From contig JAKOVQ010000033.1 of assembly GCA_029781975.1 (NCBI GenBank), positions 62,001-126,000 on the forward strand: DNA of 64,000 nucleotides, written 5' to 3'. Under the pieces are notes generated by a model. That model worked only from the letters and a program-made list of their open reading frames with translations. It made no database searches and was not told the DNA's origin. Each line of letters opens with the position of its first letter. The first letter of the stretch is position 1. This DNA is from Acidobacteriota bacterium (GTDB taxonomy: Bacteria > Acidobacteriota > Thermoanaerobaculia > UBA5066). Shown here in pieces: positions 1 through 64,000 of this stretch. Position numbers and translations under genes: made by a program.

Positions 1-936
1 AACACCGTGATCGGGCCGGGGAGCGACGCGGCGGTCCTCCGCGTGAAGGGGACGACCAGGGGGCTCGCCCTCACCGCCGACGTGAACCCCCGCTTCGTCG
101 CCGCCGACCCGGAGAGGGGCGCCGCGCACGCCGTCGCCGAGGCGGCGCTGAACCTGGCCTGCACCGGCGCGCGCCCGCTGGCCGTCACCGACTGCCTCAA
201 CTTCGGCAACCCCGAGCGGCCGGAGATCCTGGGCCAGCTGGCCGCGGCGGTGAAGGGGATCTCCCTCGCCTGCCGGGCGCTCGAGACGCCGGTCATCTCG
301 GGGAACGTCTCCCTCTACAACGAGACCGACGGGGTGTCGATCCTCCCGACGCCGACGATCGGGATGGTGGGGCTCCTCGAGGACGTGGCCAGCGCGGTCC
401 CCTCCTTCTTCGCGCGGGAGAACGACGTCGTGGCCGTCCTCGGCGAGACGCGGGACGAGCTCGGCGCCAGCGAGTACCTCGCCACCGTCCTCGGACGCGA
501 GGAGGGACCGTGCCCGCAGGTCGACGTCCTCGCCTTCCGGTCGACGGTCGACCTCCTCGTCGAGCTCGCCGCCGACGGCCTCCTCGCGTCCGCTCACGAC
601 GTCTCGGCCGGGGGCCTCGCCGTGGCCCTCGCCGAGAAGACGCAGGGCCCCTTACGGCTCGGGGCCGACGTGAACCTGGACACGGCGCTCCTGCCGACGG
701 TCCTCCTCTTCTCGGAGTCGGCCCCCCGCGTCGTCGTCACCTTCCGGCCCGGCCTCGAGAAGGCGTTCCTCGAGGTCGCCCGGCGCCACTCGGTCGCGGT
801 CAACTTCGTCGGCCGCGTGGTCCGCGGGCCGCTGACGGTGAGGGTGAACGGACGGCTCGCCGTCGAGATCGCGCCCGACGAGGTCGCGCGCCTTCGCGAA
901 TCCGCCCACGGCGTCCTGACGGAGGTCTCCGCATGA
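1..936 (+). CDS. purL: phosphoribosylformylglycinamidine synthase subunit PurL, C-terminal part (5' end outside window)
   Basis: PurL makes formylglycinamidine ribonucleotide from FGAR, glutamine and ATP in purine synthesis, in the cytosol. The reading frame is already open at base 1 and its first GTG (base 7) lies in mid-protein, so this is the last ~311 residues of a protein usually about 720-760 long. The AIRS/PurM-like core is recognisable: 'NPRFVAADPERGAAHAVAEA', 'LTDCLNFGNPE'-type and 'ISGNVSLYNET' segments, then an 'AHDVSAGGLAVALAE' block typical of the second PurM-like C-terminal domain. The TGA overlaps the ATG of the next gene (ATGA), which suggests translational coupling to a secreted redoxin unrelated to purine synthesis. 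Identification is firm; only the start is missing. Confidence 0.95.
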   Translation, partial: NTVIGPGSDAAVLRVKGTTRGLALTADVNPRFVAADPERGAAHAVAEAALNLACTGARPLAVTDCLNFGNPERPEILGQLAAAVKGISLACRALETPVISGNVSLYNETDGVSILPTPTIGMVGLLEDVASAVPSFFARENDVVAVLGETRDELGASEYLATVLGREEGPCPQVDVLAFRSTVDLLVELAADGLLASAHDVSAGGLAVALAEKTQGPLRLGADVNLDTALLPTVLLFSESAPRVVVTFRPGLEKAFLEVARRHSVAVNFVGRVVRGPLTVRVNGRLAVEIAPDEVARLRESAHGVLTEVSA

Positions 937-1592
937 GGAAGCGTCGCCCCGCCCCGTCCCTCCTCGCCCTCCTCGCCCTCCCCGCCTTCCTCGCCGCCCC
1001 CGCGGGCCTCCTCGCCAGCGCCGCCAGCGCCGGCCCGGCCGCTGCCGCTGCCGTTGCCGCTGCCGCTGCCGAGAGGCCCCGGATCGGGGCCAGAGCTCCC
1101 GACTTCACCCTCCCGCCGGCCGCGGGCGGCCCCGCCGTCGCGCTGAAGGACCTCGTCGCGAGGAGCAAGGCGGTGGTCGTCATCTTCGACGCCACCCGCT
1201 GCCCCGTCGCGCGGGCCTACAAGGGCCGCGTCGGCGCCCTGGCGAAGGAGTTCGGGGCGAAGGGCGTCACCTTCGTGACGGTCAACAGCAACAAGACCGA
1301 GCCCGCCGCGGAGGTGGCGGAGGACGCGAAGAAGAACGGCTTCGCGTTCCCCGTCCTGAAGGACGAGAGGAACGAGGTCGCCGACCTCTACGACGCGCAG
1401 CACACGCCGCAGGTCTACGTCGTCGACCCGAAGGGGACCCTCGTCTACACGGGCCGGATCGACGAGTCGACGGACGACCCCGAGCACGTCGCCTCGCCCG
1501 ACCTCAGGAACGCCCTCGAGGCGATCCTCGCGGGCCAGCCGGTGCCGAAGCCGGAGACGAAGGCGTTCGGGTGCAGCATCAAGCGGGTCTGA
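933..1592 (+). CDS. secreted redoxin-domain (peroxiredoxin/thioredoxin-like) protein
   Basis: 219 residues, ATG overlapping the purL stop. The N-terminus has basic residues, a long Leu/Ala hydrophobic stretch and a very Ala-rich segment (about 34-46), so it should be exported. An AhpC/TSA-Redoxin fold follows ('GARAPDFTLP' near 52, 'VVVIFDATRCPVARAY' near 81-96). The active-site region has one cysteine, Cys90, in a C-P-V-A context instead of CxxC; a second cysteine, Cys214, sits in the C-terminal 'AFGCSIK'. That pattern is known from redoxin families of Planctomycetes and Acidobacteria. It probably acts in periplasmic thiol or peroxide chemistry with the TlpA-like protein encoded next. The exact substrate is unknown. 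Confidence 0.82.
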   Translation: MRKRRPAPSLLALLALPAFLAAPAGLLASAASAGPAAAAAVAAAAAERPRIGARAPDFTLPPAAGGPAVALKDLVARSKAVVVIFDATRCPVARAYKGRVGALAKEFGAKGVTFVTVNSNKTEPAAEVAEDAKKNGFAFPVLKDERNEVADLYDAQHTPQVYVVDPKGTLVYTGRIDESTDDPEHVASPDLRNALEAILAGQPVPKPETKAFGCSIKRV

Positions 1593-1594
1593 CC

Positions 1595-2131
1595 GTGCCT
1601 CGCCCCGCCCGAGCTCGCCGCCTCCGCGTCGCGGCGTTCGTCGCTGCCGTCGCCGGCGTCGCCGCCGCCCACCTCCTCGCGGCCCCGGCGTCGGCCGAGC
1701 CGGTGAAGCTCCTCAAGCCGGAGCAGTACGCGTCGCGCGTGGTGGCCCCGAGGAAGGGGCGCGTCCTCCTCGTCAACTTCTGGGCAACGTGGTGCGAGCC
1801 GTGCCGCGAGGAGATGCCGGCCCTCGCGGCGGCCGCGAAGAAGTTCCCCTCCCGGGACCTCGCCGTCGTCCTCGTCTCGCTCGACTCCACGAGGACCGGG
1901 CCCGCCGCCGTCCCGAAGTTCCTCGCGTCCGCGAAGGTCCCCTTCGTCTGCTGGCTCGTGAAGGCGCGGGACCCGCAGGACTTCATCGACGCCGTGGACA
2001 AGAGCTGGGACGGCTCGCTCCCCTACACGCTCCTCTACGACCGGACCGGCGCGCCCGCCGTCAAGCTCACCGGCGGGCAGACGCAGAAGTCGTTCGAGGA
2101 GGCGATCCGGAAGGTCGTCGCGGGGCGGTGA
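1595..2131 (+). CDS. TlpA-like thiol:disulfide oxidoreductase, exported
   Basis: About 178 residues from the GTG at 1595, two bases after the previous stop. A GTG at 1571 inside the preceding gene would add eight residues, but 1595 gives a cleaner signal peptide: Arg-rich n-region, Val/Ala core, 'APASA-EP' cleavage site near 34-35. The mature part is a thioredoxin fold with 'NFWATWCEPCREEMPAL', whose WCEPC (about 66-70) is the classical redox-active CxxC of TlpA/ResA proteins. These reduce disulfides in the periplasm, for example in cytochrome c maturation or for partner redoxins. It lies between a redoxin and gmhB in one operon; its stop overlaps the gmhB GTG. Confidence 0.85.
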   Translation: MPRPARARRLRVAAFVAAVAGVAAAHLLAAPASAEPVKLLKPEQYASRVVAPRKGRVLLVNFWATWCEPCREEMPALAAAAKKFPSRDLAVVLVSLDSTRTGPAAVPKFLASAKVPFVCWLVKARDPQDFIDAVDKSWDGSLPYTLLYDRTGAPAVKLTGGQTQKSFEEAIRKVVAGR

Positions 2132-2742
2132 GCCCTCCCCGCCGCCGCTGGGACGCGCTCTTCCTCGACCGCGACGGCACCCTCATCGTCGAGCGCGGCT
2201 TCCTCCGCGACCCGCGGGGCGTCCGGCTCGCGCGCGGCGCCGCGGCCGCCCTCCGACGGTTCGCCGAGCGCGGGACCCTCCTCTTCGTCGTGACCAACCA
2301 GTCCGGGATCGCCCGGGGGCTCGTCACCCCGGAGGAGGTGGAAGCCGTCAACGCCGAGGTCGCGCGGAGGCTCGCCCGCCGCGGCGTGCCGGTCGCGGCG
2401 TTCCTCGTCTGCCCGCACCACCCCGACGGGACGGTCGCGCCCTGGGCCCGCCGGTGCCGCTGCCGCAAGCCCGGGACGCTCCTCCACCGGAGGGCGATCG
2501 CGTCGCACGGCCTCGACCCGGCGCGGTGCGCGGTGGTCGGGGACAAGTGGGACGACGTCGGCTCCGGCCTGGCGCTCGGGGCCGTCCCCGTCCACCTCCT
2601 GACGGGGCACGGCCGCGAGGACCGCGCCCGGGTCCTGAGGGAGGCCCCGGGGGCGATCCCGGCGCGGAGCCTCGCGGAGGGGCTGGCGCTCCTCGAGGCC
2701 CTTCCCGAAAGGGCCTCCCGCGCGGCATCCTCCGTCAGATGA
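2128..2742 (+). CDS. gmhB: D-glycero-beta-D-manno-heptose-1,7-bisphosphate 7-phosphatase
   Basis: 204 residues, starting at a GTG that overlaps the upstream TGA. GmhB removes the 7-phosphate from heptose 1,7-bisphosphate, between the two HldE steps of ADP-heptose synthesis. It is a HAD-superfamily enzyme: 'LFLDRDGTLI' (about 12-20) carries the catalytic Asp pair, 'VVTNQSGIARG' is motif II, and 'GDKWDDV' is the metal-binding motif near the C-terminus. The 'CPHHPDG' and 'CRCRKP' segments match the structural zinc site of the GmhB subgroup, separating it from histidinol-phosphatases. Size fits the family (about 180-200). hldE and gmhA follow in the same direction. Confidence 0.93.
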   Translation: MSPPRRRWDALFLDRDGTLIVERGFLRDPRGVRLARGAAAALRRFAERGTLLFVVTNQSGIARGLVTPEEVEAVNAEVARRLARRGVPVAAFLVCPHHPDGTVAPWARRCRCRKPGTLLHRRAIASHGLDPARCAVVGDKWDDVGSGLALGAVPVHLLTGHGREDRARVLREAPGAIPARSLAEGLALLEALPERASRAASSVR

Positions 2743-3698
2743 CCAGCCCCCCGACGCGGCGCCGCCGCTCGAAGGTGACCACCTACCCGATCGCGACCCG
2801 CCGCTTCAAGGTGAAGGTCGAGGACTTCGCGACCCGCCCCCCTCTCGACGGGAGCTTCGCGAGCTTCTGGCGCTCGCTCCCGCGGATCCTCGCGGCCGAC
2901 TCCCTCCGGAAGGTGGTCGCCGCCGTCCACGCCGCCCGGCGCAAGGGGAGGCCGGTGGCGCTCGCGTTCGGCGCTCACGTCCTGAAGACCGGGCTCGCGC
3001 CGGTCCTGATCGACCTCGTCGAGCGGGGCTTCGTCACCGCCCTCGCCACGAACGGCGCGAGCGGGATCCACGACTTCGAGGTCGCCTTCCACGGCAGGAC
3101 CTCCGAGGACGTCGGCTCCGTCCTTTCGGACGGCGAGTTCGGGATGAGCCGCGAGACCGGCGTCGGCGTCTTCCGCGCCCTGAGGGCCGGGCGGCCGAGG
3201 GGGTGGGGCTACGGGCGGGCCCTCGGCGAGGCGATCCTGAAGGGGCGCTTCCCGTACAAGGAGCTCTCCCTCTTCGCGGCGGCCGCGCGGGCGGGGATCC
3301 CGCTCACCGTCCACGTCGCCCTCGGCACCGACACCCTCGTCCAGCACCCCGGGATGGACGGCGCCCTCGTCGGCGAGATGTCGATCCGCGACTTCGCGAC
3401 GATCCGCGACGTGATCGGCCGGCTCGGGGGGGGCGGCGTCTGGATCAACGCCGGCTCGGCTGTCATCATGCCGGAGGTCTTCCTGAAGGCGCTCTCCATG
3501 GCCCGGAACCTCGGGTACGACGTGAGGGACTTCACGACGGTCGACCTCGACATGATCCGGCACTACCGCCCCCACGAGAACGTCCTGAAGCGCCCCGTGA
3601 TGGCGGGCGGGCAGTCGTTCGCCATCACCGGCCACCACGAGATCGTCCTGCCGCTCCTGGCGCAGGCGCTCGTCCTGGGGCTGGAGGACGAGGGGTGA
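2739..3698 (+). CDS. conserved protein of unknown function, possibly deoxyhypusine-synthase-like fold
   Basis: 319 residues; the ATG overlaps the gmhB stop (ATGA). I do not recognise a characterised family with certainty. Conserved-looking blocks are 'ALAFGAHVLKTGL' (about 72-84), 'ALATNGASGIHDFEVAFHG' (about 99-117), 'GIPLTVHVALGTDTLVQHP', 'GGGVWINAGSAVIMPEVFLK' and the final 'AITGHHEIVLPLLAQAL'. The order of a Gly-rich 'ATNGASGIHD' block, an alternating hydrophobic core and a terminal 'hydrophobic-PLL' helix resembles the deoxyhypusine synthase (NAD-binding) fold by eye. There is no signal peptide or membrane segment. Its position inside gmhB-hldE-gmhA, with 4- and 28-base junctions, suggests a role connected with heptose or LPS assembly, but that is only inference from context. 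Confidence 0.6.
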   Translation: MTSPPTRRRRSKVTTYPIATRRFKVKVEDFATRPPLDGSFASFWRSLPRILAADSLRKVVAAVHAARRKGRPVALAFGAHVLKTGLAPVLIDLVERGFVTALATNGASGIHDFEVAFHGRTSEDVGSVLSDGEFGMSRETGVGVFRALRAGRPRGWGYGRALGEAILKGRFPYKELSLFAAAARAGIPLTVHVALGTDTLVQHPGMDGALVGEMSIRDFATIRDVIGRLGGGGVWINAGSAVIMPEVFLKALSMARNLGYDVRDFTTVDLDMIRHYRPHENVLKRPVMAGGQSFAITGHHEIVLPLLAQALVLGLEDEG

Positions 3699-3726
3699 CT
3701 CCCGCCGCGCGCTCCCGGAGGGACGA

Positions 3727-5181
3727 ATGACCCCGCGCGAGCTGGCGGCGCTGGCGGCCGCGGCGCCGAGCGTGACGGTGGCGGTGGTGGGCGACCTGAT
3801 GCTCGACGAGACCTGGCTGGGAGAGGTCTCGCGGGTGGCGCCCGAGGCGCCCGTGCCGCTCCTCTCGCTCGGCTCGATGAGCCGGCGGGCCGGCGGCGCG
3901 GGGAACGTCGTCGAGAACCTCGCCTCGCTCGGCGCGCGGACGATCGCGCTCGGGGCGGTCGGCCCCGAGGAGGAGGGGGCCTGGCTCTCGCGGAGGCTGA
4001 CGACCCTCCCGGGGGGCGGCGGCACCGTCGTCGTCGACCCGCACCGGACGACCCCCGTCAAGCGCCGGATGGTCTCGGACGGCCGGCAGATGCTGAGGGT
4101 CGACCAGGAGATCGCCGCCGGCCTCTCCCCCGCCGCCGAGGAGGAGCTCCTCGCGGCGGCGCTGGGCGCCCTCGGCGCGTGCGACGTCCTCCTCCTATCC
4201 GACTACGCGAAGGGGACGCTCACCCCGCGCCTGATGGAGCGCCTCCTCGCCGGGGCCCGCGCGCGCGGGGTCCCGGCGCTCGTCGACCCGAAGGGACGCG
4301 ACTACGGGAGGTACCGGGGCGCGGCCCTCGTCACGCCGAACAGGAAGGAGCTCGAGGTCGTCGCCGGGACGGCCGCCCGGGACCTCGGGACGGTCGCGGC
4401 CCTCGGGGAGGCGCTCCGCGCGGAGCTCGCGCTCGGCGCGCTCCTGGTGAAGCTCTCGGACGAGGGGATGCTCCTCCTCGAGGAGGGAAAGGCGCCGCGC
4501 CGGATCGCCGCCCGCGCGCGCGAGGTCTTCGACGTCACCGGGGCGGGCGACACGGTCCTCGCCGCGCTCGGCGTCGCGCTCGGCGCGGGCCTCCCGCTCC
4601 CCGACGCCGCCGAGGTCGCGAACCGCGCCGCCGGCGTCGTCGTCGGGAGGACCGGGACCGCCTCGGTGCGGTGGGCCGACCTCCTCGACGGCCTGAGCCT
4701 CGCCCCCGCCGACAAGCTCCTCGAGAGGAGCCACCTCCCGGCCCTCGCCGCCACGCTCCGCCGCGCGCACCGCCGCGTCGTCTTCACGAACGGCTGCTTC
4801 GACCTCCTCCACCCCGGGCACGTCGCGCTCCTCACCCAGGCGCGGCGGCTCGGCGACTTCCTCGTCGTCGGCCTCAACAGCGACGCCTCCGTCCGGCGCC
4901 TGAAGGGGCCGGCCCGCCCGATCCTCGGGGAGCACGACCGCGCGCAGGTCCTCGGCGGCCTCGACGCCGTCGACTTCGTCGTGGTCTTCGACGAGGACAC
5001 GCCCGAGGAGCTGATCCGGACCATCCGCCCGAACGTCCTCGTGAAGGGCGGCGACTACACCGAGGCCACCGTCGTCGGCGCCCCGTTCGTCCGCTCGTAC
5101 GGCGGCGAGGTCGTCCTCGTCCCGACGGTGCCGGGCCGGTCGACGACGTCGATGGTCGAACGGATGAAGGGGGAGCCATGA
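3727..5181 (+). CDS. hldE: bifunctional heptose-7-phosphate kinase / heptose-1-phosphate adenylyltransferase
   Basis: 484 residues, full length for HldE. The N-terminal half is a PfkB/ribokinase-type kinase ('GDLMLDE' at 22-28, 'GGAGNVVENLASLGA' at 56-70, anion-hole 'DVTGAGDTV' at 269-277) that phosphorylates D-glycero-D-manno-heptose 7-phosphate at C1. The C-terminal half is a cytidylyltransferase-type nucleotidyltransferase with 'FTNGCFDLLHPGH' at 353-365 (HxGH motif) and 'KGGDYTEATVVGAPFV' near 441-456, which adds AMP from ATP. GmhB acts between the two reactions. The stop overlaps the gmhA ATG, so three ADP-heptose enzymes are encoded in one run. Confidence 0.96.
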   Translation: MTPRELAALAAAAPSVTVAVVGDLMLDETWLGEVSRVAPEAPVPLLSLGSMSRRAGGAGNVVENLASLGARTIALGAVGPEEEGAWLSRRLTTLPGGGGTVVVDPHRTTPVKRRMVSDGRQMLRVDQEIAAGLSPAAEEELLAAALGALGACDVLLLSDYAKGTLTPRLMERLLAGARARGVPALVDPKGRDYGRYRGAALVTPNRKELEVVAGTAARDLGTVAALGEALRAELALGALLVKLSDEGMLLLEEGKAPRRIAARAREVFDVTGAGDTVLAALGVALGAGLPLPDAAEVANRAAGVVVGRTGTASVRWADLLDGLSLAPADKLLERSHLPALAATLRRAHRRVVFTNGCFDLLHPGHVALLTQARRLGDFLVVGLNSDASVRRLKGPARPILGEHDRAQVLGGLDAVDFVVVFDEDTPEELIRTIRPNVLVKGGDYTEATVVGAPFVRSYGGEVVLVPTVPGRSTTSMVERMKGEP

Positions 5182-5798
5182 TCGAGCAGCACCTCTCCGA
5201 GCTGGCGGCCCTCGCGCTCGTTGCCCGCGACTCCCTCGGCCCCGCGCTCGCCGAGACGATGGCCGCGGTCGCCGACGCGGTCCTCTCCGGCCGCACCGTC
5301 CTCTCGTTCGGGAACGGCGGGAGCGCCACGCAGGCCCAGCACTTCGCCGCCGAGCTCGTCGTCCGCTACAAGGGGGACCGGCCCGCGCTCCCCGCGATCG
5401 CGCTGACGGCCGACACGGCGATCCTGACCGCCTGCGCGAACGACTACGACTTCGACTCCGTCTTCGCCCGCCAGGTGGAGGCGCTCGGGAGGCCCGGCGA
5501 CGTGGCGCTCGGGCTGTCGACGTCCGGGCGGAGCCCCAACGTCGTCCGCGCCCTCGAGGCGGCCCGGGGGCGGGGGATGCGGACGATCCTCCTGACCGGC
5601 GAGCGGGGAGCCGCCGAGGCGCAGCGGTGGGACCACGGCCTCGTCGTCCCGTCCCTCGAGACCGCGCACATCCAGGAGATCCACCTCGCGCTCCTCCACC
5701 TCCTCTGCCGCGGCGTCGACGCCGAGCGGCTCCGGCGGGCCGAGAGCGGCGAGGCGTGCGCGAGCGAGACCGCGACGGAGGTCTCGCCGGCGGTGTGA
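5178..5798 (+). CDS. gmhA: sedoheptulose-7-phosphate isomerase (phosphoheptose isomerase)
   Basis: 206 residues, ATG overlapping the hldE stop. GmhA converts sedoheptulose 7-phosphate to D-glycero-D-manno-heptose 7-phosphate, the first step towards ADP-heptose. It is a SIS-domain protein: 'SFGNGGSATQAQHFAAEL' (about 43-60) binds the sugar phosphate, 'GLSTSGRSPNVVRAL' (about 115-129) is the second phosphate loop, and the conserved C-terminal 'ETAHIQEIHLALLH' carries the catalytic Glu/His. Length is close to the family norm (about 190-200). It is the last gene of the plus-strand heptose run; waaF, which uses ADP-heptose, converges on it after only 25 bases. Confidence 0.95.
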   Translation: MIEQHLSELAALALVARDSLGPALAETMAAVADAVLSGRTVLSFGNGGSATQAQHFAAELVVRYKGDRPALPAIALTADTAILTACANDYDFDSVFARQVEALGRPGDVALGLSTSGRSPNVVRALEAARGRGMRTILLTGERGAAEAQRWDHGLVVPSLETAHIQEIHLALLHLLCRGVDAERLRRAESGEACASETATEVSPAV

Positions 5799-5823
5799 GG
5801 CCCGGGGGAGGCGCCGGGCCCCG

Positions 5824-6858
5824 CTACGCGAGGACGGCGTCGACCTCGGCGAGGACCGCCGGGAGCCCGAGCCCCGTCATGCAGCGGTGGTCGATCGGGC
5901 AGACGAAGCTCCGGCAGGGCGCGCAGAGCGTCCGCTCGCGCGCGACGCGGACCCGCGGCTCCCGCCCGTCCCCCCGCGGACCGTCCCAGGGCCTCGTCGC
6001 CTCGGGGTCGGTCGAGCCGAAGACGACGACCGTCGGGGTCCCGACCGCTCCGGCGAGGTGCGCGATCCCCGAGTCGTTCCCGACGAAGAGCGCCGCGAGC
6101 GAGAGGACGCCCAGGACCTCGGGGAGCGTGCTCCGGCCGGAGAGGTCGACGCTCCGCGCCGCCTCTGGGAGCGAGGCGACCTCCCGGTTGAGAGGCGCCT
6201 CCGCCCCGCTGCCGAGGAGGACCGGGACGAGGCCCCTCCCGCGGGAGAGGACGTCGAAGAGCGCGGCGTAGCGCGCGGGGTCCCAGCGCTTGGCGGTGTG
6301 GGCGAACGACGCGACGTGGGCGGCGACGAACGGGCTCCCGTCCCATCCCGCCTCGCGGAGCCGCTCGCGGGCGGCGTCGCGGAGCCGCTCGGGGACGGGC
6401 CAGGAGACGTCGGGCGGGGCGCTCCCGTCGCCCCCCGCCTCCGCGGCGAGCCTCAGGTGCTGGAAGACCTGGTGCTCTCCGGCGGCGAGACGCAGCGGGA
6501 CGGCGCGGGTCAGGAGCGGGCTCCGGAGCTCCCCGCGGTAGCCGATCCGCTCGGGGACGCGGGCGCGGAAGAGGGTCAGCGCGGTCTCGAAGCTGCGCGG
6601 GAGGATCACCGCGCGGTCGAATCGCCCCTCGAGCGCGCGCGCGAGGGCCCCGCGCCCGCCGACGCCCGCGTGGGCCCCCCGGGCGTCCTCCACGATCACC
6701 TCGTCCACCTCCGGCAGGAGGCGGTAGAGCTCGGCGACCCACGGTCGCGCCAGGACGGCGAGGGATGCGCCGGGGTGGCCCGCCCGCAGCGCGCGGAGGG
6801 CCGGCAGCGACATCACCACGTCGCCGACCCAGTTGGTCGCCCGGAGGAGGAGCCTCAC
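5824..6858 (-). CDS. waaF: ADP-heptose:LPS heptosyltransferase II (GT9)
   Basis: 344 residues from a GTG that overlaps the stop of the upstream glycosyltransferase. Family GT9 enzymes transfer heptose from ADP-heptose to the LPS inner core on the cytoplasmic face of the inner membrane. The start 'VRLLLRATNWVGDVVMSLPAL' is typical of WaaF ('RxTNWVGD'). 'ILPRSFETALTLF' in the N-domain and 'FVGNDSGIAHLAGAVGTPTVVVFGSTDP' in the C-domain are GT9 hallmarks, and 'ERTLCAPC...CMTGL' matches WaaF C-termini. It is adjacent to gmhB, hldE and gmhA, which make its donor. Acceptor specificity (HepI or HepII) cannot be fixed from sequence alone. Confidence 0.92.
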   Translation of the reverse strand: MRLLLRATNWVGDVVMSLPALRALRAGHPGASLAVLARPWVAELYRLLPEVDEVIVEDARGAHAGVGGRGALARALEGRFDRAVILPRSFETALTLFRARVPERIGYRGELRSPLLTRAVPLRLAAGEHQVFQHLRLAAEAGGDGSAPPDVSWPVPERLRDAARERLREAGWDGSPFVAAHVASFAHTAKRWDPARYAALFDVLSRGRGLVPVLLGSGAEAPLNREVASLPEAARSVDLSGRSTLPEVLGVLSLAALFVGNDSGIAHLAGAVGTPTVVVFGSTDPEATRPWDGPRGDGREPRVRVARERTLCAPCRSFVCPIDHRCMTGLGLPAVLAEVDAVLA

Positions 6859-7919
6859 CCGGCGTCCCGGAGGAGGGCCGTCAGCTCGCGCTCCACCGCG
6901 TCCGCGGTCGCGCCGATCGTCCGGCGCGCCGCCAGCGCGCGCCCCTCGGCCTGGAGGCGCCGGCGCTCCTCCGGCGCGAGGAGGAGCTCTCGGACGGCGC
7001 CGGTCCAGGCGGCCGGGTCGCTCGAGGCAACGAGCCGCCCCGCGCGGCCGTCGTCGAGGACCTCGCGGGTCCCCCCCACCTCCGCCACCGCGACCGGGCA
7101 GCCGGCCGCCATCGCCTCGACGAGGACGAGCCCGCCCGCCTCGGCGCGGCTCGGCTGGACGAGGAGGTGGCTCGCCGCCAGGCGCCGCGGCACGTCCGGG
7201 ACGGAGCCCGCGAAGGTGAAGCGCGCGGCGGCCGGCCCCGACCGGGCGGCGGCCTCGATCCGCGGCCGCTCGGGTCCCTCGCCGAGGAAGGTGGCCGAGA
7301 CGTCGAGCCCCTCGGCGGCGAGCCGTTCCACGACCGCCACCACGACCTCCTGCCCCTTCTGACCGTCGAACGCCCCGACGTGGGCGAGGCGGTACGGGGG
7401 CTCCTCGGGCCACGGCGCCTCGACCTCCGACCCGGGCGGGAGCCCGTCCTCCACGACGACGACGCGGTCGGGAGGGACCCCCCCTTCGAGGAGAGCCTCC
7501 CGGACGACCCCGGAGACGGCGAAGAACCGGTCGACGAGCGCGTACTTGACCCACGAGAGGGGGTTGTGCCGCGGCGGCGCCAGGTACCTGCGGTGGACGG
7601 CGAACGGACGGCGCCTCGCGGCGCGGCTCCAGACGACCGCCCCGTGCGCCCGGGCCTCGCCCGCGTAGACGACGTCGGGGCGGAGGCGGCGGGCGGCGCG
7701 CGCCAGGTCGAGGAGGACGAGCGGCGAGGCCTCGGAGCCTCCCGAGACCGGGACCAGGCCGAGTCCCCCCGCGGCCGCCACGTCCGCGGCCAGCGGGGAG
7801 CCGGCGCGCGCCGCGACCCAGACCTCGTGGCCCCGCCGGGCCAGCTCGCGCGTCAGGGCGAGCGTCTGCTGCTGCCCGCCGCGGCGCTCGGGCCCGAGGT
7901 CGACGGCCAGGATCCGCAC
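6855..7919 (-). CDS. glycosyltransferase family 4 (GT-B), LPS-core type
   Basis: 354 residues from a GTG at 7919. GT4 retaining transferases use nucleotide sugars at the inner face of the membrane. The N-domain opens with 'MRILAVDLGPERRGGQQQ', the typical Gly-rich acceptor loop. The C-domain has 'YRLAHVGAFDGQKGQ' (about residue 170 onward) and the EX7E donor motif in 'EAGGLVLVEAMAAG'. The donor and acceptor sugars are not evident. It is translationally coupled to waaF (GTGA overlap) and transcribed away from a GT2 gene only 20 bases upstream, so the three transferases form one LPS-core locus. Confidence 0.85.
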   Translation of the reverse strand: MRILAVDLGPERRGGQQQTLALTRELARRGHEVWVAARAGSPLAADVAAAGGLGLVPVSGGSEASPLVLLDLARAARRLRPDVVYAGEARAHGAVVWSRAARRRPFAVHRRYLAPPRHNPLSWVKYALVDRFFAVSGVVREALLEGGVPPDRVVVVEDGLPPGSEVEAPWPEEPPYRLAHVGAFDGQKGQEVVVAVVERLAAEGLDVSATFLGEGPERPRIEAAARSGPAAARFTFAGSVPDVPRRLAASHLLVQPSRAEAGGLVLVEAMAAGCPVAVAEVGGTREVLDDGRAGRLVASSDPAAWTGAVRELLLAPEERRRLQAEGRALAARRTIGATADAVERELTALLRDAG

Positions 7920-7927
7920 CCGCCGAG

Positions 7928-7933
7928 GATAAT
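7928..7933 (+). promoter_or_regulatory. candidate -10 element for a leaderless GT2 mRNA
   Basis: GATAAT (five of six matches to TATAAT) lies exactly six bases before the ATG at 7940, inside the 20-base gap between two divergent genes. With a normal -10 to start distance, transcription would begin at or beside the A of the ATG, leaving no 5' leader. No Shine-Dalgarno sequence fits in the gap. A -35 would lie in the neighbouring coding region and none is obvious. Confidence 0.45.
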
Positions 7934-7939
7934 CGACCG

Positions 7940-8722
7940 ATGGTCGTACCGGTCACCGTGGCCCTCATCGTGAAGGACGAGGAGGCGCGCCTTCCCGAGG
8001 CGCTCGCGTCGGCCGCCTGGGCCGAGGAGGTCCTGGTCGTCGACACGGGCTCCTCGGACGCGACGATCGAGCGGGCCCGCGCGGCCGGCGCCCGCGTCGA
8101 GGAGATCCCCTGGAGGGGGTTCGTCGACGCGCGCAACCGCGCCCTCGCCCTCGCCCGGTGCGACTGGGTCCTGATGCTCGACGCGGACGAGCGGGTCCCG
8201 CCGGACCTCGCCGGGGAGATCGCCGCCGCCGTGAGCCGCCCGGGTCCCGTCGCCTACCGGATGCCGAGGCTCTCGCACCTCCTCGGTCAGCCGATCCGGC
8301 ACGGGACCTGGTTCCCGGACCGCCAGCTCCGCCTCGGACGGCGCTCCGCGGGCTTCCGCGCGGAGGGGGGGCGCGTCCACGAGGCCCTCCTCGCCGACGG
8401 TCCCGCCGGCCTCCTCTCGGCGCCGCTCCTCCACTTCCCCTACGCGACGGTCGCGGACCTCCTCCGCAAGGCGCGGCTCTACGCGAGGCTGAAGGCGGCC
8501 GACCGGTTCGAGAGGGGCGAACGGGCCGGCAGCGTCGACCTCCTGGTCCGTCCCCTCTGGGAGCTCTTCCGCTGCTACGTCCTGAAGCGGGGCTTCCTCG
8601 ACGGGAAGGCCGGGTGCGCCGTCGCCTTCTTCCACGCCTGGTCGTACTTCCTGACGGCCGCCTTCCTCGCGGAGACGGCCCGGGGGGCCGGAGCCCCCCC
8701 CCGCCCGCCGGTCAGAGGTTGA
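7940..8722 (+). CDS. glycosyltransferase family 2, WaaE/KdtX-like LPS-core transferase
   Basis: 260 residues. The GT-A fold starts at once: 'VTVALIVKDEEARLPEAL' (about 5-22), 'EVLVVDTGSSDATIE' (about 30-44), and the metal-binding DxD-type 'WVLMLDADERVPPDL' (about 75-89). The conserved 'GTWFPDRQLRLGRR' and 'GRVHEALLADG' segments occur in the WaaE/KdtX-like beta-glucosyltransferase subgroup that decorates the inner core. A C-terminal hydrophobic and aromatic stretch probably docks at the membrane. It diverges from the GT4/waaF pair, and its last 11 bases overlap rseP, which converges on it. Confidence 0.85.
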   Translation: MVVPVTVALIVKDEEARLPEALASAAWAEEVLVVDTGSSDATIERARAAGARVEEIPWRGFVDARNRALALARCDWVLMLDADERVPPDLAGEIAAAVSRPGPVAYRMPRLSHLLGQPIRHGTWFPDRQLRLGRRSAGFRAEGGRVHEALLADGPAGLLSAPLLHFPYATVADLLRKARLYARLKAADRFERGERAGSVDLLVRPLWELFRCYVLKRGFLDGKAGCAVAFFHAWSYFLTAAFLAETARGAGAPPRPPVRG

Positions 8723-10052
8723 CGTTCTTGACGACGTCGAAGGCCAGGACGGTCACCATCAGGAGGACCAGGAAGACGAACCCCGCCTGGAGGAGCCGCT
8801 CCTTGACCCGGATGGAGAAGTCGCGCCGCGCGACCGACTCGAGGAGGATGATGAAGATCTGCCCTCCGTCGAGGAGCGGGATCGGCAGGAGGTTGAGGAG
8901 CCCGAGCTGCAGGGAGAGCATCCCCATGAGGGCGAGGAGCGCCGCCGGGCCGGTCCGGGCCGCCTCCCCGGAGAACTTGGCGATGTCGATCGGCCCCGAG
9001 AGCTGGCGCATCGAGCCCGAGCCGGAGACGAGGTGCCCCACCGTCTCGAACGTCGCCTGCGTCTGCCGGACGTTCTCGTGGAACGACTCGACGAGCGCCC
9101 GCCCGAACGGCATCCGCTTGAGGACCATCTCGTACTTCGGCGTGAAGCCGACGCGCCAGGCGCCCGCCTCCTTCCGGGGGGTGACGTCGATCGTCAGGGT
9201 CCTGCCGCCCCGCTCCACCTCGAACGCGATCGGCGACGGCCCCTTCGCGTCGAAGTCGGCCGCGGCCTCGCGGACCCGCCGCACGATCTCGAAGTAGCCC
9301 GTCACGGGCTTGCCCGCGACCGACTTGACGAGGTCCCCTTCCTCGAGCCCCGCCTTCTGGCCGGGGTAGCCCTTCACGAGGTGGCCGATCACGGGGGGGA
9401 GGTTCGCGTTCAGGCCGCTGTAGCCGATGTCGTACTTGGTCTGAGGCTCCGGGCGGATCACGACGTCCACCTTCCGGCCGTTCCGCAGGAGGGTGACCGG
9501 GATCTCCTCGCGCGGGGCCAGGCCGAGGTCCGTCTCGACCTCCCGCCAGGTCGTCACGGGGTGGCCGGAAAGGGCGATCACCTCGTCGTCCACCTGGACG
9601 CCCGCCTTCTCGGCCGGGCTCCCGGCGTCGACGTGCTTCACGACCGGCCGCTCGTCCTGGTACTTCGGGACGGTGATGCCGAGCGAGAGCGCCCCGGCCG
9701 TCAGGAGGAGCGCGAGGACCAGGTTGACCGCCGGGCCCGCGAGGAGGATGAGGAACCGCTGCCAGCGCGTCCCGAGGAGCCCCTGGTCGGCGTGCTCCCC
9801 CTTCGCGACGTCGCTCTCGTCGGGGCCGAGCCCCACCACCTTCACGTAGCCGCCGAGGGGGATCGCCGACACGCGGTAGTCGGTCCCCTTCCGCCGGAAG
9901 CCGAAGAGCCTCTTGCCGAACCCGAGGGAGAAGACCTCCACCGGGAACCGGAACCCCTTGGCCACGAGGAAGTGCCCCCCCTCGTGGAAGAAGATCAGGA
10001 AGCTGAGGACGAAGATCAGGGCGAGGATGTTGGTCGGGATCTGCATGGGCAC
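8712..10052 (-). CDS. rseP: site-2 metalloprotease RseP (M50 family)
   Basis: 446 residues from a GTG at 10052; an ATG two codons in (10046) is an equally possible start. RseP cleaves membrane-spanning anti-sigma factors and signal-peptide remnants inside the inner membrane. The zinc motif HEGGH (23-27, HExxH) is in the first transmembrane helix. A second membrane segment ('LILLAGPAVNLVLALLL') follows, then two tandem PDZ domains (about 115-290), and a C-terminal 'LNLLPIPLLDGGQIF' supplies the third zinc ligand. It is the last gene of truA-uppS-cdsA-dxr-rseP. dxr ends five bases upstream, so transcription is probably shared. Confidence 0.95.
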   Translation of the reverse strand: MPMQIPTNILALIFVLSFLIFFHEGGHFLVAKGFRFPVEVFSLGFGKRLFGFRRKGTDYRVSAIPLGGYVKVVGLGPDESDVAKGEHADQGLLGTRWQRFLILLAGPAVNLVLALLLTAGALSLGITVPKYQDERPVVKHVDAGSPAEKAGVQVDDEVIALSGHPVTTWREVETDLGLAPREEIPVTLLRNGRKVDVVIRPEPQTKYDIGYSGLNANLPPVIGHLVKGYPGQKAGLEEGDLVKSVAGKPVTGYFEIVRRVREAAADFDAKGPSPIAFEVERGGRTLTIDVTPRKEAGAWRVGFTPKYEMVLKRMPFGRALVESFHENVRQTQATFETVGHLVSGSGSMRQLSGPIDIAKFSGEAARTGPAALLALMGMLSLQLGLLNLLPIPLLDGGQIFIILLESVARRDFSIRVKERLLQAGFVFLVLLMVTVLAFDVVKNVNL

Positions 10053-10057
10053 CTCGT

Positions 10058-11254
10058 CTACGCCGGAGCGGCGGCTTTCGTTCTCGCCCCGGCGCGGGCG
10101 GCCAGGATGGCCGTCGCCTCCTCGCGGGCCCAGGCGTCGGCGAGGAGGGCCTCGTCGACGGAAGGGGCCGCGGAGACGGTGTGGCTGGAGAGGACCCGGG
10201 CGACGGTCTCGACGAGGGCGGGATAGGGGATCCGGCCCTCGAGGAACGCGGCGACCGCCACCTCGTTGGCCGCGTTGAGGACGGCGGGGGCCGTCCCTCC
10301 GGCCGCGAGCGCGGCGTAGGCGAGCGGGACGGCCGGGTACCGGGTGGCGTCGAGCGGGAAGAACTCGAGCCTGCCGAGGGCCGTCAGGTCGAGGCGCGCG
10401 AGGGGCGTCGGGACCCGCTCCGGCCAGGTGAGGGCGTAGAGGATCGGGAACCGCATGTCGTTCGGCGACATCTGCGCGATCACCGAGCCGTCGACGTACT
10501 CCACCATCGAGTGGACGATCGACTGCGGGTGGATCACCACCCCGATCCGCTGCGCGGGGGTGTCGAAGAGCCAGCGGGCCTCGATCACCTCGAGCCCCTT
10601 GTTCATCATCGTGGCCGAGTCGATCGTGATCTTCGGCCCCATCTTCCAGGTGGGGTGCGCCAGCGCGTCCGCCACCGTCACCGCGGCGAACGTCTCGATC
10701 GGGCGGCTCCGGAAGGGGCCGCCCGAGGCGGTCAGGACGAGCCGCTCCACCTCCCCGGCGGCCCCGCAGCGGAGCGCCTGGTGGAGCGCGCAGTGCTCGG
10801 AGTCGACCGGGAGGATCGCGGCTCCCGACGCGCGCGCCGCCGCCGTCAGCGCCTCGCCCGCCACGACGAGCGCCTCCTTGTTCGCCAGCGCGAGCGTCTT
10901 GCCGAGACGGACCGCCTCGTAGGCGGGCTTCAGCCCCACCGCGCCGACGATCCCGCCGAGGACGACCTCGGCGTCGGGCTGGGTGACGACGTCCAGGAGC
11001 CCCCGCTCGCCGTGCCCGACGAGGAGCCCCGGGAACTCCGCCCTCAGCCGCTCGGCGTCCTCGCGCCCCTTGACCGAGACGACGCGGGGCCGGAAGGCGG
11101 CGATCGCCGGGAGGAGGGCCTCGAGGTTCGAGCCGGCCGCCATCGAGACGACCCGGAACCGATCGGGGAACGACTCGACGACCGAGAGGGCCGACCGGCC
11201 GATCGACCCCGTCGCCCCGAGGAGCGCGATCCCGCGGGGAGCGGCCGCGCTCAC
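10058..11254 (-). CDS. dxr: 1-deoxy-D-xylulose-5-phosphate reductoisomerase
   Basis: 398 residues from a GTG overlapping the cdsA stop. Dxr makes 2-C-methyl-D-erythritol 4-phosphate with NADPH, the committed step of the MEP isoprenoid pathway. 'IALLGATGSIGRSALSVVE' (about 9-27) is the NADPH-binding loop, and 'LANKEALVVAGE', 'ILPVDSEHCALHQAL' and 'TIDSATMMNKGLEVIEARWLF' are the metal and substrate motifs. 'NAANEVAVAAFLEGRI' is the usual C-terminal signature. Its product feeds the neighbouring UppS, so the operon links isoprenoid supply to undecaprenyl and phospholipid synthesis. Confidence 0.96.
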   Translation of the reverse strand: MSAAAPRGIALLGATGSIGRSALSVVESFPDRFRVVSMAAGSNLEALLPAIAAFRPRVVSVKGREDAERLRAEFPGLLVGHGERGLLDVVTQPDAEVVLGGIVGAVGLKPAYEAVRLGKTLALANKEALVVAGEALTAAARASGAAILPVDSEHCALHQALRCGAAGEVERLVLTASGGPFRSRPIETFAAVTVADALAHPTWKMGPKITIDSATMMNKGLEVIEARWLFDTPAQRIGVVIHPQSIVHSMVEYVDGSVIAQMSPNDMRFPILYALTWPERVPTPLARLDLTALGRLEFFPLDATRYPAVPLAYAALAAGGTAPAVLNAANEVAVAAFLEGRIPYPALVETVARVLSSHTVSAAPSVDEALLADAWAREEATAILAARAGARTKAAAPA

Positions 11255-12072
11255 GGGACGCTCCCGGCCGGAAGGGCCGCCAGGACGAGGACGAGGAGGG
11301 GCGAGGCGTAGAGGAGCGAGTCGAGGCGGTCCAGGAGACCTCCGTGGCCGGGAAGGAGCCCCCCGGAGTCCTTGACGGCGCAGCTCCTCTTGAACGTGCT
11401 CTCGACGAGGTCGCCCACCACGGCCGCCGCCGAGAGGAGGAGGCCGAGGAAGGCGCCCGCGAGGACGAGGACGGGCTTCGCGGCCGCGTTCGGGGCGAGC
11501 AGGGGCGCCGCGACGGCGGCGAGGAGGGCGCCGGCGAGGAGCTGCGCCCAGAACCCCTCCCAGCTCTTCTTCGGGCTGACGACCGGGGCGAGGCGGCGGC
11601 GGCCCCACCGGCGGCCCGCGTAGTAGGCGGCCGAGTCCCCCGCCCAGACGATGGCGAGGAGGAGGAGGACGGCCCGCCAGGAGCGGGCGCGCAGGGCGAT
11701 CACCGCGGCTCCGCCCGCCCCGACGTAGAGCGTCGCCAGGACGTTCGTCGCCGAGGCCTGCAGCCAGGTGCCCCCGGGCGGGGCCGAGAAGAGCGCGAGA
11801 GTCGGGAGGGCGAAGAGCGCGACGGCCGCGACCCCGGTCAGGGCGCCGGCCGACCCGGCGTAGGCCGCCGCCTCGAGGGCCAGGAGGAGAACGAGCCCCG
11901 CCCCGCGGGAGATCCCCCAGCCCATGGTCCCCAGCATCCCCTGGAACTCGACGAGCGCCGCGGCCGTCGCGGCGGCCACGAGGAGGGCCCACGCCCAGAG
12001 CGGGCCCGCGATCAGGACCGCCAGGACGGCGGGGATCAGGACCGCCGCGGTGAGCTCTCGCTGGTACCTCAC
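11251..12072 (-). CDS. cdsA: phosphatidate cytidylyltransferase
   Basis: 273 residues from a GTG overlapping the uppS stop; its own stop overlaps the dxr GTG. CdsA makes CDP-diacylglycerol for all phospholipids at the inner membrane. The protein is almost wholly hydrophobic, with about seven or eight membrane segments. It carries the family signature near the C-terminus: 'STFKRSCAVKDSGGLLPGHG' followed by 'GLLDRLDS', with the conserved Lys-Asp and the terminal Asp pair. 'VSPKKSWEGFW' is a second family motif. The chain of overlapping genes around it suggests strict translational coupling. Confidence 0.95.
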   Translation of the reverse strand: MRYQRELTAAVLIPAVLAVLIAGPLWAWALLVAAATAAALVEFQGMLGTMGWGISRGAGLVLLLALEAAAYAGSAGALTGVAAVALFALPTLALFSAPPGGTWLQASATNVLATLYVGAGGAAVIALRARSWRAVLLLLAIVWAGDSAAYYAGRRWGRRRLAPVVSPKKSWEGFWAQLLAGALLAAVAAPLLAPNAAAKPVLVLAGAFLGLLLSAAAVVGDLVESTFKRSCAVKDSGGLLPGHGGLLDRLDSLLYASPLLVLVLAALPAGSVP

Positions 12073-12893
12073 CGGGAGATGAGGACCTGCGGCGCGCCGT
12101 CGGCGGGCCCCGCGCTCAGCTCCTCGCCCACCCCGCCATAGCGCCGCTCCCGGCGCTGGAAGTCCGCGAGCGCCTCGAGGAAGTGACGGCACCGGAAGTC
12201 GGGCCAGAAGACGGGGGTCACGTGGATCTCGGCGTAGGCGATCTGCCAGAGGAGGAAGTTGGAGATCCTCATCTCGCCGCTCGTCCGGATGAGGAGGTCG
12301 GGGTCGGGGGTCCCGGCCGTGTAGAGGCGGGCGGCGAGGGCCTCCTCCGTCACCTCCTCGGGCGTCCTCTTCCCCGCCGCCACCTCCGCCGCCAGGGCGC
12401 GCGCGGCGTCGGCGATCTCGGCCCGCCCGGAGTAGTTCAGGGCGATGTTGAAGAGGAGCCCTTTGCACTCCGCCGTCGCCGCCAGGCCGTGCCGGAGGGT
12501 CCGCTGGACCGAGGGGTCGAGCCCCTCCAGGCGGCCCACGACGCGGAACCGGATGTCGTTCTTCACGAGGCTCCGGAGCTCCCGCCTGAGGTACTCCTTC
12601 AGGAGGGACATCAGGGCCGCCACCTCGAGGGCGGGGCGCTTCCAGTTCTCGGTCGAGAAGGCGTAGAGGGTCAGCGCCTGCAGGTGGAGGCGGGCGGCGG
12701 TCTCGACCGTCGCGCGGACGGCGTCGATCCCGGCCCGGTGCCCCTCGACCCGGGGGAGCCGCCGGCGGCGGGCCCAGCGGCCGTTGCCGTCCATGATCAC
12801 GGCGACGTGGCGGGGCAGCCGCTCGAGGTCGAGGCCGTCGAGGAGGGTCCGCTCGGGCGTGCCGGTCGGGGCGATGCTGTCCTTGTCGATCAT
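12069..12893 (-). CDS. uppS: (di-trans,poly-cis)-undecaprenyl-diphosphate synthase
   Basis: 274 residues. UppS adds isopentenyl units to farnesyl diphosphate to give C55 undecaprenyl diphosphate, the lipid carrier for peptidoglycan and O-antigen. 'HVAVIMDGNGRWARRRRLPR' (about 29-48) holds the catalytic Asp of the cis-prenyltransferase family, 'GHRAGIDAVR' follows, 'TLYAFSTENWKRP' binds substrate, and 'DLLIRTSGEMRISNFLLWQ' is the C-terminal signature. An N-terminal tail of about 25 residues precedes the core. The ATG is 47 bases after truA, and the stop overlaps cdsA. Its product supports the glycan genes elsewhere in the window. Confidence 0.95.
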   Translation of the reverse strand: MIDKDSIAPTGTPERTLLDGLDLERLPRHVAVIMDGNGRWARRRRLPRVEGHRAGIDAVRATVETAARLHLQALTLYAFSTENWKRPALEVAALMSLLKEYLRRELRSLVKNDIRFRVVGRLEGLDPSVQRTLRHGLAATAECKGLLFNIALNYSGRAEIADAARALAAEVAAGKRTPEEVTEEALAARLYTAGTPDPDLLIRTSGEMRISNFLLWQIAYAEIHVTPVFWPDFRCRHFLEALADFQRRERRYGGVGEELSAGPADGAPQVLISR

Positions 12894-12940
12894 GGCCGGC
12901 GGGGACCCGCCTGCCGGCGGGACCGCTGAAACCTGGAATG

Positions 12941-13720
12941 TTACCCCACGCTCCGCGCCCCCACCGTCGGCCCCGGGGGCAGCTCGGCGTAGTAGACCCG
13001 CTCGAGGGTCAGCCCCCGCGCCGGGGCGACCGGACCCGGGCGGCGCAGGGCCTCGTCCGGCCGGGTCCGTCCTCGCCCGACGTCGAGGAGCGTCCCCGCG
13101 ATCCGCCGGACCATCCCCCGGAGGAACCCGTCGCCCACCGCCTCGAGGCGGAGGAGCGAACCCTCTTCCACGAGGTCGAGCCGGACGAGGGTCCGGACGG
13201 TCGTCCTCACGTCGGTCCCGGTCAGCCCGAAGAGCGCGAAGTCCCTCCGCCCGACGAGCCGACGCCCCGCCTCCGCCATCGCGGCGACGTCGAGGGGACC
13301 CCGAACGAGCGTCTCGATCAGCCCCGCATGCGGCATCAGGAGCTCGCCGCGGCGCATCCGGTAGACGTACCGCTTCCCGAGGGCGGAGAAGCGGGCGTGG
13401 AACGCCGGCTCGACTTCCGCGGCCGCGACCACCCGGACGTCCGCGGGGAGGACGGCGTTGAGGCCGCGGAGGAGACCGGCGAACGGGATCGCCGGGTCTC
13501 CCGGGCCGGTGTCGAGGTGGGCCACCTGCTGCTCGGCGTGGACTCCCGCGTCCGTCCGCCCCGCAGCGTGGACCGGCACGCGGCGGCCGTAGAGCCGGGC
13601 CAGGGCGTCCTCGAGAGTCCCCTGGACCGTCCGGGGCTCCCCCGACCCCGCTCGCGGGGCCTGGACCTGCCACCCTTCGAATCCCGTCCCCAGGTACGCC
13701 AGATCGAGCCGAACGCGCAC
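12941..13720 (-). CDS. truA: tRNA pseudouridine(38-40) synthase
   Basis: 259 residues starting at the GTG at 13720. TruA converts U38-U40 of the anticodon arm to pseudouridine. 'LDLAYLGTGFEGWQVQ' (about 5-20) is the family start and 'HAAGRTDAGVHAEQQVAH' (about 51-68) has the catalytic Asp. 'YVYRMRRG' and 'FLRGMVRRIAGTLLDVGRG' are conserved C-domain blocks. A GATAAT hexamer on the coding strand (plus 13728-13733) lies seven bases before the GTG, so the mRNA may be leaderless. It is the first gene of the truA-uppS-cdsA-dxr-rseP group. Confidence 0.94.
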   Translation of the reverse strand: MRVRLDLAYLGTGFEGWQVQAPRAGSGEPRTVQGTLEDALARLYGRRVPVHAAGRTDAGVHAEQQVAHLDTGPGDPAIPFAGLLRGLNAVLPADVRVVAAAEVEPAFHARFSALGKRYVYRMRRGELLMPHAGLIETLVRGPLDVAAMAEAGRRLVGRRDFALFGLTGTDVRTTVRTLVRLDLVEEGSLLRLEAVGDGFLRGMVRRIAGTLLDVGRGRTRPDEALRRPGPVAPARGLTLERVYYAELPPGPTVGARSVG

Positions 13721-13727
13721 GTTCGGG

Positions 13728-13733
13728 ATTATC
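13728..13733 (-). promoter_or_regulatory. candidate -10 element for leaderless truA
   Basis: Read on the minus strand this is GATAAT, followed by seven bases and the GTG of truA. It has the same hexamer and nearly the same spacing as the element before the GT2 gene at 7940. The call rests on position and similarity; no clear -35 was found. Confidence 0.42.
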
Positions 13734-13801
13734 GGGGGCGCGCCACCGTCGGCGGGGCCCCTCGCTCGCCGCGGGATCAGGGGGTACGATCTGTCCTCCA
13801 G

Positions 13802-14713
13802 ATGCACCCCCTGCGTCGCACCGCCGGACTCCTCGCCGCGGCGGCTTTGGGAGCCGGGCTCCCGCTGCTCGCAGCCGCTCCCGAGGTCCGGACCTTCACC
13901 GGGGGGGAGCTGTCCGGCCTGGGGAACTCGCACTGGTTCGTCACCGGGCGCGGGAGCGTCCTGATCGACACGCCGTTCCTCCCGGCCGAGGTGGAGGCCC
14001 TCCGGTCCGACCTGGGCCGGGCGGGCGGGCTCCCGGTCGGCGCCATCCTCCTGACCGGGAGCCGGCCCGAGCGGAGCTGGGGCGTGGCAGGCCTCACCTC
14101 CGGCGGGGCGCCGCGGGTCTGGGCCTCGAAGGCCGCCGCCGTGGCGCTCCGCTCCGGGTTCCATCTGGAGCGGGAGCGCTGGCTCCGCCTCGGCCTCCCG
14201 CTCTCGATGATGCCGAAGGCGGCGCCCGTGGTGACGAACACGTTCGTCGGAAGCCTGAACCTCGGCTTCGAGGGGTTCACGATCCGCCTGATCGAGGTCC
14301 CCGAGCTGGGCGGCGGGGCCTCCCTGGTCGTGATTCCCGAGACCGGAGACGCCTTCGTAGGCGAGCTGATCTGGAACCGGACGCACCCCGACCTCGCCGG
14401 GGTCGACCTCGGGAGCTGGAAGCAGGCCCTCTGGGGGCTTCGGGGGATGCGGATTCGCCGGATCTACCCGGGGCACGGCCCGTCCGGCGGGCCCGAGCTG
14501 ATCGAAGCCCAGATCGACTACCTCGGTGCGCTCGAGGAGGCCGTCCGGCCCCTGGCGCGCTCGGGGAAGGAACCCTCCGCCGCGGCCGTCGCCGAGGTCC
14601 GGAAGGCCATGGTGGCCCGCTACCGGGGCTGGGCCCTGCCGGGGTTCCTCGACCGCTCGATCCGGACCGAGTGGCGGCGCCAGCGCGCCCTCCTCGCGGA
14701 GGAGGTTCGCTGA
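13802..14713 (+). CDS. metallo-beta-lactamase-fold protein with lost metal-binding motif
   Basis: 303 residues, ATG at 13802, with an N-terminal signal peptide (basic start, Leu/Ala core, 'LLAAAPEVR' near 21-29). The overall pattern follows MBL hydrolases: 'GLGNSHWFVTGRGSVLIDTPF' region (about 40-60), the beta-strand before the metal loop, 'TGDAFVGELIWN' and a C-terminal 'YPGHGPSGGPELI'. But the place where HxHxDH should stand reads 'ILLTGSRPERSWG' (about 84-96), so the main zinc ligands are absent and only the 'PGHG' histidine remains. It may bind a ligand or act structurally instead of hydrolysing. A TACGAT hexamer 11 bases before the ATG could be its -10. Confidence 0.72.
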   Translation: MHPLRRTAGLLAAAALGAGLPLLAAAPEVRTFTGGELSGLGNSHWFVTGRGSVLIDTPFLPAEVEALRSDLGRAGGLPVGAILLTGSRPERSWGVAGLTSGGAPRVWASKAAAVALRSGFHLERERWLRLGLPLSMMPKAAPVVTNTFVGSLNLGFEGFTIRLIEVPELGGGASLVVIPETGDAFVGELIWNRTHPDLAGVDLGSWKQALWGLRGMRIRRIYPGHGPSGGPELIEAQIDYLGALEEAVRPLARSGKEPSAAAVAEVRKAMVARYRGWALPGFLDRSIRTEWRRQRALLAEEVR

Positions 14714-14726
14714 CGGCCCGGGAGAG

Positions 14727-15002
14727 TCAGGAGAAGGCGGGCGGGAAGGCGATCGGGGTCGCGCCGAGGTCGAGACGGACGATGGCGAGCCGATCGTTCC
14801 CGGCCCCCGGCCCCGGCGTCTCCCCGTCCCCCGGCGCGTCGTCCCGGTTCCCGGCGGAGAGGATCAGCAACCCGGCCTGGCGCTCGAGGAGCTCGATCGG
14901 TGCGCCTGGATGGGCGACCGCCAGCCGGGCCCTCACCGAGGTCTCGTCGAGCTCCCTGGCGAGATAGATCCACTGACCTGCACGCCTCCGGACGAGGATC
15001 AT
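14727..15002 (-). CDS. small hypothetical protein, weakly CsrA-like N-terminus
   Basis: 91 residues from an ATG at 15002 (an in-frame GTG/ATG upstream would add about 13). It lies convergent to the MBL-like gene and is the only plausible gene in the 433 bases before clpB. The N-terminus 'MILVRRRAGQWIYL' followed by 'VRARLAVAHPGAPIELLERQ' recalls the first and fourth strands of CsrA, but about ten middle residues are missing and the Pro/Gly-rich second half has no counterpart. No ribosome-binding site or promoter is clear. It may be a spurious frame, since GC-rich DNA keeps antisense frames open; its well-mixed hydrophobic/charged composition is the argument for it. Confidence 0.35.
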   Translation of the reverse strand: MILVRRRAGQWIYLARELDETSVRARLAVAHPGAPIELLERQAGLLILSAGNRDDAPGDGETPGPGAGNDRLAIVRLDLGATPIAFPPAFS

Positions 15003-15083
15003 GGCGATCAAGGTACCGGACCCGCCCGGCCGCCGCATCACCCGAACGGGGAAGGTACGTCGAGCTCAATATCTACAGCGTGA

Positions 15084-15126
15084 TTGTCAGATAGAACTTG
15101 ACAACGATGCACTAAGACATTAGATT
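15084..15126 (+). promoter_or_regulatory. clpB promoter with overlapping inverted repeat
   Basis: TTGACA (15098-15103), a 17-base spacer and TAGATT (15121-15126) form a good sigma70-type promoter. Transcription would start near 15133, about 14 bases before the clpB ATG, with GGAGAG as ribosome-binding site. A perfect inverted repeat, TTGTCA (15084-15089) and TGACAA (15099-15104) with nine bases between, covers the -35, so a repressor bound there would block RNA polymerase. The arms do not match CIRCE (TTAGCACTC), though the nine-base spacer is the same, and they do not match HAIR. The stretch is an AT-rich island in very GC-rich DNA. Confidence 0.6.
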
Positions 15127-15146
15127 CGCCCCGGAGAGACCGACCG

Positions 15147-17771
<2,625 letters not shown>

Positions 17772-17778
17772 GAACGTC

Positions 17779-17803
17779 CTCCGGGCGGCCCGTCCGCCCG
17801 GAG
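17779..17803 (+). terminator. clpB-hsp20 intercistronic hairpin
   Basis: A perfect 10-bp inverted repeat (CTCCGGGCGG and its complement) with a five-base loop sits seven bases after the clpB stop. No T-run follows, so it is more likely an RNA-processing or stability hairpin, or a weak attenuator setting the clpB:hsp20 ratio, than a full terminator. Confidence 0.5.
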
Positions 17804-17820
17804 CCCCGAGGAGGAACCCC

Positions 17821-18306
17821 ATGGCCGTCATCCGCTGGAACGACCCCTTCCGCGAGCTCGCGACGCTGCAGGACCGGATGAACCGGATCTTCGAGGACAC
17901 CCTCACGCGCTCCTCCGGCCGGCGCGACGAGGACGCCCTCTCCGGCTCCTGGACGCCGCCCGTCGACATCGTCGAGACGAAGGACCGCCTCGTCCTGAAG
18001 GCCGAGCTCCCCGGCTTCACCGAGGAGCAGATCGTGGTCCGCTTCGACGACGGGATCCTCTCGATCGAGGGGGAGCGGAAGTTCGAGAAGGAGTCGGAGG
18101 ACGAGAAGTACCACTGCGTCGAGCGGAGCTACGGCCGCTTCGGCCGCTCCTTCCGCCTCCCGGCCAACGTCGACGCCGAGCGGATCAGCGCCTCGTTCCA
18201 GAACGGGGTCCTCTCGATCGAGCTCCCGAAGAAGGACGAGGCGCTCCCGAAGCGGATCCGGATCCAGGCCAGCGCCTCGGCCCCGACGATCGACGTCAAG
18301 AAGTGA
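17821..18306 (+). CDS. small heat-shock protein Hsp20 (alpha-crystallin family)
   Basis: 161 residues with a good GAGGAGG ribosome-binding site. Small heat-shock proteins hold unfolding proteins in a refoldable state for ClpB/DnaK. The N-terminal arm ('IRWNDPFRELATLQDRMNRI') is typical of bacterial class A members. The alpha-crystallin domain runs from about 44 ('WTPPVDIVETKDRLVLKAEL') to about 140, with 'GRFGRSFRLPANVDAERISA' and 'NGVLSIELPK' (the A-x-x-x-n-G-v-L signature). A short C-terminal tail carries 'PKRIRIQ', giving the I-x-I anchor used in oligomer assembly. It sits behind clpB and probably shares its promoter. Confidence 0.95.
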   Translation: MAVIRWNDPFRELATLQDRMNRIFEDTLTRSSGRRDEDALSGSWTPPVDIVETKDRLVLKAELPGFTEEQIVVRFDDGILSIEGERKFEKESEDEKYHCVERSYGRFGRSFRLPANVDAERISASFQNGVLSIELPKKDEALPKRIRIQASASAPTIDVKK

Positions 18307-18314
18307 CGCGCGGG

Positions 18315-18338
18315 GCGGACGCCGGCGCCGGCGTCCGC
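18315..18338. terminator. bidirectional hairpin between hsp20 and cysK
   Basis: A 24-base perfect palindrome (12-bp arms beginning GCGGACGCCGGC) lies in the 46-base gap between two converging genes. There is no T-run on either strand. Position and symmetry suggest a shared transcription end or a barrier to readthrough. Confidence 0.55.
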
Positions 18339-18352
18339 CCGCCCCCACGGGG

Positions 18353-19321
18353 TCAGATCGTCGCCGCCGGCGCGGGGCCGGCCTCCTCCTCCTTGAAGAG
18401 GTCGGTCGAGATGTAGCGCTCGGACGTCGACGGGACGACGAAGACGATCAGCTTCCCGGCGGACGCGGGCCGGCGCGCCACCTCGAGCGCCGCGAAGGCC
18501 GCCGCGCCCGACGAGATGCCGGCGAGGATCCCCTCCTCGCGCGCCAGCCTGCGGGCGGTCTCGAAGGCCTGGTCGTTCGTCACCTGGACCACCTCGTCGA
18601 CGAACTTCGTGTCGAGGTTCTTCGGGATGAAGCCGCCGCCGATCCCCTGGATCTTGTGGGGTCCGGGCGGGCCGCCGGAGATCACGGCCGAGTGGGTCGG
18701 CTCGACCGCGACGAGGTGGACGCCCGGCTTCCTCGGCTTCCAGTAGCGGCCGACGCCGGTGAGGGTCCCGCCGGTCCCCACCCCCGCCACGAAGACGTCC
18801 ATCTTCCCCTCCGTGTCGTTCCAGAGCTCGGGGGCGGTCGTCGCCTCGTGGATGGCCGGGTTGGCGGGGTTCTCGAACTGCTGCGGCATCACCCCGTTCG
18901 GCCCCAGCTCCGCGAGGAGCTCCGTCGCCTTCGCGATCGCCCCCTTCATCCCCTGCGCGGCCGGGGTCAGGACCAGCTCGGCCCCGAGGAGCCGGAGGAC
19001 CTTCCGCCGCTCGATCGACATCGACTCGGGCATCGTGAGGATCAGCCGGTAGCCCTTGGCGGCCGCCACGAAAGCGAGGCCGATCCCGGTGTTCCCCGAG
19101 GTCGGCTCCACGAGGACGCTCTTCCCCGGCGTGATCCGGCCCTCCTTCTCGAGGGCCTCGACCATCGCGACGCCGATCCGGTCCTTCACCGAGTTGGCGG
19201 GGTTGAAGTACTCCAGCTTGGCCGCGACGACCGCGCCCGGGGCGACCCCCGCGGCCATCCTGTTCAGGCGGACGAGCGGCGTGTTGCCGATGAGCTTCGT
19301 GATGTCGGAGGCGATCTTCAT
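18353..19321 (-). CDS. cysK: cysteine synthase A (O-acetylserine sulfhydrylase)
   Basis: 322 residues. CysK makes cysteine from O-acetylserine and sulfide with pyridoxal phosphate. '[12 protein letters not shown]' (11-22) is the family start, Lys46 in '[11 protein letters not shown]' is the PLP lysine, '[14 protein letters not shown]' (about 71-84) binds the substrate and cofactor phosphate, and '[15 protein letters not shown]' is the conserved PLP-phosphate loop. '[12 protein letters not shown]' near the C-terminus is also diagnostic. An Rrf2-type regulator is encoded 22 bases upstream in the same direction, so it probably controls cysK. Confidence 0.95.
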
Positions 19322-19343
19322 CTTCTTCTCCTTCGGAGCGCTC

Positions 19344-19721
19344 CTAGATCTCCCAGTCGAGGGCGCCCCGCTCCGCCCGGACCCGGGCGAGGAGGTCGCC
19401 GACGGTGACCCGCTCGAGGACGGCCCGCCGGGCCGCCTCGGCCTCGGCCTCGACGGCGTCGACGGGGGAAGCGGGGAGGGCCTTCGGGCCGGGGGCGGCT
19501 GCCTCGAACGGCGCGACGACCGTGGCGACCGGGGTCGACGGGAGGCTCTCGGCCGCGCGATATCCTCCCGTTCGCCCGCGGGCCGCCGTGACGAGCCCGG
19601 CGCGGACCAGGGGCAGGAGGAGCTGATGGATCGACTCACGCGACATCCCGAGCCGCCCGGCGATCTCGGCCGAGCTCATCTCGCCGCCTCGCGCCGTCCC
19701 GATCTCCACCATCGCCTCCAC
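19344..19721 (-). CDS. Rrf2-family transcriptional regulator, cysK-linked
   Basis: 125 residues from the GTG at 19721. A winged-helix Rrf2 domain is clear: '[21 protein letters not shown]' (recognition helix region) and '[20 protein letters not shown]', whose 'GRxGGY' is the Rrf2 wing signature. There is no cysteine, so it cannot hold the iron-sulfur cluster of IscR or NsrR; CymR-type members also lack a cluster. Homologues usually begin 12-16 residues earlier, and the frame stays open upstream through '[13 protein letters not shown]' with only ATT, CTG or similar possible starts. The true start may therefore be a rare codon. It is adjacent to cysK and diverges from htrA. Confidence 0.78.
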
Positions 19722-19784
19722 CGCTTTTCTCTGTCTGACGCTAAAAATCTTGAAAACCTCATTAAGTAATTTCAGGATTCTTTC
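19722..19784. promoter_or_regulatory. AT-rich divergent control region, rrf2-cysK / htrA
   Basis: This 63-base gap is far richer in A and T than its surroundings. It contains TTGAAA (19750-19755) as a possible -35 towards htrA and a TGAAA/TTTCA inverted repeat with 14 bases between the arms (about 19751-19774), which could be an operator. Neither a clear -10 nor an established Rrf2 box could be assigned, so function is inferred from composition and position. Confidence 0.4.
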
Positions 19785-21109
<1,325 letters not shown>

Positions 21110-21113
<4 letters not shown>

Positions 21114-22006
21114 CGCCGGAAGAAGGGGAGCTCCGAGGCGACGATCCCGGCGAGGACGAGCGAGGCGCCGGCGAGCTCGCGCCCGCCGAGCCGCTCGCCG
21201 AGGACGGCCGCCGCGAAAAGCGAAGTCCAGACCGGCTCCAGCGCGAAGATCAGGGCCGCCCGGGTCGCCGAGACGCGCGCCTGGGCCCACGTCTGGACCG
21301 CGAACGTCAGGACCGTCGCCGCGAGCGCCATCCAGAGGACCGCCAGGGCGAGCTTCGGCGTCATCGGGACCGGCCGCGCCTCGGCGGCGAGGAAGGCGCC
21401 GCCTCCCCCGAGGAACGGAATCAGAGCCAGCCGTGCCGCGCCGACGAAGGCGGCCGCCCAGAGCGTCTGGCTCGCCGCGAAGAGGCGGGGGTCGTGCCGC
21501 GGCGCCCACTCCGAGAGGAGGACGATGATCCCCGCGTAGAGGACCGCCGTCCCGAAGACGAGGACGTCGCCCACCTCGAGGCCCGTCGCCTCTCTCGGCC
21601 ACGAGAGGACCGTGAAGCCCGCCACGGCGATCCCGAGGCCGATCGCGTTCGAGGCGGTGGGGAGCTTCCTCACGAGGAGCCACGCGACGAGCGGCGTGAG
21701 GGGGACCGAGAGACCCGTGATGAAGGCCGTCTTCGACGCCGTCGTGAAGATCTGCCCCGTCAGCTGGAGGCCGATCCCGCCCGCCAGGAGGGCCCCGAGG
21801 ACCGCCCCGTCGGCGTGGAGGCGCGGCGTCCGCGCGCGGCCCCGCGACAGGGCGAGGAGGACGAGCCCGCCCAGGGCGAAGCGGAGCGCGAGGAAGACGA
21901 GGGGCGGGGTGTCCTTGAGGACCAGCTCGTTGACGACGAAGGTCGATCCCCAGATCGCCGTCACCGAGACGAGGGCGAGGTCCGCGGCGCGGGTCGAGCC
22001 GGGCAT
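21110..22006 (-). CDS. EamA-domain DMT-superfamily transporter
   Basis: 298 residues with about ten transmembrane helices in two EamA repeats of five. The first repeat starts with '[20 protein letters not shown]' (about 10-29) and the second with '[20 protein letters not shown]' (about 146-165). Both carry the short conserved loop before the last helices ('[19 protein letters not shown]', '[23 protein letters not shown]'), the latter being the Glu/Pro signature of drug/metabolite exporters. The substrate cannot be predicted. It diverges from gltX across a 21-base gap and converges with htrA. Confidence 0.87.
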
Positions 22007-22027
22007 GGGGCGGGGATCATAGACGCT
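22007..22027. promoter_or_regulatory. compact bidirectional -10 region, eamA / gltX
   Basis: The entire gap between two divergent start codons is 21 bases. GATCAT (22015-22020) lies seven bases before the gltX ATG. On the other strand TATGAT (plus 22016-22021) lies nine bases before the eamA ATG. The hexamers overlap almost completely, so the two directions probably compete and both mRNAs would have little or no leader. Confidence 0.45.
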
Positions 22028-23485
22028 ATGATCGCGCCCCCCATGGCCACGGCCCCCCGACTCCGCTTCGCCCCGTCCCCCACCGGCTCCCTCCACATCG
22101 GGGGAGCCCGGACGGCCCTCTACAACTGGCTCTACGCCCGGCGCCACGGCGGGACCTTCATCCTCAGGATCGAGGACACCGACGTCGAGCGGAACCGGCC
22201 CGAGCTCGTCGACCAGATCCTCGAGGCGATGACGTGGCTGGGGCTGACGTGGGACGAGGGACCGTACCGCCAGAGCGACCGGTACGACCTCTACCGCGAC
22301 GCGGCGGCCCGGCTCCTGGCCGAGGGGAAGGCCTACCGCGCCTTCGAGACCCCGGAGGAGATCGAGGCCGGAAGGAAGGCCGCCGAGCTCGCGGGGACCG
22401 CGTACCGCTACTCGGGCGCCGGGCGCGCGATCCCGAAGGAGGAGTCGGACCGCCGCGCCGCCGCGGGGGAGCCGTTCGTCGTCCGCCTGAAGATGCCGTC
22501 GGAGACGATCGTCGTCGAGGACCTCGTCCAGGGGCGCTGCGAGTTCCCGCCCGACGTCCTGGACGACTTCGTCCTCGTGAGGTCGGACGGCCACCCGCTC
22601 TACCACTTCAGCGTCTGCGTCGACGACGTGGCGATGGAGATCACCCACGTCGTCCGCGGCGTCGACCACCTGGCGAACACGCCGAAGCACGTGGCGCTCT
22701 TCCGGGCCCTCGGGGCCGAGCCCCCCCGCTTCGCGCACCTCGGGATGATCCTGGGGGCCGACGGCAAGAAGCTCTCCAAGCGCCACGGGGCGGCCGGCGT
22801 CGAGGAGTTCCGCGCCCAGGGCTTCCTCCCGGAGGCGCTCGTCAACTTCGTCGCGCTCCTCGGCTGGTCCCCCGGCGGCGACCGCGAGCGGATGACCCTC
22901 GAGGAGATGGCGGCCCTCTTCTCGATCGAGAGGATCGGCCCCTCGCCGTCGCGCTTCGACCACGAGAAGCTGACCTGGCTGAACGGCCAGTACCTCCAGG
23001 ACGTCCCGGCGGCCCGCCTCGTCGCGCTCCTCGCGCCGTTCGGGCTCCCCGGCCGCGACGCCGCGACGCTGGAGCGGGCGGTCGCCCTCCACCGCTCCCG
23101 CTGCCGGACGCTCGTCGAGCTGGCGGGCGCGCTCACGGTCTACGGGGCCGACCCGTCGACCTACGACCCGGCCGGCCTGAAGAAGTTCGGCAAGCCGGGG
23201 ACCGCCGACCTCCTCCGGAGCTTCGCCGAGCGGGCGGGCGCGGCGGCCCCCTTCACCCACGCGGTCCTCGAGGAGGGGGCACGCGCCCTCGCCGCGGAGC
23301 GCGGGATCAAGCTGGGCGACCTCGCCCAGCCGGTCCGCCTCGCCCTCACCGGAACGCTCGCCTCGCCCCCGCTCTTCGAGCTGATCGAGGTCCTCGGCGC
23401 CGAGACGAGCCTCCGCCGGGTCCTCGCCCTCGCCTCCTTCCTCGAGGCGGGGGGCGGGGACGGCACGCCCCACGAAGCATCCTGA
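22028..23485 (+). CDS. gltX: glutamyl-tRNA synthetase
   Basis: 485 residues; a second in-frame ATG at 22043 is nearly as good a start. GltX charges tRNA-Glu. Class I signatures are present: '[21 protein letters not shown]' region (about 13-33, HIGH-type loop) and '[13 protein letters not shown]' (about 241-253, KMSKS-type). '[14 protein letters not shown]' binds the tRNA acceptor end, and the C-terminal all-helical anticodon-binding domain follows. The separate glnS that comes next suggests that this GltX is discriminating and that glutaminyl-tRNA is made directly, without a GatCAB route through mischarged Glu-tRNA-Gln. Confidence 0.95.
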
Positions 23486-23500
23486 CGACCGAGACGGGGT

Positions 23501-23545
23501 GCCCGCTCCGCGGGCCCGCCCGGAGCCCCCTCCGCGCGCGCGGAG
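23501..23545 (+). other. pair of intercistronic hairpins, gltX-glnS
   Basis: Two perfect inverted repeats lie in the 80-base gap: GCCCGC/GCGGGC with a TCC loop (23501-23515) and a 16-base palindrome CTCCGCGCGCGCGGAG (23530-23545). No T-run follows. The second ends in CGGAG followed by CCCCGA and a GAGGAAC ribosome-binding region, almost the same arrangement as before hsp20. They probably affect RNA stability or translation of glnS. Confidence 0.4.
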
Positions 23546-23565
23546 CCCCGAACGCGAGGAACGCC

Positions 23566-25271
<1,706 letters not shown>

Positions 25272-25275
<4 letters not shown>

Positions 25276-25679
25276 CCGGGCCGCCCCGGACGGGGGGCCC
25301 GCGCGAGCGGCTCGTCCTCTGGGCGCCCGTCCTCCTCCTCCTGGCGCTCGAGGCGTTCCTCTCCTCGCAGTCGCACCTGCCGCGGGTCCTGCCCCGTTTC
25401 GTCCCGGACGCGGACAAGGTCCTTCACGCCGGCTATTTCTTCCTCGTCGGGCTCGCCGCCGCGCGCGCGGGGCTCGTCGCCGAGGGATGGAGCCGCCGCG
25501 GCACCCTCCTCGCGATCGCCCTCGGCGTCCTCGCCTGGGGGGTCTCGGACGAGTGGCACCAGTCGTTCGTCCCGGGGCGCGACGTCGAGACCGCCGACGT
25601 CGTCGCCGACGTCGTCGGCGCCACCCTGGGGGCCGCCCTGGCGGCACCGCTCCTCGCGCGGCTCCGGCGCCCGGCCTGA
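25272..25679 (+). CDS. VanZ-like small membrane protein
   Basis: 135 residues starting at a GTG that overlaps the glnS stop. It has four hydrophobic segments (about 14-32, 50-66, 75-93, 110-127). The pattern 'SSQSHLP', '[20 protein letters not shown]' and '[21 protein letters not shown]' is the VanZ-family signature: conserved Asp/His pair before helix 2, then D-E-x-H-Q and a following D-x-x-D. VanZ homologues are linked with low-level teicoplanin resistance in enterococci, but most family members, including this one, have no known role. Coupling to glnS is probably positional. Confidence 0.85.
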
Positions 25680-25720
25680 CCACGGAGCGGGTCGGAATCC
25701 GGGGCGGCCTCGCCCGGGCC

Positions 25721-25752
25721 CCGAAGAGAATCGCCGCCCTCGCGGGCGGCGA
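25721..25752 (-). terminator. intrinsic terminator of tRNA-Gln
   Basis: On the minus strand, 15 bases after the tRNA 3' end, TCGCCGCCC and GGGCGGCGA form a perfect 9-bp stem (plus 25731-25752) with a four-base loop, followed by TTCTCTTC. Stem, spacing and pyrimidine tract fit a Rho-independent terminator. Confidence 0.7.
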
Positions 25753-25767
25753 CGATCTCCGTCAAAT

Positions 25768-25841
<74 letters not shown>

Positions 25842-25860
25842 GCGGGGCCGAAGGGGTCGG

Positions 25861-25889
25861 ATCATAGAAAGCCCCGGGGCCCCCGTCAA
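25861..25889 (-). promoter_or_regulatory. sigma70-type promoter of tRNA-Gln
   Basis: Minus strand: TTGACG (plus 25884-25889), a spacer of exactly 17 bases, and TATGAT (plus 25861-25866), 19 bases before the tRNA 5' end. Five of six matches at each hexamer with ideal spacing make this one of the clearest promoters in the window. Confidence 0.75.
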
Positions 25890-25907
25890 CCGAGGGCCCG
25901 GCTCCCG

Positions 25908-26501
25908 TCAGCGCTTCGCCCCCTCGGCCAGCGAGAGGAAGAAGCGGGCGAGATCCGTCGGCTCCCCCTTCCCCTCGAAGGTCATCGCGATCTCGCCCTT
26001 CCGGAGGACGAGAGGAGCGGGGGCGACGCGGCCCCGGCCGGCCCCCTCGGGCACGGGCTCGGCGCCGGCCGGCTGCTCCGGCGAGACGGCGGAGCCGGCC
26101 CCTTCCGCGCCGGCCGGGCGCGCGCCCCTGCGGCCGCGGGGCGCCTTGACGGCCCGGGCCAGGCGGCCGTCCCGGCGCGGGCGCTTCCCTTCCTTGGGGC
26201 GCAGGCGGGAGACGTCCGGGGGGCCGAGGCGGATGCCGAACTTCTCGGCGATCTCGGCGACGACGGAGCGCGCCTCGAGCTTCGGGTTCTTCCGGAGCAT
26301 CTCCCGCGCGTGGTCGAGCGCCTTCGGGCGGTCGATCCCCATCGACTTCCTCACGTCCCGGATGACGGCGGAGCCGACGTCCTCGGCCTTGACCCGCAGC
26401 GCCTTCGCCGCGGCCGCCTTGACCTGCTTCTCGGTGAGGGCCTTGTTCTCGCGGAGGAGCTCCTCGACGACGCTCCGGAGCTTGGCGGGTTCGAACGGCA
26501 T
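25908..26501 (-). CDS. hypothetical protein with helical N-terminal domain and Ala/Pro-rich linker
   Basis: 197 residues from the ATG at 26501 ('MPFEPAKLRSVVEELLRENK'); an in-frame start at 26552 would add 17. No family recognised. Residues 1-95 look fully helical and basic: 'LTEKQVKAAAAKALRVKAEDV', 'IRDVRKSMGIDRPKALDHA', then a section resembling a helix-turn-helix ('SVVAEIAEKFGIRLGPPDVSRL', about 73-94). A low-complexity Lys/Arg/Ala/Gly/Pro linker follows (about 95-155). The C-terminus 'IAMTFEGKGEPTDLARFFLSLAEG' may form a small beta-alpha unit. The basic character suggests nucleic-acid binding, which is inference only. A rhodanese gene precedes it by 79 bases. Confidence 0.65.
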   Translation of the reverse strand: MPFEPAKLRSVVEELLRENKALTEKQVKAAAAKALRVKAEDVGSAVIRDVRKSMGIDRPKALDHAREMLRKNPKLEARSVVAEIAEKFGIRLGPPDVSRLRPKEGKRPRRDGRLARAVKAPRGRRGARPAGAEGAGSAVSPEQPAGAEPVPEGAGRGRVAPAPLVLRKGEIAMTFEGKGEPTDLARFFLSLAEGAKR

Positions 26502-26580
26502 CTGGTCCCTTTCCGTCCCCGTGCCACGGGGCTCGCTTCGACCAATTGTCACACAATGGAAGCGCCCAAACGAGCCGACG

Positions 26581-26892
26581 TCAGTAGCTCCGGACGTTCG
26601 GGTCGATCCGGCGGGACCAGGCCAGGATCCCCCCCTCGAGGTTGACGGCTCGCGGGAAGCCGACGTGGCAAAGGAGCTGGACGGCCGATGCGCTCCGCGC
26701 GCCGCTCCGGCAGGCGACGACGATCTCGCGGTCGCGCGGCAGCTCCTCGAGCCTCCTCTGGAGCTGGCCGAGCGGGATGGGAAGCACCTCGAAGGGGAAC
26801 GGGGCGAACTGCAGCTCGGCGGGCTCCCGGACGTCGACCACGAGCGGCCGCTCGCCCGCGTCCAGCCTCTCCTTGAGCTCCTCGACGGTCAT
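26581..26892 (-). CDS. single-domain rhodanese-like sulfurtransferase
   Basis: 103 residues, the size of one rhodanese domain (GlpE/PspE type). 'MTVEELKERLDAGERPLVVDVREPAEL' region gives the conserved D-V-R-E, and the active-site loop is 'CRSGARSA' with catalytic Cys61. The final 'GFPRAVNLEGGILAW' is the usual rhodanese C-terminus. Such proteins carry a persulfide and pass sulfur to cyanide, thioredoxin or biosynthetic partners. There is no signal peptide, so it is cytosolic. It lies upstream of the unknown gene and divergent from the P5C dehydrogenase. Confidence 0.9.
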   Translation of the reverse strand: MTVEELKERLDAGERPLVVDVREPAELQFAPFPFEVLPIPLGQLQRRLEELPRDREIVVACRSGARSASAVQLLCHVGFPRAVNLEGGILAWSRRIDPNVRSY

Positions 26893-26972
26893 CCTCGGCC
26901 TTCGCCCGGGCGGCCTTTCGGACCGCCCCCCGCCTCCCTCCCGGTCCGGCCTCCGGAGCGGTTCGGCGCTGA

Positions 26973-26978
26973 TACGAT
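26973..26978 (+). promoter_or_regulatory. candidate -10 for leaderless P5C dehydrogenase mRNA
   Basis: TACGAT, followed by six bases and the ATG at 26985: the same geometry as the elements at 7928 and 30637. Four of six matches to the sigma70 -10. The sequence before it lacks a Shine-Dalgarno motif close to the ATG. Confidence 0.4.
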
Positions 26979-26984
26979 AGCCGC

Positions 26985-28532
26985 ATGCTGCAAGATTTCC
27001 GCTCCGAGCCCTTCTCCGACTTCGGCAGGCCGGAGGTCGCCGCCGCGTTCGAGGCCGCCCTCGCCCTCGTCGAGTCGCGCTTCGGCGAGGAGGTCCCCGT
27101 CGTCGTCGCCGGCGAGCGCCTCCGCACCGGCAAGCTCCTGACCAATACCAATCCCGCCGACCGTTCCCAAGTCCTCTCCCGCCACCACCTCGCCGACCGC
27201 GCGACGGCCCAGAAGGCGGTCGACGCCGCCCGCGCCGCCGCCCCCGCGTGGGCCGCTCTCCCCCCGCGCGAGCGGGCCAGCGTCCTCCTCCGGGCCGCGA
27301 GGCGGATGCGCGACCGCAAGCACGAGTTCTCGGCCACGATGGTCCTCGAGATCGGCAAGTCGTGGCCCGAGGCCGACGTCGAGACCGACGAGGCGATCGA
27401 CTTCCTCGAGTTCTACGCGCGGGAGATCCTCCGCTACCAGGGCGAGGTCCCCGTGACCCCGTTCCCCGGCGAGTTCCCCGAGTCGCTCTACGTCCCGCTG
27501 GGGACCGGCGCGGTCATCCCGCCCTGGAACTTCCCGAACGCGATCCTCACGGGGATGACCGCCGCCGCCCTCGTCTCCGGCAACGGCGTCATCCTGAAGC
27601 CGGCCTCCGACACGCCGCTGATCGCCTGGCGCGTCTTCCAGCTCCTCGAGGAGGCCGGCGTCCCGGCCGGCGTCCTCAACTACCTCCCGGGCCCCGGCGC
27701 GGACGTCGGCGACTTCCTCGTCGACCACCCGCACGTGAGGTTCATCTCCTTCACCGGCTCGAAGGAGGTGGGGCTGAGGATCAACGAGCGGGCCGCGAAG
27801 GTGGGCCCGGGCCAGCTCTGGCTTAAGCGGGTCGTCCTCGAGATGGGGGGGAAGGACTTCATCGTCGTCGACGAGGACGCCGATTTCGACGACGCGGTGA
27901 CCCAGGTCGTCGCCTCGGCCTTCGGCTTCCAGGGGCAGAAGTGCTCGGCCTGCTCGCGCGCCATCGTCCACAAGGCGATCTCGAAGCGGTTCTTCGAGGC
28001 GGTGGCGGCGAAGACCGAGAAGCTGACGATGGGACCGACCAAGGACCGCGCCCACTACATGGGCCCGGTCGCCTCGGAGCGCCAGTTCCGGACCGTGAAC
28101 GAGTACATCGAGGTCGGGAAGAAGGAGGCCCGCCTCGTCGCGGGCGGGACGAGCGACGGGAGCGTCGGGAACTTCATTCGCCCGACGGTCTTCGACGGCG
28201 TCGGCGCGAAGCACCGGATCTTCCAGGAGGAGATCTTCGGGCCCGTCCTGGCGCTCGTCGAGGCCGACTCCTTCGACCACGCGATCGCCCTCGCCAACGA
28301 CACCGAGTACGGGCTGACCGGCTCGTACTTCGGGCGCGACCGGCAGAGGATCCTCCGCGCCAAGCGGGAGCTCTTCTGCGGCAACCTCTACATCAACAGG
28401 AAGTGCACCGGCGCGCTCGTCGGCGTCCACCCCTTCGGCGGATTCAACATGTCCGGGACCGACAGCAAGGCCGGCGGCCGGGACTACCTCGGCCTCTTCC
28501 TGCAGGCGAAGTCGATCTCCGAGAAGCTCTGA
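26985..28532 (+). CDS. pruA: L-glutamate gamma-semialdehyde (1-pyrroline-5-carboxylate) dehydrogenase
   Basis: 515 residues, the RocA/PruA length. It oxidises glutamate semialdehyde to glutamate with NAD in proline breakdown. Aldehyde dehydrogenase motifs: 'PPWNFPNAILTGMTAAAL' (cofactor loop), 'VLKPAS'-type 'VILKPASDTPLIAW', 'SFTGSKEVGLRI', catalytic Glu in 'VLEMGGKDFIVVD' and catalytic Cys320 in 'GFQGQKCSACSR'. The long N-terminal 'NPADRSQVLSRHHLADRATAQKA' region and 'RKCTGALVGVHPFGGFNMSGT' are specific for the P5C group. No proline dehydrogenase is adjacent, so that step must be encoded elsewhere. Confidence 0.93.
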   Translation: MLQDFRSEPFSDFGRPEVAAAFEAALALVESRFGEEVPVVVAGERLRTGKLLTNTNPADRSQVLSRHHLADRATAQKAVDAARAAAPAWAALPPRERASVLLRAARRMRDRKHEFSATMVLEIGKSWPEADVETDEAIDFLEFYAREILRYQGEVPVTPFPGEFPESLYVPLGTGAVIPPWNFPNAILTGMTAAALVSGNGVILKPASDTPLIAWRVFQLLEEAGVPAGVLNYLPGPGADVGDFLVDHPHVRFISFTGSKEVGLRINERAAKVGPGQLWLKRVVLEMGGKDFIVVDEDADFDDAVTQVVASAFGFQGQKCSACSRAIVHKAISKRFFEAVAAKTEKLTMGPTKDRAHYMGPVASERQFRTVNEYIEVGKKEARLVAGGTSDGSVGNFIRPTVFDGVGAKHRIFQEEIFGPVLALVEADSFDHAIALANDTEYGLTGSYFGRDRQRILRAKRELFCGNLYINRKCTGALVGVHPFGGFNMSGTDSKAGGRDYLGLFLQAKSISEKL

Positions 28533-28553
28533 GCGCCCCGCGGGTCCTGGGGA

Positions 28554-28584
28554 GAGGAGGTCCGCCGCTCCGGCGGGCCTCCTC
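28554..28584. terminator. terminator hairpin between pruA and mqnC
   Basis: A 14-bp stem (13 Watson-Crick pairs and one G-U; arms GAGGAGG-T-CCGCCG and its counterpart) with a CTC loop lies in the 64-base gap between converging genes. Followed by GTTCTC on the plus strand, only weakly T-rich. Probably a shared transcription end. Confidence 0.6.
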
Positions 28585-28596
28585 GTTCTCCGTCCC

Positions 28597-29778
28597 CTAC
28601 CCGGCGTTCAGGCCCGCGCAGCAGGGCTCGTGGCAGCGCTCGTAGACCGAGCCGCGCTGGACGGGCGTGAAGCCGGCGTCGCGGAGGAGGGCCTCCATGT
28701 CGGCGCGCGTCATCCGGTTGTGGGCGCCGGCCGCCGCGACGACGTTCTCCTCGATCATGATGGAGCCCAGGTCGTCCGCCCCGAAGAAGAGCGAGACCTG
28801 CCCGATCTTCTTCCCCTGCGTCACCCACGACCCCTGGACGTGCGGGACGTTGTCGAGGTAGAGGCGGGAGAGGGCGAGCGTCCGGAGGTAGTCGAAGCCG
28901 GTCGAGGTCTCGACCGTCCCGTCGAGGGCCGTGTTCTCCTCCTGGAAGGTCCAGGGGATGAAGGCGGTGAACGACTCGGCGGCGGCGGCGAGCGACCCGT
29001 CCTGGACCCGCCTCACGACGTCGAGGTGGGCGACGCGCTCCTCGTAGCCCTCGCCGACGCCGAACATCATCGTCGCCGTCGTCGGGAGGCCGAGGGCGTG
29101 CGCCTCCCTGTGGACCTCCGCCCACCTCTCGGTCGGCGCCTTGGTGAGCGAGAAGATCCGTTTCCTCACGCCGTCCTCGAGGATCTCGGCCCCGCCCCCC
29201 GGGACCGACATCAGCCCCGCTTCCTTCAGCCGGACGAGGGTCTCCCGGACGGGCGTCCGCTCCTTCTTGGCGAGGAAGTAGATCTCCGGGGCGGAGAAGG
29301 CATGCCGGTGGATGCCCGGGTACTCCCGGCGGAGGAAGCCGAGGAGCTCCTCGTAGAAGGAGAAGGGGAGCTCGGCGTGGACGCCCCCCTGCAGGAGGAC
29401 GCCGGTCCCTCCGAGGGCGAGCGTCTCCTCCACCTTCCGGCCGATCTCCTCGAGGGGGAGGACGTACCCCTCCGGGTCGCCCGACGGCCGGTAGAAGGCG
29501 CAGAAGCGGCACCGGTAGATGCAGACGTTCGTGTAGTTGATGTTCCGGTCGACCTGGTAGGTCGCGACGGTCCCCGGGTGGAGCCGCTGGCGGACCGCCG
29601 ACGCGGCGGCCCCGAGCTCGAGGAGGCTCGCCTCGCGGAAGAGGAGGAGGGCGTCGTCCGGGGAGAGCCGGCCGCCGTCGGCCGCCCGGTCGAGGAGGGT
29701 CCGCGCGCGGGGCGAGGAACGCGCGCCGGGGGCGACGGGCGCCGGCAGGACGCCGGGAAGGGCGGCGGCCGTCGACAT
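28597..29778 (-). CDS. mqnC: cyclic dehypoxanthine futalosine synthase (radical SAM)
   Basis: 393 residues. MqnC cyclises dehypoxanthine futalosine in the futalosine route to menaquinone. The radical-SAM cluster motif CxxxCxxC is in 'NVCIYRCRFCAFYR' (Cys86, Cys90, Cys93). 'GVLLQGGVHAELPFSFYEELL' follows as the usual post-cluster strand and 'MMFGVGEGYEERVAHL' as the SAM-binding GxG region. 'SLFFGADDLGSIMIEENVV' and 'AGHN'-like 'AAGAHNRMT' are typical of the MqnC/MqnE group. The ATG overlaps the mqnA stop (one shared base plus coupling), so both are translated from one message. Confidence 0.94.
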   Translation of the reverse strand: MSTAAALPGVLPAPVAPGARSSPRARTLLDRAADGGRLSPDDALLLFREASLLELGAAASAVRQRLHPGTVATYQVDRNINYTNVCIYRCRFCAFYRPSGDPEGYVLPLEEIGRKVEETLALGGTGVLLQGGVHAELPFSFYEELLGFLRREYPGIHRHAFSAPEIYFLAKKERTPVRETLVRLKEAGLMSVPGGGAEILEDGVRKRIFSLTKAPTERWAEVHREAHALGLPTTATMMFGVGEGYEERVAHLDVVRRVQDGSLAAAAESFTAFIPWTFQEENTALDGTVETSTGFDYLRTLALSRLYLDNVPHVQGSWVTQGKKIGQVSLFFGADDLGSIMIEENVVAAAGAHNRMTRADMEALLRDAGFTPVQRGSVYERCHEPCCAGLNAG

Positions 29779-30587
29779 CAGCGCTCGGGCCTCGGGACCA
29801 GGGGGACGCCCGCGAAGGGCGGGAGGTCGGGCGAGGGGATCATCCCCCGCTGCCAGGCGCGCCGGTAGAACTCGGCCAGCCCCTTCTCGTCGCTCTCGTC
29901 GAGGTCGTGGTGGAGGTTGCTGCCGAGGTACTCCTCGAGGGAGCTCCGGGAGAGCCCCGTCCGCCGCTCGGCCGCGTCGAGCATCTCGGCCATCCGGTGC
30001 TTGGCGTAGTCGCGCGACCAGAGGAACGGCTCGGGCGGCACCTCCCGCCGGACCGCCCAGACGGCGAAGACGAAGGGGAGGCCCGTGAGACGGTTCCAGG
30101 CATCCGCCAGGTCGAGGACGTGAAGGCCCTGGAGGGACGCCCCGAGGGCCGGGTCGCCGATGAGCAGGGCCGCGTCGTGGTGGGCGAGCATCTCGCCGAG
30201 GTCGGGCACCGCCCGGTGGTACTCCGGCGAGACCTCGTAGAGGTCCTCGAGGAGGATCCGGACCATCGCCGCCGACGAGCGCGACGAGGTGTCGAGGGCG
30301 ACCGAGCGGATCTCCTCGAACGGGAGGCGGGAGACGAGGAGGACGCTCCGGACCCGGGTGTACGACGCGATCCCGACCCCCCTGACGACCCGGATGCCGG
30401 GGATCCGGGCTGCCTCGATCGAGGGGACGAGGCCCGCGGCGACCTCTCCGCGCGCGAGGCGCTCGGCGCAGGCCGACGGGACGTCCGTGATCGGCTGGAC
30501 CTCCTCGACGGCTCCCCGGAGGAAGCCCCAGGTCAGGGGCCAGGCGTTGACGAAGTCGACGACGGAGACGGGAAAGGTCGGGGCCAT
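29778..30587 (-). CDS. mqnA: chorismate dehydratase
   Basis: 269 residues with AGGAG well placed before the ATG. MqnA dehydrates chorismate to 3-enolpyruvylbenzoate, the first step of the futalosine pathway. The fold is that of periplasmic-binding-type proteins: 'VSVVDFVNAWPLTWGF' (about 7-22; the N-x-x-P-L motif binds the substrate), 'SACAERLARGEVAAGLVPSIE' (about 42-62) and 'ALDTSSRSSAAMVRILLE' (about 96-113). mqnC follows directly. The remaining genes of the pathway (mqnB, mqnD, mqnE) are not in the window. A TATCAT hexamer about 16 bases upstream may be its -10. Confidence 0.93.
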   Translation of the reverse strand: MAPTFPVSVVDFVNAWPLTWGFLRGAVEEVQPITDVPSACAERLARGEVAAGLVPSIEAARIPGIRVVRGVGIASYTRVRSVLLVSRLPFEEIRSVALDTSSRSSAAMVRILLEDLYEVSPEYHRAVPDLGEMLAHHDAALLIGDPALGASLQGLHVLDLADAWNRLTGLPFVFAVWAVRREVPPEPFLWSRDYAKHRMAEMLDAAERRTGLSRSSLEEYLGSNLHHDLDESDEKGLAEFYRRAWQRGMIPSPDLPPFAGVPLVPRPER

Positions 30588-30636
30588 GGCTCCTCTCCTT
30601 CGATGATACGACGTGGCTCCCGGAGCGGACGCAGGG

Positions 30637-30642
30637 CAGAAT
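30637..30642 (+). promoter_or_regulatory. candidate -10 for leaderless GT2 mRNA
   Basis: CAGAAT followed by six bases and the ATG at 30649. Weak as a hexamer (four of six), but with the same six-base spacing as the elements at 7928 and 26973. The 61-base gap to mqnA otherwise shows no plus-strand ribosome-binding site. Confidence 0.3.
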
Positions 30643-30648
30643 GGCGCG

Positions 30649-31815
30649 ATGCCGGCCCAGGACGCCCCCGTCCCCGCCGTCTCCGTCGTCATGCCGTGCC
30701 TGAACGAGGCGGAGACGGTGGAGCGCTGCGTCCTCGAGGCGCGGAGCGCCCTGGAGCGCGCCGGCCTCGACGGGGAGGTCGTCGTGGCCGACAACGGCTC
30801 GACCGACGGCTCCCGGGAGCTCGCCGCCCGGGCGGGCGCCCGTGTCGTCCCCGTCGCCGAGCGGGGCTACGGCGCCGCCCTCCTCGGGGGGATCGCGGCC
30901 GCGCGCGGACGCTGGGTCGTCATGGGGGACGCCGACCTCTCCTACGACTTCTCCGCGGTCCCCGCCTTCGTGGCGAGGCTCGAGGAGGGGAACGACCTCG
31001 TCATGGGGTCGCGGTTCCGGGGGCGGATCGAGCCGGGCGCGATGCCGCCCCTCCACCGCTACCTCGGCAACCCCGTCCTCTCCTTCCTCGGGAGGCTCTT
31101 CTTCGGCCTCGGCGTCTCCGACTTCCACTGCGGCCTGCGCGCCTTCCGGAAGGAGGCGATCGACCGGCTCGACCTGCGGACCCGGGGGATGGAGTTCGCG
31201 AGCGAGATGGTCGTGAAGGCCGGGCTGTTCCGCCTGAGGATCGCCGAGGTCCCCGTGACCCTCCGCCGCGACGGGCGCTCGCGTCCCCCGCACCTCAGGA
31301 CCTGGCGCGACGGCTGGCGCCACCTCCGGTTCCTCCTGATGTGCTCGCCGCGGTGGCTCTACCTCTGGCCCGGCCTCGCCCTGGCCACGCTGGGGGCGGC
31401 GCTCCTGGCCTGGCTCTACCCGGGGCCGCGCCGGCTCGGCCCGGCGATCCTGGACGTCCACACGATGCTCGCCGGGGCGGTCTTCGTCCTCGTCGGCGCC
31501 CAGGCGGTCACGTTCGCCCTCTTCGCGAAGGTCTTCGCCGTCACCGAGGGGATCCTCCCGGAGGACCCGCGCCTGGCCCGGGCGTTCCGGTACGTGACGC
31601 TCGAGACGGGCCTCCTCGCCTCGGCCGCCTTCCTCGTCGCGGGAGCCGCTCTCACGGGGACCGTCGTCGCGGAGTGGGCCGGGTCGGACTACCGCTACCT
31701 CGACGCCGCGGCGACGCTCCGGCGGCTGATCCCGGGCGCGCTCCTCCTGGTGCTGGGCGCCCACGGCGTCCTGGCGTCGTTCTTCCTGTCGATCCTCGGC
31801 CTGAGGCGAAAGTGA
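30649..31815 (+). CDS. membrane-anchored GT2 (dolichyl/polyprenyl-phosphate sugar transferase type)
   Basis: 388 residues. The GT-A catalytic domain spans about 1-235: 'VSVVMPCLNEAETVERCV' (about 10-27), 'VVVADNGSTDGSRELAARAGA' (about 44-64), and the metal motif in 'WVVMGDADLSYDF' (about 88-100). 'GMEFASEMVVKAGLF' and 'RDGRSRPPHLRTWRDGWRHL' are characteristic of the polyprenol-phosphate mannosyl/glucosyltransferase type. At least four C-terminal transmembrane helices follow (about 245-385). Such enzymes load a sugar on a lipid carrier for flipping and later transfer by GT39/ArnT-like enzymes, one of which may be the gene at 57745. The stop opens the 11-bp relay leading to the methyltransferase. 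Confidence 0.88.
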   Translation: MPAQDAPVPAVSVVMPCLNEAETVERCVLEARSALERAGLDGEVVVADNGSTDGSRELAARAGARVVPVAERGYGAALLGGIAAARGRWVVMGDADLSYDFSAVPAFVARLEEGNDLVMGSRFRGRIEPGAMPPLHRYLGNPVLSFLGRLFFGLGVSDFHCGLRAFRKEAIDRLDLRTRGMEFASEMVVKAGLFRLRIAEVPVTLRRDGRSRPPHLRTWRDGWRHLRFLLMCSPRWLYLWPGLALATLGAALLAWLYPGPRRLGPAILDVHTMLAGAVFVLVGAQAVTFALFAKVFAVTEGILPEDPRLARAFRYVTLETGLLASAAFLVAGAALTGTVVAEWAGSDYRYLDAAATLRRLIPGALLLVLGAHGVLASFFLSILGLRRK

Positions 31816-31866
31816 CCGCGAGGTGACCGAGAGGTGACCGCGCCATGACCGCCAGATGACCGCGTC
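31812..31866 (+). repeat. five tandem 11-bp units forming a chain of overlapping mini-ORFs
   Basis: The unit is (A/G)TGACCG followed by four variable bases, starting at 31812, 31823, 31834, 31845 and 31856. Each unit begins with a GTG or ATG overlapping a TGA. The first TGA ends the GT2 gene; the GTG at 31812 opens a four-codon frame that stops at 31824-31826, overlapping the next start, and so on. The last ATG (31856) starts the methyltransferase. Because 11 is one less than four codons, every repeat ends precisely on the next start. Confidence 0.85.
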
Positions 31867-32473
31867 GAGGCCCGTCCTCACCTCGATCGGCCGGCTCCAC
31901 GGCTCCGTCGTCTTCGGGCGGCGGGTCCGCGTCCTCGCCGCCGCCGTCGCCCCCCTCCTCCCGGCCGGCCGCCTCGTCGACGTCGGCTGCGGGAACGGCG
32001 AGATCGCGCGCGCGGTGGCGGCCCTCCGCCCCGACGTGGAGCCGCAGGGGTTCGACGTCCTGATCCGCCCCTCCTGCGCCATCCCCGCCCGCCCGTTCGA
32101 CGGCCGGACCCTCCCGCTGCCGGACGGGGCCGCCTCGGCCGCCCTCCTCGTCGACGTCCTCCACCACGCGGACGACCCGGCCGCCCTCCTTTCGGAGTGC
32201 GCGCGGGTCGCACGGGTCGTCGTCGTGAAGGACCACCTCGCCCGCTCGGCCCTCGACCGGAAGGTCCTGGCCTTCATGGACTGGGTCGGGAACCGCCCCC
32301 ACGGGGTCGTCCTCCCCTACGCGTACTTCAGCCCGGAAGGGTGGGAGTCGGCCCTGGGCGCCGCCGCCCTGCGCGAGGAGCTGCGGGCCGGCGTCCCCGG
32401 CCTCTACCCGGCCCCGTTCTCGGCCCTCTTCGGGCGCGGCCTCCACTTCGTCGCCCGGCTCGTCCGCCGCTGA
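31856..32473 (+). CDS. class I SAM-dependent methyltransferase
   Basis: 205 residues starting at the last ATG of the 11-bp array. 'PAGRLVDVGCGNGEIARAVAAL' (about 36-57) is SAM-binding motif I, 'LPDGAASAALLVDVLHHADDP' (about 85-105) covers motifs II-III, and 'VVVKDHLARSALDRKVLAFMDWVGNRPHG' region (about 123-150) forms the substrate side. It resembles methyltransferases found beside polyprenyl-phosphate GT2 genes, where they act on surface glycans or lipids. The real substrate is unknown. Translation must pass the relay of mini-ORFs from the GT2 stop, or initiate independently at 31856. Confidence 0.85.
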   Translation: MTASRPVLTSIGRLHGSVVFGRRVRVLAAAVAPLLPAGRLVDVGCGNGEIARAVAALRPDVEPQGFDVLIRPSCAIPARPFDGRTLPLPDGAASAALLVDVLHHADDPAALLSECARVARVVVVKDHLARSALDRKVLAFMDWVGNRPHGVVLPYAYFSPEGWESALGAAALREELRAGVPGLYPAPFSALFGRGLHFVARLVRR

Positions 32474-32513
32474 GCGGCCGGGGGCGGGTCGGCGGGGCGG
32501 AGGCCGGCGCCGG

Positions 32514-32540
32514 GCGCGGCCGCCGGGCCGGCCGCCGCGC
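32514..32540. terminator. hairpin between methyltransferase and rho
   Basis: An 11-bp stem with one mismatch (arms beginning GCGCGGC) and a GGGCC loop lies in the 86-base gap between converging genes. No T-run. A shared end of transcription is likely from position. Confidence 0.4.
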
Positions 32541-32559
32541 CTCCCGCCGGCCGCTCGCT

Positions 32560-33920
<1,361 letters not shown>

Positions 33921-33921
<1 letters not shown>

Positions 33922-34625
33922 CAGGTCACCTCGGGGGCCGCGGCCGGAGGCGCCCCCGGAGCGGGGGCGGGGCGCGGCGTGGACGTGAGCCGCTCCCTGA
34001 GGAGGCGGCCGAGACGGGGGATGTTCTCGCCGGTCTCGGACGAGACCGGCAGGAGGGTGCGGTCGGAAGAGGCGTACTCGGCGGTCAGGACCCGCAGACG
34101 CCGGACCCTCTCGGAGGGCTTCACCTTGTCCCATTTCGTCACGGCGACGACGGCGGGGACGCCGGAGGCCTCGAGGAAGGCGGCCATGGAGCGGTCGGAC
34201 TCCTGCGGGTCGAGGCGGCCGTCGACGAGAAGGAGGGCCAGGGAGGCGGCGGGCTCGCGCGTCAGGACGTCCTCGATCTGCTCCGAGAACCGCTCGCGGG
34301 ACTCGCGCGCGGTCTTCGCGTAGCCGTACCCGGGGCAGTCGACGACGTCGAAGGCGTCGTCCACGCGGTACCAGTAGAGCGCCTGGGTCCTCCCCGGGGT
34401 CTGCGAGACCCGCGCGACCTTCGATCCCAGGAGGGCGTTCAGGAGGCTCGACTTGCCGACGTTGGAGCGGCCGAGGACCGCGAGGGCGGGCAGGGCCCTC
34501 CCCTTCGGCCTCGCGCCCGGGGCGTGGGCGGGAAGGACGAGGCGCACCTCGCGCCCGAGGAAGCCCCGGCCGGGGGCCGGGCGCGTGGGCGGACGCGACG
34601 CGACGGAGGATGCGGTGCGAGTCAT
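33921..34625 (-). CDS. engB: ribosome-biogenesis GTPase EngB (YsxC/YihA)
   Basis: 234 residues. EngB assists late assembly of the 50S subunit. G1 '[16 protein letters not shown]' (about 52-67), G2 '[11 protein letters not shown]' (about 76-86), G3 'DCPGYGYA' (about 95-102), G4 'TKWDK' (about 163-167) and G5 'SSETGENI' (about 194-201) are all present and in the EngB form. Pro/Ala-rich extensions occur at both ends, making it about 30 residues longer than the Escherichia coli protein. In many bacteria engB follows lon or clpX, as here. Confidence 0.95.
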
Positions 34626-34670
34626 GGTGACGAGAACGGGCGGTCCGGCGCGAGCCGGGGCGCCCCGGGG

Positions 34671-37106
34671 TCAGTGGGCGACGTTGGACGAGCTCGGGGG
34701 GGCGGCGTCCGCCGGCGCCACGAGGGGCTTGCCCGGGAAGGGCGTGGGAGCCCCTTCGAGCGCGAGGCGGACGACCTCGTCGACGTCCTCCGTGAGGTGG
34801 AACTCCATGACGTTCCGGATCTCCTCGGGGAGGTCGTCGAGGTCCTTCTCGTTCTCCTTGGGGAGGACGATGGTGGTGATCCCGGCCCGGAAGGCGGCGA
34901 GGAGCTTCTCCTTGATGCCGCCCACCGGGAGCACCTTCCCCCTCAGCGTGATCTCGCCCGTCATCGCCACGTCCTTGCGGACGGGGATCTGGGTGACCGC
35001 CGAGAGGATGGAGGTGGCCATGGTGATCCCCGCGGAGGGGCCGTCCTTCGGGATGGCCCCCTCGGGGATGTGGACGTGGATGTCCTTCTTCTCGTAGAAG
35101 TCGGGGTCGGCGCCGTACATCTCCGACCGGCTCCTCACGTACGAGAGGGCGGCGCGGGCGGACTCCTGCATCACGTCGCCGAGCTGGCCGGTGAGGACGA
35201 GGTTCCCCTTGCCCCTCATGAGGGTCGTCTCGATGTGGAGGACGTCGCCCCCCGCCTCGGTCCAGGCGAGGCCGGTGGAGAGGCCGATCTCGGCCTTCTC
35301 CCCCTTGCGGGCGAGGCGGAACTTCGCCTTGCCGAGGAAGTCGGGGAGGTTCTCGGCCGTCACGACGATCGGCCCCTTCGCCTCCTCGGAGACGACCTTG
35401 CGGGCGACCTTCCGGCAGACGGAGGCGATCTCGCGCTCGAGGTTCCTCACGCCCGCCTCCCGGGTGTACTTCTCGATGAGGCCGTAGATCCCGCCGTCGT
35501 CGAAGGCGGCCTGCTCGGGCGTCAGGCCGTTCTCCTTGACCTGCTTGGGGACGAGGAACTGCCTGGCGATCGCCAGCTTCTCGTTCGGCGTGTAGCCCGA
35601 GAGGGCGATGATCTCCATCCGGTCCTTCAGCGCCGGCGGGATCGGGTGGACCACGTTCGCCGTGGCGATGAACATGACCTTCGAGAGGTCGTACTCCACG
35701 TCGAGGTAGTGGTCGACGAAGGAGTGGTTCTGCTCGGGGTCGAGGACCTCGAGGAGCGCCGACGACGGGTCGCCCCGGAAGTCCATCGACATCTTGTCGA
35801 CCTCGTCGAGGAGGAAGACCGGGTTCACCGTCCCGGCCTTCTTCATCAGCTGGACGATCTGGCCGGGGAAGGCGCCGATGTAGGTCCGGCGGTGCCCGCG
35901 GATCTCCGCCTCGTCCCTCACCCCGCCGAGGGAGAGCCGGACGAACTTGCGGTTCAGCGACTTGGCGATCGACTTGGCGAGCGAGGTCTTGCCGACCCCG
36001 GGAGGCCCCACGAAGCAGAGGATCGACCCCTTCGTCTCCGTGACGAGCTGGCGGACCGCGAGGAACTCGAGGATCCGCTCCTTGACCTTCTCGAGGCCGT
36101 AGTGGTCCTCGTTGAGGATTCGCTCGGCGTTCTTGAGGTCCTTCGCCTCGCGCGAGGCCTTCTTCCACGGGACGTTCACGAGCCAGTCGATGTAGTTCCG
36201 CGAGACGGTCGCCTCGGCCGAGACGTTGGGCATGGCCTCGAGCCTCTTGAGCTCGGCGACGGCCTTCTCCTTGACGTCCTTCGGCATCCCGGCGTTCTCG
36301 ATCTTCTGGCGCAGCTCGTCGATCTCGTCGGACTTGTCGTCCTTCCTCCCGAGCTCCTGGTGGATCGCCTTGATCTTCTCGTTGAGGTAGTACTCCTTCT
36401 GGGCCCGCTCCATCTGCTTCTTGACCTTGTTGTTGATCCGGCGATCGATGTTGATCTTCTCGATCTCGATCTCCAGCAGGTCCTGCAGCTTCTGGAGGCG
36501 CTCCAGGGGGTTCACCGTCTCGAGGAGGGTCTGCTTCTCCGGCGTCGGGATCGACGTCGGGAGGTGGCCGGCCAGCATGTCGGCGAAGACGTCGGGGTCG
36601 TCGAGCTTGAGCGAGGCGAGGAGCCCCTCGAACGCCAGCTGGTGCGAGAGCTTGGCGTACTGCTCGAACACGCCGAGGACCTTCTGCATGTACGAGGAGA
36701 CGTCGGCGCCGCCGGAGACGCCCGAGCGGAGCTCGAGGCTCTCGACGACCACGTCCCTGTGGGCGCCCGCGGGCGTCCAGCTTCGGATCCGGCCGCGGTG
36801 GTTCCCCTCGACCATCACCTTGATGTGGCCGTTCGGGAGCTTCAGCGACTGGACGACCGTCGCGACGACGCCCACCTCGTGGATGTCGTCCTGCGCCGGC
36901 TCGTCGACCTTCGGGTCGCGCTGGGCGGCCAGGAAGATCCTCTTGTCGGCGGAGACGAGGGCCGCCTCCAGGGCCGAGATGGACGACGCACGCCCGACGA
37001 CGAACGGGGCCATCATCCTGGGGAAGACGACCATGTCCCGGAGCGGCACGAGCGGGAGGGCCCGCGCGTCCGGCCGGGGGGTCGAGATCGGGGTGGGGTC
37101 GGTCAT
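34671..37106 (-). CDS. lon: ATP-dependent protease Lon
   Basis: 811 residues, normal for LonA, with a GAGGTGA ribosome-binding site. Lon degrades misfolded and regulatory proteins in the cytosol. Order: N-terminal substrate-binding LAN domain ('[19 protein letters not shown]', about 17-35), helical region, AAA+ module with Walker A '[15 protein letters not shown]' (about 368-382) and Walker B '[12 protein letters not shown]', and the serine/lysine protease domain with catalytic Ser near 691 in '[13 protein letters not shown]' and Lys near 734 in '[14 protein letters not shown]'. It is separated from clpX by 91 bases and from engB by 45. Confidence 0.97.
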
Positions 37107-37197
37107 GCGGTGTCACCTCGGGTCGCCGCCGCGCCCGCCGCCCCCGCGAGGGGCGCGAGGCCGGCGGCGCGGGCCGGAGGCGGGGCGCTGAGGAGCG

Positions 37198-38442
<1,245 letters not shown>

Positions 38443-38465
38443 CCTCGTGCTTACCCTATCCCTCG

Positions 38466-38483
38466 AAAAGAGCCTTTGGGCTC
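38466..38483 (-). terminator. small intrinsic terminator or attenuator, clpP-clpX
   Basis: Minus strand: GAGCC, a four-base loop, GGCTC, then TTTT. The short stem and T-run fall in the 76-base gap between clpP and clpX. It may reduce readthrough from tig-clpP into clpX and lon, or end the first transcript with a new promoter for clpX. Confidence 0.5.
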
Positions 38484-38518
38484 GATTCTAGACCCATCGG
38501 GTCTCCGCCGGCCCCGGC

Positions 38519-39103
38519 TCAGTCCCTGTGGCTGATGACGGAGTCGATCAGGCCGTACTCGCGGGCCGCCTCCGCCTCGAAGATGTTGTCCCGGTCGGTG
38601 TCCTGCTCCACCCGCGCCATCGGCTGCCCGGTGTGGTGGGCCAGGATCTCGTTGAGCCTCTTCTTCATCCGCAGGAGGTCCCGGGCGTGGATCTCGATGT
38701 CCGAGGCCTGCCCCTCCATCCCGTACGCCAGCGGCTGGTGGATCAGGACCCGGGCGTTCGGGAGGGCCGCCCGCTTCCCCTTCGCCCCGCCGGCCAGGAG
38801 GACGGCCCCCATCGACGCCGCCTGCCCGATGCAGTAGGTGCCCACGTCGGGCTTCACGTACTGCATCGTGTCGTAGATCGCCAGGCCCGCGGTGATCGAG
38901 CCGCCGGGGCTGTTGATGTAGAGGGTGATGTCCTTCTCGGGGTTCTCGGCCTCGAGGAAGAGCATCTGGGCGATCACGAGGTTGGCGATCTCGTCGTTGA
39001 TGGACGAGCCGAGGAAGATGACGTTGTCCTTCAGGAGACGGGAGTAGATGTCGTAGGCCCGTTCCCCTCGGTTGGTCTGCTCGATGACCATCGGGATGAG
39101 CAT
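38519..39103 (-). CDS. clpP: ATP-dependent Clp protease proteolytic subunit
   Basis: 194 residues, the size of mature-type ClpP without a long propeptide. The catalytic triad is Ser97 in '[14 protein letters not shown]', His122 in '[11 protein letters not shown]' and an Asp in 'QDTDRDNIF' near 170. '[20 protein letters not shown]' is the oxyanion and handle region. It assembles into a 14-mer barrel fed by ClpX, encoded next. It follows tig by 17 bases, so trigger factor, protease and unfoldase are co-transcribed. Confidence 0.97.
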
Positions 39104-39120
39104 GGGTCCCTCCTCTCCTC

Positions 39121-40431
39121 CTACGCGCCGCCGGCCGTGACGGCTTCCGTCAGGAGGAAGTCCACGACCTTCCCCATCCGGAGCTCCTCGCGGATGCCGT
39201 CGAGCCGCTCGGCCTTGGCGAGCGAGGCCTTCAGCTCGGAGGGGGTGATCCCGAACTGCGGGGCCCGCCGCTTCAGCTCCGCGTCGAGCTCCGTCTCGGT
39301 GACCGAGATCTTCTCGGCTTCGCCGATCGCGTCGAGGAGGAGCCACTCCTTGACCCGGCGGACGGCCCCCGGACGGAACTCCTCCCGGACCTTGTTCCAG
39401 TCGGTCTTGGCCTCCTTCAGGTCGATGCCCTGGCGGGAGAGGAACCGGGCGTACTCCTTCAGCATCCCGTCGACCTCGGCCTCGACGAGCGTGTCGGGCG
39501 CGTCGACCGGATTGAGGGCGAGGAGGCCGTCCAGGGCGGCGCGGCGCTGCTTCTCCTTGAGCGCCGCCTCCTTCTCGCGCGCCAGCGACTTCACGACCTG
39601 CTCCCGCAGCATCGGGAGGCCCGCCCCCTCGGGCAGCTCCCCCTCGCGGCCGGCCAGGATCTGGCGGGCCAGCTCGTCGTCCATCTCCGGGAGGCTGCGG
39701 CTCTTGAGGGCGTGGAGCGTCACCGTATAGAGGACGACCTTCCCGGCGAACTCCTGGTCCGCCGCGTCGGACGGGAAGTCCTTCTGGAACGATACGGTCG
39801 CCCCCGGCTCGGCGTTGCGCAGGTGGGCCGAGAGCTCGGGCAGGGTCTCGGCTCCCCCGAGCTCCACGAGGACCTTCTCGTGGTCGAAGTCCTTGCCGTC
39901 CCCTTCCGGGAACACCCCGTGGATGTCCACCAGGGCGAAGTCGCCGTCGGCGGCCGGGCGGTCCTCGATGGGGTGGAAGGCCGCACGCCCCTCCCGGAGG
40001 CGGTCGAGGAACGCGGCGATCTCGTCCTCGCCCGGGGTGGTCGGCTCGCTGGGGATCTTCAGTCCCCGGTAGTCCTTCGGGGCGACGACCGGCCGGATCT
40101 CGAGGTCGGCCCGGAACGTCAGGGGCTGGCCGGCCTCGAACCTGACGTCCTCGACCTTCGGGGAGCCGACCGGGACGAGCTCCTTCTCGGCGAGCGCCTG
40201 CTGGAGCGCGTCCCTCACGAGGGACTCGACGACCTCGCCCTTCAGCTCCTCGGCGAAGCGCTTGCGGACGACGTCGACCGGGACCTTCCCCGGCCGGAAG
40301 CCGGGCAGGCGGAGCTGCTTGGCGAGCTGGCGGGCGACCAGGTCGGTGGCCAGCCGGACCTCGTCCGCCGGGACCTCGACGGACAGCGACCTCTTCGTGG
40401 GGGACTCTTCGACGTAGGACGTGATGACCAT
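39121..40431 (-). CDS. tig: trigger factor (ribosome-associated chaperone)
   Basis: 436 residues. Trigger factor binds nascent chains at the ribosome exit. The N-terminal ribosome-docking domain contains '[18 protein letters not shown]' (about 39-56), equivalent to the GFRxGKxP signature. The PPIase-type FKBP domain spans about 150-240 ('[22 protein letters not shown]'), and the rest is the alpha-helical C-terminal chaperone body. It is the first gene of the proteostasis operon. A tRNA-Leu gene lies 46 bases upstream on the same strand. Confidence 0.95.
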
Positions 40432-40477
40432 CGGCGTTTCGGCGTCTTTCTGGGTTGTTGAAGGTGCGGGGCGGGGG

Positions 40478-40561
40478 TGGTGCGGGAGGAGGGAGTCGAA
40501 CCCTCACGGGTGACCCCACCGGATCCTAAGTCCGGCGCGTCTGCCATTCCGCCACTCCCGC
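40478..40561 (-). tRNA. tRNA-Leu(UAG)
   Basis: 84 bases with encoded CCA. Acceptor GCGGGAG pairs with CTCCCGC, the anticodon arm CCGGA-CTTAGGA-TCCGG gives TAG, the T-loop is GGTTCGACTCC, and there is an extended variable arm (GGGG TCA CCC), as expected for class II tRNA-Leu. It lies between tRNA-Lys and tig, all on the minus strand. Confidence 0.95.
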
Positions 40562-40635
40562 CGGACAGGGGCGAACGGCAAAGACGTTACCACACTGGCC
40601 GCCGCACCCCGGAGCGCGGGGGCGGGGCCGCCTTC

Positions 40636-40665
40636 AAACAGAAGAAGAGGCCCGGAGGCCTCTTC
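40636..40665 (-). terminator. intrinsic terminator of tRNA-Lys
   Basis: Minus strand, 9 bases after the tRNA-Lys 3' end: GAAGAGGCC and GGCCTCTTC (9-bp perfect stem) with a TCCG loop, then TTCTGTTT. A textbook Rho-independent terminator, separating the tRNA-Lys unit from tRNA-Leu. Confidence 0.8.
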
Positions 40666-40674
40666 GAGAGCTTC

Positions 40675-40750
40675 TGGTGAGCCGCCAGGGACTCGAACCC
40701 CGAACCCAGAGATTAAGAGTCTCTTGCTCTACCAATTGAGCTAGCGGCCC
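40675..40750 (-). tRNA. tRNA-Lys(CUU)
   Basis: 76 bases with encoded CCA. Acceptor GGGCCGC pairs with GCGGCTC (one G-U pair), D-arm GCTCAATTGGTAGAGC, anticodon arm AGAGA-CTCTTAA-TCTCT gives CTT, T-arm GGGTTCGAGTCCC. A full promoter lies upstream and a terminator downstream, so it is an independent transcription unit. Confidence 0.95.
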
Positions 40751-40782
40751 GTAGCCGCGCCGGAGACCGGCGCGGAGCGCGA

Positions 40783-40810
40783 ATTATAGGCGAGAGCCCC
40801 GGGGATGCAA
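40783..40810 (-). promoter_or_regulatory. strong sigma70-type promoter of tRNA-Lys
   Basis: Minus strand: TTGCAT (plus 40805-40810), a 16-base spacer and a perfect TATAAT (plus 40783-40788). The 5' leader before the tRNA contains a perfect 8-bp hairpin (CGCGCCGG and complement, plus 40756-40774), probably a processing signal. Confidence 0.75.
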
Positions 40811-40843
40811 GGGGTGACCCGTCGACGTGTCCGCCCGCCGGGG

Positions 40844-41665
40844 TCAGGCCCCGCGCCGGCGGAGGAGCTGCTTGACCTCGGCGTTCCCCAGCTGCGACGT
40901 CGCCGAGACGATCAGGGCCGCGTTCGCGTTCCCGATCTCGGGGAGGCCGACGGTGACCTTGACGAGGCCGTCGCTCCCCGTGACCCCCCGGTAGAGGACC
41001 GACGGGGGACCGGTGGTCGAGACCACCCTCACGGTGACCTGGGCACCCGCGATCGGCCGGTCGGTCAGCGACGTGGCGGCACGGACCGAGAGGGGAACGA
41101 GCTCGCCCGCGACCAGCTCGCCCCCCTTCATCAGGGAGAGCTCGATCCGCTCGGAGGCGGCCTCGGAGGCCAGGTACTCGATGATGACCTGGTCGAGCGA
41201 CCGCTCCGGCCCGTTCGCGGGGCGGGAGACGGGAGCCGCGGCCCTCGCGGGAGGGGGGATCCCGCCCGAGCGGGGTGCCCCGAAGCCGGGGCTGCTGTCC
41301 GGCTTGCTCAGGATCGCCGCCGCGGCGGCGGCCGCCGCCGGGGAGAGGGGGGTCGCGCCCGAGATCGGCTGCGCCGCGGCCGCCTCGCCGGCCGGGACCT
41401 CCCCCGGCTTCACCCCGTCGAAGCGCCCGCGCCGGATCGCCTCGATGATCCGGCGGTGCTGCAGGTCCATCATCGCCTTGACGGTCTTCTCGTCGACCCG
41501 CCCCGACTCGATGTGCTCCTTGTACGGGCTCTTCTTCGAGAGGAGGATCTCCCCTCCCACGTACACGAGGGACTCGATGACGGGGTTGCCGAGGCCCCGG
41601 TCCTCCGTCTGGACGTGGAAGACCCGGTCCCCGTGCTTGATGTCGGTGTTAAACCCGGTAAGCAC
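40844..41665 (-). CDS. conserved modular protein: N-terminal domain of unknown function, Ala/Pro linker, C-terminal Ig-like domain
   Basis: 273 residues, cytosolic by sequence. The N-terminal ~85 residues are highly ordered: 'GFNTDIKHGDRVFHVQTEDRG', 'NPVIESLVYVGGEILLSKKSPY' and 'DLQHRRIIEAIRRGRF'. I know this type only as an uncharacterised conserved domain of delta-proteobacterial and acidobacterial proteins. A low-complexity linker with an eight-Ala run follows (about 85-165). The C-terminal part ('LVPLSVRAATSLTDRPIAGAQVTVRVV', about 190-260) looks like an Ig-like or invasin-type beta-sandwich. It ends 93 bases from tRNA-Lys and starts 37 bases after uvrA. Confidence 0.7.
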   Translation of the reverse strand: MLTGFNTDIKHGDRVFHVQTEDRGLGNPVIESLVYVGGEILLSKKSPYKEHIESGRVDEKTVKAMMDLQHRRIIEAIRRGRFDGVKPGEVPAGEAAAAQPISGATPLSPAAAAAAAAILSKPDSSPGFGAPRSGGIPPPARAAAPVSRPANGPERSLDQVIIEYLASEAASERIELSLMKGGELVAGELVPLSVRAATSLTDRPIAGAQVTVRVVSTTGPPSVLYRGVTGSDGLVKVTVGLPEIGNANAALIVSATSQLGNAEVKQLLRRRGA

Positions 41666-41702
41666 GGCGAATTCCGTATTCTAGCGGTCCCCGCCCGCGA
41701 GT

Positions 41703-44579
41703 CTACCGGCCTCCCGTGGACCGTCGGCGCGCCGGCCGGGCGCGCTCGAGGCCGAGGAGCGGCCGGAGGAAGGCGCCGGTCGCCGAGACGGGATGGACGG
41801 CGACCTCCTCGGGCGTCCCCTCCGCCACGACCTCGCCCCCGCGCGCCCCCCCCTCCGGCCCCAGGTCCACGACGCGGTCCGCCGTCTTGACCACGTCGAG
41901 GTTGTGCTCGATGACGATCACGGTGTTCCCCCGGTCCACCAGCGCGTGGAGGACGGCGAGGAGCTTCCTCACGTCGTCGAAGTGGAGGCCGGTCGTCGGC
42001 TCGTCGAGGATGTAGAGGGTCCGCCCCGTGGCCCGCCGGGAGAGCTCCTTGGCCAGCTTCACCCGCTGGGCCTCGCCGCCGGAGAGGGTCGTCGCGGGCT
42101 GGCCCAGCCGGATGTACCCGAGGCCCACCTCCACCAGGGTCGCCGCCACCCCGCGGATCGTCGGGACGTTGGCGAAGACCTCCAGGGCCTGCTCGGCGGT
42201 CAGGTCGAGGACGTCCGCGATGCTGAGCCCCTTGTAGTGGACCTCGAGCGTCTCGCGGTTGTACCTCCGGCCGCCGCAGACGTCGCAGGTGACGTAGATG
42301 TCCGGGAGGAAGTGCATCTCGATGGCGATCTGTCCCCCGCCGCCGCACGCCTCGCAGCGCCCCCCCTTGACGTTGAAGGAGAAGCGGCCGGGGCCGTAGC
42401 CCCTCATCCGGGCCTCGGGGACCTGGGCGAGGAGCTCCCGGATCGGGCCGAAGAGCCCCGTGTAGGTGGCCGGGTTCGAGCGCGGGGTCCTCCCGATGGG
42501 CGACTGGTCGATGTCGATCACCTTGTCGACGTGCTGGAGCCCCTCGAGCCCCCCGTGGGCGCCGGGACGCTCGGTCGCCCCGTGGAGGAGGCGCGCCGCG
42601 GCGCGATAGAGGATGTCGTTGACCAGGGTCGACTTGCCGGATCCGGAAACGCCCGTCACCGCCGTGAAGGCCCCCAGCGGGAACCGGACGGTGATCCCCT
42701 TCAGGTTGTTCTCCCGCGCCCCCACGACGGCGAGCTGCCGCCCGTTCCCCTTCCGGCGGCTCGCGGGGACCTCGATCGCGAGGTCGCCGGCCAGGTACCT
42801 CCCGGTGAGCGACCGCTCGAACCTCACCAGCTCGGCGGCGGTCCCCTCCCCGACCACCTCGCCGCCGTGGATCCCCGCGCCCGGGCCGAGGTCGACCACC
42901 CGGTCGGCCGACCGGATCGTCTCCTCGTCGTGCTCCACGACGACCACGGTGTTCCCCAGGTCGCGCATCGCCTGCAGGGTCTCGATCAGCTTCCGGTTGT
43001 CCTTCGGGTGGAGGCCGATCGACGGCTCGTCGAGGACGTAGAGGACCCCCATCAGCTTGGAGCCGATCTGCGTCGCCAGGCGGATCCGCTGCGCCTCGCC
43101 CCCCGAGAGGGTGGCGGCCGCGCGGGAGAGGGAGAGGTAGCCGATGCCGACCGCGTTGAGGAAGCCGAGGCGGTCCCGGATCTCGGCCAGGATCTTGCCG
43201 GCGATCTCCCGCTCCCTCGGGAGGGGGCGGAACTCCTCGAAGAAGCGGGAAGCCTCCTCGAGGGTCATCGACGTGAGGGAGTCGATCGAGGCGCCGCGGA
43301 CCTTCACGGCCAGGGCCTCGGCCTTCAGCCGGCGCCCCTCGCACGCGGGGCACGGGGTGGCGGACATGAAGGCCTCCAGCTCCTGGCGGGCCTCCTCGCT
43401 CTCCACCTCCTTGTACTTCTCCATCAGGATCGGGACGAGCCCCTTGTAGGAGGAGGACCAGACGTACTCCCCCTTCTCCGACTTCCACTTCCAGCGGATC
43501 TCCCGCTCGCCCGAGCCGTGGAGGATCAGCTCCCTCACGTCGGCCGGGAGCGTCCGCCAGGGGACGTCGAGCGAGAACTTCAGCGCCCTGGCGAGCTGCT
43601 CCACCTGGCGGAAGCGCCAGCTGGTCGACCCGGGCTTCCAGAGGGCGACGGCGCCGCCGCGGATCGACCGGTCGGGGTCGGGGACGAGGCGGTCGGGGTC
43701 GACGCGCGGGACGGTCCCGAGCCCCGAGCAGCCGGCGCAGGCGCCGTAGGGGGAGTTGAAGGAGAAGAGACGGGGGGTGATCTCCGGGAGCGACGTCCCG
43801 CAGTCGGGGCAGGCGTAGGAGGTCGACAGCGTCTCGTCGGCGGTCGCCCCCTTCGCCTCGCCGACGACGGCCACCGTCACGAGACCCTCGGCGACGCGGG
43901 TGGCGGTCTCGAGCGAGTCGGCGAGGCGCCGTCGGGTCTCGTCGTCGCGCCTCACGACGAGGCGGTCGACGACGACCTCGATCGTGTGCTTCCTCTGCTT
44001 GTCGAGCTCCGGGGGCTCGGAGAGGTCGACCATCTCGCCGTCCACCCGGGCCCTGAGGAACCCCTTCTTGACCATCTCGGCCATCTGCCGGCGGTACTCC
44101 CCCTTCTTCCCCCTCACGTACGGCGCGAGGAGGAGGAAGCGGGTCCCCTCGGGCATCCCGAGGATCCGGTCGGTCATCTGCTGGATGGTCTGCGCCGAGA
44201 TCTCCCGCCCGCACGAGACGCAGTGGGGCTGGCCGATCGACGCGTAGAGGAGCCTCAGGTAGTCGTAGATCTCCGTCACGGTACCGACCGTCGACCGCGG
44301 GTTCTTCGACGTCGTCTTCTGCTCGATCGAGATCGCCGGGGAGAGCCCCTCGATCGAGTCGACGTCCGGCTTCTCCATCTGCTCGAGGAACTGCCGGGCG
44401 TAGGCCGAGAGCGACTCGACGTAGCGCCTCTGCCCCTCGGCGAAGAGGGTGTCGAACGCGAGCGACGACTTCCCCGAGCCCGAGACCCCCGTGATGACGA
44501 CGAGGGCGTTGCGCGGGATCGTCAGCGAGACGTTCTTCAGGTTGTGCTGCCGCGCCCCGCGAATGACGATCTCGTCCAT
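41703..44579 (-). CDS. uvrA: excinuclease ABC subunit A
   Basis: 958 residues, the usual UvrA length. UvrA finds DNA damage in nucleotide-excision repair. Two ABC ATPase modules: Walker A '[20 protein letters not shown]' (about 34-53) and '[15 protein letters not shown]' (about 644-658), with signatures '[17 protein letters not shown]' and '[17 protein letters not shown]'. Zinc modules are visible as 'CPDCG' and the C-terminal '[19 protein letters not shown]' followed by 'CDVCGG'. The -10 of its likely promoter overlaps the gmd stop codon, giving a ~40-base leader with a GAGGGGG ribosome-binding site. Confidence 0.97.
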
Positions 44580-44618
44580 GACCCCCTCGCCCTGCTCCGG
44601 AGCCCGGAGCGGGGGCGG

Positions 44619-44624
44619 ATTATG
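44619..44624 (-). promoter_or_regulatory. candidate -10 of uvrA
   Basis: CATAAT on the minus strand (five of six matches), overlapping the TAA of gmd. A start point about 7 bases downstream leaves a leader of roughly 33 bases to the uvrA ATG. No LexA (SOS) box was seen around it. Confidence 0.45.
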
Positions 44625-45654
44625 ACCGAGGGGGGCACGGAGCCCCGTCCGGGCCGTCGAGCTCGGCCAGCTCGGCGTCCACCATCAGCCGGACGAGCTC
44701 CTCGAACCTCACCTTCGGGCGCCATCCGAGCTCGCGGGCGGCCTTCCCGGCGTCGCCCCGGGTCTCGGTGATGTCGACCGGCCGGGCGTACTCGGGGTCG
44801 AGGACGACGTGGTCCCGGAAGTCGAGCCCCACGCAGGAGAAGGCCCGCGCGCAGAACTCCTCCACCGAGTGGCTCTCCCCGCTCGCCAGGACGTAGTCCG
44901 AGGGCTCGGCGGCCCCGAGGATGGTCCGCATCCCCGCGACGATGTCGGGCGCGTAGCTCCAGTCGCGGCGCGGCGAGAGCGTCCCGAGGTGGAGCTCCCT
45001 CTGGAGGCCCCGGGAGATCCGGGCGGCGCCGCGGGCGATCTTCCGCGTCACGTAGTTCTCCCCCCGACGCGCGCTCTCGTGGTTGAAGAGGATCCCGGCG
45101 CAGGCGAAGAGGCCGTAGGCGCGCCGGTAGACCCGCAGAAGGTTCAGGGCGTAGACCTTGGCCGCCGCGTAGGGGTTGATCGGGGCGAGGGGCGTCGCCT
45201 CCGTCTGGGGGCACTCGGCCGGCTCCCCGAAGATCTCGCTGGTGGCCGCGAGGAAGAACCGGGTCGCCGGGGCGTTCTGGCGGACCGCCTCGAGGAGGCG
45301 AAGGGTCCCGAGCCCGGTCGTCTCCGCCGTGTACTCGGGGAGCTCGAACGAGACCTTGATGTGGCTCTGCCCGGCCAGGTGGTAGAGCTCGGCGGGCTCG
45401 ATCGCGCGGACCAGGGCGTGGAGGCTCGAGCTGTCGCAGAGGTCGGCGTAGTGGAGCTTCAGGCGGCCCGCCTGGCGGGCCTCCACCAGGGCCGGGAGCG
45501 TGTCGAGGCGGGTCCGCGCCATCACGCTCGCCTGGCGGACGAGCCCGTGGACCTCCCAGCCGTCCGCCAGCAGAGACTCGGCGAGGTAGGAGCCGTCCTG
45601 GCCGGTGATGCCCGTGATCAGGGCCGAGCGGCGGCCCCCTGCCGCCGCGCTCAC
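44620..45654 (-). CDS. gmd: GDP-mannose 4,6-dehydratase
   Basis: 344 residues from a GTG overlapping the wzt stop. Gmd turns GDP-mannose into GDP-4-keto-6-deoxymannose for fucose, rhamnose or perosamine branches of surface glycans. It is an extended SDR: '[19 protein letters not shown]' (about 10-28) binds NADP, the catalytic Thr-Ser-Glu is in '[10 protein letters not shown]', and Tyr-Lys is in '[12 protein letters not shown]'. '[20 protein letters not shown]' is the diagnostic Gmd block. The partner reductase or aminotransferase is not in the window; wzt and wzm precede it, so the product probably goes into an ABC-exported polysaccharide. Confidence 0.9.
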
Positions 45655-46457
45655 GGCGCCCCTACCGACGAGCCCGGCCCCTGCGCCCACTGGTGATAGG
45701 CCTCCGTCACCTCCTTGGCCGGGCCGTCCCTCGCGATTCGCCCGTCCTGCACCCAGACGGCTCGCTCGCACAGCGCCACCACGTCGGCCAGGGAGTGCGA
45801 CACCAGCAGGAACGTCTTCCCCCGCCCCCGCAGCGACGCCATCCGCTCGCTGCACTTGGCCCGGAACCGCTCGTCTCCCACCGACAGCGCCTCGTCGACG
45901 AGGAGGATGTCCGGGTCGACGTCCGTCGCGACGGCGAACGCCAGCCGGGCCGCCATCCCGGTCGAGTAGGTCCGCAGCGGCGCGTCGAGGAACGGCTCCA
46001 GCTCGGCGAACGCGGCGATCTCCCCGATCCTCTCCCTCATCCGCTTCCGGCTGTAACCCATCAGCGTCCCCTGGATCACGATGTTCTCCCGGCCCGTCAG
46101 CTCGGAGTGAAAGCCCAGCCCCAGCTCCAGGAGCGGGGCGACGTGCCCGCGGACCACCACCCGGCCGGCGGTGGGCCGCCGGACTCGGGCGATGACCTTG
46201 AAGAGCGTGCTCTTCCCGGCGCCGTTCGGGCCGATCACGCCGACCGACTCGCCCGGCTGCAGGGAGAGGGAGACGCCGCTCAGGGCGATCAGCTCGTCGT
46301 GCTCGATCCTCCCCTGGAGCTTCTTGAGGGCGTACTCCTTCAGCGACGCGATCGCCTCCCGGGGGACGAAGTAGCGCACCTCGACCCCGTCGAGCTCGAT
46401 CGCGGGCGGGGCCGACCGCTCAGCTGCGGGCACCGTAGGCGTCGATCCTCGAGGCAT
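45651..46457 (-). CDS. wzt: polysaccharide ABC exporter, ATP-binding subunit (Wzt-like)
   Basis: 268 residues. It powers export of lipid-linked O-antigen or a similar polymer through Wzm. Walker A 'GPNGAGKSTLFKVIARVR' (about 74-91), signature 'YSTGMAARLAFAVATDVDP' (about 161-179), Walker B 'ILLVDEALSVGD' and the switch His in 'FLLVSHSLADV'. The N-terminal 'YALKKLQGRIEHDELIALSGV' is typical of the Wzt/TagH class. The protein ends at about 265, so it lacks the extra C-terminal carbohydrate-binding domain found in some Wzt proteins. The annotated ATG overlaps wzm by 38 bases; a GTG eight codons in would shorten the overlap. Confidence 0.92.
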   Translation of the reverse strand: MPRGSTPTVPAAERSAPPAIELDGVEVRYFVPREAIASLKEYALKKLQGRIEHDELIALSGVSLSLQPGESVGVIGPNGAGKSTLFKVIARVRRPTAGRVVVRGHVAPLLELGLGFHSELTGRENIVIQGTLMGYSRKRMRERIGEIAAFAELEPFLDAPLRTYSTGMAARLAFAVATDVDPDILLVDEALSVGDERFRAKCSERMASLRGRGKTFLLVSHSLADVVALCERAVWVQDGRIARDGPAKEVTEAYHQWAQGPGSSVGAP

Positions 46458-47256
46458 AGAACAGCCAGCCGACGACCAGGCTGCCGACGGCGGCGAGTAT
46501 CGAGAACGTGAGGGTCTTGTACCCCGGAAGCCACCCGTTGTAGAGCGGCGCCCGGAACACCTCGACCAGGTACGTCATCGGGTTCAGCCTCACGATCCAC
46601 CGGAACCTCCCCGGGACCATCGAGGAGTCGTAGACGATGGGCGTCAGGAAGAAGACGACCTGCAGGAGGACGAGGTAGGTCTCCTTGACGTCGATGAACC
46701 GCGAGGCCAGCGTGAAGACGAAGAGGCCGACGCCGGCGGAGAAGACCATCCCGATCACGAGGGAGACGGGCAGGAAGAGCCAGGTCCACCGGAACGGGTG
46801 GCCGCTGAAAAGGACGATCAGGGCCAGGGGGACCAGGCCCAGGACGACGTTCACCGTGCCGACGCCCACCGCCTCCGCCACGAAGACCGACCGCGGAACG
46901 TAGACCTTCTTCGTCGTCTCCGCCGCTTCCAGCGTGAGGGACGCGGCATGCCCCGTCGTCTGGGAGAAGAAGCTCCAGAACAGGAGCCCGCAGAGCAGGT
47001 AGACCGCGTAGTAGGGAATCCCCCCCTTCAGGACCGTGGAGAAGACGAACGCGAGCGCGATCATGTTCAGGAGCGGGCTCAGCATCGTCCAGGCGATCCC
47101 CAGGACGGACCGCTTGTATCTCACCACGAGGTCCCGCCGGACCAGCTCGACCACCAGGTCGCGGTACCGCCAGAGCGCCGCGGCCTCCTCGACGAAGAGG
47201 AGGCCCTGGCGAGAGGAGTCGTAGACGAATTCCCGCGGTGCCGCCGCTTTTCTCAG
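46420..47256 (-). CDS. wzm: polysaccharide ABC exporter, permease subunit (Wzm-like), CTG start
   Basis: 278 residues if it starts at the CTG at 47256. The shorter GTG start at 47154 begins in mid-domain ('VELVRRDLVVRYKRSVLG'), while Wzm homologues have 25-40 more N-terminal residues. The upstream codons extend the same frame with 'EFVYDSSRQGLLFVEEAAAL' and 'WRYRDL', a normal Wzm N-terminus. The CTG has GAGGAGG seven bases before it, and an in-frame stop lies further up. The body has six membrane segments of the ABC-2 type ('WTMLSPLLNMIALAFVFSTVL', 'YLVLLQVVFFLTPIVYDSSMV', 'RLNPMTYLVEVFRAPLYNG'). It forms a channel with Wzt. Confidence 0.85.
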   Translation of the reverse strand: MRKAAAPREFVYDSSRQGLLFVEEAAALWRYRDLVVELVRRDLVVRYKRSVLGIAWTMLSPLLNMIALAFVFSTVLKGGIPYYAVYLLCGLLFWSFFSQTTGHAASLTLEAAETTKKVYVPRSVFVAEAVGVGTVNVVLGLVPLALIVLFSGHPFRWTWLFLPVSLVIGMVFSAGVGLFVFTLASRFIDVKETYLVLLQVVFFLTPIVYDSSMVPGRFRWIVRLNPMTYLVEVFRAPLYNGWLPGYKTLTFSILAAVGSLVVGWLFYASRIDAYGARS

Positions 47257-47298
47257 GACCCCACCTCCTCGTCGGAAAACGGCCGGCCCGGCCCCTGC

Positions 47299-48354
47299 CT
47301 ACGGCTTCTTCCCCTCGCGAAGCGCCCTTTCGTGCAGCTGCCGAACCGCTTCCACCACGCCGCGGAAGGCCTTGCGGAGGTCCTCGTGCGCCTTCGGGTC
47401 CATCCCGGAGAAGGGACGCGCCTGGACGTTCACCGAGCGGTTCAGGACCGAGATCTTGAGGTCGGTGTACCCCTCGTCGTAGAGGTTCGGCAGGAAGGTC
47501 CACGGGCGAGCGGCCGACACCTCCCCGACGAGCTTCAGGAAGTCGTGGTTCGAGAGCCGCATCTCGACGGGCGGCGCCCACCCCCTCCCCTTCTTCGACT
47601 CCTGCGTCGTGACGCGCGTTCCCTCGACCCGCGCCATCCATCCAGCTCCGCCCGCCTCGTCCGGCCTGCTCACGAAGACCTCGAGCGCCACGTCCGCGAG
47701 CTGCTGCTTCGAGACCTTCGAGAGGCCGTCCGCGAGGTCCTTCGCGCGGATCCCCTCGGCCGCCGGCCTCTCGCAGACCGCCCGGACGACGTTCACGAGC
47801 TTCACGAGCGGCCGCGCGGCCTCCTCGACGTCGGGGTACTTCCCGAACGTCGAGACGGTGTGGCTGACGGTCTTCGACAGGCCCCCGATCTCGAGGGTGA
47901 CGGCCTGCTCCCGGATCAGGCCGTTCGCGCCCTTCTTCGCGCCGGATCCCTTCTCGAAGAGCTCGTCGTTCATCTGGCAGAAGCCCTGGTCGCGGAAAGC
48001 CTTCAGGATCTCCTGCTGGGCGCCCGCCCCCAGCCGGAACTGGCTCTCGTCGTCCCAGATCCCGATCCCGCCGGCCCAGACTCGAATCCTGTGGACGCGC
48101 GGGTCCTTGTCGCCGACCGCATCGACCGAGATCGACCAGTCCGGCGCCGGGGCGGCAGCGGCGAGGAGGGAATCGAGGCGACGGCTCAGCTCGGCGTCGC
48201 GGTCCGAGGCGCCCGCGATCGAAGAGCCACCGGCGGCCGCAGGGGCCGGGGCCGCCGGCGTCTGGGCGGCTGCCGGGGTGGCTCCCGTCCCCGCGAGGAG
48301 GAACGGGAATGCGACCGGGAGAAGCAGGGGAAACCGTTCGGACATCCTCTTCAT
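47299..48354 (-). CDS. secreted hypothetical protein
   Basis: 351 residues with a strong GGAGGGG ribosome-binding site and a signal peptide ('FPLLLPVAFPFLLAGTGATPAAAQ', cleavage near 31). After a Pro/Ala-rich linker the mature part is mixed alpha/beta: 'ELSRRLDSLLAAAAPAPDWSI', 'HRIRVWAGGIGIWDDESQF', 'VTLEIGGLSKTVSHTVSTFG', 'PVEMRLSNHDFLKLVGEVSA'. Two cysteines only ('GFCQMN', 'AVCERP'), which might form a disulfide. No known domain or catalytic motif recognised. It sits between the protease gene and wzm, in the same direction, and its stop is followed directly by the wzm ribosome-binding region. Confidence 0.8.
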   Translation of the reverse strand: MKRMSERFPLLLPVAFPFLLAGTGATPAAAQTPAAPAPAAAGGSSIAGASDRDAELSRRLDSLLAAAAPAPDWSISVDAVGDKDPRVHRIRVWAGGIGIWDDESQFRLGAGAQQEILKAFRDQGFCQMNDELFEKGSGAKKGANGLIREQAVTLEIGGLSKTVSHTVSTFGKYPDVEEAARPLVKLVNVVRAVCERPAAEGIRAKDLADGLSKVSKQQLADVALEVFVSRPDEAGGAGWMARVEGTRVTTQESKKGRGWAPPVEMRLSNHDFLKLVGEVSAARPWTFLPNLYDEGYTDLKISVLNRSVNVQARPFSGMDPKAHEDLRKAFRGVVEAVRQLHERALREGKKP

Positions 48355-48439
48355 GAACCCCTCCGTTGGGCCTCGTTCCGGAGACGCGCCGTCACGGCGG
48401 CGCTCCTTCGGGTTCGTCGAAGCCTCGCGGCTCCGACGG

Positions 48440-51400
48440 TCAATAGAGCTTCAGCCCGAAAGCCGAGGTCAGGAACACCGCCATCTCGGCCCGCGTCACC
48501 GGACCGTCGGGGCAGAACTTCCCGCCCCCGCAGCCGGAGGTGATCCCTTCCGCCGCGAGCTCCTCGATGAAGTCTCCCGCCCAGTGGTCGATCGGGACGT
48601 CGGTGAAGATCAGTCCGGTGGAAGCCGGCGGCGCCCAGCCCGCGCCGTGTCTGGCCGCGAGGAGGAAGACGGCCATCTCGGCTCGCGTCATAGGGCTGTC
48701 GGGGCAGAACTTCCCGCCCCCGCAGCCGGAGGTGATCCCCTCCGCAGCGAGCTCCTCGATGAAGTCCCCCGCCCAGAAGTCGATCGGGACGTCGATGAAG
48801 ACCTGTCCCGTGGAAGGCGGCGGGGCCCAGCCCGCGCCGTGCTTGGCCGCGAGGAGGAGAACCGCCATCTCGGCGCGGGTGAGCTGCGTCTCCGGGCAGT
48901 AGCTGGTCGGGCTGCACCCGGCGGTGACACCGGCGTGGAGGATCGTCTCGACGAACCGATAGGCCCAGTGGCTCCTCGGAACGTCGGTGAACGAGTCGCC
49001 GAGGTGGACCGTCCAGGTCGCGACCGCACCGGTGGACAGCGTCTCGGTCACCTGCCCGTCCCAGTGCGTGCTCGGCCGGACGCCGGGGGGGGGCACCTCC
49101 AGCTCGTAGCAGTCTCCCCCACCGGCCCAGCAGTCGCGGGAGGCCCCGGCTCCGAAGGTTCCGAACGAAGCGTTCGCGTCCGCAATGGTGTACGTGCCAC
49201 CCGAGATGCCGACGGGTCCGAAAGAGGACGCGGCGCCGGTGACGGCCGCCGGACCCCCGCTCGGGTTCAGCCAGGTGGGGTTCACCACGACCTGCTCTCC
49301 CGGCTCGAAGACCCCGTTGAGGTCGGAGCCGACGCCGCTCGCGGCATGTGCGTCCACCTCGAGGGCCCCCGGCTGCATCCCCACGACGTTCGTGGTCACG
49401 CTGGCGGAGCTGTTCGCCGGGTTCGGGTCGACCGAGTCACCCGTCACGACGGCGCCATTGGTCATGGACGCGGTTCCGGACGGAAGCACCGTGATGCTGA
49501 CGCCCGACGTGGAGCCGCTGTTGAGGGTCCCGAGGTCGCAGGTGACCGTTCCCGACACGTGCGAACAACCAGAGGAGGCCGACGAGAAGGCGGCGCTCGC
49601 GGGCAGGGTGTCGGTGATGGTCACGAGCCCCGCAGCGGCAGGCCCCAGGTTCTTCGCCGTCAGGGTGTAGGTGAACGGCGCGCCGGCGAGCGCCGGGTTC
49701 CACGCCCCGGCCATCGTGAGCTGGAGATCCGAGCCGCTGCCTGCGGTCGTGGTGACCCAGGTCTGGTCGTTTCCGGGATTGAGGTCGTACTGGGTGCCCG
49801 TGATCGTACCCGCGCTCTGGATCGTTCCCCCTCCGTCGACGGTGACGACGATGGTCTTCTGCGGGAACGTCCCCTTGGCGACCGATCCGAAGCTGCACGT
49901 GACGACGCCGCTCGCGTGGGTACACCCCGTCGAGGCCGACACGAACGAGACGAGGGGAGAGAGCGTGACGGTGGCGCCGACGTTCGTGGCCGTGACGAGC
50001 CCCGAGTTGCTGGCGTAGACCCGGTAGGTCAGCTGGCTGCCGACGGCAACGGGATCGGGAGAGTCGACGATCTGGATCCCGAGATCCACCATGCTCACGG
50101 CGGCGAGGGCGTCGATCCGCCCCCAGCCGAACGTGTTGTTCGGGACCTGGCTCCCGGGCACGCCCCCGCACGTCTCGCCGGTGGTGCGCGGGACCGCGGA
50201 ACGGGCGATGCGGTCCTCGACCAGCCCGACCTGACCCTTCCATTGAGGCATCGCCGACAGGAGCAGGGCGACCTCGCCCGCGACGTGCGGGCCGGCCATG
50301 GAGGTCCCGCTGAACGACGCGTACCCGCCGCCGGGGACGCTGGAGCGGACGCCGACCCCCGGCGCCGAGACGTCGGGCTTGAGGCGGCCCGACCCGTCCA
50401 CGGACACGGGCCCGCGGCTCGAGAACGAGGCGATGGCGTCGCCGGAGTCCGTGGCCCCCACGCTGAACGCGGCGTCGTAGATCGCCGGAGGGTCGCTCAC
50501 CGACCCGCAGCCGGACCCGCTGTTCCCGGCGGAGACGACGACGACGATCCCAGCGGCTCGCGTGTTCTCCACCACGGTCTGCAGCACCAGCGGATCCGTG
50601 CAGCCCTCGCTCGCGGGGCAGCCCCAGGAGTTGCTGATCACGTCGGGCGCCTTCGTCGGGTCGGGATTGAGCCCGGCGAGATCCGTCGGGGCGACGAACC
50701 ACTCGAAGCACTCCGCATACGTCGCCGGCGTGCCGTTCCCCTGGTCCATGTTCCGGCAGCCGATCCACCGGGCCTGGGGCGCCATGCCGATCTGGTTCGA
50801 GGCTCCGTCGTCGCCCACCATCGTCCCCATGGTGTGCGTGCCGTGCGAATCGTCGTCACAGGGCGCCTGGGCGTTGGCCCCGCAGACCCCGCCGCCCGAG
50901 TGGATGGCGTCGTGCCAGCTGTAGTTGTGGTTGGCGGTCGAGCCGTTCCAGCCGCGGTACTTCCCCTTGAGCGCCGGGTGGTCCCACTGGTAGCCGGTGT
51001 CCTGCCCGGCGACGACCACTCCGATCCCCTTGTATCCGAGCGACCAGACGGCCGGGGCCCCCGTCTTGGCGATTCCCCACTCCACGGCCGACGGGGCCTC
51101 GGGCGCCGGGGGAGGGTCGGAAGGGACTCTCTGGAGCTGGACGCTCGGGTTCGCCGAGACGCGCAGGACGTCCGGGCGCTCGGCCATCAGGCGGACGACC
51201 TCGAGGTCGCCGCGAGCCCAGATCATGTTGGCGATCCAGTAGGACCGGACCTCCGCTCCCAGCCCCTTCAGCTCGTCGAGGACGGGAGCCTGTGTCCGGG
51301 CCGCGGTCTCGCGGAGGGTGCGGGAGACGAGCTCGCCCTTCTGCTCCTTGGACACGAGGGAGGCGGCCTCCCGGACGGAAGCCTGCTCCCGGAGAAAGAC

Positions 51401-51559
51401 GAGGAACTCCGTCCTCCCGTTCGTCGATGCCGTCGAGAGGACCCAGGGATCCACCTTGTCCATCCAATCCTGTCCGCGGGCCTCGCCGGACGGGACCCAG
51501 CCGGAGAGGACGAGGCCCACCGCGACGGGTAGGGCCCTGCTCCACTTTCGTCTGCCCAC
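48440..51559 (-). CDS. secreted subtilisin-like (S8) protease with DUF11-type repeats and three SLH domains
   Basis: 1039 residues from the GTG at 51559 (GGGGAGG site before it). Signal peptide to about 29 ('GEARGQ'), an inhibitor-like propeptide, then the catalytic domain with Asp near 187 ('VVAGQDTGYQW'), His near 239 ('DDSHGTHTMGT'), oxyanion Asn ('SAGNSGSG') and Ser near 419 ('FSGTSMAGPHVAG'). Two DUF11-like beta-sandwich repeats follow (about 510-740, each with 'TLSPLVSF' or 'TDTLPASAAF' and a Cys pair), then a module beginning 'GVFEPGEQVVVNPTW', and three SLH domains (about 860-1035). The end reads 'AEMAVFLTSAFGLKLY'. Probably a cell-surface protease held on the wall or outer layer. Confidence 0.92.
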   Translation of the reverse strand: MGRRKWSRALPVAVGLVLSGWVPSGEARGQDWMDKVDPWVLSTASTNGRTEFLVFLREQASVREAASLVSKEQKGELVSRTLRETAARTQAPVLDELKGLGAEVRSYWIANMIWARGDLEVVRLMAERPDVLRVSANPSVQLQRVPSDPPPAPEAPSAVEWGIAKTGAPAVWSLGYKGIGVVVAGQDTGYQWDHPALKGKYRGWNGSTANHNYSWHDAIHSGGGVCGANAQAPCDDDSHGTHTMGTMVGDDGASNQIGMAPQARWIGCRNMDQGNGTPATYAECFEWFVAPTDLAGLNPDPTKAPDVISNSWGCPASEGCTDPLVLQTVVENTRAAGIVVVVSAGNSGSGCGSVSDPPAIYDAAFSVGATDSGDAIASFSSRGPVSVDGSGRLKPDVSAPGVGVRSSVPGGGYASFSGTSMAGPHVAGEVALLLSAMPQWKGQVGLVEDRIARSAVPRTTGETCGGVPGSQVPNNTFGWGRIDALAAVSMVDLGIQIVDSPDPVAVGSQLTYRVYASNSGLVTATNVGATVTLSPLVSFVSASTGCTHASGVVTCSFGSVAKGTFPQKTIVVTVDGGGTIQSAGTITGTQYDLNPGNDQTWVTTTAGSGSDLQLTMAGAWNPALAGAPFTYTLTAKNLGPAAAGLVTITDTLPASAAFSSASSGCSHVSGTVTCDLGTLNSGSTSGVSITVLPSGTASMTNGAVVTGDSVDPNPANSSASVTTNVVGMQPGALEVDAHAASGVGSDLNGVFEPGEQVVVNPTWLNPSGGPAAVTGAASSFGPVGISGGTYTIADANASFGTFGAGASRDCWAGGGDCYELEVPPPGVRPSTHWDGQVTETLSTGAVATWTVHLGDSFTDVPRSHWAYRFVETILHAGVTAGCSPTSYCPETQLTRAEMAVLLLAAKHGAGWAPPPSTGQVFIDVPIDFWAGDFIEELAAEGITSGCGGGKFCPDSPMTRAEMAVFLLAARHGAGWAPPASTGLIFTDVPIDHWAGDFIEELAAEGITSGCGGGKFCPDGPVTRAEMAVFLTSAFGLKLY

Positions 51560-51680
51560 GTGCTCCCCTCCCCGCCAGGCGCGGCGCGCCCGAGCCGCAG
51601 GAGTATAGCGTCCGACCCCGGACGCCGGGCGGCCTCCGGCGCGTCTCACCCGTGAGCAGCCGGGCCGGCCATCACGGGCG

Positions 51681-53552
51681 TCACAGGCACTTGTTCAGCG
51701 TCGGGGTGACCCCTCGGGTCGCGGTCAGCCGCACCCCTCTCGAGGCGGGCGACAGGGGGAACGTGATCGTGAGGGTCATCTGGTCCTTCTCGACGACTCC
51801 GCTGTAGAACGCCTTCTCGGCCGGGAACCCTCCGACGGGAGTCGGTCCCCCTTCGAAGGCGAAGGTCCCTTCCCCGTTGAATCGGCCCTGCGCGTCCAGG
51901 AAGACCGGTCCCGAGATGCTCCCGTGCGAACAGTCGGTCTCGATGCTGACGCCGGCCGCGTCCACCCAGATCCTGACGCCTGCGTCCCCCCAGGCCCCCT
52001 CGGGCAAGGCGGCCGGGGCTCCCGAGAAGACGACCGGGATGAAGCTGCCGTCTCCGGTCCCCAGGCCGGGTGCCGCGCCGTCGTTGACGATTCCATAGGC
52101 GGACCAGGCACCGTCGCCGCCGATGCGCACGACCCGGACGTAGCCGTCCGCGGCCCCGGAGCTCGCGAAGAACCCGCCCGGCTGAGCCCACTGTCCGGGC
52201 TCGAGACCCACGGTGAGCGGCGCTCCCGCGGGACGCCCCGAGGCGCCGTCGAAAGCCTGGAGCTGCAGGGTGACCGGTTCCCCGGGGGGCGCGCTCGCGT
52301 TGAGGACGGCGACGTTGGACCGGGCCCGGGCGTCCGCCCTCAGGCCCCACAGGAAGCCCTGGGCGGCACCTGCGGCGCCGGAGGGCACGGCCGATGCGAA
52401 GACGCCGAAGCGGCCCCTCGCCTGCCGCGTGAGGACGCGAACGCCCACGAACGCCCCGTGGGCCTGCTCCTCGAGGGCCTGCACGCGGAGAGTCCCGGCC
52501 GAGGTTTCCGTCCCGCCGGCGGACGGCCCGGCCCCGAGCAGCTCGAAGGCGTCGGGAACGATGACCTGGCGGTGGGCTGGGACGGGGACCGTGGCAGAGA
52601 GCGGCGCCCCCGAACGAGAGATCGAGTCGGAGTATTCGAGGGCGAAGGTGGCGTCCGTGGCTCCCGGGTTCGCCAGGATCAGCTCGCTCCGATACGAAGG
52701 AGAGTCGACGAGCACCGGGATCGTCCAGGAGGTCCGGAGGTCGCCCTCGGCGACCGCCGGGATGAACGAGCCGTCGTTCGTGTCGTTGTCGTTGACGACG
52801 CCATAGGCGCCGAAGAAGCCGCCCGACGAGACTCTCTCGATCAGGACGTAGCCCTGATCGATTGCCGGAGTCCCGCTGGACGGAATCGTGAACTGCTTCC
52901 ACCCGTACCCCGGGAGGGCCTCCTTGGCAGAGAGGACGACCTGCCCGTCGCTCGAGCCGGACACGAGCGTGACCTTCACCGACACCGGCTCGGCTCCCGG
53001 GTTGTAGATGGCGACGTTCGAGCGGTCGAGGGCGCTCGTGCGCAGGCCGAAAACCGTGGCTCGCGCCGTGAATCCCTCGTCGGCGGGAACGGCCGGGAAC
53101 GAGACCCCCGCGCTGCCCGGCGCGGAGGGCGGCAGGGTCGGTGACGTGATCCTCGCCGTGACCCCGACCGGGCCCTCCCCCGGGTTCAGCCGGCAGATCC
53201 GCAGGGTCCCCCCCTGCGGCGTGTCGGGCGTGGTCCGGGGAATCCCGATCCCGAGCTGCCTGAGGAACTCGATGCCGTCGGCGGCGAGGAGCTGCTGCCC
53301 CGCGGGCACGCTGAACTGGCCGTCCCCCGTCCCTTCGGCGCTCCCCAGCGACGCCGTGTAGTGGACGGCCATCTCCTGGGCGTCGGGGTTCGGGTTGGCG
53401 AAGGAGATCTCCGTCCGGTACCGGGTGCCCGAAGCCTCCACGTCCAGGACGACGGGGAGGAGCTGGCAGGCGTCCTCGGGCTTCGCCCCGGCCACGGGCC
53501 CGTTCATGGCAACGGCAAACCCCAGCGCCACCAAGGTCGCGCTCTTTCGCAT
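51681..53552 (-). CDS. secreted protein with two tandem beta-rich repeats, function unknown
   Basis: 623 residues, excellent GGAGGAGGT site. Signal peptide 1-23 ('LVALGFAVAMNGPVAGAK'). The mature protein contains a duplicated unit of about 220 residues: each starts with 'VVLDVEASGTRYRTEISFANP' or 'PVLVDSPSYRSELILANPG' and ends with 'GAYGVVNDNDTNDGSFIPAV' or 'AYGIVNDGAAPGLGTGDGSF'. Between them are beta-strand pairs with 'RSNVAIYNPG' / 'RSNVAVLNAS'. A third C-terminal section ('WVDAAGVSIETDCSHGSISGP', then 'FNGEGTFAFEGG') looks different and has a Cys near the very end. No enzyme motif. It lies between the two SLH proteases, in one direction with them. Confidence 0.82.
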   Translation of the reverse strand: MRKSATLVALGFAVAMNGPVAGAKPEDACQLLPVVLDVEASGTRYRTEISFANPNPDAQEMAVHYTASLGSAEGTGDGQFSVPAGQQLLAADGIEFLRQLGIGIPRTTPDTPQGGTLRICRLNPGEGPVGVTARITSPTLPPSAPGSAGVSFPAVPADEGFTARATVFGLRTSALDRSNVAIYNPGAEPVSVKVTLVSGSSDGQVVLSAKEALPGYGWKQFTIPSSGTPAIDQGYVLIERVSSGGFFGAYGVVNDNDTNDGSFIPAVAEGDLRTSWTIPVLVDSPSYRSELILANPGATDATFALEYSDSISRSGAPLSATVPVPAHRQVIVPDAFELLGAGPSAGGTETSAGTLRVQALEEQAHGAFVGVRVLTRQARGRFGVFASAVPSGAAGAAQGFLWGLRADARARSNVAVLNASAPPGEPVTLQLQAFDGASGRPAGAPLTVGLEPGQWAQPGGFFASSGAADGYVRVVRIGGDGAWSAYGIVNDGAAPGLGTGDGSFIPVVFSGAPAALPEGAWGDAGVRIWVDAAGVSIETDCSHGSISGPVFLDAQGRFNGEGTFAFEGGPTPVGGFPAEKAFYSGVVEKDQMTLTITFPLSPASRGVRLTATRGVTPTLNKCL

Positions 53553-53647
53553 GCGGCACCTCCTCCCCCCCTGAACGGGCGGTCGTCCACTGCAGGAGGG
53601 AGTGACGGGACGGCTGCGGATCTTACTTCCGGGGCCTGCCCGGGACG

Positions 53648-56600
53648 CTAGTGCAGGACGAGGCCGAACGTCAAGGTCAGGAAGACGGCCATCTCGGCCC
53701 GGGTCACCGGGCTGTCCGGACAGTACCTGCCCGCCCCGCAGCCGCCGGTGATCCCCTCGGCCGCCAGGGCCTCGATGAAGGCCCCGGCCCAGTGACCGGC
53801 AGGGACGTCGCCGAAGACCGTGCCGGACGGCGGCGGAGGGACCCACCCGGGACCGTGCTCGGCAACGAGGAGGAAGACGGCCATCTCCGCCCGGGTGATC
53901 GGGCTGTCCGGGCAGTAGACGTTCGGGCCGCATCCCCCGGTGATCCCTTCGGCGAAGAGCGTCTCGATGAAGTCTCCGGCCCAGTGATCGGCGGGGACGT
54001 CCGAGAAGACGCCTCCGGTCGAAGGCGGGGGCACGTAGGCCGGGCCGTGCTCCGCCATCACGAGCAGGACGGCCATCTCCGCGCGGGACAGCGGCCTGGC
54101 GGGGCAATAGGCGGCCGCACCGCATCCCGACGTGACGCCCCGGTGGAAGATCGTCTCGACGAACCGGTAGGCCCAGTGATCCGGGGGCACGTCGGTGAAG
54201 CTGCGGCCGACGTGGACCGTCCAGACGTTCGAGGCGCCCGTGGTGAGGTTCTCGGCGAAGGAGAGGTCCCAGTGAGCGGCAGGCCGGGTCGCCGGGTCGC
54301 CCACGCCGAGGGCGTACGAATCGGCCGAGGTCGTCCCGTCGGCACCCGCGGCGATCGTCCCGTAGGCAGCCGTGGCGTCGAGGAGGGCGTAGATCGCGCC
54401 GCCGGGACCCGTCAGGGCGCTCGCCGTTCCGCTCGCCGAGATGTCGGCCGGCGAGCCGTTGTGCCAGGTCGGGGAGATCCGGACCTCCTCCCCCGGCTCG
54501 AGGACGCCGTTGGCGTTCGAGGACCCAGGCGCGAAGGGCTCCGCGTCGGTCGTCAGCCTGCCGGGCGCCAGCCCGGGGATCCCCGCCGTGCAGGCGCCGG
54601 GGGTCTGGACGTTCGTGACCGCCAGGTCGTCTATCCACCAGGTCTCGCCCGTCGCGGTCCCGTCGGTCGAGACGCGGAACCTCAGCCTCACCGTGGAGCC
54701 CGCGTAGCTCGCGAGGCTCGCCGTGAACCGGGTCCAGATCGTGCTGATCCCCGTGAAGTACCTGCCGGCCGGGAGGCTGCAGGCGTCTCCCGTCGCGGTG
54801 GACATCGCGGGGTACGCCAGGGCGAGCCGCGCCCAGGACGATCCGCCGTCGGTGCTGATCTCGACCTGCCCCTTGTCTCCGCCCGAGATGTCGAGGAACC
54901 ACTTCGACCAGAAGGTGAGCTCCGAGCCGCTGCCGATCAGGAGGGGCGGCGACGTGAGCGCGCCGCATGTGTTGTTGGCGGCGACGGTCCTGTAGGTCTT
55001 CGCGCCGGAGTGCCCGCCGCCGGAGTCGACGGTCCACGGCGCCCCGGCGGTCATGGCCGCGCCGCCGGTGTCGCCGGCGTCGTCGCTCCAGGTCGCCGAC
55101 GAGATGGGCCCGGTCGGCGTGGCCGAGCGAACGACGACGTTCCGGTCCTCGGCGCCGTTGCTCGTGTCGACGGCACGGACCACGTAGTAGGCCTTCGCCC
55201 CCGGTGGCAGACCGTTCGAGTCGGCGAAGCCGAGGCCGGTGACCCCGGTGGCGATGGCGTTGGAAGGTCCCGGGACGAACGACGGGTCCGCTCCCCGGTA
55301 GACGTTGTAGCTGACCGGCCCCGCGCAGAGCGGGGTTGCCGCGCCCCAGGCGACGTTGACCGTACAGACCGGCACCGCCCCGTTCCCGGCGCTGGCGACC
55401 CCCGCGAACTCCGGGTACTCCTGGCAGCTCCCGGTGGTCGAGGCCGCCGCGCACGTGCTCTCGGCGGTGACGCAGGCGCCCCGCTTCGCCCGGACGCGGT
55501 AGGCGTAGGTCACCCCGCCGGAGACGTTCGTGTCGATCCACGAGGTCGACGCCGTCGTGGCGACCAGCGCGAAGGTGCCGGCGTCGCACCCCCCGCGGCC
55601 GCGCAGGACCTCGTACTCGAGGCCGGCCCCGCCGCTCGACCAGCTCACGGTGATCCGATTGGCCCCCGACCCCGCCGCCGCGACGCCCGCCGGGACCGGC
55701 GGGAAGGCGCCTCCGCCGCACAGGGGAGACGCGAGGTGGGCAGCGGTCGCGACGATCGCCTTCACCGCCCCGGCGTAGAAGGCGCCGCTCCCGCAGTTGG
55801 CCAGCGTGTCGTTGGAGGTGTGGTAGTAGGGGTAGCTGCCGGCCTGTCCGCACGACCCCTCGTTGTCGGTGATCGCGCAGACCGCCGACCAGCCGCGATC
55901 CCAGAACGGCGCGTGATCGCTGTAGACCATCGACGCGCAGGGGAACGGCTTGACCACGCACCCGGTGCCGTAGGCCGTCGCGGCCTGCTGCATCAGCGTC
56001 CCCAGCCACGCGGACGCGGCGTTCGTGTTGACGTCGAGGTCCTCTCCGGCAGCCGGCAGGCCGTCTCCCTGCCAGCCGGTCATGTCGGCGTCGAGGACCG
56101 CGAGGACCTGCTCCCCGGAGGCCGCGGCCTGGGCCGCGTAGTACTCCGAGCCGTAGAGGCCCTGCTCCTCGCCCGTCACGGCGATGAACCTCACGGTGCT
56201 CTCGAAGGTGTACCCGGCCATCGCCCGGGCCGCCGAGACCACCGTCGCCGCGCCGCTGGCGTTGTCGTCGGCCCCGGGGGCCAGGCCGCTCGACGGCATG
56301 TCGTCGATGTGGCCGATGACGATGATCACCCTCTCGGGGTGCGTGTACCCCGTGATCGTGCCGATCACGTTCGGCGCGTGCGTGGCATGGTGGACCTGCT
56401 TGACCGGGTTCAGCCCGAGCGACTGGAACTCCCCGTAGACGAGGTCGGTCGCCGTCAGGCAGCCCGCCGACGTCGAGTACCGGGTCGTCGCCGAGCCCAC
56501 GATCTCCTCCCAGCCCGCCTGGATCGTCGCGGGGGAAAGGCCGTCGACGATGAGCTGCACGAGGGGGTTGACGTCGATGGCGGGCACGCCCTCCCGTTGC

Positions 56601-57073
56601 CACGACCCGTACGGCTCCGGAAGGGGCTCGTTCAGCCGGAGCGGCCTCATCGCCAGCCTTCGGAGGTGCCACCCGCTCGACTCCGCGCAGGGTGCCGTCA
56701 GGTCGCCCGCCGTCCGCAGCAGCGCCCACGAGCCGTCGACCAGGACCGGCTCGCCGCAGGAGACGAGGTCGGCCGCGCTGGCGCCCGGCCGGAGGCCGAC
56801 CGCGAAGTACGTGAAGCCGAGCGAATCGGGATCGACGACGGTTCCCGTTTGGCCGAGCGCCTCGAGCCGCTCCCGGATCAGCGCCGGCTCGCCCAGCGCC
56901 AGGAAGAGGTCCTCGCGCTCCAGGACGAGGTCGACGCCGGCCCGGATCAGGGCCTCGCGGTCCTCGGGTCCTTTCCGCTCGACGCGGACGAGGGCCGGCC
57001 GCTCGGCCCGGGCGAGAGGGGCCAGGAGGAGGGTGCTGGCAACGAGGAAGCCAACCAGCCGGGTCAGGGTCAT
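53648..57073 (-). CDS. secreted M28-family aminopeptidase with fibronectin-III-like and SLH domains
   Basis: 1141 residues, GGAGG site. Signal peptide 1-23. The M28 catalytic domain (about 180-440) has the zinc-binding His/Asp in 'VIGHIDDMPSSGLAPGADDNAS' region (about 253-275), Glu-Glu in 'AVTGEEQGLYGSEYY' (about 298-312), Asp in 'LDADMTGW' (about 325) and His in 'YSDHAPFWDRG' (about 383). Two fibronectin-like units follow (about 455-680), a concanavalin/MAM-like section ('SELTFWSKWFLDISGGDKGQ', about 720-820), the 'GVLEPGEEVRISPTW' module, and three SLH domains (about 958-1138) ending 'TLTFGLVLH'. It probably trims peptides at the cell surface. Confidence 0.92.
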   Translation of the reverse strand: MTLTRLVGFLVASTLLLAPLARAERPALVRVERKGPEDREALIRAGVDLVLEREDLFLALGEPALIRERLEALGQTGTVVDPDSLGFTYFAVGLRPGASAADLVSCGEPVLVDGSWALLRTAGDLTAPCAESSGWHLRRLAMRPLRLNEPLPEPYGSWQREGVPAIDVNPLVQLIVDGLSPATIQAGWEEIVGSATTRYSTSAGCLTATDLVYGEFQSLGLNPVKQVHHATHAPNVIGTITGYTHPERVIIVIGHIDDMPSSGLAPGADDNASGAATVVSAARAMAGYTFESTVRFIAVTGEEQGLYGSEYYAAQAAASGEQVLAVLDADMTGWQGDGLPAAGEDLDVNTNAASAWLGTLMQQAATAYGTGCVVKPFPCASMVYSDHAPFWDRGWSAVCAITDNEGSCGQAGSYPYYHTSNDTLANCGSGAFYAGAVKAIVATAAHLASPLCGGGAFPPVPAGVAAAGSGANRITVSWSSGGAGLEYEVLRGRGGCDAGTFALVATTASTSWIDTNVSGGVTYAYRVRAKRGACVTAESTCAAASTTGSCQEYPEFAGVASAGNGAVPVCTVNVAWGAATPLCAGPVSYNVYRGADPSFVPGPSNAIATGVTGLGFADSNGLPPGAKAYYVVRAVDTSNGAEDRNVVVRSATPTGPISSATWSDDAGDTGGAAMTAGAPWTVDSGGGHSGAKTYRTVAANNTCGALTSPPLLIGSGSELTFWSKWFLDISGGDKGQVEISTDGGSSWARLALAYPAMSTATGDACSLPAGRYFTGISTIWTRFTASLASYAGSTVRLRFRVSTDGTATGETWWIDDLAVTNVQTPGACTAGIPGLAPGRLTTDAEPFAPGSSNANGVLEPGEEVRISPTWHNGSPADISASGTASALTGPGGAIYALLDATAAYGTIAAGADGTTSADSYALGVGDPATRPAAHWDLSFAENLTTGASNVWTVHVGRSFTDVPPDHWAYRFVETIFHRGVTSGCGAAAYCPARPLSRAEMAVLLVMAEHGPAYVPPPSTGGVFSDVPADHWAGDFIETLFAEGITGGCGPNVYCPDSPITRAEMAVFLLVAEHGPGWVPPPPSGTVFGDVPAGHWAGAFIEALAAEGITGGCGAGRYCPDSPVTRAEMAVFLTLTFGLVLH

Positions 57074-57238
57074 GAGACCTCCGGAACCGGGTCGACGTCT
57101 CGCGCGCCGGGAAATCCGCTCGAGCGGGACATGATAACCCGACGAGGCCCGGGAGCGCGGCATCCGAGATTCCCGCCGGGCCGGCTCCCCATCCTCCGGA
57201 GAACGGAATAACCTCGGGGGCAGGAGGCCACGCAACCC
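57074..57238. other. 165-base divergent intergenic region
   Basis: Between the M28 peptidase (minus) and the lipoprotein (plus). TATCAT on the minus strand (within 57131-57140, about 60 bases before the peptidase ATG) is the best -10 candidate. On the plus strand only the AGGAGG before the lipoprotein GTG stands out. No gene seen. Confidence 0.4.
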
Positions 57239-57667
57239 GTGACGTCGACACCCGCCAGGATCGTCCCTCTCGCCCTCCTCCTCCTCGCGGCAGCCGCGGC
57301 GGGCTGCGGCAAGTCCCCCGAGGCGCCCTCGGCGGGGACGACGGCCCCTCCTTCTCCGTCGTCCGCCGCGCCGGCGACGACGGGGACCCTCACGGCCTCG
57401 CCGAACCCGATCAGGGTCTGCGACGGAAGCGGCCTCGGGATGACCCGCCTCTCGTGGTCGGCTCCGGACGGCCTCGCGGTCGAGGTCCGGGTCGGAAAGC
57501 CGGACGGAGCCCTGTTCGCCAGGACGGGGAGCGTCGGAGAGAAGGAGACCGGCAAGTGGGTCGGCGAGGGGGCGGTCTTCTACCTCGTCCGCCCCGGGGC
57601 GCCCGGAACGCCGCCGTCCGTGCTCGGCAGCACCGAGGTCCACGTCACGAAGGAAGGGTGTCCGTAG
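57239..57667 (+). CDS. small putative lipoprotein
   Basis: 142 residues from a GTG, with AGGAGG about 12 bases upstream. The N-terminus is a lipoprotein signal: 'ARIVPLALLLLAAAAAGCGK', lipobox A-A-G-C with the lipidated Cys at about 23. A Ser/Pro/Ala/Thr-rich linker follows (about 26-48), then a beta-rich domain of about 90 residues ('LTASPNPIRVCDGSGLGMTRL', 'VEVRVGKPDGALFARTG', 'TEVHVTKEGC'), with a Cys near each end that may form a disulfide. This Ig-like pattern occurs in many exported bacterial proteins. Function unknown. The GT39-like gene starts 77 bases later. Confidence 0.75.
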   Translation: MTSTPARIVPLALLLLAAAAAGCGKSPEAPSAGTTAPPSPSSAAPATTGTLTASPNPIRVCDGSGLGMTRLSWSAPDGLAVEVRVGKPDGALFARTGSVGEKETGKWVGEGAVFYLVRPGAPGTPPSVLGSTEVHVTKEGCP

Positions 57668-57744
57668 GTCGTCTCTGGCGTGCGTGACGACCCGTTCTGC
57701 GGAGCGTCCCGCAGGAGCCGGGCCACGGGCCCGAGGGGACGAGG

Positions 57745-60120
57745 ATGACGGGTCCCTTCGTCCTCCTGCTCGCGCCCCTCAGCCTCCTGGCGCTCGCGGC
57801 CCCCGCGTATCTCCTGGGCCGTACCCTTCTCGGCCGCTTCCGGTTCGACGGCGGCGCAGAGCGGATCGCCCTCTCGACGACGCTCGGTCTCGGGGTGCTC
57901 TCGCACCTCCTTCTCCTCCTCGGCCTTCTGCACCTCCTGCGAACGGGGGCGATCCTCGCGCTCCTCGCTGCCGTCACCGCAGGCTCGATGGCCTGGCTAC
58001 GGCGGGGCGGCGATCGCGGCCCGCGGCCGGCCGTTCCTCCTGACCGGCCGGGCTCGGGCGGCGCGGGCCCACCCTGGTGGAGGGGTCGGCCGGCTCGCCA
58101 CCTTCTCCTCGTCGGGGCACTCGTGGCCGCATTCGCGCCCTACGTCCTGATCCCGTTCTACCCCCCGACGGCCTTCGACGCGACGAGCTTTCACCTCGCC
58201 GCGGCGAAGGAGTTCGCGCGGCAGGGGGCCGTCGTCGCCGTCCCCAACCTCAGGTTCCCCGTCTACACGTTCGGCGTGCACGTGCTCTACGCCGCGTTCC
58301 TGGAGCTCGGGAGCGACCTCGCGCCGGCGCTCCTCTCGGCGCTCGCCTCGATGCTCGTCGCGCTGCTCCTGTTCGGATGGGGCCGCTCGGCAGGGGACTC
58401 CCGCACGGGCCTGGCGGCCGCCCTGCTGTGGCTCTCGAGCCCGATCGTCCTGCAGGGTTCGACGATCCCCTACCTCGACGTCGTGCTGACCCTCTTCGTG
58501 ACCGCCGCCGCGTACTCCTTCTGGCGCTGGCACCGGGACGGCTCCCTCCCGGCGCTCGCCGCCTGCGGAGCCCTCGCCGGCTTCGCCTGCAGCGTGAAGT
58601 ACACGGGTCTCTTCACGGTCGCGACCCTCGGGCTCCTCCTTCTCGCCGCGGCCACGCGTCGTCGGAAGGCCGGGCTCCTGGTCGCGGTCTTCGGCGCGGG
58701 CGTCCTCGCCGCGGGAGCCCCGTGGTACGTCCGCAGCGCGCTCCTCACCGGGAACCCGACCTGGCCGTTCCTCTCGAGCCTCTTCGGCATCGGCCCGTAC
58801 TGGAACGCCCGGGACCTCGCGGGACTCTGGGCCGACCTCAGGACCGCGGGGATGGGCCACGACCTGAAGGCGTTCCTGCTCCTTCCGTGGAACCTCCTGG
58901 TCCACGGGGAGAGCTTCTACGCGTCGAGCACCACCGACCTCTCCCGGGCCGTCCCCCTGGTCCTTCCGCTCGTTGTCGTGGGAGGAGCGACGCTGGCCTC
59001 GGGCTGGGTCGTCGCGGTCCTCCTCGCGTCGCTCGTCACGTCGTGGTTCCTCGGCTCCCAGGTCCTCCGGTACCTGCTTCCCGCCCTCCCCGTCTACTGC
59101 CTCCTCGCCGCCTGCGGCTTCGCGAGGCTCCTGAGGTCGCCCGCGCTTCGAAGCCGCTCGCGCGTGACCGGGGTCGTCTGCGCCGTCCTCGCGGCCGCTC
59201 TTTCCTTCCGCGTGGGCGTCACCGGATGGAGCCAGCTCCGGCGGTGGGGCCCGCCGCCGCTGTCGGCCACGGGTCGTGACGCCTTCCTCGAGCGCAGCCT
59301 CCCGGAATACCGGGCCCTCCGCGCCGCTCCTCCGGGAGGGGGTGCCGTCTACTCGCTCTTCGGAGCGAACCTCGCCTACTACTCGCGCGCCGCCTTCGTG
59401 GGCGACTGGTTCGGACCATGGCCCTACCGCACCGTCCTGGCCGCGACGAGGAGCGGGGGCCGCGCCCTCCACGCCCTCCTGACGGCCTGGGGCTGCGAGT
59501 ACCTCCACGTCGCGAGGAACCGCATGTTCTCGCAGGCGAAGGCAGCCCTTCCGGACGACGAGGAATTCGGGCGCCTCTTCCGGCTCGTCTCCGCGAGCGG
59601 CCGGGGAGAGCTCTACCAGCTCCGGAAGACCGGGCAGGCGCTGCCGCCGGACATCCAGCTCCTGCGGAACCCCGGCTTCGAGGAGGCGGACGGCGCCGGG
59701 CGAAGAGCGCCGTGGGCCGTCTTCGGCTCGCCCCGCTTCGACTCGACCGGCAAAGAGTCCCGGTCGGGGAAGGCCGCCGTCCTGGTGGACAGGACGGACA
59801 CGGTCTACCAGGTGGTCGCGGTCGAGCCGGACAAGGTCTACCGGCTGCGGATGTTCGCCCGGGGCTCCTCCGGGCCCGGCGCGTCGGTCCGCCTCCAGGT
59901 GAACTGGGTGGACGCGGGCGGTGCCACCGCAGGCCATTTCCTGCAACCCGTGACGCTCACCGAAGGCTGGGTCGAGCTCGTCGCGACCTGCAGGGCTCCG
60001 AGCACCGCAAGGCGTGCCGCCGTGTTCGGGGCCTGTCACGACCGATGCGGCGCCGGGGTGTGGCTCGACGACCTCACCCTCTCCGAGATCCAGGAGGCGC
60101 CGCACGTCCCGGTGCCGTGA
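57745..60120 (+). CDS. GT39/ArnT-like membrane glycosyltransferase with C-terminal carbohydrate-binding-type domain
   Basis: 791 residues. About 12 transmembrane helices fill residues 1-480. The first periplasmic loop carries 'PFYPPTAFDATSFHLAAAKEF' (about 137-157), whose Asp corresponds to the catalytic Asp of GT-C enzymes that use polyprenyl-phosphate sugars. 'WLSSPIVLQGSTIPYLDVVL' and 'GFACSVKYTGLF' are typical of the family. After a soluble segment (about 490-640) a jelly-roll domain follows ('LLRNPGFEEADG', 'VYQVVAVEPDKVYRLRMFARG', 'AGVWLDDLTLSEI', about 645-785), resembling CBM4/9-type domains. Sugar and acceptor unknown; the GT2 at 30649 could supply a lipid-linked sugar. Confidence 0.82.
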   Translation: MTGPFVLLLAPLSLLALAAPAYLLGRTLLGRFRFDGGAERIALSTTLGLGVLSHLLLLLGLLHLLRTGAILALLAAVTAGSMAWLRRGGDRGPRPAVPPDRPGSGGAGPPWWRGRPARHLLLVGALVAAFAPYVLIPFYPPTAFDATSFHLAAAKEFARQGAVVAVPNLRFPVYTFGVHVLYAAFLELGSDLAPALLSALASMLVALLLFGWGRSAGDSRTGLAAALLWLSSPIVLQGSTIPYLDVVLTLFVTAAAYSFWRWHRDGSLPALAACGALAGFACSVKYTGLFTVATLGLLLLAAATRRRKAGLLVAVFGAGVLAAGAPWYVRSALLTGNPTWPFLSSLFGIGPYWNARDLAGLWADLRTAGMGHDLKAFLLLPWNLLVHGESFYASSTTDLSRAVPLVLPLVVVGGATLASGWVVAVLLASLVTSWFLGSQVLRYLLPALPVYCLLAACGFARLLRSPALRSRSRVTGVVCAVLAAALSFRVGVTGWSQLRRWGPPPLSATGRDAFLERSLPEYRALRAAPPGGGAVYSLFGANLAYYSRAAFVGDWFGPWPYRTVLAATRSGGRALHALLTAWGCEYLHVARNRMFSQAKAALPDDEEFGRLFRLVSASGRGELYQLRKTGQALPPDIQLLRNPGFEEADGAGRRAPWAVFGSPRFDSTGKESRSGKAAVLVDRTDTVYQVVAVEPDKVYRLRMFARGSSGPGASVRLQVNWVDAGGATAGHFLQPVTLTEGWVELVATCRAPSTARRAAVFGACHDRCGAGVWLDDLTLSEIQEAPHVPVP

Positions 60121-60254
60121 ACGAAAGCGCGGACGCCGACCCCTCCGCCCCGGAGGCCGTCGGTCCCCCGGACCGGGGAGCGCGGCCAGGCCGCGTCGCT
60201 GGAACCGCTGCTAGGATCCCCTCGACCGCCACCGATCCCGCGGCCTGCCCCGAC

Positions 60255-62492
60255 ATGAAGAGACACCCTCCCCGCCCCCCCGACGGCCCGCCGCGGGCGG
60301 GCGAGGCGCTGCGGGGGCCCGTCCTGGCCCTCGTCGCATGCTGCGTCCCCTTCGCGCTCTTCGTCTTCAGTCCGGTGAGCGTCTGGGGGTACAACGTCCT
60401 CGAGTTCCCCTTCCTCATCACCGAGGCGCTGCCGTACCTCCTCGGCCTCGCGCTGGCCGGCGCGACCGTCGTCCTCCTGGTCCTCCTCCTCTTCAGGGGT
60501 CCGTGGCGCGACCGCGCGGTCGCGCTCCTCCTGGGTCTGGCCACGGCCCTCTGGATCCAGGGGACGTTCCTCACCTGGAGCTACGGCGCCCTCGACGGCA
60601 GGGCCATCGATTGGGCGCAGAAGCCGTGGCGAGCCTGGGTCGAGCTGGCGGTCTGGGGCCTCGTGGTCGGGCTCTTCCTCGCCGGGTGGCGCCGGGTTCG
60701 CCCGCACGCGGCACCCATCGCGGGAGCGCTGCTCGGGGTTCCGGGCGGCGCCGCGCTCGTCCTCGTCCTCTCCGTCGACGCGTACCCGTCGTACCTTCGC
60801 AACGCGGTCGACGCGGGTCCGCTGTTCCGCCTCTCCTCCTCCCGAAACGTCATCGTCCTCGTCCTCGACGGGCTCCAGACCACCGAGTTCTACCGCCTCC
60901 TGGCGGGCGAGCCGGCCCTCCGGGAGAGCTTCACCGGCTTCACCTACTTCCGCAACGCGCTGGCCGACTTCCCGATCACGCACGCATCGATTCCGGCGAT
61001 CCTGACGGCCCGTCGCTACGACAACTCCGAGCCCTACCTCGACTTCATCGAGCGTGCCTACGGCTCGTCCTCGTCCTTGCCGAAGCTCCTGAAGCAGCGC
61101 GGGTACACCGTCGACCTCTACGGCATGTTCCGGGCCGTCTGGGCCGACGAGAGCGTCATGTCCAACGTCCGGTCGCCCGAGGGCGGCCTGCGTGCCTTCG
61201 GGGGCGACCTCGCCTATCTCCTCGACCTCGGGCTCTTCCGGGCGCTGCCTCAGCCCGGCAAGAGGCTCGTCTACGCGAATCAGGCGTGGTGTCTCAGGAG
61301 GCTGGCCCCACGGCTGGGCCTCGGGAGAAGGGCCGCCGTCTCGATCGCCGGGGGGATCCGGGACAGCGTCGACTTCCTCGCGGACTTCGTCCGCTCGTCG
61401 ACTCCCCCCGTGTCCGGTCCCGTCTTCAAGCTCTTCCACCTGCTCGGCCCTCACCCGCCGCTGTCCATCGACGAGAAGGGAGAGAAGGCGAGCCTTCCGT
61501 ACGACGCAGCGAACTACCGCCGCGCGTGCGTCGGAAGCGTCCGGGTCGCCGAGGCGTTCCTCCGGGAGCTGCGCCGTCGCGGCCTCTACGACCGCTCCCT
61601 CATCTTCATCCTCTCGGACCACGGCTACGCGGTCCTCTTCGAGATGCCGCCGGACGTCGTCGCGAGGGGCGGCGGGGCGCCCACGCCCTACGGGAGGGCG
61701 CTCCCGCTCGTCCTCGTCAAGCCGATCGGCAGCGACGGTCCGATGCGGACGTCGGACGCGCCCGTCCTTCTCAGCGACGTCCCGAAGACCGCCCTGACGC
61801 TCCTCGGGCTGCCGGCCGGATCGATGCCCGGCTCGTCGATGTTCGATCTCCGGGAGGACACGGCGAGGACCCGGATCCACACCGCGGTCGACGACACGAA
61901 CTGGGAGAAGAGCCGATATCTCTCCGTGATGACCGACTTCGCCGTGGACGGGTTCTCGTGGTCGAGCAGCTCGTGGCGGCCGACCGGACGGGTGCGAGGC
62001 AGCTATCGGGACGCGTTGGCCGCGTTCCGCTCGCTCGAGCGGAGCCCCTTCCTCGGCCAGCCGGCTTGCTACTCCAGCGCCGGGGCCGATCCCCGGATGC
62101 TCGTGACGAACGAGGGGATCCTCGACGTCTTCTTTCCGGACGCCGATCCCGAGCGGGGCGACTACGCGGGCGTCACGTTCCCCCTCGAGGGCCTCGAGAA
62201 GGGACGAAGGTACCGGTTGAGCCTCGAGGTCGTCGACCCGTACACCGGCACGTTCCCCGGCCGATTCCTCCAGGTGCTGTGGCTGGACGACCGGATGATC
62301 GAAAGCTACGACCTCGGGGCAGGTGCCTCGAGCGGGCCGCGTCGCGTGACGTACGAGTTCCGGGCCCTCGCCCGGGACGTGACGCTGAAGGCCGAGCTGC
62401 GCGCGGTGGGTACCCCGGAAAAGGGCTGGGGCTGGGGCAATTCCGCAGGGGTCGGGATTCGCGACATCCGGCTGGAGGCGATCGGTCCCTGA
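60255..62492 (+). CDS. membrane-anchored sulfatase/phosphoethanolamine-transferase-fold protein
   Basis: 745 residues from the ATG at 60255; a GTG at 60117 overlapping the previous stop would add 46 residues and cannot be excluded. About five N-terminal transmembrane helices (about 15-180), then a periplasmic alkaline-phosphatase-superfamily domain: 'NVIVLVLDGLQTTEFYRLL' (about 197-215) gives the metal Asp and a Thr nucleophile candidate, 'FPITHASIPAILTARRY' follows, 'FKLFHLLGPHPPL' and 'IFILSDHGYAVLF' (about 450-462) give the Asp-His metal ligands. A beta-sandwich tail (about 600-745, 'RYRLSLEVVDPYTGTFPGRF', 'GIRDIRLEAIG') ends it. Probably modifies or cleaves a surface glycan or lipid; activity unknown. 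Confidence 0.78.
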   Translation: MKRHPPRPPDGPPRAGEALRGPVLALVACCVPFALFVFSPVSVWGYNVLEFPFLITEALPYLLGLALAGATVVLLVLLLFRGPWRDRAVALLLGLATALWIQGTFLTWSYGALDGRAIDWAQKPWRAWVELAVWGLVVGLFLAGWRRVRPHAAPIAGALLGVPGGAALVLVLSVDAYPSYLRNAVDAGPLFRLSSSRNVIVLVLDGLQTTEFYRLLAGEPALRESFTGFTYFRNALADFPITHASIPAILTARRYDNSEPYLDFIERAYGSSSSLPKLLKQRGYTVDLYGMFRAVWADESVMSNVRSPEGGLRAFGGDLAYLLDLGLFRALPQPGKRLVYANQAWCLRRLAPRLGLGRRAAVSIAGGIRDSVDFLADFVRSSTPPVSGPVFKLFHLLGPHPPLSIDEKGEKASLPYDAANYRRACVGSVRVAEAFLRELRRRGLYDRSLIFILSDHGYAVLFEMPPDVVARGGGAPTPYGRALPLVLVKPIGSDGPMRTSDAPVLLSDVPKTALTLLGLPAGSMPGSSMFDLREDTARTRIHTAVDDTNWEKSRYLSVMTDFAVDGFSWSSSSWRPTGRVRGSYRDALAAFRSLERSPFLGQPACYSSAGADPRMLVTNEGILDVFFPDADPERGDYAGVTFPLEGLEKGRRYRLSLEVVDPYTGTFPGRFLQVLWLDDRMIESYDLGAGASSGPRRVTYEFRALARDVTLKAELRAVGTPEKGWGWGNSAGVGIRDIRLEAIGP

Positions 62493-62538
62493 AGGGGCCC
62501 TCCGGCCTCACGATCGAGGACGATCGGGACCGCGCCAG

Positions 62539-62553
62539 CCCGGCTCAGCCGGG
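62539..62553. terminator. hairpin between converging genes
   Basis: CCCGGC and GCCGGG (6-bp perfect stem) with a TCA loop in the 120-base gap between the sulfatase-like gene and the methyltransferase. No T-run. The rest of the gap shows nothing recognisable. Confidence 0.35.
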
Positions 62554-62612
62554 ACTCGTGCCGCCGTCCGCGCGGCGGGAGCCCGCCCCGGCGCCCCACG
62601 GGGAGGCGATTC

Positions 62613-64000
62613 TCAGGAAGCGCCGCCGTCCCGCGACCGGCTCTCGCAGACGAGGAGGACGCGCGTCCCGCCGCAGAGGACGTGCCTCTCCGAGATCCGG
62701 CCGCGCCGCTCGAGCGCCGACTCGAAGGCCCGGACGTCGTAGTCCTCGAACTGGTCCTCGCGGTTCAGGAGGAGGCGCCTCGCCATCGGGTCGTCCTTCG
62801 TGACGAACTCGACGACGAGCCGGGATCCCAGGCTCATCAGCCAGTCGGCGAGCTCCTCGGTCCGGATGTTCCCGTGGAGGACGAGGTGGTGGACGAGCGC
62901 GAGGGCGAGGACGACGTCGGGCTTCCCCCGGGCCTCGAGCGGACCGCGCTCGCGGAGCCGCCAGCCGAGGCCGGGGGAAGGGTCCGCGACGTCCCCGATC
63001 AGGGGGAGGATCCGCCGGTCGCCCGCCCGCCGCAGGTCGGCGTAGAGGCGTCCCACGCAACCCGTGTCGGAGTCGATCGCGACGACGCAGGCGGCCGACT
63101 CCGCCGCGATCCTCGAGTAGTGCCCGGTGTTCGCGCCGAGGTCCCAGACGAGGCCGGCGCCGGGCGCCGAGGTCGCCTTCCGGACGACCTCCTCCTTGAG
63201 CCTGGTGTCGTCCTCCGTGTACGAGGTGCTCGTTTCGTAGCCTTCCCACGCCGACTCCCGGCGCGGCTCCGGAAGCGCCTCGATCGCCCGCCGCAGCGAC
63301 CGGCTGTTCCGCTTCACGAGCTCCTCCGAGAACCCCGCCATCGCGAGCTCGGACCGGACGTTCTCTCCGGTGCCGCGATAGCGCGTGTCGGCCTTCGCGT
63401 GCAGCCAGACGTGGGTGAGGACCCCGCGGCGGAGCAGGTCGCGCGTCGTGAGCGCCCCGGCGCAGACGCCCGGCGGGACGCCGCCGAGGGCGCCTCGCAG
63501 CAGGACGTGCGCGGGGATCGACCGGACGCTCTCGAGGAGGAGGGGGTTCAGGAGCTCCGAGCAGAATTGCCTGTATCCGGCCCACGCCTCCCCCGCCCGA
63601 TAGGGCCCGATCGACGGCACGTCGATGAAGACGGGCCGCGAGCCGAGGAACTGCACGTTGTGGGCCGTGCCGTCGCGCAGGATCATCCCCTTCGCGAGCG
63701 CCTCGTCGAGGACGTCGAGCTCGAGGAGCGCCGCGTCGCGCAGCATCTCGAACGGCCACTCCCACGGGTGCGAGACGAACGGGACCGCGTCGTGCTCGAG
63801 GACGGCGCTCCAGCCGAGCGCCGCGAGCGCGGGAGGCACCTCCGGGGCCGGGAGGAGCCTCGTGCCGACGATCCGCTCGCCTTCGCGCAGCTTCGCGTAC
63901 AGACCGGACGTCTCGAGCTGCAGCCAGCTCTCGAGCGCGGCTCCGGAGAGCCCGCGGAGGACCCTCCCGTCCTCGCGGTAGACGCGCCCCGATCGATCCC
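62613..64000 (-). CDS. large class I SAM-dependent methyltransferase with N-terminal phosphotransferase-like region (5' end outside window)
   Basis: At least 462 residues; the frame is open to the window edge, so the N-terminus is missing and the internal GTG at 63839 is not the start. The first visible part ('GRVYREDGRVLRGLSG', then 'DEALAKGMILRDGTAHNVQFL' and 'PVFIDVPSI') resembles protein-kinase/phosphotransferase-like folds (L-R-D-x-x-x-x-N and a D in 'FID'). The C-terminal half has SAM motif I 'GLVWDLGANTGHYSRIAAESA', 'CVVAIDSDTGCV' and 'PDVVLALALVHHLV'. This two-part architecture is known from methyltransferases near nodulation or glycan loci. The substrate is unknown. Confidence 0.8.
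   Translation of the reverse strand, partial: DRSGRVYREDGRVLRGLSGAALESWLQLETSGLYAKLREGERIVGTRLLPAPEVPPALAALGWSAVLEHDAVPFVSHPWEWPFEMLRDAALLELDVLDEALAKGMILRDGTAHNVQFLGSRPVFIDVPSIGPYRAGEAWAGYRQFCSELLNPLLLESVRSIPAHVLLRGALGGVPPGVCAGALTTRDLLRRGVLTHVWLHAKADTRYRGTGENVRSELAMAGFSEELVKRNSRSLRRAIEALPEPRRESAWEGYETSTSYTEDDTRLKEEVVRKATSAPGAGLVWDLGANTGHYSRIAAESAACVVAIDSDTGCVGRLYADLRRAGDRRILPLIGDVADPSPGLGWRLRERGPLEARGKPDVVLALALVHHLVLHGNIRTEELADWLMSLGSRLVVEFVTKDDPMARRLLLNREDQFEDYDVRAFESALERRGRISERHVLCGGTRVLLVCESRSRDGGAS

Follow-up and report, generated by a model that had tools for sequence, protein, structure and literature searches.

Among the closest known counterparts of the unit reported here are the SLH triads of the Gram-positive proteins SpaA, SlhA and Sap. 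Ligand-binding roles have been assigned to the SLH residues Trp13, Gly29 and Arg43, as described in the accessible part of PMC6081394. In Paenibacillus alvei, csaB is grouped with SLH genes, and a coupling between csaB and SLH genes is known both there and in Bacillus, according to the accessible part of PMC6801904. A catalytic domain may also carry an SLH anchor within one protein, as in Cel5I of Ruminiclostridium and the endolysin LysBT1, going by the available parts of the sources. We address here a C-terminal unit shared by two proteases of an Acidobacteriota bacterium, which is likely to be a cell-envelope anchoring cassette composed of an Ig-like spacer and an SLH triad docking on a pyruvylated polymer, the two parts evolving separately. 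No published account of this cassette was found in the open-licence literature, judged by titles and the starts of abstracts.

The window, meaning the whole stretch of 64,000 nucleotides that was analysed, carries both protease genes on the minus strand. The host is a soil-type bacterium with LpxC, of an Acidobacteriota lineage. The M28 peptidase gene (53648..57073) encodes 1141 aa, and its product belongs to Peptidase M28 (PF04389, 5e-34; 118.1 bits against a cut-off of 21.3), running from an N-terminus that looks like a signal peptide by eye, through the M28 domain and a MAM-like domain, to a pre-SLH domain and three SLH repeats (PF00395, 3 stretches). The S8 subtilase gene (48440..51649) encodes 1069 aa belonging to Peptidase S8 (PF00082, 3e-43; 148.5 bits against 21.8), with Asp/His/Ser motifs recognised by eye, and consists of the S8 domain, two DUF11 stretches (PF01345), the pre-SLH domain and three SLH repeats (PF00395). 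Each of the three repeats passes the PF00395 cut-off in both proteins. The two genes lie 2 kb apart, separated by a single open frame (51681..53531, minus strand) whose 616-aa product looks secreted by eye and gave nothing with Pfam at E 0.001. Adjoining the M28 gene is a gene for a PMT_2-type membrane glycosyltransferase (57745..60120, plus strand), which may belong to a surface-glycan region extending past the window end to csaB.

A sequence-only reading of this DNA had proposed that the two proteases share one C-terminal module of about 300 residues and are unrelated outside it, and both statements hold. The last 306 residues of the M28 protein and the last 312 of the S8 protein can be aligned without large gaps. 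Within the unit, the pre-SLH sections (M28, 54203..54568, 122 aa; S8, 48995..49378, 128 aa; both minus strand) are identical at 53 of 120 positions, with a local score of 252 against a mean of 38.8 and a maximum of 73 in 1000 shuffles, and a BLASTP E of 1e-27. The SLH triads are closer still, at 129 identities in 184 and a score of 714, where the shuffles reached at most 66; that of the M28 protein spans 53651..54202 (repeats 54008-54202, 53816-54007 and 53651-53815) and that of the S8 protein 48443..48994 (repeats 48800-48994, 48608-48799 and 48443-48607), again on the minus strand. Chance similarity of the two units was rejected, the alignment scores being far above those of the shuffles. 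The regions N-terminal to the unit score 61, equal to the shuffle mean of 61, so the catalytic parts are taken as unrelated. All of the motif pairs quoted earlier were recovered, namely FEPGEQVVVNPTW/LEPGEEVRISPTW, THWD/AHWD and TWTVHLGDSFTDVP/VWTVHVGRSFTDVP. The 'Cys/Tyr-rich middle' described with them fits the S8 copy, which has one Cys pair, but not the M28 copy, whose pre-SLH section has no Cys.

The AlphaFold2 model of the S8 unit (pLDDT 92.5, pTM 0.88) gives the SLH part what is predicted to be the known three-lobed (trimeric) spindle fold. Its best Foldseek matches are 3pyw (E 4e-8, TMt 0.80), 6bt4 and 6cwh, which are crystal structures of the Sap and SpaA SLH domains, some with pyruvylated ManNAc bound. 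The pre-domain modelled alone (pLDDT 91.7) is a sandwich of nine strands, and on the strength of this model the pre-SLH part is predicted to be all-beta and Ig-like. Its structure matches are many and generic for Ig-like domains (best Z 10.9, rmsd 2.5 over 101 residues), and the fold search returned no relative clearly above that background. Membership of the pre-SLH part in a Pfam or NCBIfam family was rejected, since none of the 21 members scanned passed a curated cut-off; the best scores, from one member each, were E 0.033 for Pfam and E 0.0038 for NCBIfam. The ligand residues of the SLH repeats are well kept. In the window all six repeats retain Trp13, Gly29 and Arg43, and of 180 repeats from related cassettes 179 have Arg43 and 176 have Gly29; Trp13 is missing from repeats 2 and 3 in many cassettes elsewhere. 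The repeats also carry a pair of Cys residues, with both present in 155 of the 180, neither in 22 and one in 3, and this co-variation suggests a disulfide.

Within its own genome the unit is rare, and in other genomes it is carried by many proteins. The earlier reading had recommended a profile search of the whole proteome, and here the pre-SLH domain was found on the S8 and M28 proteins only, besides a weak match (E 0.0145) at C38:224931. PF00395 finds SLH in three proteins of this genome, all on contig C6: the two proteases and a third protein of 1758 aa, about 19-24 kb beyond the window end, which carries CarboxypepD_reg and SLH and gave no match in the pre-SLH domain search. In the class to which the window belongs, Thermoanaerobaculia as judged from its class-mates, 23 of 148 genomes match the cassette at E<=1e-8, with up to 13 copies per genome. 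In a phylum sample of 396 genomes drawn evenly, 17 match, other classes being among them. A scan of one genome per species over 84,980 species, using just two short peptide patterns, gave 20 loci, of which 19 bear titles naming Acidobacteria/Acidobacteriota, Holophagae or Thermoanaerobaculia(-ceae) and one 'uncultured bacterium'; its organisms overlap with the 148 class genomes, such that the two sets are not independent. The reading had named two outcomes that would speak against it, a module on no other protein and no significant alignment of the pre-SLH sections, and neither was found.

The order of the parts is constant. Among 69 related frames, counted after removal of a duplicate frame (L070, minus strand, 1-648, the same gene as L090) and with one of the 11 matches of genome G207 used in trees and counts, 60 have exactly three SLH repeats beginning 2-3 residues after the pre-SLH module. 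Six of the remaining nine are cut by a contig or frame end, and three are weak matches (about 33 bits) without SLH. What precedes the unit is diverse. A Pfam scan of 61 N-terminal parts, trimmed to their last 850 residues, gave S8 9, M28 3, M14 2, GSDH 2, LRR 2, GH44 1 and M12B 1 among the matches listed (the best 25 of 50 families). Orthologues of both proteases also exist free of the cassette. That of the S8 protein, in G117, is 71% identical over 572 aa and has a tail of repeats that look FG-GAP-like by eye, and those of the M28 protein, in G097, G101 and G102, are 47-49% identical in alignments that reach residue 828-831 of the 835 preceding the cassette and then give way to other tails, which are short in G101 and G102. 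As the orthologues stop at or before the cassette boundary, fusion or swapping of the cassette onto unrelated proteins is well supported by these comparisons, and the idea of a portable C-terminal unit spread by fusion is borne out. Proteins with the cassette do not form a single group in the S8 tree (18 rows) but two, separated by rows that lack it, which points to gain or loss on more than one occasion. An S8 frame in G132 has SLH and lacks a pre-domain match.

The cassette is portable, but it is not a single block. Trees were built from 66 pre-domain rows, 60 of them with SLH tails of at least 180 residues, leaving out the three weak matches without SLH. Over the 60 complete cassettes, identity within and between genomes is 0.441 and 0.402 for the pre-domain, and 0.578 and 0.421 for the triad. 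The difference between these differences is 0.118; 1000 shuffles gave at most 0.041. Of 50 pre-domains, 10 have their nearest neighbour in their own genome, and of 50 triads 33 do, against a mean of about 5.5 in label shuffles and maxima of 12 and 14, respectively. These figures indicate a homogenisation within genomes that affects the SLH triad but not the pre-domain, so the description of one cassette of about 300 residues has to be given up: its two parts have different histories. At the DNA level, neighbouring genes in G121 have an identity of 0.4-0.7 before the triad and of 0.98-1.0 from its first residue onwards, and in a pair from G098 the jump begins at triad residue 22; unless misassembled, these stretches are recent conversion tracts. 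Some genomes depart from this pattern, with triad against pre-domain values that barely differ in G099 (0.46 and 0.44) and G115 (0.45 and 0.42) and differ slightly in G131 (0.44 and 0.37).

The same measures bear on whether the likeness of the two cassettes in the window stems from a local tandem duplication or a recent gene conversion. The S8 and M28 genes are only 2 kb apart, their SLH parts are 70% identical against 44% for the pre-domains, and adjacent cassette pairs in other genomes do show conversion. However, the SLH DNA of the window pair is 0.72 identical (third positions 0.57), no higher than its identity to the cassettes of another genome (0.70-0.74; third positions 0.51-0.58), and the SLH parts likewise stand at 0.70 to each other and 0.69-0.73 to those of another genome. 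The pre-domains occupy different places in the tree, that of the M28 protein grouping with cassettes from another family, those of M28 proteins among them (the G115/G114 copies, support 100/94). The SLH identities and the placement of the pre-domains led us to reject a recent duplication or conversion for the window pair, and as an account of the likeness within this genome we consider a local event very improbable. The comparison of within- with between-genome similarity that the earlier reading had called for thus brings out conversion in G121 and G098 and not in the window pair, and its suggestion of duplication finds no support here, the pair being no recent local duplicate. From these patterns, we put forward tentatively, and with more doubt than conviction, that each lineage may have an SLH 'address' of its own: recombination able to start at the pre-domain/SLH junction would homogenise the triads and re-address captured enzymes to the pyruvylated polymer of the host, the pre-domain keeping its older history.

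The probable ligand pathway lies on the same contig. The gene csaB (C6:134632-135612, minus strand; 225.7 bits against an NCBI cut-off of 213.1) is the sole CsaB match in the genome, and it stands 8.6 kb beyond the window end, with the S8/M28 pair on one side and the third SLH protein on the other. Around it lie genes for a UDP-GlcNAc 2-epimerase (PF02350), glycosyltransferases and a DegT aminotransferase; the epimerase of Paenibacillus alvei, MnaA, provides UDP-ManNAc, according to the part of the source available. Across the class, a CsaB-like gene (E<=1e-20) is found in all 16 genomes with a strong cassette match (E<=1e-20) and in 11 of the 132 others (Fisher 1e-14, a value that ignores phylogeny), the 16 excluding seven class genomes whose cassette match lies between E 1e-20 and 1e-8. 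At the looser cassette cut-off (E<=1e-8), 18 of 23 genomes have CsaB at E<=1e-20 and 5 are without it. We call the genes of other genomes CsaB-like because only 2 of the 148 pass the curated cut-off. Outside the class, a CsaB-like gene is present in 3 of 3 cassette genomes and in 0 of 3 genomes with the weak matches that lack SLH. In at least 12 of 18 genomes, an SLH gene is found no more than 25 kb from csaB, where 2.5 are expected (P ~1e-7); the distance limit and the set of 12 genomes counted as linked were both chosen after viewing the data.

This association could be indirect. The triad might bind peptidoglycan or another pyruvate-free polymer, with csaB linked merely since surface-glycan genes cluster, and csaB does stand here within a general glycosyltransferase region. 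Two genomes whose divergent cassette has three SLH repeats, G017 and G018, gave no CsaB match at E<=0.001, and 6 of 29 SLH genomes gave none. Against this stand the near-invariant Arg43, the co-occurrence of CsaB with the cassette and its linkage to SLH genes, and the coupling described in Paenibacillus alvei and Bacillus (PMC6801904, accessible part); we regard binding to a pyruvate-free polymer as unlikely.

The island formed by the S8, M28, csaB and third SLH protein genes has likely entered its present lineage by horizontal transfer, as far as the gene trees indicate, and we lean slightly towards a relative in family f17 as the source, which is compatible with the anchoring explanation. 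csaB pairs with that of G121, a member of f17 (100/100), the S8 protein falls within an f17 clade (99/97), and the M28 and third SLH proteins find their best matches in f17. The uvrA gene, at a distance of about 4 kb, has its closest relatives in its own family (78-85%), and within family f1 the cassette and csaB occur in G000 and G142 only. On the other hand, the family member G142 carries a csaB unlike this one, about 6 kb from uvrA, so the island may instead be old and have undergone replacement and loss; moreover, the trees have few rows, that of csaB 12 of 13, with the csaB of G207 missing.

In the anchoring that we propose, the proteases would be exported via Sec signal peptides, recognised by eye, and the SLH triad would dock non-covalently on a ketal-pyruvylated, probably ManNAc-containing polymer of the cell envelope, produced by the cluster of glycan genes that this contig carries (csaB, UDP-GlcNAc 2-epimerase and glycosyltransferases). 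The docked triad would hold the protease at the envelope, with the Ig-like domain of about 125 residues acting as a spacer. Many secreted proteins would acquire, lose and exchange such cassettes at their C-termini. Within one genome, recombination able to begin at the junction of pre-domain and SLH would keep the triads alike. The polymer chemistry, the binding and the side of the envelope are what we infer. The cell-surface targeting proposed by the sequence-only reading is upheld as a likely anchoring role, given the ligand residues, the fold match and csaB, but not as to the side, which may be the outside or the periplasm. The LpxC of this genome makes an outer membrane likely. In a diderm-type cell of this kind the triad could be periplasmic, tethering its protein to peptidoglycan like Deinococcus SlpA, with no surface display; SLH domains of SlpA/OmpM bind peptidoglycan from the periplasm, as stated in the accessible part of PMC9388160. 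However, Pfam finds no outer-membrane barrel family in 22 cassette proteins scanned whole, nor a beta-barrel of the SlpA/OmpM kind in the S8 and M28 proteins, and the partners include enzymes degrading polysaccharide or protein, whose substrates would normally lie outside. A periplasmic tether is a serious possibility, though we judge it the less probable location.

The anchoring cassette that we favour points to a reusable device for envelope attachment in Acidobacteriota carrying lipid A genes, marked by a domain outside the Pfam and NCBIfam families, with a ligand pathway predicted from the nearby csaB and a domain-level concerted evolution testable by sequence data alone. SLH anchoring itself is known, and we present this as a new variant, an Ig-like pre-domain joined to a triad in an LpxC-bearing Acidobacteriota lineage. 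Like the Gram-positive triads of SpaA, SlhA and Sap, it has three tandem SLH repeats, their fold by prediction, Trp13, Gly29 and Arg43, and csaB in the region; unlike them, its repeats contain a co-varying Cys pair, an Ig-like domain precedes the triad, and the triad sits on secreted enzymes in a bacterium with a lipid A gene. Cel5I and LysBT1 belong to another phylum, and the available parts of their sources mention neither a shared pre-SLH domain nor homogenisation within genomes. Other C-terminal tails of orthologous secreted proteases, such as the FG-GAP-like ones, are likewise interchangeable at a similar position, but unrelated in sequence. The SlpA/OmpM proteins of diderms share with the cassette proteins the presence of SLH in a bacterium with an outer membrane; in the accessible descriptions they combine an N-terminal SLH with a coiled coil and a beta-barrel, whereas the cassette proteins bear a C-terminal triad on enzymes.

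Within the S8 protein, SLH repeats 2 and 3 (window 48443-48799) are almost identical in sequence, and this near-identity suggests that an exchange between the two repeats may have taken place within the gene. Between the S8 and M28 genes lies a gene on the same minus strand (window 51681-53531), encoding a secreted-looking protein of 616 aa, for which a Pfam scan at E 0.001 returned zero matches.

The M28 orthologues that lack the cassette, the C-terminal unit of pre-SLH Ig-like domain and SLH triad, end differently. Those of G101 (L159) and G102 (L160) close with a short tail bearing FESGDTSAWS or FESGSTAAWS, and the C-terminal end of the G097 orthologue (L158) resembles theirs; this tail is perhaps another C-terminal signal. 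The divergent cassettes of G018 (L119) and G017 (L120) are internal to long open frames that run on for 300 residues or more beyond the SLH triad, and a genome search found no CsaB match in either genome.

The csaB gene, a predicted pyruvyltransferase gene past the window end (C6:133834-135672, equal to L010:7834-9672, minus strand), carries its PF04230 domain at residues 32-334 of 612, followed by a long C-terminal extension that appears, by eye, coiled-coil-like. The third SLH protein (1758 aa; L009:4919-10195, minus strand) combines CarboxypepD_reg with SLH, and the section preceding its SLH part differs from that of the cassette proteins. A compact form of the island in the window genome occurs in G113 (L161, contig C57), where about 11 kb holds csaB together with an S8-cassette gene and a gene for a third-SLH-protein homologue.
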